DNA from: Candidatus Bathyarchaeota archaeon | GTDB taxonomy: Archaea > Thermoproteota > Bathyarchaeia > 40CM-2-53-6 | Direction: 5' to 3' | Assembly (NCBI GenBank): GCA_005888695.1 | Contig: VBBH01000023.1 | Coordinates: 1-30,148 of the forward strand | Length of the DNA stretch: 30,148 nucleotides | Part shown: piece after piece, positions 1 to 30,148 of the stretch | Numbering within the stretch: position 1 is the stretch's first letter | Layout: the number at the start of each line of letters is the position of its first letter | The notes under the pieces: generated by a model | The model's database searches: none | Told to the model about the DNA's origin: nothing | Seen by the model: the letters and a program-made list of their open reading frames with translations, nothing else | Position numbers and translations under genes: made by a program

Positions 1-371
1 ATCTTTGTCTCCACGGAGGACTCGCTATGGGTCTCGACCATGTGTCGCAAATAGCAGAACTACCCAGGCCTGATGAAAACCCGGACGATCCAGTAGCGTT
101 CCAATTACTTTGGAATGATCCAAGAGAGATGATAGAAGGATTCGTGCCCAGCGTGAGAGGAGATGGCGCATACTATTTCGGTGAAGACGTCACCACAAAA
201 TTCCTTGAAGAGAACTCGCTAAAGGGAATTATCAGGGGACATGAGGTCGTTGACGGTTTTCGAGAAGACATGGATGGAAGGGTAATAACAGTATTCTCGA
301 GTAGATATCACGGATCCTCCGCCGGAATACTCGTTATGGATAATGACATGATGGAGCAAGTTAGAATATGA
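1..371 (+). CDS. PPP-family Ser/Thr protein phosphatase, C-terminal part (5' truncated by window)
   Basis: The reading frame is open from the first bases and reads LCLHGGLAM before the first ATG at 27, so the gene starts outside the window. HGG is the metal-binding signature of PPP phosphatases (PP1/PP2A type). It is followed by LLWNDP (usual LLWSDP), a conserved RG...YYFGEDV stretch, the IIRGHEVV histidine motif and the TVFSS segment near the end. These are the C-terminal metal and phosphate ligands of the family in the right order, so the enzyme looks intact as far as it is visible. It would remove phosphate from Ser/Thr residues of proteins in the cytoplasm. Its TGA overlaps the ATG of the VWA gene (ATGA), so the two are probably translationally coupled and belong to one signalling operon. 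The kinase or adaptor partner may lie upstream, out of view. Confidence 0.85.
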   Translation, partial: LCLHGGLAMGLDHVSQIAELPRPDENPDDPVAFQLLWNDPREMIEGFVPSVRGDGAYYFGEDVTTKFLEENSLKGIIRGHEVVDGFREDMDGRVITVFSSRYHGSSAGILVMDNDMMEQVRI

Positions 372-1501
372 CAATCTCAATCAGGACAGAACTCAGCCAC
401 AATTACTCGTTCGACAGTAGCATAGACTGCATCTTCAAGTTAACTTTAGTCGCGGAGAGCCGTGCTGAAGCCAAAGGATTCCACCACATTATCGTGATCG
501 ACACCAGCACTTCGATGGCGGGGCAAAAGATCGAGCTTGCAAAGCGAGGAGCGGAAGAGTATGCGAAACGAATCCCATCAGGCAACCGTGTATCAATCGT
601 CACTTTCTCAGATACGGTGCACACCTACCCCGAAACCGATCTAAGCAAGGTATTGCCAACCATCAAAGCAGCTGGCCTAACAGCCCTCTACTCCGCGCTC
701 CAGTCTACCTTCGAAATTGCAAAGAAGACGAGCGGACCCGGCTGGATTCTTCTCTTAACAGATGGAGAACCAACGGACGTGATGAAGCCTGAACTTTACT
801 CCCAACTCAAAGTGCCTTCTGGATACAAGATGGTCGAGTTCGGTATTGGGGAAGATTACAAAGAGTCCATTTTGAAAGCCTTGGCAGATGCATCGGGTGG
901 TACACTCTACCATATTACTGACGCACAGAAACTACCGAACCTAATGCAGGATAGCGCGGTCGAACAGGTCGCCGGCAGGAACATTAAGGTAGAATTTGGC
1001 AATCAAGATGTAAGAGTTCTAAACTACAAGGGCCCACCCGTGGAGATCAATGCCCTAGAGACTATTGCAAGAATTTGGGGTCAAGTAAGGCTGCCCGCAG
1101 GATTCAAGGGAGACATAATGAACATCCAGGTTTCATACGGCGACGCTATCGACGGTTCACGAAAAACACTGAAAGCCCCGGTGAGCATCAGAGTCGCCAA
1201 GAACAACGAGGAGTATCAACAGGGGATTCGTAGCAACCTCATATCCGAATTCTCATACTATCGAGGCCTCGAGGACTATTACAATCAATTATCCGCGGGG
1301 CACATGAAAGAGGCCACCCAAACAATGCAGAAACTTACTACGAACGCCGAGCAGACACGACGTGCGGACCTCATTGAATCTACTCGGCAGTTGTCTGACA
1401 AACATGAGGAGACCCTCAAACTGGGCGGGAAACCTGAGAACACTAAGAAGCTTCTCAAAGAAGCTGCCAGTGAGACAACGAAGCGAGCAAGGGACAAGTA
1501 G
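368..1501 (+). CDS. VWA-domain protein, coupled to PPP phosphatase
   Basis: The 377-residue protein begins with a short beta-rich lead-in, then a von Willebrand factor A domain at roughly residues 38-200. The metal-ion-dependent adhesion site is visible as D45-T-S47-T-S49, with the later LLLTDGEPTD stretch supplying the usual second Asp loop. A beta-sandwich-like region follows (about 200-275), then a helical C-terminal tail rich in Lys, Glu and Thr. No signal peptide or membrane segment is seen, so it should be cytoplasmic. Cytoplasmic VWA proteins beside phosphatases and kinases usually act as binding platforms in phospho-signalling; that role here is inference from the 4-base overlap with the PPP gene. 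It has no recognised enzymatic domain. Confidence 0.85.
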   Translation: MTISIRTELSHNYSFDSSIDCIFKLTLVAESRAEAKGFHHIIVIDTSTSMAGQKIELAKRGAEEYAKRIPSGNRVSIVTFSDTVHTYPETDLSKVLPTIKAAGLTALYSALQSTFEIAKKTSGPGWILLLTDGEPTDVMKPELYSQLKVPSGYKMVEFGIGEDYKESILKALADASGGTLYHITDAQKLPNLMQDSAVEQVAGRNIKVEFGNQDVRVLNYKGPPVEINALETIARIWGQVRLPAGFKGDIMNIQVSYGDAIDGSRKTLKAPVSIRVAKNNEEYQQGIRSNLISEFSYYRGLEDYYNQLSAGHMKEATQTMQKLTTNAEQTRRADLIESTRQLSDKHEETLKLGGKPENTKKLLKEAASETTKRARDK

Positions 1502-2048
1502 AACGGGTTTTCGCATTCCACCCTACTACTGCGTTTTATCTCGCCCATCCATCTGTATTGTGCTGCACTGCCCAGGGCAAGCCCACAAATTTGTCTAATG
1601 TCCTCTGGAACACCCTCTCTAGTAAGTTCAGACTTGGAGAACCAGTGGAACTCCTCCACTTCACTCAAGTTCAAAGTGACAGACTGTTTTCCAGTTCTTA
1701 GTCTCATAAGGTAGTAAAAACAGCAGTGATCGTGATCCCCGACATTATGAGTGTCAGCAAAGAAGGGAGTTACAAGTTGATTGCGGATGTACTTTATCGG
1801 AGCATGGTGGCGACCCGTGAAAGCGACGTGAAGCCCTGTTTCTTCCAGAACCTCCCTGAGGACCGCATCATTCTGGCTTTCGTTTTTTGTTCGAGGTGAC
1901 CCCCTGGAGGGAGCCATTCCTTATGCTTTTTATGCCAAACTAGGAGTACCTTACCTTTGTTTACAACACAACCCGCAACCACAAGTTCTAGTCGCGGATT
2001 GTTCCTCACTGCCGCCAAAACTCTTCCCGCAGACTTCAGACGAGGCAT
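1285..2048 (-). pseudogene. NUDIX hydrolase, frameshifted at an A6 tract
   Basis: Two overlapping minus-strand frames together give one NUDIX protein. The 5' part (from ATG 2048) reads LVVAGCVV...LLVWHKKHKEWLPPGGHLEQ. The 3' part reads NDAVLREVLEETGL and continues through a normal NUDIX core to EEFHWFSKSEL. The box GX5EX7REUXEEXGU is complete only if the reading frame changes at the run of six A (plus-strand T6 at 1883-1888). Joining the frames there gives GGHLEQ followed by NESQNDAVLRE, with canonical spacing. The 3' frame also misses a stop near the expected end (about 1530) and runs antisense into the VWA gene to 1285; that last part is probably not meaningful. Either the gene is decayed or the assembly has a homopolymer error; the missing stop favours decay. 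The substrate is unknown. Confidence 0.7.
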
Positions 2049-2071
2049 ATCAATTCACCCGGGATTCTTGG

Positions 2072-2195
2072 TGGGCCCGGCCGGATTCGAACCGGCGACC
2101 GTCAGGTCTCTCGCCGCTTTGGCTATGAGCCTGCCGCTCTTTCAAGCTTCCCCGCTCTTTTGAACAAAGAAGTGACCTAGCTGAGCTACGGGCCC
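2072..2195 (-). tRNA. tRNA-Met (CAT, elongator type) with two introns
   Basis: On the minus strand the acceptor GGGCCCG pairs with CGGGCCC, followed by discriminator A and an encoded CCA (2069-2071). The D stem is GCTC/GAGC and the T arm is GCCGG TTCGAAT CCGGC. The anticodon loop reads CTCATA, then a 16-nt insert, then A and CCTG, so a canonical intron sits after position 37. The insert can fold (GCC/GGC, then GAG against CTC) with 3-nt bulges, as a bulge-helix-bulge. A second insert of about 33 nt lies in the D loop, between GGTCA and GAGCGG. Removing both leaves about 75 nt of ordinary tRNA. Exact splice points of the D-loop intron are ambiguous because GAGCGG occurs twice. Confidence 0.85.
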
Positions 2196-2224
2196 CACAA
2201 GGAAGAAGCCGGCAAAGGTTTCGA

Positions 2225-2233
2225 GTTTTAACC
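2225..2233 (-). promoter_or_regulatory. TATA box of tRNA-Met
   Basis: GGTTAAAAC on the minus strand lies about 34 nt upstream of the mature tRNA 5' end, a normal distance for an archaeal TATA box plus a short RNase P-processed leader. Confidence 0.45.
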
Positions 2234-2291
2234 TTTAACGCACAGCAACGCCCAGGTGTAGTTGAGCCTCTAGCGTACAGTTCGTAAAGCG

Positions 2292-2299
2292 TACTTTTA
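2292..2299 (+). promoter_or_regulatory. TATA-like box upstream of the beta-CASP RNase
   Basis: TACTTTTA precedes the ATG at 2347 by about 50 nt. A start site some 26 nt downstream (near 2322) would leave a leader of about 25 nt. It would also lie downstream of the alternative GTG at 2305, which supports ATG 2347 as the true start. Confidence 0.4.
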
Positions 2300-2346
2300 T
2301 CATAGTGGCGTGCTCATGGCACGGACCTAGGTCTGAGCATAGCGAA

Positions 2347-3606
2347 ATGAAGATTAGATGCATGGGAGCCTGCCAAGAAGTTGGCAGGTCCGCCTTCGCC
2401 GTCAACGTCGGCGAGAAAGATGTTGTCCTCGACTACGGAGTTATGGTCAACCACCACGTAGGTTTCCCCATGCATATTCCCCCAAAACAGGTCGAAGCGA
2501 TAATCTTGACTCACGCCCACCTGGACCATGTCGGCTCAGTGCCACTATTCTTTGTGGACGGTGGAGTCCCAATCTATGGGGTACAACCTACCTTCACGCT
2601 AACGACTCTAATTATCAAGGACTTCCTGAAGCTCAGCGGATACTACCTCCCATACGAATACATCGACCTCCAGACGATGCTCAAACACGAACGAGAGATC
2701 CAGTACCGTACCCCCCTAGACATAGGAGACGCACACGTGACGTTGGTAAACGCCGGCCACATCCCCGGAAGCGCACAGACGCTTATTGAGTATGAAGGAA
2801 AGCGGCTTCTATACACAGCAGACTTCAACCGTCAACCAACAAGGCTAGTTGACGGTGCGGATCCGGAATATTACAAGAACTTGGATGGTATCATTATCGA
2901 AGGAACATATGCGACAGAGGATCATCCCGCCCGAGACGAGTTAGAGAAAGAGTTTGTCAGCAAGGTTACCGAAGTTGTAGAACGGAAGGGAACGGTCCTT
3001 GTTCCTGCTTTTGGCATTGGCAGATCACAGGAACTATTGACAGTCCTGTCGGCCCACAACTTCGAATACCCTGTTTTTGTTGACGGCATGGCCCTCGATG
3101 CAATGGATCTTCTCCTCAAGTTCCCAGAAGCGCTGCGTGACGCTCGAATCTTCGAAAGAGCCAGCAACACCGCGCATTGGGTGGAGAACTGGCATGATAG
3201 ACGGAAGGCTGCGAAAACGCCAGGCGTGATAATCTCTCCAGCTGGAATGTTGAAGGGAGGAGCCTCGGTATTCTACATGGAGAACATCGCGGGCAGGCGG
3301 GATAATGCGATTTTCATGGTCAGCTTCCAGGTCCCTGGTAGTCCGGGACGCATCCTCCTAGAGAGGAAGAAATTCGTGATTCATGGCCGGGCTCGTCCAG
3401 TGGAGGCTCAAATCGAAAGGTTCGATTTCTCATCCCACGGTGGCAAACGAGAATTGGAATTGACCCTCTCTGAACTCGACAAGAAAACGAAGGTTTTCGT
3501 TGTTCACGGAGCGGAGGGCAACTGCAAGAGACTCGCGGAATGGGCCTCCAAGGAGATGGGACTAGAAGCGAGCGCTCCAAAGACCGGGGACGTGCTCGAA
3601 TTATGA
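2347..3606 (+). CDS. beta-CASP metallo-beta-lactamase RNase (aCPSF2-like)
   Basis: From ATG 2347 the product has 419 residues and opens MKIRCMGACQEVGRSAF, the usual beginning of this family. An upstream in-frame GTG at 2305 would only add 14 unconserved residues. The metallo-beta-lactamase motif HAHLDH is at residues 56-61, with later zinc-ligand regions NAGHIPGSAQ, TADFN and the C-terminal FVVHGAEGN. The beta-CASP part contains PAFGIGRSQELL. There are no N-terminal KH domains, so this matches the shorter archaeal paralogue (aCPSF2) rather than aCPSF1/FttA. The family cleaves RNA endo- or exonucleolytically in mRNA 3' processing and decay. Its stop overlaps the ATG of the following membrane protease, so the two are co-translated. 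Confidence 0.88.
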   Translation: MKIRCMGACQEVGRSAFAVNVGEKDVVLDYGVMVNHHVGFPMHIPPKQVEAIILTHAHLDHVGSVPLFFVDGGVPIYGVQPTFTLTTLIIKDFLKLSGYYLPYEYIDLQTMLKHEREIQYRTPLDIGDAHVTLVNAGHIPGSAQTLIEYEGKRLLYTADFNRQPTRLVDGADPEYYKNLDGIIIEGTYATEDHPARDELEKEFVSKVTEVVERKGTVLVPAFGIGRSQELLTVLSAHNFEYPVFVDGMALDAMDLLLKFPEALRDARIFERASNTAHWVENWHDRRKAAKTPGVIISPAGMLKGGASVFYMENIAGRRDNAIFMVSFQVPGSPGRILLERKKFVIHGRARPVEAQIERFDFSSHGGKRELELTLSELDKKTKVFVVHGAEGNCKRLAEWASKEMGLEASAPKTGDVLEL

Positions 3607-4487
3607 CCGAACCCGAACCCGCCCCGGAACCAGGGGGAGAGCAAAAGAGGAGGTTCAGACCCCGCCTCTACCACCTCTATCCAATCCTGTTCAGTTTTCT
3701 TGTCACTGGCATAATGGGATACCCGATCTTTCTCTCGAGAATAACTATCACTACCCCACCGGTGACATATTTTCCAGACAACCCCATCGGTGCCGGTTTG
3801 AACGCTCTTGTTTTCATAGCAACACTAACGGTGAGCGCCACCGGCATGTTGCTCCTTGTTAGAAGACGAAAGAAGAGAGCACTTCAGGGACTAGTGAAAA
3901 CCGGGCTAATCCTCATGTCGTTTGTTGTCGCGCTTTGGTACGGTTCATCAATTGTCTCTATCTTGAACTCGCCAGTCTCTGACGCCGAAATACTGCTGAT
4001 TTCGATTGGGATCGCCGCGGTATTGGCTGTTCTGGTTTACGGTAAGAACAAGACATTCCAAGCCTTCGGAGTCACATCAGTCGGGGCTTCGACAGGATTG
4101 TTTCTGGGTGCGTCCATTCCTCTACTTACTTCTCTTGCCATTCTGGCAGCACTGGTTGTCTATGACACCGTTTCCGTTTTCAGAGGGCCGATAGGAGCTC
4201 TTGCAAGGAACGTCGAGGTTGGAGATCTAACTGGGGCTGTGTTCAACTACAGGGACCTGACGATTGGGATGGGCGACATCGTCTTCTACTCTGTTGTTGA
4301 GACGGTAGCTCTACTAAACTTCGGAATTGAGTCATTCCTCGCCGCTGGAGCGGGTGTAATCATTGGCGCGTACCTCGGTTTCAGGGCGTTGTCTAAATAT
4401 CAGGTGTTCCCGGGATTGCCTTTCGCACTTCTCCTCGGAGCAGGCGGAATGCTGGCAGTTGCTCTCGCCCAAGGACTGCCGATCTAG
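3603..4487 (+). CDS. presenilin/SPP-type intramembrane aspartyl protease
   Basis: The protein of 294 residues (ATG 3603, overlapping the previous stop as ATGA) has about nine hydrophobic segments. It carries all three marks of the A22 family: YD at residues 187-188, GMGD at 222-225 and LPFALLLG at 272-279 (the PAL motif region). The two catalytic Asp are therefore D188 and D225. Archaeal presenilin homologues cut transmembrane segments inside the membrane. The first 20 residues are Pro/Glu-rich and cytosolic-looking. Its TAG and the stop of the convergent HAD gene share a single CTAG at 4484-4487. Co-transcription with an RNase is unusual, and the functional link, if any, is unknown. Confidence 0.87.
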   Translation: MTEPEPAPEPGGEQKRRFRPRLYHLYPILFSFLVTGIMGYPIFLSRITITTPPVTYFPDNPIGAGLNALVFIATLTVSATGMLLLVRRRKKRALQGLVKTGLILMSFVVALWYGSSIVSILNSPVSDAEILLISIGIAAVLAVLVYGKNKTFQAFGVTSVGASTGLFLGASIPLLTSLAILAALVVYDTVSVFRGPIGALARNVEVGDLTGAVFNYRDLTIGMGDIVFYSVVETVALLNFGIESFLAAGAGVIIGAYLGFRALSKYQVFPGLPFALLLGAGGMLAVALAQGLPI

Positions 4488-5200
4488 GCAAACATCTTCG
4501 GGACCAGACGCGGAAGATTAGCAAGGCTGTGGAGTTTGATCGAGGGACGAACTCCATTGGCCGATGCCTCGGATCCTTTCCTCTCGATCAAGACTGTCGT
4601 CAGCCCAATCAAATTAGCGCCTTCAACATCGTTACGGGGGTGATCCCCAACATGGACAGCTTGTGCGGGTGTCACCTTCATTCGGGACAACGCATAGAGG
4701 AAGATCCCAGGATCCGGCTTCCGTATCCCTGTAAGTGCAGAAGTGATAAGATCGTCAATGTAGTGATCGAATTTGACTTTGCGGAGTATTTCTACAGCAA
4801 CATCATGTGAGGAGACATTAGATATAACACCGATTCGATACTTTTCGTGTAATTCTTCCAAGGCTTCCTGAGCATCCGGATATTCCGCAGCATTAGCCGC
4901 TCGACTCTCCACAACAATTCCAACCGCTCTTTCCACAATATCTGTTGTTGGCTCTCGATGGAGGGCGAACCGTAAGAGCTCCCGCATCCAAGCGGAAATT
5001 GGAATTTCCACATTATGAGAGGATCTTACCGGTTGATTACGACCGTATCCTTTCCGATACAGACGATACAACTCTGCCGGAGCCGTTGCAACTGGCAGTT
5101 CCCTTGAGATTCGTTCTAGCGCCCTTTGCGTGACCAAGTTGTCCTCAATATTTTGGGTGACAAGGGTCTCGCCGAGATCGAAGAAGAGAACTTTCGGCAC
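4484..5200 (-). CDS. HAD-superfamily phosphatase
   Basis: HAD motifs are all present: motif I FFDLGETL (nucleophile D8 from GTG 5200; the +2 position is Gly, a common variant), motif II VISNVSS, motif III Lys in GIRKPDPGIF, and motif IV HVGDHPRNDVEGA. The helical cap lies between motifs I and II. This is the layout of phosphoglycolate-phosphatase-like small-molecule phosphatases, but the substrate cannot be told. The frame also extends to a TTG at 5272. I prefer GTG 5200 because HAD proteins start just before motif I and because TATA-like AT-rich sequence (about 5241-5261) lies inside the longer version. The gene converges on the presenilin-like gene with overlapping stops. Confidence 0.85.
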   Translation of the reverse strand: MPKVLFFDLGETLVTQNIEDNLVTQRALERISRELPVATAPAELYRLYRKGYGRNQPVRSSHNVEIPISAWMRELLRFALHREPTTDIVERAVGIVVESRAANAAEYPDAQEALEELHEKYRIGVISNVSSHDVAVEILRKVKFDHYIDDLITSALTGIRKPDPGIFLYALSRMKVTPAQAVHVGDHPRNDVEGANLIGLTTVLIERKGSEASANGVRPSIKLHSLANLPRLVPKMFA

Positions 5201-5314
5201 GCCCAACCCGATGACTCCGGCGACTATCGCGGTAGCCCGATCTATTAGGCTCTTAATTCGTCGAAAGGTCAATGGTACGGAAGGTTTCAGTGCACGAGGC
5301 GAGGATGACTCGTG

Positions 5315-5416
5315 TTATCCGAATATCACCCTTCCGATTGCCCAGCCCACCAATCCCCCTGAGAACATCGAGACTCCCCAAACGGCAAGATGCAACCCGA
5401 AGAACCCGATGCTCAT
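5315..5416 (-). CDS. small hydrophobic protein, 33 residues
   Basis: A short frame starts at ATG 5416 and encodes 33 residues beginning MSIGFFGLHLAVWGV. It is almost wholly hydrophobic, Gly-rich, and ends GWAIGRVIFG, with a single Arg near the end. It would make one long or two short membrane segments. An AAGG lies about 10 nt before the ATG, and a TATA-like AATATAA sits near 5498-5504. I do not recognise a family. It lies between the HAD gene and a divergent gene, in a stretch with no better coding candidate. A 95-113-residue frame on the same strand (5253-5594) competes for this DNA and looks less protein-like. Confidence 0.4.
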   Translation of the reverse strand: MSIGFFGLHLAVWGVSMFSGGLVGWAIGRVIFG

Positions 5417-5582
5417 GATTGCTTGCCTTTTCGCCCTGTTTCACCTCATGCGTCCAGAGGCGATAAGGGGTAGTACTCGATTCTCCTAGGAACTCGGTTA
5501 TATTCCGTTGAACTGTGACCAAGAGGATCTCGGTACGCATTCCGGTCGTGCGACCATCTGGAGATGTGCTTTCATGAGCAGA

Positions 5583-5590
5583 GTGTTTAT
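5583..5590 (+). promoter_or_regulatory. TATA-like box for the Taw3-like gene
   Basis: GTGTTTAT lies about 26 nt before the TTG at 5614. This would place the transcription start at the initiation codon, that is, a leaderless mRNA. Confidence 0.4.
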
Positions 5591-5613
5591 GCAATCCTCA
5601 GACCATGTAGATA

Positions 5614-6192
5614 TTGAAAGGAAAATTGCCCCCGAGGTTCCTTCCCAGAGCCCATTCAGAGGCGTATGGCTGGCTGGACAAGTCGAACTGGAAGAACATT
5701 TCGAAAGACCGAAACCTGAAACGAGTAGACCCTATGCTTCGAGACATAATACAACTCTTGAATCGAAAGGGCTACACGACGTATTCATCCTGTAGCGGGG
5801 GACACGCGTCAAACCAGCGTCGCCGACACCAGCGACATATCGAAGGCTACATAGCATTCTCCCACGCCACAAGAGCAGTAGTTGAATTGTATTTCATACT
5901 TCAAGGACGAGTAGAACCTTTCCAATTATCTACTCAGATCGGGATGCTCGACGAAGATAATGGAGACGATCAAACGGTATTTTCAGAGATACGTTGGCAG
6001 TTGCACGATACAAAGCGGCATAGAAATCAGTATTACGAAGACTTGTTCCGGAATCTGAAGGAAGCGGTGGAAAAGCTGCCTCACGCAGAAGGAGATGAGG
6101 AAAACGACAGATTCCTAAAGTCCTTCTTCGGCGAGAGCCATGTTGGTCAGGGTCTCGAGATGATACGCGGGCAGAATCATAGATTCCGTTAG
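5614..6192 (+). CDS. hypothetical protein with Taw3/TYW3-like SSCSG motif
   Basis: The 192-residue protein starts at TTG 5614. Residues around 43-60 read MLRDIIQLLNRKGYTTYSSCSGGH, followed by a basic patch and a beta-strand GYIAFSHA. A helix followed by YxTxSSCSG and a strand is the start of the TYW3/Taw3 fold, the SAM-dependent methyltransferase of wybutosine synthesis in tRNA-Phe. The rest (IRWQLHDTKRHRNQYYEDLFRNL and an acidic tail) does not look like a full Taw3, so this may be a distant relative or an unrelated protein that shares the motif. It lies 54 nt upstream of the eL38 gene, which has its own TATA box. Confidence 0.6.
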   Translation: MKGKLPPRFLPRAHSEAYGWLDKSNWKNISKDRNLKRVDPMLRDIIQLLNRKGYTTYSSCSGGHASNQRRRHQRHIEGYIAFSHATRAVVELYFILQGRVEPFQLSTQIGMLDEDNGDDQTVFSEIRWQLHDTKRHRNQYYEDLFRNLKEAVEKLPHAEGDEENDRFLKSFFGESHVGQGLEMIRGQNHRFR

Positions 6193-6204
6193 TCCAGAGG
6201 AATG

Positions 6205-6212
6205 TTTTATAG
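6205..6212 (+). promoter_or_regulatory. TATA box of the eL38 gene
   Basis: TTTTATAG lies 35-42 nt upstream of ATG 6247. The predicted start site near 6235 gives a leader of about 10 nt. Confidence 0.55.
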
Positions 6213-6246
6213 CACGATCAACCCGGCACGCTGTCCTGACAGACCA

Positions 6247-6441
6247 ATGCCTGCAGAAATCTCTAACACAGACAAATTCATCACCCTATCAGAAACGGCT
6301 TCCGAATGCAGAGTGAAACGGCAGAAGGACATCGTGAAGCTCAAGCTCAGAACGCCTAGACAGTTGTACACGTACAAGGTCAAGGTCGAGAGGGCTGATG
6401 ATATTATTCGCCGATTGAAATGTGAAATCGTCGAAGTCTAG
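6247..6441 (+). CDS. rpl38e: ribosomal protein eL38
   Basis: The 64-residue product begins MPAEIS and contains VKRQKDIVKLKLRTPRQLYT followed by a short VKVERADDIIRRL helix. This is the eL38 pattern: MPxEI, a strand rich in Lys/Arg, RxLYT, then a helix. eL38 is a small protein of the large ribosomal subunit found in eukaryotes and in TACK/Asgard archaea but not in most Euryarchaeota, which supports the lineage assignment. I chose ATG 6247 by homology and because the TATA box at 6205 lies inside the longer frame that opens at 6202. Confidence 0.8.
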   Translation: MPAEISNTDKFITLSETASECRVKRQKDIVKLKLRTPRQLYTYKVKVERADDIIRRLKCEIVEV

Positions 6442-6462
6442 CAGTGGGCTTCGAACATTTTC

Positions 6463-6771
6463 TTATCCGCCGTGTGCCACGGGAATAATCGTAACCGTGG
6501 TCTTGGGCTGAACAAAAGCCTTCAATCCCCCAAACAAGTTGCAGTCTTGTTCATCGAGGAGAATTATGACATTCGGCCGGGGATCTCCTGTTCCAGAGTC
6601 GACCAGGAAGTCTCTGAACTGACGGTTTCCGACAGTCTCTAGCAACCTGGAAACGAAGCCGGCGACTGTCTCTGAGCCCGGAACCTCTAGGTTGATCTCC
6701 CGTTTCCCCGCTGCAGACGCGAGGACTCCAATCAGCCTGACTTGAACAAATAGGGGGGAATCCTTGAGCAA
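6463..6771 (-). CDS. MoaD/ThiS-type ubiquitin-like protein ending in Gly-Gly
   Basis: This 102-residue beta-grasp protein has the core pattern VQVRLIGVLASAAGKREINLEVPG, then a helix, PNVIILLD, and a C-terminal IIPVAHGG. The terminal di-glycine is the feature that is adenylated by E1-like enzymes in MoaD, ThiS, Urm1 and archaeal SAMP proteins. It could be a sulfur carrier (molybdopterin or tRNA thiolation), a protein modifier, or both. No E1-like, MoaE or thiolation gene is nearby to decide. It starts at TTG 6771, only 10 nt after the ParB/SerK-like gene, and is probably co-transcribed with it. Confidence 0.85.
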   Translation of the reverse strand: MLKDSPLFVQVRLIGVLASAAGKREINLEVPGSETVAGFVSRLLETVGNRQFRDFLVDSGTGDPRPNVIILLDEQDCNLFGGLKAFVQPKTTVTIIPVAHGG

Positions 6772-6781
6772 ACTTACTGGC

Positions 6782-7642
6782 TCACTCGAAAAGAAAGACC
6801 TCTTCTTCGTATTTTCGGCTTCCGATAATTGAGCCTTCCTCGATCCGTCTAAGCTTCATCCTGCTGAGATGGTCCATTAGCTTCGCTTGCGCAATCTCGG
6901 GCTTGTCAAGTGTCAGCCACTCTACTGGCACCCGTGTTCCTAGAGGTCGAGATGGAATTAGGTGCCTGGTCGTTTTCGGTGGATACAGTCGACCAGAGGA
7001 TGCAACATCCACAACCTCGTCTTTCTCAAGTTTGACTGTCGAGAGAACGAGAGTTGCTTCTGGAATGATCTCCGGTTTCTTGTCGACGTAAGAGACACTC
7101 AAGCCTTTTTCACGCAGGAATTTCTCGACCCGGAAGGAGGTCCTGAAAGAGTCTAAAGTATCTTCTGGCCGTGGTGACTCGAAGACTATTGATCGATCCT
7201 GATCCTCAATTACGGCCGCCACTCTTCTCCGGTCCAGCAGCTCTCTTGCAGCTGCCCTTTCCTCATTTTTCATGCTCAGCCCAAGATTTTGAAGGCCCGG
7301 CCATAAATCATCCAGCTTCCCTGATATAATTAATCGATACCAACGCTCGACCCTTATCCCAGGATTGTTGTAGTCAACAAGTGCAACCGGGGCAAGGCGG
7401 CAGTTCATTCGTCTCAGAGCTACCAATCTGTGATTTCCATCCAGTACGACGCCTGTCCTCGCATCAGCGAGGAGTGGATGCCTGAGGACTTTGTCCTGGC
7501 GGATTGACCGAGACAATGACAAGAGTTCGTCCTCCAATACCTCTTCATGCGGCTTCAATGACTCTAGGCGCTTAATGCCTATGATAATCGGGATCTTCGC
7601 GTCTTTGATCTGAAAGCCTGACCGCTCTGGATGCAATTCCAA
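6782..7642 (-). CDS. ParB/sulfiredoxin-fold protein, SerK-like
   Basis: The protein (286 residues, TTG start at 7642) has a ParB-like N-terminal domain. LKPHEEV lies near residue 30, followed by a helix with IRQDKVLRHPLL and VVLDGNHRLVALRRM near 67-81. The same motifs (LKPHEEV and DGHHR) occur in the archaeal ADP-dependent free-serine kinase SerK, so serine phosphorylation for cysteine/phosphoserine metabolism is a reasonable guess. H-to-N in DGNHR is a difference from many members. The C-terminal half is alpha/beta and contains PRPEDTLDSFRTSFRVEKFLREKG. No DNA-binding helix-turn-helix as in true ParB is seen. It leads a two-gene unit with the MoaD-like gene; a CTTAAG at 7687-7692 may be its TATA box. 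Confidence 0.75.
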   Translation of the reverse strand: MELHPERSGFQIKDAKIPIIIGIKRLESLKPHEEVLEDELLSLSRSIRQDKVLRHPLLADARTGVVLDGNHRLVALRRMNCRLAPVALVDYNNPGIRVERWYRLIISGKLDDLWPGLQNLGLSMKNEERAAARELLDRRRVAAVIEDQDRSIVFESPRPEDTLDSFRTSFRVEKFLREKGLSVSYVDKKPEIIPEATLVLSTVKLEKDEVVDVASSGRLYPPKTTRHLIPSRPLGTRVPVEWLTLDKPEIAQAKLMDHLSRMKLRRIEEGSIIGSRKYEEEVFLFE

Positions 7643-7707
7643 GAGTGTGTAATGTCCTTCTAGGACTAGGGTCTAGTGCCTAGAGGCTTAAGATGTCTTG
7701 TACTTTT

Positions 7708-7722
7708 GGTAAGAAAAAATAC
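7708..7722 (-). terminator. T-tract terminator after eS17
   Basis: On the minus strand GTATTTTTTCTTACC follows the eS17 stop by about 20-30 nt. A run of six T without a needed hairpin is typical of archaeal termination. Confidence 0.45.
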
Positions 7723-7740
7723 GACGCTGTCAGGGAAGTT

Positions 7741-7983
7741 TTAGGCTTCTTGCTCGGCTTCCATTTGCATTCCGCCCTCAGGGGCGGAGGCTCGGGTTTC
7801 TTCAGTGATCTTTAGCCGGGTAATGTACCCGATCACTCTATTCCGCATTCTTTTTGTCCGCGCTTCGACTAGTAGCACAAGGGCCTTCTTGTTAGCTTCA
7901 AAATCTTTGTTGAATTTTTCCGGATAGCGAGCGACCATATCCCTGGCTACCTTTTTGACTGCAGCTATCCGAACTTTCCCCAA
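7741..7983 (-). CDS. rps17e: ribosomal protein eS17
   Basis: The 80-residue product starts at TTG 7983. It reads MGKVRIAAVKKVARDMVARYPEKF, then NKDFEANKK and KRMRNRVIGYITRL. These are the signature segments of eS17 (GxVRxxxVKRxAxxLxxxYPxxF; LRNRxAGYxTRL). The last about 20 residues are acidic and Ala/Glu-rich, a common archaeal extension. It belongs to the small ribosomal subunit. It is divergent from the histone gene across a 70-nt gap that holds one AT-rich element. Confidence 0.88.
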   Translation of the reverse strand: MGKVRIAAVKKVARDMVARYPEKFNKDFEANKKALVLLVEARTKRMRNRVIGYITRLKITEETRASAPEGGMQMEAEQEA

Positions 7984-8027
7984 TCACACACTCTCTAAGC
8001 TTGGACTGGTCTGACCGTCCGCTGAGG

Positions 8028-8036
8028 TTTAAATAT
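8028..8036. promoter_or_regulatory. TATA element shared by the eS17 and histone genes
   Basis: TTTAAATAT is nearly symmetrical and is the only AT-rich box between the two divergent genes. For the histone it predicts a start near 8058; for eS17, a start near 8006 with a leader of about 23 nt. It may serve both directions. Confidence 0.5.
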
Positions 8037-8053
8037 CTTGGTTTTGCGAAGCG

Positions 8054-8290
8054 TTGAACTGTTCGCGTTTGGTAAAAGGAGGAGAAATATCATCGGCAGC
8101 TGTGCGTCGACTGATTCGCAAGGGCGGTGCCGGACGCGTCGGGGGCGATGCTGCCAAAGAGCTTCGTAAAGTGATCGAAGAGCTTGCGGTTATTATCGGA
8201 AAGGAATCCATCGAGATGGCGAAGCATGCTGGTCGCACTACTGTTCGGGCAGAGGATATCCGTCTGGCTGCGAAACGTCACCAATTGTAG
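8054..8290 (+). CDS. archaeal histone
   Basis: The histone fold is clear: SSAAVRRLIRKGGAGRV (alpha1/L1), DAAKELRKVIEELAVIIGKESIEMAKHAGR (long alpha2), TTVRAEDIRLAAKR (L2/alpha3). AGRTTVRAEDI is the family signature. The size is that of a single-domain DNA-wrapping histone. The start is uncertain. TTG 8054 gives 78 residues, but the promoter predicts transcription from about 8058. TTG 8069 gives MVKGGEISSAAV. A strong Shine-Dalgarno (AAAAGGAGG, 8074-8082) lies inside the extended frame, just before an in-frame ATA at 8087, which is where homologous histones begin. Confidence 0.88.
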   Translation: MNCSRLVKGGEISSAAVRRLIRKGGAGRVGGDAAKELRKVIEELAVIIGKESIEMAKHAGRTTVRAEDIRLAAKRHQL

Positions 8291-8329
8291 GTTTACGCAT
8301 CCGTCGGATTTTCATAGCTGAAAAGAGGC

Positions 8330-8337
8330 TTTAAAAC
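8330..8337 (+). promoter_or_regulatory. TATA box of the thermosome gene
   Basis: TTTAAAAC, preceded by purine-rich GAAAAGAGG (BRE-like), lies 50 nt before TTG 8380. A start near 8360 leaves a short leader that carries AAGGGAGAT as a ribosome-binding site. Confidence 0.55.
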
Positions 8338-8379
8338 ATAGTTCTAGATCGGGGGACGGACAAGGGAGATAATTCGAGT

Positions 8380-10002
8380 TTGGCATATTTAGCAGGTCAA
8401 CAAGTTCTCATATTGAAAGAGGGATCCGGCCGAAGCAGAGGTAAGGACGCGCAGAGGTCCAACATTAGCGCCGCAAGAATTGTATGTGAAGTTATCCGCA
8501 CGACTCTTGGCCCAAGAGGGATGGACAAAATGCTTGTCGATAGCTTGGGAGATGTCACTGTCACAAGTGACGGTGCGACCGTTCTGGATGAGATTGATGT
8601 GCAGCATCCTGCTGCGAAGATGCTCGTGGAGATTGCTAAGACGCAGGATGATGAAGTGGGAGATGGGACGACCACCGCGGTCGTCTTGGCCGGGGAGTTA
8701 TTGAAGAAAGCAGAGGGTCTTCTGGACCAAGGGCTCCATCCAACTATTATAACTGCAGGCTACAGAAAAGCCGCCGACTATGCTGTAAAAACTTTGAACG
8801 AGATAGCTGTGCCGGTCAAGCTTGACGATACGGAATCTCTTCGGAAGATCGCTATTACTGCGATGCATGGTAAGGGGCTGGGCTCTGGCACAGAACATTT
8901 TGCCAATATTGCAGTTGAAGCCGTCACGCAAGTTATGGAGAAGCGAGGCGACGCTTACACGGCGGACATTGACAATATCCAACTCGTGAAGAAGGAGGGA
9001 AAGAGCCTCCTCGACACTTCACTGGTAAGAGGGGTTATTATTGACAAGGAAGTTGTCCATCCTGGCATGCCGAAGCGAATAGAAAATGCGAAGATTGCAT
9101 TACTGGACACTCCGATGGAGATCGAGAAGACGGAGTTCAGTGCGGAGATCAAAATCTCGAATCCACAACAGATGCAGGCATTCCTGGACGAGGAAACGAA
9201 TCTCATGAAAGAGATGGCTGAAAAGATCAAAGGGTCGGGTGCGAACGTTGTACTTTGCCAGAAAGGGATAGATGAGGTCGCGCAATCATTCCTCGCCCGA
9301 TACGGAATCTTGGCCGCCCGCAGGATCAAGAAATCCGATATCGAGAAGCTATCGAAGGCCACTGGCGCAAAGATAGTGACCAATCTAGATGATCTTCAGA
9401 AAGAAGATCTTGGCTTTGCAGGCAGAGTTGAAGAGCGAAAGATCGGTGATGACAAGATGATATTCATTGAGGAGGCCAAGGACCCGAAGGCGGTTAGCAT
9501 CTTGATCCGGGCTGGACTAGAAAGGCTTGTTGACGAGGCAGAAAGGGCCTTGAAAGACGCCTTGTACGTGTTGATCGATGTTGTTCGCAAGAACAAGATA
9601 GTCGGAGGAGGAGGAGCAGTGGAGATGGAGTTGGCGAAACGGTTGCGAGATTATGCGACAAAGATCGGAGGAAGAGAGCAGTTGGCAGTCGAGGCATTTG
9701 CAGAATCTTTCGAGTCAATCCCGAGAACACTGGCGGACAATGCTGGGCTTCATCCGATCGATATTATGGTAGGCTTGAGATCGGCACACGAGTCCAAGGG
9801 GTTGTGGAACGGAGTCAACGTACATACTGGAAAGATCGTGGACATGATGGAAGAGGGTGTTTTGGAACCCTTGAAAGTCAAGGAGCACGCTGTACGCTCA
9901 GCCTCAGAGGTTGCCTCAATGATACTGCGTATCGACGATGTAATCGCTGCGGCTAAGCCGCCGCCGGCGCCGCCAGGGCCACCTGGTGGTCATGCTGACT
10001 AG
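8380..10002 (+). CDS. thsA: thermosome subunit (group II chaperonin)
   Basis: At 540 residues this is a full-length CCT/TRiC-type chaperonin subunit. [11 protein letters not shown] and [11 protein letters not shown] form the N-terminal equatorial nucleotide site, and [19 protein letters not shown] is the catalytic ATPase loop. GADVVL-like [19 protein letters not shown] is the apical domain, and [23 protein letters not shown] the C-terminal equatorial part. The tail is Pro/Gly-rich ([14 protein letters not shown]) rather than the usual GGM repeats. It folds cytosolic proteins in a double-ring complex using ATP. It stands alone with its own promoter. TTG 8380 was taken as start for its ribosome-binding site and the conserved AxLxGQQVLIL beginning. 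Confidence 0.95.
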
Positions 10003-10105
10003 AACCGCAATCAAACTTCGCATCTTTCAACGGCCGGGAGTTCACTCTGTGAATGCTCTCGTAAATTAGGGCCGGTGGATTTCTGTGGTGTCCTAACAGA
10101 GGCTA

Positions 10106-10114
10106 ACTTTTAAG
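10106..10114 (+). promoter_or_regulatory. TATA box of tRNA-Glu
   Basis: ACTTTTAAG is centred 29 nt upstream of the tRNA 5' end at 10140. It is the only AT-rich element in the 137-nt gap after the thermosome gene, in which I see nothing else. It may also drive the AK6 gene that follows directly. Confidence 0.5.
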
Positions 10115-10139
10115 CAGACATAATTCCATTTCTCGAACG

Positions 10140-10263
10140 GCTCCGGTAGTATAGACCGGTCCGCAGCAAAACGTTGCTGGCCGATAGTATGCCGGACTCT
10201 CGATCCGGCGACCCGGGTTCAAAAGCCTCCTCCCAAGGGAAGCTGAATGTCCCGGCCGGAGCA
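10140..10263 (+). tRNA. tRNA-Glu (CTC) with D-loop and T-loop introns
   Basis: The acceptor GCTCCGG (10140-10146) pairs with CCGGAGC (10256-10262); discriminator A and an encoded CCA (10264-10266) follow. The anticodon arm CCGGA-CTCTCGA-TCCGG gives CTC (Glu). The D arm is interrupted: GTATAGACCGG is followed by a 20-24-nt insert containing CAGCAAAACGTTGCTG (a 5-bp hairpin) before ATAGTAT. The T arm CCGGG-TTCAAA is interrupted by about 26 nt containing TCCCAAGGGA before TCCCGG. Both introns are at non-canonical places and the anticodon loop has none. Precise splice points cannot be fixed by eye. Confidence 0.85.
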
Positions 10264-10285
10264 CCATACACCACTACATACAGAA

Positions 10286-10858
10286 TTGGCAATCTTGATA
10301 CTAATTACCGGCACCCCAGGAGTGGGCAAGTCCATTCTGGCGTCCAAACTTTCAAAGAAACTCGACTGTCAGCAGGTCGACATCAGTACCCTTGTTAGGA
10401 CGAAAGAGTTGTACACTAGGGTAGACAAGAAACGGAGGACCCTGGTCGCTGACGAGAAACGTCTAACGTCAGCTGTGAGCAAGATAATCCATGAAAACAA
10501 CAATAGGTGCCTTGTGATATCGACCCACTTTCTAGGTGGATATCTGCCGACTAGGCAGGTCAAGTACTGCTTTGTGTTGCGGTTGCATCCAGAGAAGCTT
10601 CGCAAGAGGCTGGCATCACGCCGTTGGTCCCCGTCGAAGATACGTGAGAATGTTGAAGCTGAATTGATCGGTGTTTGCCAGTTCGAGGCGGTAGCCCTGC
10701 TGGGACGCAAAAGAGTCCACGAAATCGATACGACAGGGAAGTCCTCGAACAGGGTATTGAGAGAGGTCAGCAATTTGGTTGACGGGAAGAAGAAAGATAT
10801 CGGGAATGCGGGAGTCGTTGATTGGCTCGAGACTTACGACTTGAATATATGGGGTTGA
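10286..10858 (+). CDS. AK6/Fap7-type adenylate kinase
   Basis: ILITGTPGVGKS near the N terminus is the P-loop of the AK6 (hCINAP/Fap7) group. It is followed by ERL-like DKKRRTLVADEKRL, the Asp-less ISTHFLGGYLP segment, and the lid/base pattern LRLHPEKLRKRLASRRWSPSKIRENVEAELI, which is highly typical. Family members phosphorylate AMP and, with uS11, help the last step of small-subunit maturation. An ATG at 10247 exists but lies inside the tRNA-Glu T-loop intron, so I start at TTG 10286 (190 residues), where homologues begin. It is the first gene of a run with a zinc ribbon, Lsm and ArcTGT genes, all related to RNA maturation. Confidence 0.82.
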   Translation: MAILILITGTPGVGKSILASKLSKKLDCQQVDISTLVRTKELYTRVDKKRRTLVADEKRLTSAVSKIIHENNNRCLVISTHFLGGYLPTRQVKYCFVLRLHPEKLRKRLASRRWSPSKIRENVEAELIGVCQFEAVALLGRKRVHEIDTTGKSSNRVLREVSNLVDGKKKDIGNAGVVDWLETYDLNIWG

Positions 10859-11073
10859 AGAGTTCGGCTATAGACAAGGAAGCCTACGGAATAGTATCCT
10901 GTCCTTATTGTAAGTCGCTTCTTATCGCTGACACTGGCTACAGGAGCAAATCATGTTTTCATTGCGGGAAGCGGTTTCAACTAAACGATAGACCTGTTCT
11001 CGGCTCAGGCAGGAACGCAAGAGAAGCTAGAGAATTACTTTCGAAGATGAAGGCCCAAGCAGACCAAAGATGA
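10849..11073 (+). CDS. DUF1922-like zinc-ribbon protein
   Basis: The product of about 75 residues overlaps the end of the AK6 gene (ATG 10849, or TTG 10855 in a TTGA overlap). It contains YGIVSCPYCKSLLIADTGYRS and SCFHCGKRF, a four-Cys zinc ribbon (CxxC...CxxC). A basic-acidic helix ARELLSKMKAQ follows. The pattern fits the archaeal DUF1922 zinc-ribbon family, whose function is unknown. Coupling to AK6 and position before Lsm suggest an RNA- or ribosome-linked role, by context only. Confidence 0.72.
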   Translation: MGLKSSAIDKEAYGIVSCPYCKSLLIADTGYRSKSCFHCGKRFQLNDRPVLGSGRNAREARELLSKMKAQADQR

Positions 11074-11129
11074 TATAGCCCTAGACTAGCAGCCCTATTC
11101 TTCAAAGGGCGTGGAGTAGAAGTAACGAA

Positions 11130-11564
11130 TTGTCCTCAACAGCTGACAGAAGATTCATGGAAGAACTCTCCGGACTCCTTCAGAGGAATGTGAGCATCCT
11201 CACGTCCACTGGCAAAACCTTCACCGGGACACTTTCAGGGATTGACACGGACACTTTGAGTTTGTGTCTGACGAACGCAAAGGACGATAAGGGAGCTGGG
11301 ATGCACAAGGTCTTTCTAAACGGGGACACGATTATGCAGATCTCAAGCTTCGAGAAACCATTCGATCTTCCTAGCCTAGGAGAGCGATTAGAACGGGTCT
11401 TCCCACGGATGGTTCGAGTCATGGAGGACGCCGGGGTAATCGTTGTAATGGATCGGATCAGAGTATCAGAGAAGGGGATCATCGAGGGATCAGGACCTGC
11501 TGCCGAGCGGGTTCAGAAGGTCTACGAAGAGTTCATCCGGGAAAAAGCACGACCTCAAGCCTAG
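11130..11564 (+). CDS. Lsm/Sm-like protein with C-terminal domain (SmAP3-like)
   Basis: Residues 8-75 carry the Sm fold: FMEELSGLLQRNVSILTSTGKTFTGTLSGIDTDTLSLCL (Sm1) and KVFLNGDTIMQISSFE (Sm2, with LNGD in place of the usual IRG). A second domain of about 60 residues follows (LPSLGERLERVFPRMVRVMEDAGVIVVMDRIRVSEKG...). This architecture is known from crenarchaeal SmAP3. Sm-like proteins form rings that bind U-rich RNA. It starts at TTG 11130, 56 nt after the zinc-ribbon gene, and is followed by tgtA after 29 nt, so it is probably in the same transcript. Confidence 0.82.
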   Translation: MSSTADRRFMEELSGLLQRNVSILTSTGKTFTGTLSGIDTDTLSLCLTNAKDDKGAGMHKVFLNGDTIMQISSFEKPFDLPSLGERLERVFPRMVRVMEDAGVIVVMDRIRVSEKGIIEGSGPAAERVQKVYEEFIREKARPQA

Positions 11565-11593
11565 CTTGAACTAGAGTCAGCTCACGGCAACAA

Positions 11594-13165
11594 TTGAGTT
11601 TTCGGATCCGTTCCAAAGATCTCGCAGCCCGGACCGGAACATTAGAGACGAAGAGCGGGGTATTTCAGACCCCGCATATGTTCCCCGTTATTGATCCCAA
11701 CCGTCCACAATCGACTAGGGCACTCTTGAAAGGGACGGACTCAGAGGCGATAATGACCAACGCCTATCTCTTGAGGAGGGGACAGACGAGGCCGCTCAAG
11801 CTTGAACTACACAAATACCTAGGCTTCAAAAGGCCAATTGCAACCGACTCGGGCGCTTATCAAATCTTAGAGTTTGGCGAAGTAGCCGTAAGCCCGAAGG
11901 AAATAGTTCAGTACCAGGAAGAGATCAACAGCGACATTGCTGTGATACTAGATGTCCCAACAGGTTTCCGGACGAGTCTCCAACGAGCAAAATGGACAGT
12001 GGACGAGACCATCCGCCGAGCCGACGAAGCTTTACAGTCGATTACCCGGAAAGACATTCTCTGGGTCGGCCCAGTTCAAGGCGGCGTCCATCTATTAGAG
12101 GTAGAAAGATCTGCGAGAGAGATGGGCAAGAGAGATTTTGCGATCTATGCACTAGGCAGCCCGACCGAGTTAATGGAAACACAACACTTCGACATTCTCG
12201 TCGATATGATCGTGGCGGCAAAGAAGGCCTTGCCAATCTCGAAACCTCTGCATTTGTTCGGCGCTGGTCATCCAGCGACATTTCCGTTCTTCGTAGCTCT
12301 AGGCTGCGATCTTTTCGACTCCGCAGCCTACGCCTTGTACGCGAAACAGGGCAAATACTTCACGCCAGAGGGGACTCTCAAAGTGGACGAGATGGAGGAG
12401 CTACCTTGTAATTGCCCAACGTGTCGTGGCAATACAGCGAATTCTATCCGCGATCTTTCACTGGAGGAGAAGGAGATGTTACTTTCCCGGCACAACTTGT
12501 ACGTCTGCATCTCGGAGCTGCGAAAGATACGCGAGATGATACGAACGGGACGTCTTTGGGAAATGTTGGAGATAAGATCGCACGCGCATCCGGCGTTCAA
12601 GAGATGCTTCGAACGCTTGGCTTTTCACTCAGAATTTCTGGAACGATATAATCCGGCGGTCAAGCTCCACGGGATCTTCTACTATGGACCATCGACAGAT
12701 ACACGGCCGGAGATTCAGAGGTATTCGACAAAACTGGAAATGGCTGTTGAGCCGAGCGCGAAATGGTTAGTGCTGCTTCCTTCAGGTTGGAGGAGGCCAT
12801 TTCATCAGGACCCGGGGCTCGACCCAGTGGTAAGAGAGCTTCGGGAAATGGAGGGCGTCTCGATCGTCTTCTACTCTTTAGCATATGGTCCTGTCCCCTT
12901 GGAACTTGATGAGGCATATCCTATTCCTCACACTGACATCTATGACCCAGGATCATCAGATGGCTACGAGCGATCCGGGATCAAGGTCGCAGAATACGTC
13001 AAAAAGACGGATCCTAAACAAATTCTGCTCGTCCATGGCACGGGACCATTGGGGAAACATATCGAGACGAAGTTGAGAGAGAATGAACTCTCCGGAAAGT
13101 TGAAGATCGGAACCTTGAGAGAGGCTGTGGGCCTTATTGCTACTGGGATTCTCATGGCTAGTTGA
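11594..13165 (+). CDS. tgtA: archaeosine tRNA-guanine(15) transglycosylase, PUA-less
   Basis: The N-terminal 320 residues are the TGT barrel: DSGAYQIL (D85, general acid/base), FDSAAYALYA (nucleophile Asp region) and the zinc site CNCPTCR. The enzyme swaps G15 of tRNA for preQ0, the first step to archaeosine. The second half, with the motif YGPVPLELDEAYP, is the ArcTGT C-terminal domain. The 523-residue length ends at LREAVGLIATGILMAS without a clear PUA domain, which in full-length ArcTGT (about 580 residues) binds tRNA. The PUA may be supplied by another protein. Start is TTG 11594, supported by the family opening FRIRSKDLAARTGTLET. Confidence 0.92.
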   Translation: MSFRIRSKDLAARTGTLETKSGVFQTPHMFPVIDPNRPQSTRALLKGTDSEAIMTNAYLLRRGQTRPLKLELHKYLGFKRPIATDSGAYQILEFGEVAVSPKEIVQYQEEINSDIAVILDVPTGFRTSLQRAKWTVDETIRRADEALQSITRKDILWVGPVQGGVHLLEVERSAREMGKRDFAIYALGSPTELMETQHFDILVDMIVAAKKALPISKPLHLFGAGHPATFPFFVALGCDLFDSAAYALYAKQGKYFTPEGTLKVDEMEELPCNCPTCRGNTANSIRDLSLEEKEMLLSRHNLYVCISELRKIREMIRTGRLWEMLEIRSHAHPAFKRCFERLAFHSEFLERYNPAVKLHGIFYYGPSTDTRPEIQRYSTKLEMAVEPSAKWLVLLPSGWRRPFHQDPGLDPVVRELREMEGVSIVFYSLAYGPVPLELDEAYPIPHTDIYDPGSSDGYERSGIKVAEYVKKTDPKQILLVHGTGPLGKHIETKLRENELSGKLKIGTLREAVGLIATGILMAS

Positions 13166-13867
13166 CTAGGCGTACATTCGTTGCAAGGATCCCTTTGTCA
13201 ATCGACTCCTGCGGTCGAAGTCTCGCTCAACAAACTTCGCATCCTTCAACAATTCTTCCACCTTAACTCTAAATCCGTAGGCCTTTGATATTCTGCGGAT
13301 AGCTAGGGCTGCAGCTCCCGGGTCTGTGCGGGCGGGGTCGGCGAAGGGAAGTACGGCGACCGCGGGGAAGTCGTGTATCTCAAATTCGCTTAGCATAACC
13401 GCCAATGGTCCGTACACTAATAGACCGGGTTCCAAGACTTCTCCGGTAACGTTTCTGGCCCCGTCAAAGTAAGCACCGGTCGGGACAATGCAGTATCGGT
13501 CCTTACTGCGCTTGTAGGACGAGTCGAGTCCACCTATCAGTACTGCATCTTTGAACCGTTGATCGACGGCCCAGTCGGCGAGGACCTTGGCAAACTCTGC
13601 CTCTTCGCTCTTGTGGGGTGAGAATTCTAGCTTCACCAGGATTGTTTTTCCCTTCCTGTAGACCTCAAAGGGGGTCACGAGTCCTCCGTCAGCTGTGCCA
13701 ACCCATGGCGGAGGATTCTCAACCTCGATGAAACCGATCCTTACTGCCTTGAGAGCGTGGATGAGATAAGAAGTTGCTAGATATCCGGTCAGACCAACAC
13801 CATGGAAGCCCGTGATCAAAGTGGAACCCTTCAATCCCTTTTGATCTACAAGGACACGAACTGGCAT
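13166..13867 (-). CDS. PAC2-family proteasome assembly chaperone with HbYX tail
   Basis: The 233-residue protein has the PAC2 pattern: LITGFHGVGLTGYLATSYLIHAL, then a strand IGFIE and a PPP turn, DAVLIGGLDSSY, TGAYFDGARNVTGEVLEPGLLVYGPLAVMLSEF, and AVAVLPFADPARTDPGAAALAIRRI. These proteins (archaeal PbaA/PbaB) assist or bind the 20S proteasome. The chain ends M-Y-A, matching the hydrophobic-Tyr-any (HbYX) signature by which activators dock into the alpha ring. Its stop directly abuts the convergent tgtA stop. A minus-strand AGTTTAAG at 13925-13932 is a plausible TATA box. Confidence 0.85.
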   Translation of the reverse strand: MPVRVLVDQKGLKGSTLITGFHGVGLTGYLATSYLIHALKAVRIGFIEVENPPPWVGTADGGLVTPFEVYRKGKTILVKLEFSPHKSEEAEFAKVLADWAVDQRFKDAVLIGGLDSSYKRSKDRYCIVPTGAYFDGARNVTGEVLEPGLLVYGPLAVMLSEFEIHDFPAVAVLPFADPARTDPGAAALAIRRISKAYGFRVKVEELLKDAKFVERDFDRRSRLTKGSLQRMYA

Positions 13868-14034
13868 CGGTGTGGCTCAACCTCGACTCGTTCGATTGAT
13901 GGTTCTCTGTGTCAGAAGGTTCGGCTTAAACTCACCTGATGCTTTCAGCGACCATGAGAATTCATTATTGTCGATAAGGTAGGCCAGCGGCCTGAAAGGC
14001 CTATGACGATTGGAAGCTTATCGAAGCTCCAACG

Positions 14035-14043
14035 TTTTAATAA
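14035..14043 (+). promoter_or_regulatory. TATA box of the multi-intron tRNA locus
   Basis: TTTTAATAA lies 32 nt before the first GCCGCCG (14071) and 50 nt before the second (14089), which is an alternative acceptor 5' strand. Between 13868 and 14034 I see only the PAC2 promoter and no gene. Confidence 0.5.
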
Positions 14044-14088
14044 ACCCCTGAAAACTTCCGGTTTGATAGTGCCGCCGGCGACTAGCGA

Positions 14089-14263
14089 GCCGCCGTTTCC
14101 TCAAGTAATGAGGTGACGAAAGCTCAGTGGTTAGAGCAGCGGACCTGGCAGTAATGCTGGGGCTGAAGCTGTTAAAGTGCGAACGCCACTGTCGCAACCC
14201 GTTGGTCAGAGCGCTCTTTCAATTCGAAAGGCGCGATTAGAGGTTCGAACCCTCTCGGCGGCG
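14089..14263 (+). tRNA. multi-intron tRNA, probably tRNA-Asn (GTT); identity unresolved
   Basis: The 3' half is unambiguous: AGAGG-TTCGAAC-CCTCT (14239-14255), acceptor CGGCGGC (14256-14262), discriminator G, encoded CCA (14264-14266). The matching acceptor GCCGCCG occurs twice (14071-14077 and 14089-14095). The D arm GCTC-AGTGGTTA-GAGC is at 14122-14137. An insert of about 24 nt with hairpin CCTCA/TGAGG separates acceptor and D arm; its removal gives GCCGCCGTAGCTCAG. After the stem strand GCGGA (14139-14143) nearly 95 nt precede the T arm. They hold CTGTTAA (an Asn anticodon loop, 14169-14175) and a second loop-like CTTTCAA. Acceptor plus discriminator G match archaeal tRNA-Asn; tRNA-Glu (TTC) is the alternative. 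At least two introns must exist. Confidence 0.6.
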
Positions 14264-14401
14264 CCAACAACTCTGAGGCGCATATGGTTATGATTAGGTA
14301 TGATCTTAAGGATTGAGACACTAAAGATTGCACCTGGAGCCCGGTGAGTGACGAAAAATCCCTAAACTCATCGCGATGAGATTAATAATCCCCAAACTGA
14401 A

Positions 14402-14931
14402 AACCGATTCTCTATTCGCCTCGAACCTCTTTACACGATTCGTTCTTCTATCCTGAAGGATGGAGCGTTTATCTCGCAGGGAAAAAGGGAACAGAAGAGG
14501 ATCACTTCTATTTCGCAGAGGGATTCTGCGAGGGCAAAGTCACAGGGAGATTTCGGGGATCCAATCATCCGCATAGACGGACCGATGAGACCTACAGGAT
14601 GAACATTCAGGGTTTCATCGAAACCAAGGACTCAGCCCTAATCATGCCGGATTACCAAGGGTACGGTCGATCCACTGATCGATCACAGGAGTTATGCAAA
14701 TTAACACCGAAGTCAGGACTCGAAGAAAAGAGAAAATTCAGGAGACAAGTCGTGGGATTCGCCTGGCACGTGACAAACCATGAAAAATATCGTTGGCTCA
14801 ACGACGCTGTTTGCGCTATCTCCGGTGAAGTCAGAGCCCCGATAGGGATTCCAAGGGATCATGTCAGGCAAGCTGATGTAAAGCTCGTCTTCACAGTAGA
14901 CGAGAATGTCTGGGAACCGCCACCGGAATAG
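14402..14931 (+). pseudogene. DUF3237-like protein, frameshifted and without a start codon
   Basis: The main frame is open from just after a TGA at about 14400. It reads FFYPEGWSVYLAG...HFYFAEG...GKVTGRFRGSNHPHRRTDETYRMNIQGFIETKDSALI...YRWLNDAVCAISGEVR to 14931. RFRGxNHPxRRTD and GxIETxDxAxI resemble DUF3237-type beta-barrel proteins. The only ATG of this frame is at 14599, in the middle of the conserved region. The missing N-terminal piece RLEPLYTIR lies in another frame just upstream (about 14417-14442) and joins if one base is inserted near 14442. That frame also has no ATG, GTG or TTG. The gene is therefore probably inactive, unless the assembly lost a base. Between 14267 and 14401 I see nothing else. 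Confidence 0.6.
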
Positions 14932-15230
14932 AGAACTTCCGTCCCCACATGATGCCCCGAAGTCTAACCTCGGAAAATGGTCTAGATTTTGTGTAGGCCC
15001 ACGGTTTACTTTCTGATTCTCTAGGGCATTTTTTTCGGTCCAATTCATAACTCGCGACGGAGGATTGGAAAACTGCTCGGCCTGACTATTCAGAGCGTGG
15101 TGGCTAGTATTGACGTTCCACACGAGTCCAGTCCGCAGGTACCGTAATGGATTATAGGCAGAGGCCACTCTATTCTAGATGACGGCAAACAGCCCCCTTT
15201 CTCAACTCAGGATGTATGATGAGTTAGATT

Positions 15231-15545
15231 ATGAAAATAGGATGGGACCCCGCGAACGAGCCTCGAGTGCTCGACTCTGGATACACCGATCAGGTTCGTC
15301 TCGACTACATAGACGAGGAACGGATAATGAGGATACGGGCTATCGTCTACAACTCTCTAAGCGATCTGAACAAGCTATTCCACGTCAACAGGGTCTTGTA
15401 CACGAACAGTCCAGACATGCCGCTGTTCTACGAGTTCACACCCCAGAACATGGTTTCAATGAAGACCCCCGTGATAATTAGCGAGGTCAAACTATACTCG
15501 CTCGAAGAGCTCTGGGGAATGAGCACGCTTAGAATGATGAAATAG
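15231..15545 (+). CDS. hypothetical protein, 104 residues
   Basis: An ATG at 15231 opens a frame encoding a charged, soluble-looking protein with MKIGWDPANEP at the start, a helix RIRAIVYNSLSDLNKLFHVN in the middle, and LYEF/VSMKTPVIISEVKLYSLEELWGM near the end. I do not recognise a family and see no zinc site, membrane segment or catalytic motif. It lies between the decayed DUF3237-like gene and convergent alba, and its stop is 11 nt from the alba stop. The preceding 300 nt (14932-15230) hold no convincing gene or strong promoter. Confidence 0.5.
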   Translation: MKIGWDPANEPRVLDSGYTDQVRLDYIDEERIMRIRAIVYNSLSDLNKLFHVNRVLYTNSPDMPLFYEFTPQNMVSMKTPVIISEVKLYSLEELWGMSTLRMMK

Positions 15546-15556
15546 TCCCGGTATCC

Positions 15557-15922
15557 TCAATCCGTTTTCTGGATACGAATTTCGATCGTCGAGACGTTTC
15601 TTGATTCTTCCCCTTCCATCCCTCCGACCACCTCCGTTCCAATCTTGACCTCTTTGACCGATAGTTTTCCTTCGAAGAATCTTCTACGTACAACCTCGAC
15701 GACATCGACGGCATGACTGATGGCGCGGCCTCTCGCCTTCACGGTCAGTTCTTTCCTCCCCATGTTGAAGTGCATCATTACGGCAGTCGCATAGGCCATC
15801 AAAGGCTTCTTGCCGATCAGAATAGTGTCTGGTGGAATATTCCCCCGAGGCCTCATTGGCCTGTCGGTACCTCTCTGCTGCTCACCCATCGGGCGACGCT
15901 CTCTTGTCTCGGATTCTCCCAT
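15557..15922 (-). CDS. albA: Alba (Sac10b) DNA/RNA-binding protein
   Basis: From residue 33 the sequence DTILIGKKPLMAYATAVMMHF...KELTVKARGRAISHAVDVVEVVRRRF is the Alba fold, including the IGKKP segment whose Lys is the DNA-contact (and acetylation) site. The rest (VKEVKIGTEVVGGMEG...VSTIEIRIQK) completes the usual about 90-residue domain. The about 30-residue N-terminal extension is Arg/Gln/Glu-rich and longer than usual; a second ATG 11 codons in would shorten it. Alba coats DNA and RNA and is here present in the same genome as a histone. A minus-strand AT-rich CTTAAGTTTA at 15987-15996 may be the TATA box. Confidence 0.9.
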   Translation of the reverse strand: MGESETRERRPMGEQQRGTDRPMRPRGNIPPDTILIGKKPLMAYATAVMMHFNMGRKELTVKARGRAISHAVDVVEVVRRRFFEGKLSVKEVKIGTEVVGGMEGEESRNVSTIEIRIQKTD

Positions 15923-16029
15923 TTTCTTTGTACAATTCCTTCGAAGCTTGTCTTGGTTAACCCAAAGAACTGGTTCCCAGCTGGACTAAACTTAAGCCTT
16001 TTGGGGGAAGGGTGTGACATCGAGAAATT

Positions 16030-16085
16030 TGAAACGAGAAAAGAGGGAAGAGAAACGGGAAATGAAAAAACGGGAGAATAGGGAA
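16030..16085 (-). terminator. pyrimidine-rich terminator of the zinc-ribbon Cdv-linked gene
   Basis: On the minus strand the 56 nt after the stop at 16106 are almost pure pyrimidine with several T runs, including T6 (plus-strand A6, 16065-16070). This fits an archaeal T-rich terminator region. The plus strand shows the matching purine tract. Confidence 0.4.
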
Positions 16086-16105
16086 GACTGGACTGACGAG
16101 CGAGC

Positions 16106-17386
16106 TTAGATTATCTCTCTCGACAGAGCTTCCCTGAACTTGACCCTGCAGTCTTGGCACTGGAACAGTCCGATTAGGACGTTCTTCTTTGACTTGCCGC
16201 CCTTTAGCTCCCATACCTTGGTTGGCTGCGGTACGTCTGCACCGCACTTTGGACACACCACTTTGTAGAATGGTGTTGGTTGAGATGGGCTTAGCTGCGC
16301 CAAATCTGGCGCGGGCTGAGCACCTGCACTGATATCGCCTGGTCCCGCTCCGCCGAGCAGGGAGGGTTGGAGCTGTGTCTCGCTGGATACTAAGGCTGAG
16401 GATGCTTCAACGATCGGAATGTCGTCAACAACCTTGACAGTCAAAGCGTCAATATCCGCTGCGGCCGCTTCGATTGGAGCCCCTGTGGTATTTTCGGCCT
16501 CTCCGAGCGAGGCTGTTGTTAGATTGACATTTGCAATAGCTGATGGTGGCTCAGTTTCCGTTCCGACTTCCGGCTGCGGTACTATCGATGAAAGCGTGTC
16601 GTCTGTCGATGGATTGAGGGTGGTCTCCACATTGGTGGCTGTTGACTCAATTGTTTGTTCGGGCGTGTCTACGACCGATGCGGCAACTTCGGGCGTTGAA
16701 GGTTGTAGAGGAGTTGGGTGTGCTTCGACAGTTTCGGTTGTCGTGTTCACTTGAACGCCTTCTGACTGCTCATGTATCGATGAGGAGGGCGCTGGTTGCC
16801 AGTTCGGGGTTAGGTCGGGAAGTGGTGTTGACGTTTGGACTGGCGACGTCAGTGGTTGGACTTGGGTCGTTACCTGGATTGGAGATATCGATGGTTTTTC
16901 GGCGAAAAAGTTGGGTTTGCTACGGTCCACTAGGGTTGGACCGTAGGCCCGGGATGTTAGAGTGGACGGTGGAGAAGGCGTTGCTGGAGTAGATACTGGG
17001 AATTGTGGCGCTGCCCTGATCTCGGCCGGTCCGAGGGGTCTGGCATCGATCAGAGATAGCGTTGTAATCATGTTCTTGATGTCTTCGATTGTGTTTAGGT
17101 TCCGCTGTAGTAATATTTTGAACTCGTTCTTCTGAACTCTGTACTCCTGCTCGTTGACTTCGCCGCTTACATACTTCGTTTCAAGGGTTAGAAGCCGGGG
17201 AGGAGTGCTTGTCATCGAGTCCTTGACGTCTTTGAGGTGCTCGTTCAGGCTGTACCCCAAGACATTGATTCTGTCCTGGAGTTCCTGGGCGGCGTGTCCA
17301 TAGTCCTCGTATAGTGTCTGCATCTTCTGCTTGTAGCTATTGATCTCGCCGATCAGTTTCTCTAGTGTTAGGTCGTTTAGTCCCAT
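16106..17386 (-). CDS. CdvA-like coiled coil, S/T/P-rich linker and zinc ribbon
   Basis: The 426-residue protein has three parts. Residues 1-115 are a coiled coil. Its second half (LLTLETKYVSGEVNEQEYR...NLNTIEDIKNMITTL) resembles the end of the CdvA coiled coil encoded at 18485 (YLASNKMLHASGEFDDAGY...ERKDIEAITTYL). Residues about 116-365 are a low-complexity Ser/Thr/Pro/Val/Ala linker, probably disordered. Residues 372-426 are a zinc ribbon, C378-x2-C381-x28-C410-x2-C413. There is no PRC barrel, signal peptide or membrane segment. It is divergent from the Cdv cluster over a 401-nt gap. My reading is a Cdv-associated adaptor that joins CdvA-type filaments and reaches a partner through the ribbon; this is inference. 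I know of no named family with this architecture. Confidence 0.75.
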   Translation of the reverse strand: MGLNDLTLEKLIGEINSYKQKMQTLYEDYGHAAQELQDRINVLGYSLNEHLKDVKDSMTSTPPRLLTLETKYVSGEVNEQEYRVQKNEFKILLQRNLNTIEDIKNMITTLSLIDARPLGPAEIRAAPQFPVSTPATPSPPSTLTSRAYGPTLVDRSKPNFFAEKPSISPIQVTTQVQPLTSPVQTSTPLPDLTPNWQPAPSSSIHEQSEGVQVNTTTETVEAHPTPLQPSTPEVAASVVDTPEQTIESTATNVETTLNPSTDDTLSSIVPQPEVGTETEPPSAIANVNLTTASLGEAENTTGAPIEAAAADIDALTVKVVDDIPIVEASSALVSSETQLQPSLLGGAGPGDISAGAQPAPDLAQLSPSQPTPFYKVVCPKCGADVPQPTKVWELKGGKSKKNVLIGLFQCQDCRVKFREALSREII

Positions 17387-17787
17387 GTTCGAATTTTCAC
17401 CTGTAAGACCGCCAATAGTACCGTCGAAATGGTAAAAGCGTTAGACACCAGTTTCAAGGGCAAAGCACTCCGCCAACCCAACAAAATCAGCGATCGAACT
17501 ACCTGTCACTGTCAAAGACAATGAAAATATCTGATCTTTTTTAGTCGGAAATGCTAGACTTTGAAGGCCAAAAACTAATCGGGTCGATCCCGGGCAGGTC
17601 GTCTATATAAACCAAAAACCTCTTGTTGACAACACAACAAGCGGACTATTCTATTGTAGAACCCCCGCTAACTGTTGCTGTACCTAACATTTCCATAGTG
17701 GCGATTGATTAGTATCGATCCCGACGTGTCAAGAACTCACTTGGAAAATGTGTCAGGTCAAGTCGCAACCAGGAGTCAGCAAGTCTC
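17387..17787. promoter_or_regulatory. divergent control region between the zinc-ribbon gene and the Cdv cluster
   Basis: This 401-nt gap has no convincing gene. For the plus strand a strong TATA box, CTATATAAA (17603-17611), predicts a start near 17632 and an unusually long leader of about 155 nt. For the minus strand CGCTTTTACC (17431-17440) predicts a leader of about 20 nt. A T6 tract lies near 17536-17541. A perfect inverted repeat overlaps the predicted plus-strand start and is listed separately. Confidence 0.5.
17622..17641. promoter_or_regulatory. inverted repeat CTTGTTG-N6-CAACAAG, candidate operator
   Basis: Two perfect 7-nt arms (17622-17628 and 17635-17641) flank ACAACA, 11 nt after the TATA box and over the predicted start site. 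A 20-nt dyad there could be bound by a dimeric regulator that blocks initiation; the Lrp-like protein encoded in the same cluster (21289) is the obvious candidate. This is positional inference. Confidence 0.4.
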
Positions 17788-18432
17788 ATGAAAAATTGGG
17801 AAAGAGACCGTAAGGAACCACTGATCACACGGCTCAGCGCCGGGGTGCACCGCCAGGAACCATTGAAGGAACGAATCAGCCAAGTCGTCTACAAACTCAG
17901 AGTCCAACAACACCGACTCGAAGGCGCCAACCAGAAGACTCAGGCACACGACAAGAATCTTTTCGAGAAGCTAGTCCAGTCGCAAATGTCAAAGGACAAC
18001 GCCCGCAGCGTCATGTACGCCAACGAGATCGCGGAAATACGGAAGATGGCGAAGATAACCGTTCGCAGCGAACTCGCACTCGAACAAGTCACCCTACGCC
18101 TAGAAACCATCCAGGAATTCGGAGACGTCGCCGCCCTGATGGGTCCAGTTGCAGGAGTGGTCCATCAAATCAAGAGCCAGATCTCAGGTGTGATGCCAGA
18201 GGTCAGCTATGAACTTGGTGAAATATCCGAATCGCTCAACGGCATGGTCATGGAAGTAGGTGAAGCGACAGGGCAAGGTTTCGATATGGAAGCATCTGGT
18301 GCAGAGGCCACGAAGATCATGGGAGAGGCGAATACCATCGCAGAACAGAGAATGCGGGAGAAGTTCCCAGACCTACCAATCCCGACCACCGCCACTCTAG
18401 AACGGCCGATTGAGCCGACCTTTCCAAAGTGA
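17788..18432 (+). CDS. ESCRT-III/CdvB-like protein without winged helix (first copy)
   Basis: The 214-residue protein has the ESCRT-III layout. A basic first helix (about 25-60: PLKERISQVVYKLRVQQHRLE) and a second (60-105: MYANEIAEIRKMAKITVRSELALEQVTLRLETI) form the hairpin, followed by FGDVAALMGPVAGVV and amphipathic helices to about 165. It ends with AEQRMREKFPDLPIP (184-199), a conserved helix plus Pro motif that also ends the other two CdvB proteins here and is a candidate MIM for the CdvC MIT domain. The CdvA-binding winged helix is absent. It would polymerise on membranes at the division site. It opens the operon and is followed by CdvA after 52 nt. Confidence 0.88.
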   Translation: MKNWERDRKEPLITRLSAGVHRQEPLKERISQVVYKLRVQQHRLEGANQKTQAHDKNLFEKLVQSQMSKDNARSVMYANEIAEIRKMAKITVRSELALEQVTLRLETIQEFGDVAALMGPVAGVVHQIKSQISGVMPEVSYELGEISESLNGMVMEVGEATGQGFDMEASGAEATKIMGEANTIAEQRMREKFPDLPIPTTATLERPIEPTFPK

Positions 18433-18484
18433 GGGAGAAACAAAACTCCCCACCAACCTTTTTGGTATATGAGAGAGAAAAAAC

Positions 18485-19219
18485 ATGATTACAAGTCTCG
18501 AACAAGTTCGAAGGTTCCTCGGAAAGCCGCTCCAGGACCCATACGGTAGAACCCACGGCAAACTCATCGGCATAACCGCCAATCTCAGAGACGAAGCCAC
18601 CGCCGTAGGGGTCGAAACTGCCAACGGTGAATTCGCACAGTACCCAGGCGAACGACTATGGATCAACGGCGAAAACTTGACACTCGTCCCGGCATGGAAA
18701 CTGGAATCTGAAGACTTCCGAAAAGAGTTCGACATAGTGACACGCCGACTCAAAGCCTTGGATGAACTGTTCAGTGTTGGCGACATTCAACAGGACATTT
18801 ACGAAGATCTGAGAAAACAACACGAGGAAGGCATCAACGAACTCAAAGAGAAACGCCGCACGTTACTCGACACTCTAGCGCGTAGAACGGGATTGTTGAA
18901 CGGTCAACTTCGAGAGCTCCAAACATACCTGGCAAGCAACAAGATGCTCCATGCGAGCGGTGAATTTGACGACGCTGGTTACAGAAGTGCCAGCAGCGAG
19001 ATCGACACGGGACTCGTGCGAACAGTTGCAGAGCGCAAAGACATTGAAGCAATAACAACATACCTGGTTCGCCTTGACCCAACGACGCCCATAGCAGGTA
19101 GCCCACAACAAGAAATAGCGACTCAACCGCCTCAGCCTGCCACCCCATCAACTCAGAGCTCTACTGTCCAAGCAACTTCTCGCGAGCCAGCCCTAGTCCT
19201 ACACGTCAAGGAGAAATAA
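18485..19219 (+). CDS. cdvA: CdvA, PRC-barrel division protein
   Basis: Residues 1-70 form a PRC barrel (FLGKPLQDPYGRTHGKLIGI...GVETANGEFAQYP...LTLVPAWK), and 75-195 a long coiled coil. Residues 198-232 are a Gln/Thr/Pro-rich linker, and 233-244 end EPALVLHVKEK. In Sulfolobus CdvA, the barrel and coiled coil make filaments at mid-cell, and a short C-terminal peptide recruits CdvB through its winged helix. The tail here has the right place and character for that ESCRT-III-binding peptide. Only 6 nt separate it from the winged-helix CdvB, so the two are made together and are the likely canonical pair. Confidence 0.88.
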   Translation: MITSLEQVRRFLGKPLQDPYGRTHGKLIGITANLRDEATAVGVETANGEFAQYPGERLWINGENLTLVPAWKLESEDFRKEFDIVTRRLKALDELFSVGDIQQDIYEDLRKQHEEGINELKEKRRTLLDTLARRTGLLNGQLRELQTYLASNKMLHASGEFDDAGYRSASSEIDTGLVRTVAERKDIEAITTYLVRLDPTTPIAGSPQQEIATQPPQPATPSTQSSTVQATSREPALVLHVKEK

Positions 19220-19225
19220 ACTACA

Positions 19226-20071
19226 ATGTCACTGTTCAAAAGGCTTGAAGATCGAGTTCACACCATCCCTCTAAAGGAACGGATAGAACAGGCCCTCTTC
19301 AGGCTCAACACTCAGAAGGCCAAACTAGAACAGACATCAATGAGGCTACAGCAGAGAGACAAAGAAATGTTCCAAAGAACCGTTGGAGCCGAACTCTCCA
19401 AGGACAGCTCCCACGCCAGATTGTACGCCAACGAGTGCGCCGAGATTCGCAAGATGGCGCACATAGTACTAAGCAGCGAACTTGCCCTCGAAAGGGTGAT
19501 TCTCAGGCTTCAGACCATCGAAGAGTTCGGAGACATAATGACCCAGATTGCTCCAGTGATCGGAATAGTCCGGGAAACAAGGGGAAGGATCGCAGGCGTG
19601 ATCCCCGAAGTTGCTAACGAGCTTGGAGAGGTCAACGACATGCTCAGCGACATGAGCCTCGAAAGTGGCGGAGTAGAAGGAGATCAAAACTACGAGATAC
19701 AATCCTCAGGAGGAGAAGCCAAAAAGGTCCTTGAAGAATCCGGACTGATAGCAGAGCAACAAATGAAAGAACGGTTCCCAGAACTCCCCGTCCCAGGCGC
19801 TCGCGAATCTCAACAACAACCAAAGACAGCAGTCGAGCCGAAGGTCCCGGTCGCAGTGGCCGTCGCCGTCTCCGAGGCAGGAGTCGAGGCGGAAATCCCG
19901 AGATCATCGACGCTACAACGGCCTTTCGAGGACAGACTCTTGGAGTACATCAAATCCCGCAATGGCGAGATCAGTATCAGCAACTGCTCTACAGACCTCT
20001 CCGTTGGAGCTGATGAGATCAAGAGGGGACTTGAAAGACTCCGTGGTGACGGGAAGATAGTCATCGAGTAG
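19226..20071 (+). CDS. cdvB: CdvB, ESCRT-III with C-terminal winged helix
   Basis: This 281-residue protein has the ESCRT-III core (about 15-145) with the same YANE(C)AEIRKMA and RLQTIEEFGDI motifs as its paralogues. The tail motif AEQQMKERFPELPVP is at 176-190 (candidate MIM). A flexible Ala/Val/Pro linker to about 225 follows, then RPFEDRLLEYIKSRNGEISISNCSTDLSVGADEIKRGLERLRGDGKIVIE (232-281). That last domain is a small winged helix like the one by which Sulfolobus CdvB binds CdvA. It is the only one of the three CdvB proteins here to have it. It follows cdvA by 6 nt and precedes cdvC by 75 nt. Confidence 0.92.
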   Translation: MSLFKRLEDRVHTIPLKERIEQALFRLNTQKAKLEQTSMRLQQRDKEMFQRTVGAELSKDSSHARLYANECAEIRKMAHIVLSSELALERVILRLQTIEEFGDIMTQIAPVIGIVRETRGRIAGVIPEVANELGEVNDMLSDMSLESGGVEGDQNYEIQSSGGEAKKVLEESGLIAEQQMKERFPELPVPGARESQQQPKTAVEPKVPVAVAVAVSEAGVEAEIPRSSTLQRPFEDRLLEYIKSRNGEISISNCSTDLSVGADEIKRGLERLRGDGKIVIE

Positions 20072-20146
20072 ACCAGCGCCACTCAAACCTCCCTATAATT
20101 CAGCACGTTCCGACTTCCGATAATCAAAGTGGAGAAACATTGACCG

Positions 20147-21289
20147 GTGTCAGCATCAGAAGAGCTTGAAGGCTTAGCAGTAAGATTCGCTCAAGAGGCG
20201 ATCGAACTCGAAAAGAAAGGATCAAGACGACTTGCCGCGCAAAAGTATCAGAGAGCCCTAGAAGTCCTCCTGAAGCTCTGCGCTCTGTACCCTACGGCTG
20301 CCCAGAACAGGGTCTACATGGAACACGCCGAAGCCTATCGTAGAAGAATCCAAGAACTCCAGACCCAAGCAGCGGAACCAGACCATCCTCTTGAGGGACG
20401 AGACCCGTCCAAACCCACAAGCTTCGACCAGTGGGTTCTCACAGAGAAACCAGACATCAGCTGGGACGACATAGCGGGACTTGAACGGCCAAAACGTGCT
20501 ATAGAAGAATCAATAATCTTCCCAGTCCGTCGCCCAGACCTCTTCCCACTAGGCTGGCCACGGGGAATCTTGTTCTTCGGACCGCCAGGTTGCGGTAAGA
20601 CCCTGTTGGCAGCCGCCATCGCGAGCGAGGTCAAGGGCGTCTTCTTCTGCGCGGACGCTGCATCATTGATGTCGAAGTGGCTGGGCGAGTCGGAGAGGAA
20701 TGTTAGTCAGCTCTTCGTCAAGGCAAGAGAGGTCTCTGACAATGGTCAGCCGGCGATCGTCTTCTTAGACGAGGTGGACTCGCTAATGGGTGTCCGGGGA
20801 GAAGAGGTTGGTGGGGAGGTCCGGGTTAGGAACCAATTTCTCAAGGAGATGGACGGCATACTGGACAAGAAGAAAACCTATCATGTTTACTTGATCGGCG
20901 CGACGAACAAGCCCTGGGTCCTTGACGAGCCCTTCATCAGACGATTCCAGAAACGGATCTATGTACCACTGCCCGATGTCAAAGCCAGGATGGACATGTT
21001 CACCATATACGCCGAGAACCTCAGATTCAATGACAACGTCGACCTCCCAGAACTGGCCCGCATGACCGAAGGCTACTCCGGAGGCGACATCCGCGACCTG
21101 TTCCAGTCAACCCATCTAAAAGTCGTGAGAAGCTTCTTCCAACACGGCAAAGTAGCGGACCCGAATGCTCTACCCGACCCGATCACGATGGAAGACTTCC
21201 AAACAATTCTCACGGAGAGAAGACCAAGTGTTTCGCAGGGTATCCTGAAACGGTACCATGACTGGGACGAGTCGTTCAAGGCAAGCTAA
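20147..21289 (+). CDS. cdvC: CdvC, Vps4-type AAA ATPase with MIT domain
   Basis: The 380-residue protein starts at GTG 20147. Residues 1-75 are an MIT three-helix bundle (ELEGLAVRFAQEAIELEKKG...AQKYQRALEVLLKL). The AAA domain shows DIAGLE (108-113), Walker A GPPGCGKT (145-152), pore loop SKWLGESE (176-183), Walker B IVFLDEVD (204-211), sensor-1 GATNKP (251-256) and the Arg-finger region IRRFQKRI (264-271). A Vps4-like C-terminal helix region ends the chain. It remodels and disassembles ESCRT-III polymers, binding their MIMs with the MIT domain. It is the only Vps4-type ATPase in the cluster and must serve three CdvB proteins. Its TAATG overlap couples it to the Lrp-like gene. Confidence 0.95.
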   Translation: MSASEELEGLAVRFAQEAIELEKKGSRRLAAQKYQRALEVLLKLCALYPTAAQNRVYMEHAEAYRRRIQELQTQAAEPDHPLEGRDPSKPTSFDQWVLTEKPDISWDDIAGLERPKRAIEESIIFPVRRPDLFPLGWPRGILFFGPPGCGKTLLAAAIASEVKGVFFCADAASLMSKWLGESERNVSQLFVKAREVSDNGQPAIVFLDEVDSLMGVRGEEVGGEVRVRNQFLKEMDGILDKKKTYHVYLIGATNKPWVLDEPFIRRFQKRIYVPLPDVKARMDMFTIYAENLRFNDNVDLPELARMTEGYSGGDIRDLFQSTHLKVVRSFFQHGKVADPNALPDPITMEDFQTILTERRPSVSQGILKRYHDWDESFKAS

Positions 21290-21798
21290 TGCCAAACAAG
21301 AGGACTGGTGACTTGCACCTCGATGGCACGGATCTTCGAATCTTGGCCGAACTGGTTGAAAACTCGAAATCAAGCTACGTCGAGATCGGAAGAAGACTCG
21401 GACTACATCCCAACGTCGTAGCCTACAGGGTGAATAGGATGGAAGAATCCGGGATAATACGCGAATACACTGCCCACGTTGACTTCTCCAAGCTAGGACT
21501 CTCAGAACAAGTCTTCGTCGCCGCAAACTTCCCCAACAGCAGCCCAAGAGAGGACATGCTCAAGCAAATCTCCGACATTCCCGGAACGATGAGCATAGTC
21601 AGCAGCCTCGGCAGCCCAGAAGGACTGGTCTTCATAGTCGCCAAGAACAAAGAAGATGTGAACAGCGTATTATCCAAGCTAAGATCGCTAAACCTAGACA
21701 TCGAATTCACATCCTCAGTAATCAAGACCTACGACGAAGGCCGTCTTGGAACCTTCCTCAGAACTATGGCAACAGCCATTCCGGCAGAGGGTTCGTAA
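21289..21798 (+). CDS. Lrp/AsnC-family regulator linked to the Cdv cluster
   Basis: The 169-residue protein has an N-terminal winged HTH (LDGTDLRILAELVENSKSSYVEIGRRLGLHPNVVAYRVNRMEESGIIREYTAHVD, about 12-68) followed by a RAM-like alpha/beta domain (EQVFVAANFPNS...PGTMSIVSSLGSPEGLVFIVAKNKEDVNSVL). This is an Lrp/AsnC transcription factor. Its ATG overlaps the cdvC stop (TAATG), so it is made with the division proteins and could be an autoregulator of the cluster; the dyad at 17622-17641 is a candidate site. The reading frame downstream of its TAA stays open in the same phase and encodes the FtsX-like membrane protein. Confidence 0.88.
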   Translation: MPNKRTGDLHLDGTDLRILAELVENSKSSYVEIGRRLGLHPNVVAYRVNRMEESGIIREYTAHVDFSKLGLSEQVFVAANFPNSSPREDMLKQISDIPGTMSIVSSLGSPEGLVFIVAKNKEDVNSVLSKLRSLNLDIEFTSSVIKTYDEGRLGTFLRTMATAIPAEGS

Positions 21799-21936
21799 GA
21801 ATCGGAAACACAAACCCCCTTCCTACTAGCATTACGCTCGATAGTCCCCAGGAAACCGACAGACCTCATCGCACTCACGATCCTGTTAACCGCCGGATTC
21901 CAGGGACAGTCGCTGACTCTCATCCTAATCGCGTCT

Positions 21937-22233
21937 ATGACACTCCTCCTAGCATCATACGCCCAGACGATTCTTGCAGAACCAGAACAGCTCGCCCTAT
22001 ACTCATACGGAGTAACGAAGAAACAGCTAGTCCTAGTACACTACACCAAGGGACTCTTGATAGCGACAATTGGAACCCTTCCTTTCTACCTGCCAGCACT
22101 GATGGCGAGTTACCGCTCACCCTCAATCTGGGCCATTCTACTGCCCACTCTCTTAATCTCAGGAATTTTCTACCTACTTCCTTTTGCTTTCCGGCTTCGA
22201 TCAACCCAATTTGTTGGTCTACTCAAGAACTAG
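21937..22233 (+). CDS. FtsX-like small membrane protein (ABC permease-like), start uncertain
   Basis: From ATG 21937 the protein has 98 residues with at least three hydrophobic segments. The stretch LAEPEQLALYSYGVTKKQLVLVHYTKGLLIATIGTLPFYLPAL resembles the core of FtsX/MacB-type permeases (acidic motif, regular 'YG' turn, then a membrane helix). The frame is open back to the Lrp TAA at 21796. That 138-nt stretch reads FLLALRSIVPRKPTDLIALTILLTAGFQ and another hydrophobic run, with strongly coding-like third positions, yet contains no ATG, GTG or TTG. The natural protein probably starts earlier, by a rare start codon or translational coupling, at up to 144 residues. Its partner is the ATPase that starts 25 nt downstream. 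Confidence 0.65.
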   Translation: MTLLLASYAQTILAEPEQLALYSYGVTKKQLVLVHYTKGLLIATIGTLPFYLPALMASYRSPSIWAILLPTLLISGIFYLLPFAFRLRSTQFVGLLKN

Positions 22234-22257
22234 GACTAGGGTTCTAGAGGGCTCGCT

Positions 22258-22959
22258 TTGTCTAATTTGCTGCTCTACGTCAAAGCTCTCCTCAAGGACT
22301 ACAAACGCGAAAACGGATTCCTGCGACTGTACAATGGATTGACTTTTGGACTCGACAAGGGAGACTTCTTGGCCGTCACTGGTGCTAGTGGTTGGGGTAA
22401 GTCGACGCTGGTCAACATCATCTTGGGCGTCGAAAAACCCAGCCGAGGAACCATACTGCATGATGGCAAAGACGTGACTCGATTACCATTCATGAAACGC
22501 TTTGGAAAATCACGGGTGGCCGCTGTATTTCAGAGATCTACCTCGTTGCCGCAACTCACCGTCGGTCAAAACCTGAACCTGGCCCTCTCATTAGTTGGCA
22601 TCAAGAAGACCGAGAGGAAGGAGAGGATCGACGAAGCGCTCTCATTTTTCGGGCTTGAGAATTCCTCCAGTTCATTCCCTGAAAACTTGAGTGCCGGCCA
22701 AAAACGACGTATCGATCTTGCAAGAGCACTAGCAGTAAGGTCCGACTTTCTGGTTCTCGATGAACCCGTGAGCGACCTAGACACTTCCACGACGAACCTC
22801 CTCCTTCCCTTGCTAAAGGGAATGAACCGTGACCATGGAACAACTGTTCTGATGACAACTGCAATACCAAGAGTGGCATCCATTGCAAAACACCAGGTCC
22901 ACCTGACAACTCCAATGGTATCGGTGTCTAATGTCAATGCTCACAAGGCGGAGGCCTAG
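22258..22959 (+). CDS. FtsE/MacB-like ABC ATPase lacking the switch histidine
   Basis: The 233-residue ATPase (TTG 22258) has Walker A GASGWGKST (42-50), Q-loop FQ (91-92), signature LSAGQKR (144-150), Walker B FLVLDEP (164-170) with catalytic Glu, and D-loop SDLD (172-175). Where family members have THD after the next strand (TVLMVTHDP), this one reads TVLMTTAIP, with Ala at residue 202 in place of the switch His. Length and domain order fit the FtsE/LolD/MacB group, in which the ATPase drives a membrane partner that acts mechanically instead of passing solute. The adjacent FtsX-like gene fits. It lies inside the Cdv operon; the CdvB paralogue follows after 6 nt. Confidence 0.87.
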   Translation: MSNLLLYVKALLKDYKRENGFLRLYNGLTFGLDKGDFLAVTGASGWGKSTLVNIILGVEKPSRGTILHDGKDVTRLPFMKRFGKSRVAAVFQRSTSLPQLTVGQNLNLALSLVGIKKTERKERIDEALSFFGLENSSSSFPENLSAGQKRRIDLARALAVRSDFLVLDEPVSDLDTSTTNLLLPLLKGMNRDHGTTVLMTTAIPRVASIAKHQVHLTTPMVSVSNVNAHKAEA

Positions 22960-22965
22960 AAAGCA

Positions 22966-23574
22966 GTGTTCAAGGAAAACCCATCATTCACGGATCGCTT
23001 GAAGGAAGCTCTCAAACCAACCCCGATGAAGCGAAGGATCGAGTTCACAATCCAGAAACTACGACTACAATCCTCCCGTCTGGATAAGACGCTCAGCCAA
23101 TTGGAAACCCGGGATCATACACTCCACGAAAAGTGCGTCAAAGCCCTCGAGACCCGAGACATTCCAACCGCCACCCTCTACGCGAATGAATGCGTCCAAT
23201 TGAGGAAGCTGGCAAGAACCGCTCTAAGCAGTCAGATATGCTTGGAGCAAGCACTTCTTAGACTTGAGACGATCGAGCATTTTGGCGACATGGTCCAAGG
23301 AATGAGCCAGGTCAAAGGAATAATCGGCCTCGTGCGAACAGAACTCGAAGGACGACTGCCCGAATTATCCACTGGGCTCGGCGATGTTGAGGATTCTCTC
23401 GCGGGACTCACGTTAGAGGTGGGTGAGGCCGTGGACATTGAAGGGGCTAGTGTTGTCGCGAGCGACGAGTCGGCCCGGATATTGAAGGAGGCTGACATGA
23501 TGGCTGAGCAGAAAATGAAAGAGAGATTTCCCGAGATACCCCAAATGGCCCGTGACGCAGGTCGAGTTCGATAG
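22966..23574 (+). CDS. ESCRT-III/CdvB-like protein without winged helix (third copy)
   Basis: The 202-residue protein (GTG 22966) has the ESCRT-III core: PMKRRIEFTIQKLRLQSSRLDKTLSQLETRD (helix 1), TLYANECVQLRKLARTALSSQICLEQALLRLETIEHFGDM (helix 2), then amphipathic helices to about 155. It ends AEQKMKERFPEIPQMARDAGRVR, the same candidate MIM as the other copies (FPEIP, 188-192) but with a short basic tail and no winged helix. It starts 6 nt after the ABC ATPase, so the transporter and this protein are tightly coupled. With the CdvA-like gene behind it, it repeats the B-then-A order of 17788-19219. Confidence 0.87.
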   Translation: MFKENPSFTDRLKEALKPTPMKRRIEFTIQKLRLQSSRLDKTLSQLETRDHTLHEKCVKALETRDIPTATLYANECVQLRKLARTALSSQICLEQALLRLETIEHFGDMVQGMSQVKGIIGLVRTELEGRLPELSTGLGDVEDSLAGLTLEVGEAVDIEGASVVASDESARILKEADMMAEQKMKERFPEIPQMARDAGRVR

Positions 23575-23608
23575 AGATCTGATTCCAAGGAGGCGTTAGA
23601 GAAAACAA

Positions 23609-24226
23609 ATGCTTTCGCCAGAACTCGAGGCCAAAGCCCTACTCGGCAAGAGTATCAGCGATGTATACGGCCGTCCTTTGGGACGAATAATTGGTGTCAA
23701 TCGGAACCAGTTTGGAGAGATGGAAGGATTGGAAGTAGAATCTCCAGGCGGTAATGTCATCGACATACCGTCTAAGAGTATCATGCTTACACCGAAGATG
23801 GTCACGGCCACACCCGAGTGGAAGGTAGATGCTCACGAGCTCTCAGGCGAAATTGCTACGGTAAAGAGGCGAATCGTTGCGCTTGAAGGTCTGCGGGACA
23901 AGGGAGATGTGGATCGTGAAATATACGAGGAGCTTTTGGAAGCTCAAAGGTCGGGTTACCTGTCAAAGGTCAAACAAACCGAGGCCCTCGTTGGAGCACT
24001 CCGTGCTAAGCTTGAACGGACAAACAATCAGCTAACCAGTCTGACAAAGCATCTAGTAAACGCTAAACTGGATTATCAGAGCGGTGAGATAGATGAAGCA
24101 TCCATGAAGCTGGCGGTCGGCTCCATCGAGCCCAGTCTCAAGCCATTGATAGCGGAAAAGAACGACCTTTCAAGCACGCTGAAGACACTTGAAGACCTAC
24201 TTCCGGCCCACGTAAGAGCGTCCTAG
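23609..24226 (+). CDS. CdvA-like PRC-barrel protein (second copy), lacking the C-terminal tail
   Basis: The 205-residue protein has a PRC barrel at 1-72 (LLGKSISDVYGRPLGRIIGVNRNQFG...GLEVESPGGNVIDIPSKSIML) and a coiled coil at 75-200 (ELSGEIATVKRRIVALEGLRDKGDVDREIYEELLEAQ...HLVNAKLDYQSGEIDEASMKLAVGSIEPSLKPLIAEKNDLSSTLKTLEDLL). It aligns along its length with CdvA at 18485 but stops right after the coiled coil, so the linker and ESCRT-III-binding peptide are missing. It may co-polymerise with CdvA or define a separate filament. It is the last gene of the cluster; the next gene has its own leader of nearly 90 nt. Confidence 0.85.
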   Translation: MLSPELEAKALLGKSISDVYGRPLGRIIGVNRNQFGEMEGLEVESPGGNVIDIPSKSIMLTPKMVTATPEWKVDAHELSGEIATVKRRIVALEGLRDKGDVDREIYEELLEAQRSGYLSKVKQTEALVGALRAKLERTNNQLTSLTKHLVNAKLDYQSGEIDEASMKLAVGSIEPSLKPLIAEKNDLSSTLKTLEDLLPAHVRAS

Positions 24227-24313
24227 CAGTTTTCACCGGAGCATTAAAATCGTAATATCCTGACGAGATCAACTCATTAGTCCCAACTAGGGTGAATCGG
24301 GAGCCAAGGTGAA

Positions 24314-25054
24314 GTGAGAGCTTTCATCCTTGCGGGAGGATCGGGCACACGCCTCTCGCCACTTACAAGCTACGTACCGAAATGCATGATACCCGTCGCA
24401 GGCCGACCATTCATCGACCACGTAATCGACTATCTTCACAGCCACAACATTCGAGACATAGTTCTCCTTCTATCCGCAGACGATGCCGAGGTCTTCAAAA
24501 ACCATCTCGGCGATGGTTCCAAATTAGGTGTTAAAGTCCAATACAGCATCAGCCCTAGAGCCGGGACAGCAGCGGCATTACAAGCAGCTTCAGACCTTGT
24601 AGACGGCTCCTTCATCATCTACTACGGTGATGTCATGGCCGACCTGGACTTGACAGCGATGCTTCGGTTTCATGAGGAGAAAGGCGCCCTGTGCACATTG
24701 GCTCTCAGCAGAGGGGTCAGACTAGATTATGGAGTAGGGAGGCTGGATGGTGAGGGACGCCTGCAATACTTCGAGGAGAAGCCAATCTTATCAGAATACC
24801 CTGTCTCGATCGGCATCTACGCATGCCAGCCCAGATTCCTCTCTTACTGTAGGGTAGGCTCAGACCTTGCGGCCGATATTCTGCCGCATCTAATATCAAA
24901 AGGAGAAAGAGTGTATGGATATGTCACGGACCAACCTCACCACGATATCGGCTCATTCAAACAGTTGAACCAGGCCAAGGAATTCTTGGCAACGAAGAAG
25001 AAACAGGTCCCATTGTCAGTATCTCGGTCCCAGAACAAATACAGTGACATCTAG
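24314..25054 (+). CDS. sugar-1-phosphate nucleotidyltransferase
   Basis: The 246-residue protein (GTG 24314) opens RAFILAGGSGTRLSPLTSYVPKCMIPVAGRPFIDHVIDYL, the nucleotide-binding signature GGxGTRLxPLT...PKxMxPV of the GT-A nucleotidyltransferases. FIIYYGDVMADLDL carries the catalytic metal Asp. The chain ends after the catalytic domain with no left-handed beta-helix, as in RfbA-like thymidylyl- or mannose-1-phosphate guanylyltransferase-like enzymes. It would make an NDP-sugar for glycan or lipid synthesis; which sugar cannot be told. An ATTAAAATC at 24243-24251 is a weak TATA candidate. Its TAG shares a CTAG with the convergent cysS stop. Confidence 0.85.
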   Translation: MRAFILAGGSGTRLSPLTSYVPKCMIPVAGRPFIDHVIDYLHSHNIRDIVLLLSADDAEVFKNHLGDGSKLGVKVQYSISPRAGTAAALQAASDLVDGSFIIYYGDVMADLDLTAMLRFHEEKGALCTLALSRGVRLDYGVGRLDGEGRLQYFEEKPILSEYPVSIGIYACQPRFLSYCRVGSDLAADILPHLISKGERVYGYVTDQPHHDIGSFKQLNQAKEFLATKKKQVPLSVSRSQNKYSDI

Positions 25055-26487
25055 GGTTTCTTACGTTGGACTCGGTGCTGGCCGATGTTCTTTTTCTGAG
25101 GTAGGCTATCTTCTACGACTATGCCTATCGACGACAGTCTGTCTCTAATCTTATCTGACAATTGATATTCGCCTCTAATGCGAAGTTCTGTTCTAAGCTC
25201 TAGCAATAGATGGACCAATTCTAAAGAATTCTCCTCGGAGGCCGCCTCTACTTGAAGGACGCCTAGGATCGAACCCAGCTCCTCCAAAGACCGTCGCACC
25301 TCTAATCCTACCTTTCCCGGATTCTCGCCAAGTTTCTCGCCAAGACCAACTACCTTGATGTAAGCCGTCAACGCCCCAGGCGTGTTGAAATCATCATTCA
25401 TCGCCAGGAAGAACTCTGCCCTAGTATCTTCCAAATCTTTCCGCAATACTTCCTCATCCTCTCTAATCTTCGGCGGACGGGCAGATGCCAGAACCAACAT
25501 CTCGTAGGCGCGTCTAAACCGTCGGGCGAGACTTGAAGCCTGCACCAATGCCTCCTCTGTATAATCGACGGGACTCCGGTAATGAGTTGACGCGTAGAAT
25601 ACGCGTAGGGCATCAACTCCAACCTTGCTGATTGCTTCTTGGATCGGGACGATATTCTTGAGCGTCTTATGCATCTCCTGCCCCCGTATGTTCAACAGAC
25701 CAGTATGCAACCAATACTTGGCCAATGGCTCCTTGCCCGTAAGTCCTTCCGCCTGTGCGATCTCAGCCTCGTGATGGGGAAAGATGAGATCAGTACCGCC
25801 ACCATGGATATCGTACGTCGGACCAAAGTAAGTGACCGTCATCGCAGTGTCCTCAATGTGCCAGCCGGGCCTACCCTTGCCCCACGGACTATCCCACGCG
25901 ATCTCACCCGGCTTCTGACTCTTCCAGAGCACAAAATCGGCAGGGTTCCTCTTCAACGGGTTAGGATCAACCCTATGAACAACCAGGTCTTCGATCCGCT
26001 GTCTCGACAGCTTGCCATAATCCGGGAACTTTGTGACGTCAAAGTAAACGTCCCCGCTATCAACTCGATAAGCGAGCCCTTTCTCGAGAAGTCCTTCAAT
26101 CTGACCGATGATCTCGGGTATATGATCGGAAGCCTTCGCGTACAAGTTGATGCTGTCGACTCTCATGTCCTTCATGTCCTTGTAGAATAATCGGGCGTAA
26201 CGGTCCGCAAGCCTCAGTGGATTCTCACTACCCTCATGGGCTCTGTTTATGATCTTGTCGTCGATGTCTGTTATGTTCATGACAAAGAATACGCTGAATC
26301 CCTTCCAGCGAAGGTACCTCGCGACTATGTCATAGGCGACGTATGTCTTCGCATGACCTATGTGTGAGACATCGTAGACGGTGGGACCGCAGACGAATAG
26401 GTTGACTCGTCCCTCGCGGATTGGTTTGAAACCCTCCTGTTTCCTTGTTAGGGTATTGTAGACTCTAAGTTGGGATTGAACGGTCAT
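25051..26487 (-). CDS. cysS: cysteinyl-tRNA synthetase
   Basis: At 478 residues this is a full-length class I CysRS. LFVCGPTVYDVSHIGHAKTYV carries the first zinc Cys (C33) and HIGH (42-45). GRPGWHIEDTAM...DIHGGGTDLIFPHHEAEIAQAE holds the next ligands, and QEMHKTLKNI replaces the usual KMSKSLGN. In bacterial enzymes the middle segment reads WHIECSAM, with Cys as zinc ligand; here it is Asp. The DALR-like anticodon-binding region follows. It charges tRNA-Cys. A NUDIX gene lies 32 nt upstream on the same strand, likely in the same transcript. The C terminus ends with a basic KKNIGQHRVQRKKP tail. Confidence 0.95.
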   Translation of the reverse strand: MTVQSQLRVYNTLTRKQEGFKPIREGRVNLFVCGPTVYDVSHIGHAKTYVAYDIVARYLRWKGFSVFFVMNITDIDDKIINRAHEGSENPLRLADRYARLFYKDMKDMRVDSINLYAKASDHIPEIIGQIEGLLEKGLAYRVDSGDVYFDVTKFPDYGKLSRQRIEDLVVHRVDPNPLKRNPADFVLWKSQKPGEIAWDSPWGKGRPGWHIEDTAMTVTYFGPTYDIHGGGTDLIFPHHEAEIAQAEGLTGKEPLAKYWLHTGLLNIRGQEMHKTLKNIVPIQEAISKVGVDALRVFYASTHYRSPVDYTEEALVQASSLARRFRRAYEMLVLASARPPKIREDEEVLRKDLEDTRAEFFLAMNDDFNTPGALTAYIKVVGLGEKLGENPGKVGLEVRRSLEELGSILGVLQVEAASEENSLELVHLLLELRTELRIRGEYQLSDKIRDRLSSIGIVVEDSLPQKKNIGQHRVQRKKP

Positions 26488-26519
26488 ACTTCAGACCCTG
26501 AGAAATCTCCGCTTCTAAC

Positions 26520-26993
26520 TCATGAAGACGGTGGCGGCTTCGGTGGCTGCGATTGTGTTCCAGTCTTGGCCTGTATCATGTTCCATGCCTTTGACAACAT
26601 TTCCTTCTCATTGACATAGGACAATGTGCTTACTGCCTTCTCGTATGGCATCCATGCCATGAAATCATGCTCATTACCAACCTTCGCGTCGGCCTGGTCA
26701 GTCTCGAACAAGAAGAAGTGTACTGTCTTGTCAAACGTCTTGGCTCTGAAACCGAACTGGTACTTTATGACGCCAACTTTACCGTGAAGCTTGACCCGGC
26801 TTACCCCGGTCTCCTCTCTAACCTCTCTCATCGCAGTGGTAACCTCGTCCTCGTTCTCCTCGATCAATCCTTTCGGGAGGCACCATACTCCGCGACGATT
26901 GCTTCCGAGCAAGAGAAACAATGGACTCTCTTTCTCCCATCTATACACGACCCCTCCGGACGATATCACCCGGATACGTGGCCTCGGTTGCAT
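26520..26993 (-). CDS. NUDIX hydrolase (Ap4A-hydrolase-like)
   Basis: The 157-residue protein contains an intact NUDIX box, GLIEENEDEVTTAMREVREETGV (GX5EX7REUXEEXGU). It is preceded by GGVVYRWEKESPLFLLLGSNRRGVWCLPKG and followed by KVGVIKYQFGF...KTVHFFLFET. WCLPKG and the YxF/KTVHFFL pattern are like those of diadenosine-tetraphosphate and related nucleotide pyrophosphohydrolases. Ap4A arises as a by-product of aminoacyl-tRNA synthetases, and the gene lies just upstream of cysS, so this substrate is plausible but not shown. The tail is Gln/Pro-rich. Confidence 0.85.
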   Translation of the reverse strand: MQPRPRIRVISSGGVVYRWEKESPLFLLLGSNRRGVWCLPKGLIEENEDEVTTAMREVREETGVSRVKLHGKVGVIKYQFGFRAKTFDKTVHFFLFETDQADAKVGNEHDFMAWMPYEKAVSTLSYVNEKEMLSKAWNMIQAKTGTQSQPPKPPPSS

Positions 26994-27047
26994 CCCCGCC
27001 AGCCTGGCTCTCCCCTTCCTCTATGATACTAGGTTGGCTTCCTTCTA

Positions 27048-28271
27048 CTATAACTCCATATCCTTCGCCAAATTCGTCAGATTCTGTGAGGGAGACCCGA
27101 CTATGACAATGTCCTCCAATCGCACACCCCCCCACCTCGGATCGTATAGTCCAGGCTCTACTGTAACTGCCATCCCTTTTGTCAATGGATAATCACTTGA
27201 GATGGAGAGATATGGTCGCTCTCCAATTGTTAGCCCAACACCGTGTCCAAGGCTATGGATGAAACCCCTATGTCTTGCTTCGACCGTTCCTTTACCCGCT
27301 TTCCCCGTGGCGAGCTGTCTTACTGTAGGGTAGCCCCGTGCCTCAAAGCTATTGCAAACGCTAAGCATCACATCTTTACAAGATGCGCCTTCCTTGATCA
27401 TGTCTAATGCGAGGTTCTGTGCTTCCAATACACTATCGTACATGTCCTTGATTTTCGGCGTTGGCCTCCCATAGCTGTAGGTCCGCGTACAATCGAAAAA
27501 GTAACCGTCAGGCTCTTGGGGAAATATGTCATAGACTATCGGCTCCCCTGGGATCACGGGATCATCGTCAGCACCCCGATTGTGTGGGTCGGCCGAACAC
27601 TTGCCTGGGGCGAAGATCGTGTCTTCTGGAGCAATGATCCCGGAATCGGCTAGCAACCGCCCAATTAGTCTCCTTACTCTTCCAGCTGTCAACGGTCTGC
27701 CTTGATGGATGATCTTGCCCCGCCGGGCCTCTCCCTTCCGCAGGAATGCGAGAGTCTTCTCAACCACTCGTGCAGTCTTCCGGCCCATCTCGCGCAGCCT
27801 CTCAATCTCCCAACCCTCCTTGGTCTCCCGTGCTGCCTCGACGATGGTCGGACTCTTCTCGCCAACGATCTTGAAGCCTCTGTGCCTAAGAGAGTCCACT
27901 AGCAGCAGGCTGTTGGCTAGTTCATTTTTTCCGCCGATTACGAATGGTCCCCGCAGCCCCTCGTCCCGAATGAGTTTCTCATAGAACCTCGTCCTTGCTT
28001 CCTCTCGATCATACATCGCGTTGATTTTTTCGTAGCCGTAGTCAGTGTAGGTCTTTAGTTTCTTTATCCGTCCTTGACTTGCGTTTCCGAGGTCAATGTT
28101 ACTGACGACCAATACGGGATCTTCGTTTATTCGTTTGAGATAGATCCCTCCTCGCGGCAACGAGCTTCCAACCAAATAGCATAGGTCCGGATTCCCGTTA
28201 GTCGAGTCTCCGAAGACGATTAGTGACTTGATCCCACGCCTATCCATTTCAGAGTCAATGTCAGAATGCAA
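27048..28271 (-). CDS. M24-family metallopeptidase (Xaa-Pro peptidase-like)
   Basis: The 407-residue protein has a creatinase-like N-terminal domain (about 1-165) and a pita-bread catalytic domain. The five dinuclear-metal ligands can be seen in order: Asp in VYDIFPQ, Asp in FFDCTRT, His in FIHSLGHGVGL, Glu in VTVEPGLY and Glu in VRLEDIVIV. It is therefore a complete M24 enzyme, cytosolic, removing N-terminal residues, often before Pro. It starts at TTG 28271 (an ATG eight codons in, at 28247, is possible). A minus-strand ATAATATAC near 28304-28312 is a likely TATA box. It lies 54 nt upstream of the NUDIX gene. Confidence 0.88.
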   Translation of the reverse strand: MHSDIDSEMDRRGIKSLIVFGDSTNGNPDLCYLVGSSLPRGGIYLKRINEDPVLVVSNIDLGNASQGRIKKLKTYTDYGYEKINAMYDREEARTRFYEKLIRDEGLRGPFVIGGKNELANSLLLVDSLRHRGFKIVGEKSPTIVEAARETKEGWEIERLREMGRKTARVVEKTLAFLRKGEARRGKIIHQGRPLTAGRVRRLIGRLLADSGIIAPEDTIFAPGKCSADPHNRGADDDPVIPGEPIVYDIFPQEPDGYFFDCTRTYSYGRPTPKIKDMYDSVLEAQNLALDMIKEGASCKDVMLSVCNSFEARGYPTVRQLATGKAGKGTVEARHRGFIHSLGHGVGLTIGERPYLSISSDYPLTKGMAVTVEPGLYDPRWGGVRLEDIVIVGSPSQNLTNLAKDMEL

Positions 28272-28333
28272 AATGTACCGCTACTAGAGCGGCGGTTTCA
28301 TGAAGTATATTATGGTTCGGAAAGTAGGTGGCC

Positions 28334-29299
28334 CTAGATCGGCACTTCGATCATCAACTTCTCCAAGAGTTCCTTGTACCTGTTTCTGATCGTGACCTCA
28401 GTAACGTTCGCAATCTCAGCAATCTCCCTCTGGGTCTTCCTTTCGTTCGTCAACACGGTGGCGATGTAAGTGGAAGCCGCAGCTATGCCAGCAGGTCCTC
28501 TGCCGCTTGTGAGTTTCATGGCACGAGCAATCTCCAATATCTTAATCGCAATAGTCTCCGCCTTTCCAGATATGGCCAGTTTGTTGGAGAATCGGGCGGC
28601 GTAATGTCGGTTGGTCGAGGGGGGGACAAACATCCCCAGTTCTCGCAGCATGAACCTGTAGCTCCGTCCAATGTCCTTCTTGTTCAGCGTGGAGGCAGTC
28701 GCTATCTCATCTAACGTCCGTGGGACGCTGCATTGACGGCAGGACATGTAGATCGCAGCAGCGGTAACGTTGTGTATGGATCGTCCCCGAATCAGCCTTC
28801 TCTTGATCGCCCTTCGATAGATTACCGAGGCGGTCTCAAGAATATTTTTCGGAAGAGACAGCGCCGCTGACAGCTTGCTAAGCTCAGACAAGGCGACCGC
28901 AAGGTTGCGTTCCGTCGCATCCGAGACTCGAACCCTCCTCTGCCACTTACGAAGCTTGTAAAGCTCGATCCTTTGATCCGCACTCACCGACTTCGTCCCG
29001 GTTGGACGATCACGCCAATCGATTATCGTCGATAGTCCCTTATCGTGAATAGTGAACGTCATTGGTGCTCCAACACGAGCGCGTTTTGCACGTTGCTCAT
29101 CGTCGAACGCACGCCATTCTGGCCGCGTGTCGGCAATCTTCTCAACAACAACAGTACCGCACGCTACACAAACTACCTCGGCGGCATCATAATCCCTCAT
29201 CAACCGCGATCCACCACACTCCGGACATACCCGTATCCGCCTAGGAGTCTCCTGCTCCGGCGATTGTCGTTGAGTCGTCCTTTCTAGCTCTTCTACCAT
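28334..29299 (-). CDS. tfb: transcription initiation factor B (TFB)
   Basis: The N-terminal zinc ribbon has C25, C28, C44 and C47 (CPECGG...CVACG). The B-reader/linker TRPEWRAFDDEQRAKRARVGAP follows, and then two cyclin folds, about 120-215 (LSKLSAALSLPKNILETASVIYRRAIKRRLIRGRS...) and 220-318 (...GKAETIAIKILEIARAMKLTSGRGPAGIAAASTYIA...TEVTIRNRYKELLE). It binds the TBP-TATA complex at the BRE and recruits RNA polymerase. At 321 residues it is full length. It follows gar1 by 24 nt on the minus strand, a gene pair common in archaea. Confidence 0.95.
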   Translation of the reverse strand: MVEELERTTQRQSPEQETPRRIRVCPECGGSRLMRDYDAAEVVCVACGTVVVEKIADTRPEWRAFDDEQRAKRARVGAPMTFTIHDKGLSTIIDWRDRPTGTKSVSADQRIELYKLRKWQRRVRVSDATERNLAVALSELSKLSAALSLPKNILETASVIYRRAIKRRLIRGRSIHNVTAAAIYMSCRQCSVPRTLDEIATASTLNKKDIGRSYRFMLRELGMFVPPSTNRHYAARFSNKLAISGKAETIAIKILEIARAMKLTSGRGPAGIAAASTYIATVLTNERKTQREIAEIANVTEVTIRNRYKELLEKLMIEVPI

Positions 29300-29323
29300 C
29301 TGCTGAAATCTCTTAACCAGATT

Positions 29324-29578
29324 CTACCTCTTCTCAAGGAGGTAGACAATTCTCCCGGCCAACTTGTCCCTTGTTTCCTGACTGGCCGGAGTTACCGAGA
29401 GATATGGGGCTGCCACAGGACCCATTACATTGTTCACGGTCCCAATCTTTTCCAATTTCGGATCGAATACTTCCGTCCCGACTTGTGGAGGATTGTTCGT
29501 CTCTAGGTGGACGATGAGGTTGCCGCTTTTTGACAGGTGCAGAACTTTGCCAAGACGCCTCAAACCCGCACCTAGCAC
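29324..29578 (-). CDS. gar1: H/ACA RNP protein Gar1
   Basis: The 84-residue product (GTG 29578) reads RRLGKVLHLSKSGNLIVHLE...VGTEVFDPKLEKIGTVNNVMGPVAAPYLSV. This is the Gar1 beta-barrel with its D...LxxIGxVxxVxGPVxxPYxSV signature. Gar1 is a subunit of the box H/ACA complex that makes pseudouridine in rRNA. The predicted start of transcription (about 29581) from the TATA box at 29603-29612 falls at the start codon, so the mRNA is probably leaderless. It heads an operon with tfb. Confidence 0.88.
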   Translation of the reverse strand: MLGAGLRRLGKVLHLSKSGNLIVHLETNNPPQVGTEVFDPKLEKIGTVNNVMGPVAAPYLSVTPASQETRDKLAGRIVYLLEKR

Positions 29579-29601
29579 CGGTTGAATGCAAAAACCGAGA
29601 T

Positions 29602-29618
29602 CGCATATATAAACATAT
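29602..29618. promoter_or_regulatory. bidirectional TATA region between gar1 and the SMC-like gene
   Basis: CATATATAAACATATAC is the only strong AT-rich element in the 120-nt gap. Read on the minus strand (TTTATATATG) it fits a leaderless gar1. Read on the plus strand (TATATAAAC) it predicts a start near 29632 and a leader of about 67 nt for the ATPase. Confidence 0.55.
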
Positions 29619-29698
29619 ACAGTTCTGAGTGTCGAACATATTTTTCAACAGCGTCTCAAGATCAATCTACCGTCTAAGAAACCAGGAAGGCACAACCA

Positions 29699-30148
29699 CT
29701 GATACGAGAAGTCCAACTCACCAACTTCATGTCATACACAAACGCCAGTGTCCCATTAGAACCGGGACTAAACCTCATAATCGGACCAAACGGCGCAGGC
29801 AAATCCTCGATTCTGTTGGGAATCAGCGTGGTCCTCGGACAAACCTACACGGAACGAGCAAAACGGCTTAGCGACTTGATCCGATGGGGCGAAGAAGAGG
29901 CGAGAGTCTCGATCGTCCTGGACAATGCAGGTCTAAAAGGCGTGAAACCATTTCCTCATTCACGAGGAGACTCCGTTACCCTCACTCGAATTCTCAAAAA
30001 ATCCGGAGATTACAACTATCTCCTCAACAACAAACCCGTCTCAAAGACCGACGTCCTAGAAGGATTGTCAAACGTCGGGTTGAACCCTGACAATATGCTG
30101 GTTATAATGCACCAGCTAATGGTCGGCCGATTCGGATCTGTGACACCA
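29699..30148 (+). CDS. SMC/Rad50-like ATPase, N-terminal part (3' truncated by window)
   Basis: The frame reads IREVQLTNFMSYTNASVPLEPGLNLIIGPNGAGKSSILLGISVVLG, the N-terminal half of an SMC/Rad50/RecN-type ABC head with Walker A GPNGAGKS. RAKRLSDLIRWGEEEARVSIVL and the Q-loop-like VIMHQLMVGRF follow. VIxQ-type wording and the R-x-x-x-L-I-x-W-G segment recall SMC5/6-like archaeal proteins more than Mre11-bound Rad50. The frame is open to the window end. Upstream it is closed by a TAA at 29675-29677, and no ATG, GTG or TTG precedes the conserved start. CTG 29699 lies exactly where homologues have their Met, with AGGAAGG about 9 nt before it. Confidence 0.8.
   Translation, partial: MIREVQLTNFMSYTNASVPLEPGLNLIIGPNGAGKSSILLGISVVLGQTYTERAKRLSDLIRWGEEEARVSIVLDNAGLKGVKPFPHSRGDSVTLTRILKKSGDYNYLLNNKPVSKTDVLEGLSNVGLNPDNMLVIMHQLMVGRFGSVTP

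Follow-up and report, generated by a model that had tools for sequence, protein, structure and literature searches.

A Cdv operon encoded in the window analysed here (30,148 nucleotides in all), which comes from a soil Bathyarchaeota lineage, contains nine genes (17788-24226, plus strand) in the order CdvB-CdvA-CdvB-CdvC-Lrp-(FtsX-like permease)-(ABC ATPase)-CdvB-CdvA. The operon incorporates a three-gene unit, formed by a minimal FtsX-type protein, an ATPase of the FtsE/LolD type and a second, specialised CdvA (CdvA2), that would act as a CdvA-bound, ATP-operated membrane anchor; we give this reading a probability of slightly under one half (0.48). Several pieces of sequence evidence point to it: the identities and order of the genes, the single clade of the ATPases, the joint presence of the unit, the link of the ABC pair to CdvA in two further families (f8 and f9), and the absence of the CdvB-docking tail from CdvA2 in families f1 and f3. 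In the excerpts available of the published descriptions, the Cdv parts are soluble or peripheral, and those of a review (PMC7617429) count among the open questions what becomes of CdvA and how division is coupled to S-layer remodelling. A transmembrane ABC pair that remains genetically linked to CdvA is a concrete candidate for this coupling and would connect bacterial division, with its FtsEX, to ESCRT-based division, while relatives with and without the unit offer a clean comparison. The pair is what is new here, hinting at a membrane part of Cdv division.

All the genes named in a preliminary description of this DNA, namely three ESCRT-III, two CdvA, one Vps4-type ATPase, an Lrp regulator and an ABC pair, are recovered with Pfam and NCBIfam models. 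The single directional run claimed there from position 16106 holds for 17788-24226, where all nine genes lie on the plus strand; its proposed start falls inside a minus-strand gene (16106-17386). The latter encodes a CdvA-like coiled coil (PF18822, 30.3 bits for a cut-off of 30), a long Pro/Thr/Ser-rich linker and a C-terminal zinc ribbon, homologous according to hhalign to a ribbon encoded upstream of CdvA in f9. The two divergent genes are separated by 401 bases (17387-17787), probably the promoter region of the operon. Gaps within the nine-gene run range from -1 to 75 bases, and conserved order and spacing suggest that the nine genes are co-transcribed. No tRNA was found with ARAGORN at default settings.

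CdvA, CdvB and CdvC are encoded together, as in a Cdv (ESCRT-III) system, although the NCBIfam scores of the Cdv proteins are below the curated cut-offs (350 for CdvB1/B2 and CdvA, 370 for CdvB, 650 for CdvC), those with PF18822 exceeding the Pfam one. CdvB1 (17788-18432, plus) is an ESCRT-III protein of the CdvB1/B2 type without winged helix (NF041005, 223.8 bits against 350). It is followed by CdvA1 (18485-19219, plus; PF18822, 61.5 bits for a cut-off of 30; NF041007, 83.3 bits, below cut-off), a canonical CdvA whose last 11 residues (19184-19216) form an E3B-like strand, as identified by comparison of tails. CdvB2 (19226-20071, plus; NF041005, 182.6 bits; NF041008 over residues 8-281) matches PDB 9s97 (E 1.1e-43) and possesses a C-terminal broken-winged-helix domain (19877-20068, plus), the expected docking site for the CdvA E3B; the corresponding profile (A5, 18 sequences) matches PDB 2XVC (E 8.7e-5). 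The winged-helix CdvB and E3B-tailed CdvA of a Cdv system are thus represented by CdvB2 and CdvA1, CdvA2 of the window having no such tail. CdvC (20147-21289, plus) is a Vps4-type AAA ATPase with a MIT domain (PF00004, PF04212, PF09336; NF041006, 503 bits against 650); CdvC is below the NCBIfam cut-off in 61 of the 61 genomes searched. An Lrp/AsnC-type regulator (21289-21798, plus; PF13412, 50.6 bits) comes next, as it does directly after cdvC in the f9 genome G041, and probably tunes expression. No FtsZ-family match at E 0.001 was detected in five genomes that are 97-100% complete and have a Cdv locus (G022, G025, G027, G029 and G030), and 20 of 21 f1 genomes do possess an FtsZ-like gene that scores below the cut-off.

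Conservation of the whole order in relatives had been set beforehand as the test, and the locus passes it: the nine-gene order is complete and uninterrupted in 19 of 38 genomes of the order, from three families, and 10 further genomes contain pieces consistent with it across contig breaks (order and gap counts leave out L074 and L075, copies of the G015 and G018 loci). This recurrence is far more than chance. No Cdv locus was found in G032. Downstream of cdvC, the ABC pair and the second CdvA are both present at 24 of 43 loci and both absent at the other 19 (L074, L075, L048 and L033 not counted). In f8 and f9, the pair lies beside CdvA and away from CdvC. It might be objected that Lrp and the ABC pair are simply carried along as passengers: inherited neighbours, co-regulated at most and devoted to an unrelated task. 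Synteny alone can indeed hold neighbours together within one family, and the unit is missing from seven genomes of the order and two of f9. However, a CdvA is found within three genes of the pair in three different arrangements (f9, f8 and the order), the unit, where missing, is missing as a whole downstream of cdvC, together with the second CdvA, and the Cdv-linked ATPases form one clade (in a tree with f1 thinned), all of which makes mere passengers improbable. The membership of the ABC pair in the division system, proposed from this one locus, finds support in its tie to CdvA across f8, f9 and the order.

The permease (21799-22233, plus) is predicted by AlphaFold and fold matches to be a short FtsX/MacB-type protein with four transmembrane helices, a coupling helix and no extracytoplasmic domain; its first two helices are connected in the model by a loop of two residues. 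The FtsX Pfam model matches nine of 17 relatives with E-values of at most 0.5 (the lowest being 1.2e-11) and is precomputed for four of 15 database relatives. In the fold search, VIA ranks 1-33 are all ABC permeases, 30 of the MacB/LolCDE/FtsEX group and three NosY (ranks 12, 24 and 30). The adjoining ABC ATPase (22258-22959, plus; PF00005, 107.2 bits) is of the FtsE/LolD/MacB type and scores 132.7 bits with the FtsE model TIGR02673, versus a curated cut-off of 264.85. It keeps Walker A, Q-loop, signature and Walker B, while Ala replaces the H-loop His. Among Cdv-linked ATPases, the Walker A Lys is retained in 34 of 35, the gapped row being the split frame of L043, and the Walker B Glu in 35 of 35; these motif counts leave out L074 and L075 as well as L085, whose ABC genes are not Cdv-linked. 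The permease fold and the matching ATPase place the pair in the type VII ABC (MacB/LolCDE/FtsEX) superfamily, type VII being the class name for LolCDE, MacB, HrtBA and YtrEF. As in FtsE, the ATPase carries the residues of both Walker motifs (A and B), and the four-helix permease core with coupling helix of FtsX is present too. An extracytoplasmic domain engaging a wall hydrolase or its activator is absent from the permease, and the pair is therefore filed as FtsEX-like and not as FtsEX.

Two candidate features of this region were rejected. The ATPase and CdvB3 seem to share one frame in L065, where a run of N accounts for the apparent fusion. The permease frame has no ATG, GTG or TTG before 21937, and the 138 bases preceding this ATG do not differ from those of L048; constraint on them was dropped as an explanation, since from ~21750 onwards divergence is low over all the rest of that contig, and recombination or assembly therefore explains the identity.

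The same folds could belong to an exporter or flippase of lipids or small molecules (LolCDE/MacB/HrtBA-like), active at the division site, for example in rebalancing lipids; the pair would then transport and not anchor, its tie to CdvA being functional. The closest solved folds of the permease, among the matches listed, include HrtB, LolC/E and MacB besides FtsX, many exporter models also hit the ATPase, the f9 ATPases retain the H-loop His, and short FtsX-ABC pairs also occur outside Cdv loci. The latter emerge from a short-permease search (E 1e-11) of 398 genomes of the phylum, some of them in the class: outside the class, the permease matches listed are long except for frames of 160 (G277), 199 (G469), 261 (G465) and 305 amino acids (G318). 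An ABC gene and no Cdv gene were found within the 14 kb inspected in G469. The G277 and G465 loci are truncated at contig ends. The in-class frames of G175, G245 and G062 are short fragments, and the stretch inspected in each carries no Cdv gene. Against an exporter stand the lack of an extracytoplasmic domain, the two-residue loop between the first helices, and the loss of the H-loop His in 29 of the 35 Cdv-linked ATPases, so that this alternative appears rather unlikely. As this His is missing in four of five families, a slow ATP switch is more likely than a pump.

The CdvB-CdvA order does occur at both ends of the run, as first described. The distal pair comprises CdvB3 (22966-23574, plus; NF041005, 155.3 bits, below cut-off), an ESCRT-III protein of clade B3 without winged helix, and CdvA2 (23609-24226, plus; PF18822, 46.1 bits). 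Pfam covers only the coiled coil of CdvA; the PRC-type barrel announced from the sequence is visible in the AlphaFold model of CdvA2 (pLDDT 92), for which Foldseek finds the filament structure of S. islandicus CdvA (9s9g, E 1.9e-13). The CdvB-docking tail is absent from CdvA2 in f1 and f3, among 28 CdvA2 compared, one of which (L177) is cut before its end. Family f6 reverses the pattern: CdvA2 of L058 has such a tail by eye. The tail-pattern search missed this one, the equally tailed CdvA1 of L044 and several Thermoproteota CdvAs (L074, L075 and L048 were left out of both tail analyses, L033 also of the search).

The preliminary description had gone further, proposing a CdvB-CdvA module duplicated around cdvB-cdvC, which would give a second division or vesicle machine. 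CdvB3 forms one clade that groups with the CdvB1 type (SH-aLRT 92), and a single clade of CdvA1 and CdvA2 of the order is not rejected (AU p 0.115). Yet CdvB3 occurs in seven genomes devoid of a second CdvA or ABC pair, B-A-B-C is found in other families of the class as well, and the best tree puts CdvA2 outside CdvA1; a duplicated module is thus unsupported and very unlikely. The CdvB1 sequences do not form a resolved clade. (The CdvB tree omits L074, L075 and L033, the CdvA tree L074, L075, L048 and the cut contigs L043, L052, L053 and L177; f1 is thinned in both.) An old duplication of the pair followed by loss of CdvA2 may still have occurred, because CdvB3 groups with the CdvB1 type and the common CdvA clade is not rejected; the trees point to B3/B1 and A2/A1 splits at different nodes. 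By these comparisons, the second CdvA is best described as an old paralogue whose presence tracks the ABC pair and not CdvB3.

In the membrane-anchor reading, a CdvA1 template filament would recruit CdvB2 by contact of the E3B tail with the broken-winged-helix domain, CdvB1 and CdvB3 would build the constricting ESCRT-III polymers, and CdvC would remove them. The ABC dimer and two FtsX-like subunits would form a transmembrane anchor binding a CdvA filament, that of CdvA2 where present and of the adjoining CdvA in f8 and f9. ATP binding would close the ATPase dimer and alter the membrane part, and the CdvA template would thereby be held or timed at the membrane, much as FtsEX acts on the bacterial ring. 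Since the permease lacks an outside domain, it could not act through an FtsX-type extracellular arm. More tentatively, the minimal FtsEX-like complex is possibly an old ATP-operated transmembrane part of an ESCRT-III divisome, in which CdvA would hold it; a duplication of CdvA would have followed in one archaeal order, one copy still recruiting CdvB and the other now a dedicated ABC partner.

LolCDE, MacB, HrtBA and YtrEF share the permease fold and ATPase type of the pair but have outside domains or known substrates, whereas the pair described here has no outside domain and is CdvA-linked. Nothing closer was found in the literature excerpts consulted than one sentence of a 2024 paper on TM-plus-ABC genes in Asgard ESCRT operons, which, in the part available, mentions no CdvA and gives no family or fold for the pair. 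Three Thorarchaeota CdvC-type loci (L097-L099) yielded no match to the ABC model within up to 10 kb on each side. With Sulfolobales CdvABC, the locus shares CdvA, a broken-winged-helix CdvB, CdvB1/B2-type paralogues, CdvC and the E3B-like tail (here on CdvA1). However, its single operon gathers three cdvB and two cdvA genes together with Lrp and the ABC pair, whereas the extra Sulfolobales cdvB paralogues are scattered over the chromosome, according to the excerpt available (PMC5840170). As in bacterial FtsEX, an FtsE-type ATPase and an FtsX-fold permease are encoded with the division machine; in contrast, the extracytoplasmic domain is absent, the H-loop His is mostly lost, and the genes accompany CdvA, the partner probably being CdvA/ESCRT-III and not an FtsZ/FtsA ring.

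The nine Cdv-locus genes of the window lie on the plus strand, with spacings of -1 to 75 bases: cdvB1 (17788-18432), cdvA1 (18485-19219), cdvB2 (19226-20071), cdvC (20147-21289), an Lrp/AsnC regulator (21289-21798), a small FtsX-like membrane protein termed here the permease (21799-22233), an ABC ATPase (22258-22959), cdvB3 (22966-23574) and cdvA2 (23609-24226). NCBIfam Cdv models give good matches, all under their curated cut-offs. The Cdv genes are as named in the preliminary description, but its single directional run from 16106 does not hold: the gene at 16106-17386, encoding a CdvA-like coiled coil with a terminal zinc ribbon (PF18822, 30.3 bits for a cut-off of 30), is on the minus strand. 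A nucleotidyltransferase-type gene lies 87 bases 3' of cdvA2. Seven of the nine genes display a Shine-Dalgarno-like string within the 20 bases upstream of the start or frame opening. The start of cdvA1 has none and is preceded, at about 20 bases, by a TATA-like GGTATATGA (18460-18484); on this sequence evidence, a leaderless internal promoter ahead of cdvA1 is possible. Outside the locus, a tRNA-Leu (CAA) with a 36-base intron (2069-2195, minus strand) is detected only when introns are allowed, and a degenerate or multi-intron tRNA-like stretch at 14121-14255 (plus strand) scores 17.5 bits with the Rfam tRNA model, under its gathering score of 29.

The Cdv region was inspected in 38 genomes of the window's order (G001-G038; families f1 to f6, f1 being that of G001, with f7 and up forming the rest of the class). 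All nine genes follow in order on a single strand in 19 of them (13 from f1, 5 from f3, 1 from f6); the complete orders amount to 20 loci, window included, with the first gene of G018 truncated where its contig begins. A further ten genomes (G006, G009, G011, G016, G019, G020, G021, G034, G036 and G038) carry consistent parts of the order, interrupted by contig ends or stretches of N. Conservation of the gene order among relatives is supported. G031 runs from cdvB1 through lrp to the contig end, while no Cdv locus was seen in G032. The remaining seven (G004 of f1, G022 and G027 of f2, G024 and G029 of f4, G025 and G030 of f5) exhibit cdvB-cdvA-cdvB-cdvC-(lrp)-cdvB and lack the permease, the ATPase and the second cdvA. 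Beyond the order, B-A-B-C is found in f11, f13, f16, f18, f19 and three named MAGs.

Of the genomes compared, G001 is nearest; its contig C402 aligns to the window at 98.4% identity across 8837 bases. The closest loci in the named collection belong to the Candidatus Bathyarchaeota MAGs BA_9 and BA_25, whose names carry depth labels that point to soil samples. From 21750 to about 22450, divergence from L048 (G015:C85) falls from several percent to near zero, reflecting recent recombination or assembly mixing; this contig is a second Cdv locus within the G015 assembly, and perhaps a contamination. According to PMC9723716, Bathyarchaeia encode CdvABC together with canonical and non-canonical FtsZ. 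An FtsZ-like gene under the curated FtsZ cut-off is present in 20 of 21 f1 genomes (e.g. G009:C57:8942). No FtsZ-family gene was detected at E 0.001 in G022, G025, G027, G029 and G030 (97-100% complete), all five of which carry the Cdv locus.

A profile of the small permease returned 34 short-ORF matches down to E 2.7e-13 among 256 genomes of the class, confined to f1, f3, f6, f8 and f9. Every one of the 34 belongs to a Cdv locus whose contig also encodes a CdvA; 16 of these loci contributed to the profile and the other 18 did not. The short permease frames ranked next (G043, G223) are not at Cdv loci. CdvA-permease-ATPase occurs in six of the eight f9 genomes (G041, G046, G056, G060, G220, G221), G220 and G221 having been recovered by the permease search and not by CdvA; the profile finds no short permease in G051 and G222. 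The G220 CdvA (L168:8365-9106) is split across two overlapping frames, by either a frameshift or a sequencing error. In both f9 genomes inspected (G041, G060), CdvB-CdvB-CdvC is located away from this unit, and the sole f8 genome (G040) has the order CdvA-CdvB-permease-ATPase. Among 43 loci, the region 3' of cdvC encodes both the ATPase and the second CdvA at 24 and neither of them at 19 (L038 and L063 being cut by contig ends, and ten lying outside the order); at no locus does one occur there alone. The identity of an FtsEX-like minimal ABC module and its linkage to CdvA, as a conserved companion in five families, are well supported; its mechanism is a matter of hypothesis. No description of a CdvA-linked FtsX-type module was found in the open-access journal articles searched.

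The window's ATPase is of the FtsE/LolD/MacB type, below the curated cut-off of every model among the matches listed. Motifs were counted in 35 Cdv-linked ATPases (36 aligned, L085 dropped), at the Walker A, Walker B and H-loop positions. The Walker A Lys is present in 34/35, the gapped row being L043, whose frame is split, and the Walker B Glu in 35/35. The H-loop His is retained in six, from f9 only; the 19 f1 copies have Ala at this position, the nine from f3 and f6 have Asn, and the single f8 copy has Arg. A phylogeny of 43 ABC ATPases, 24 of them non-Cdv ones drawn from among the matches listed for 12 genomes, places the 19 Cdv-linked members, from five families, in one clade (100/99), and none of the placed ATPases of G022, G025, G027 and G030 falls within this clade. 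Its support drops to 85/80 after adding two ATPases of non-Cdv short-permease pairs, with fewer other ATPases. The nearest outsider belongs to L216, from another family of the class, where a short FtsX-like permease and an ABC ATPase (L216:7044-8418) adjoin, by eye, pilin-like and TadC-type secretion-like genes, suggesting that pairs of this minimal FtsX-ABC kind may work with other machines too.

The preliminary description had read the two CdvB-CdvA pairs as a module duplicated around cdvB-cdvC. In the CdvB tree (84 rows), B3 forms a single clade (17 rows, SH-aLRT 99; L069_B2 within it is the B3 of a cut contig, L069_B1 being its B2) that takes in all seven genomes without second CdvA. B2 clusters with the pre-cdvC CdvB of the class (23 rows, SH-aLRT 99), and B1 forms no single clade, grouping with B3 and other first CdvBs (40 rows, SH-aLRT 92). 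The CdvA tree (69 rows) unites the second copies from f1, f3 and f6 in a single clade (18 rows, 99/98) that lies outside the order's CdvA1 clade (25 rows, 87/89). A constraint uniting the order's CdvA1 and CdvA2 is not rejected (AU p 0.115), and the one joining CdvA2 to the CdvA of f8/f9 is rejected by a narrow margin (p 0.042). Neither gene presence nor the best trees support the duplicated-pair idea; an ancient pair duplication, with CdvA2 lost afterwards, is possible. The CdvA-linked FtsEX-like module goes beyond what had been proposed.

A zinc-ribbon gene also lies immediately 5' of CdvA in f9, its product having an amphipathic-looking terminal stretch. The ribbon ending the 16106-17386 protein is homologous to the ribbon of this f9 protein (hhalign, probability 96 and E 4e-9, based on few, similar sequences). 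This divergent gene is present in f1 loci and was not seen in the f3 or f6 loci inspected. In f1 genomes, loci away from the Cdv region encode additional short proteins with a CdvA-type coiled coil (about 135-187 aa; e.g. G002:C37:107856, G015:C66:2111).

The C-terminal domain of CdvB2 matches PDB 2XVC, the CdvB broken winged helix, by profile (E 8.7e-5). As described in a review (PMC5840170), this fold is completed by the C-terminal E3B strand of CdvA. The window's CdvA1 ends in an E3B-like strand. One tail pattern fits 44/53 CdvA1-type tails versus 0/28 CdvA2 tails (one of the 28 being cut); by eye, f6 departs from this, with a tail on CdvA2 and none that is clear on CdvA1. The CdvA2 AlphaFold model (pLDDT 92) adopts the full filament fold, and Foldseek matches it to S. 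islandicus CdvA in its filament structure (9s9g, E 1.9e-13, TM 0.84), ahead of PRC domains. With this predicted fold and no tail, the CdvA2 of f1 and f3 looks like a filament former that abandoned CdvB docking.
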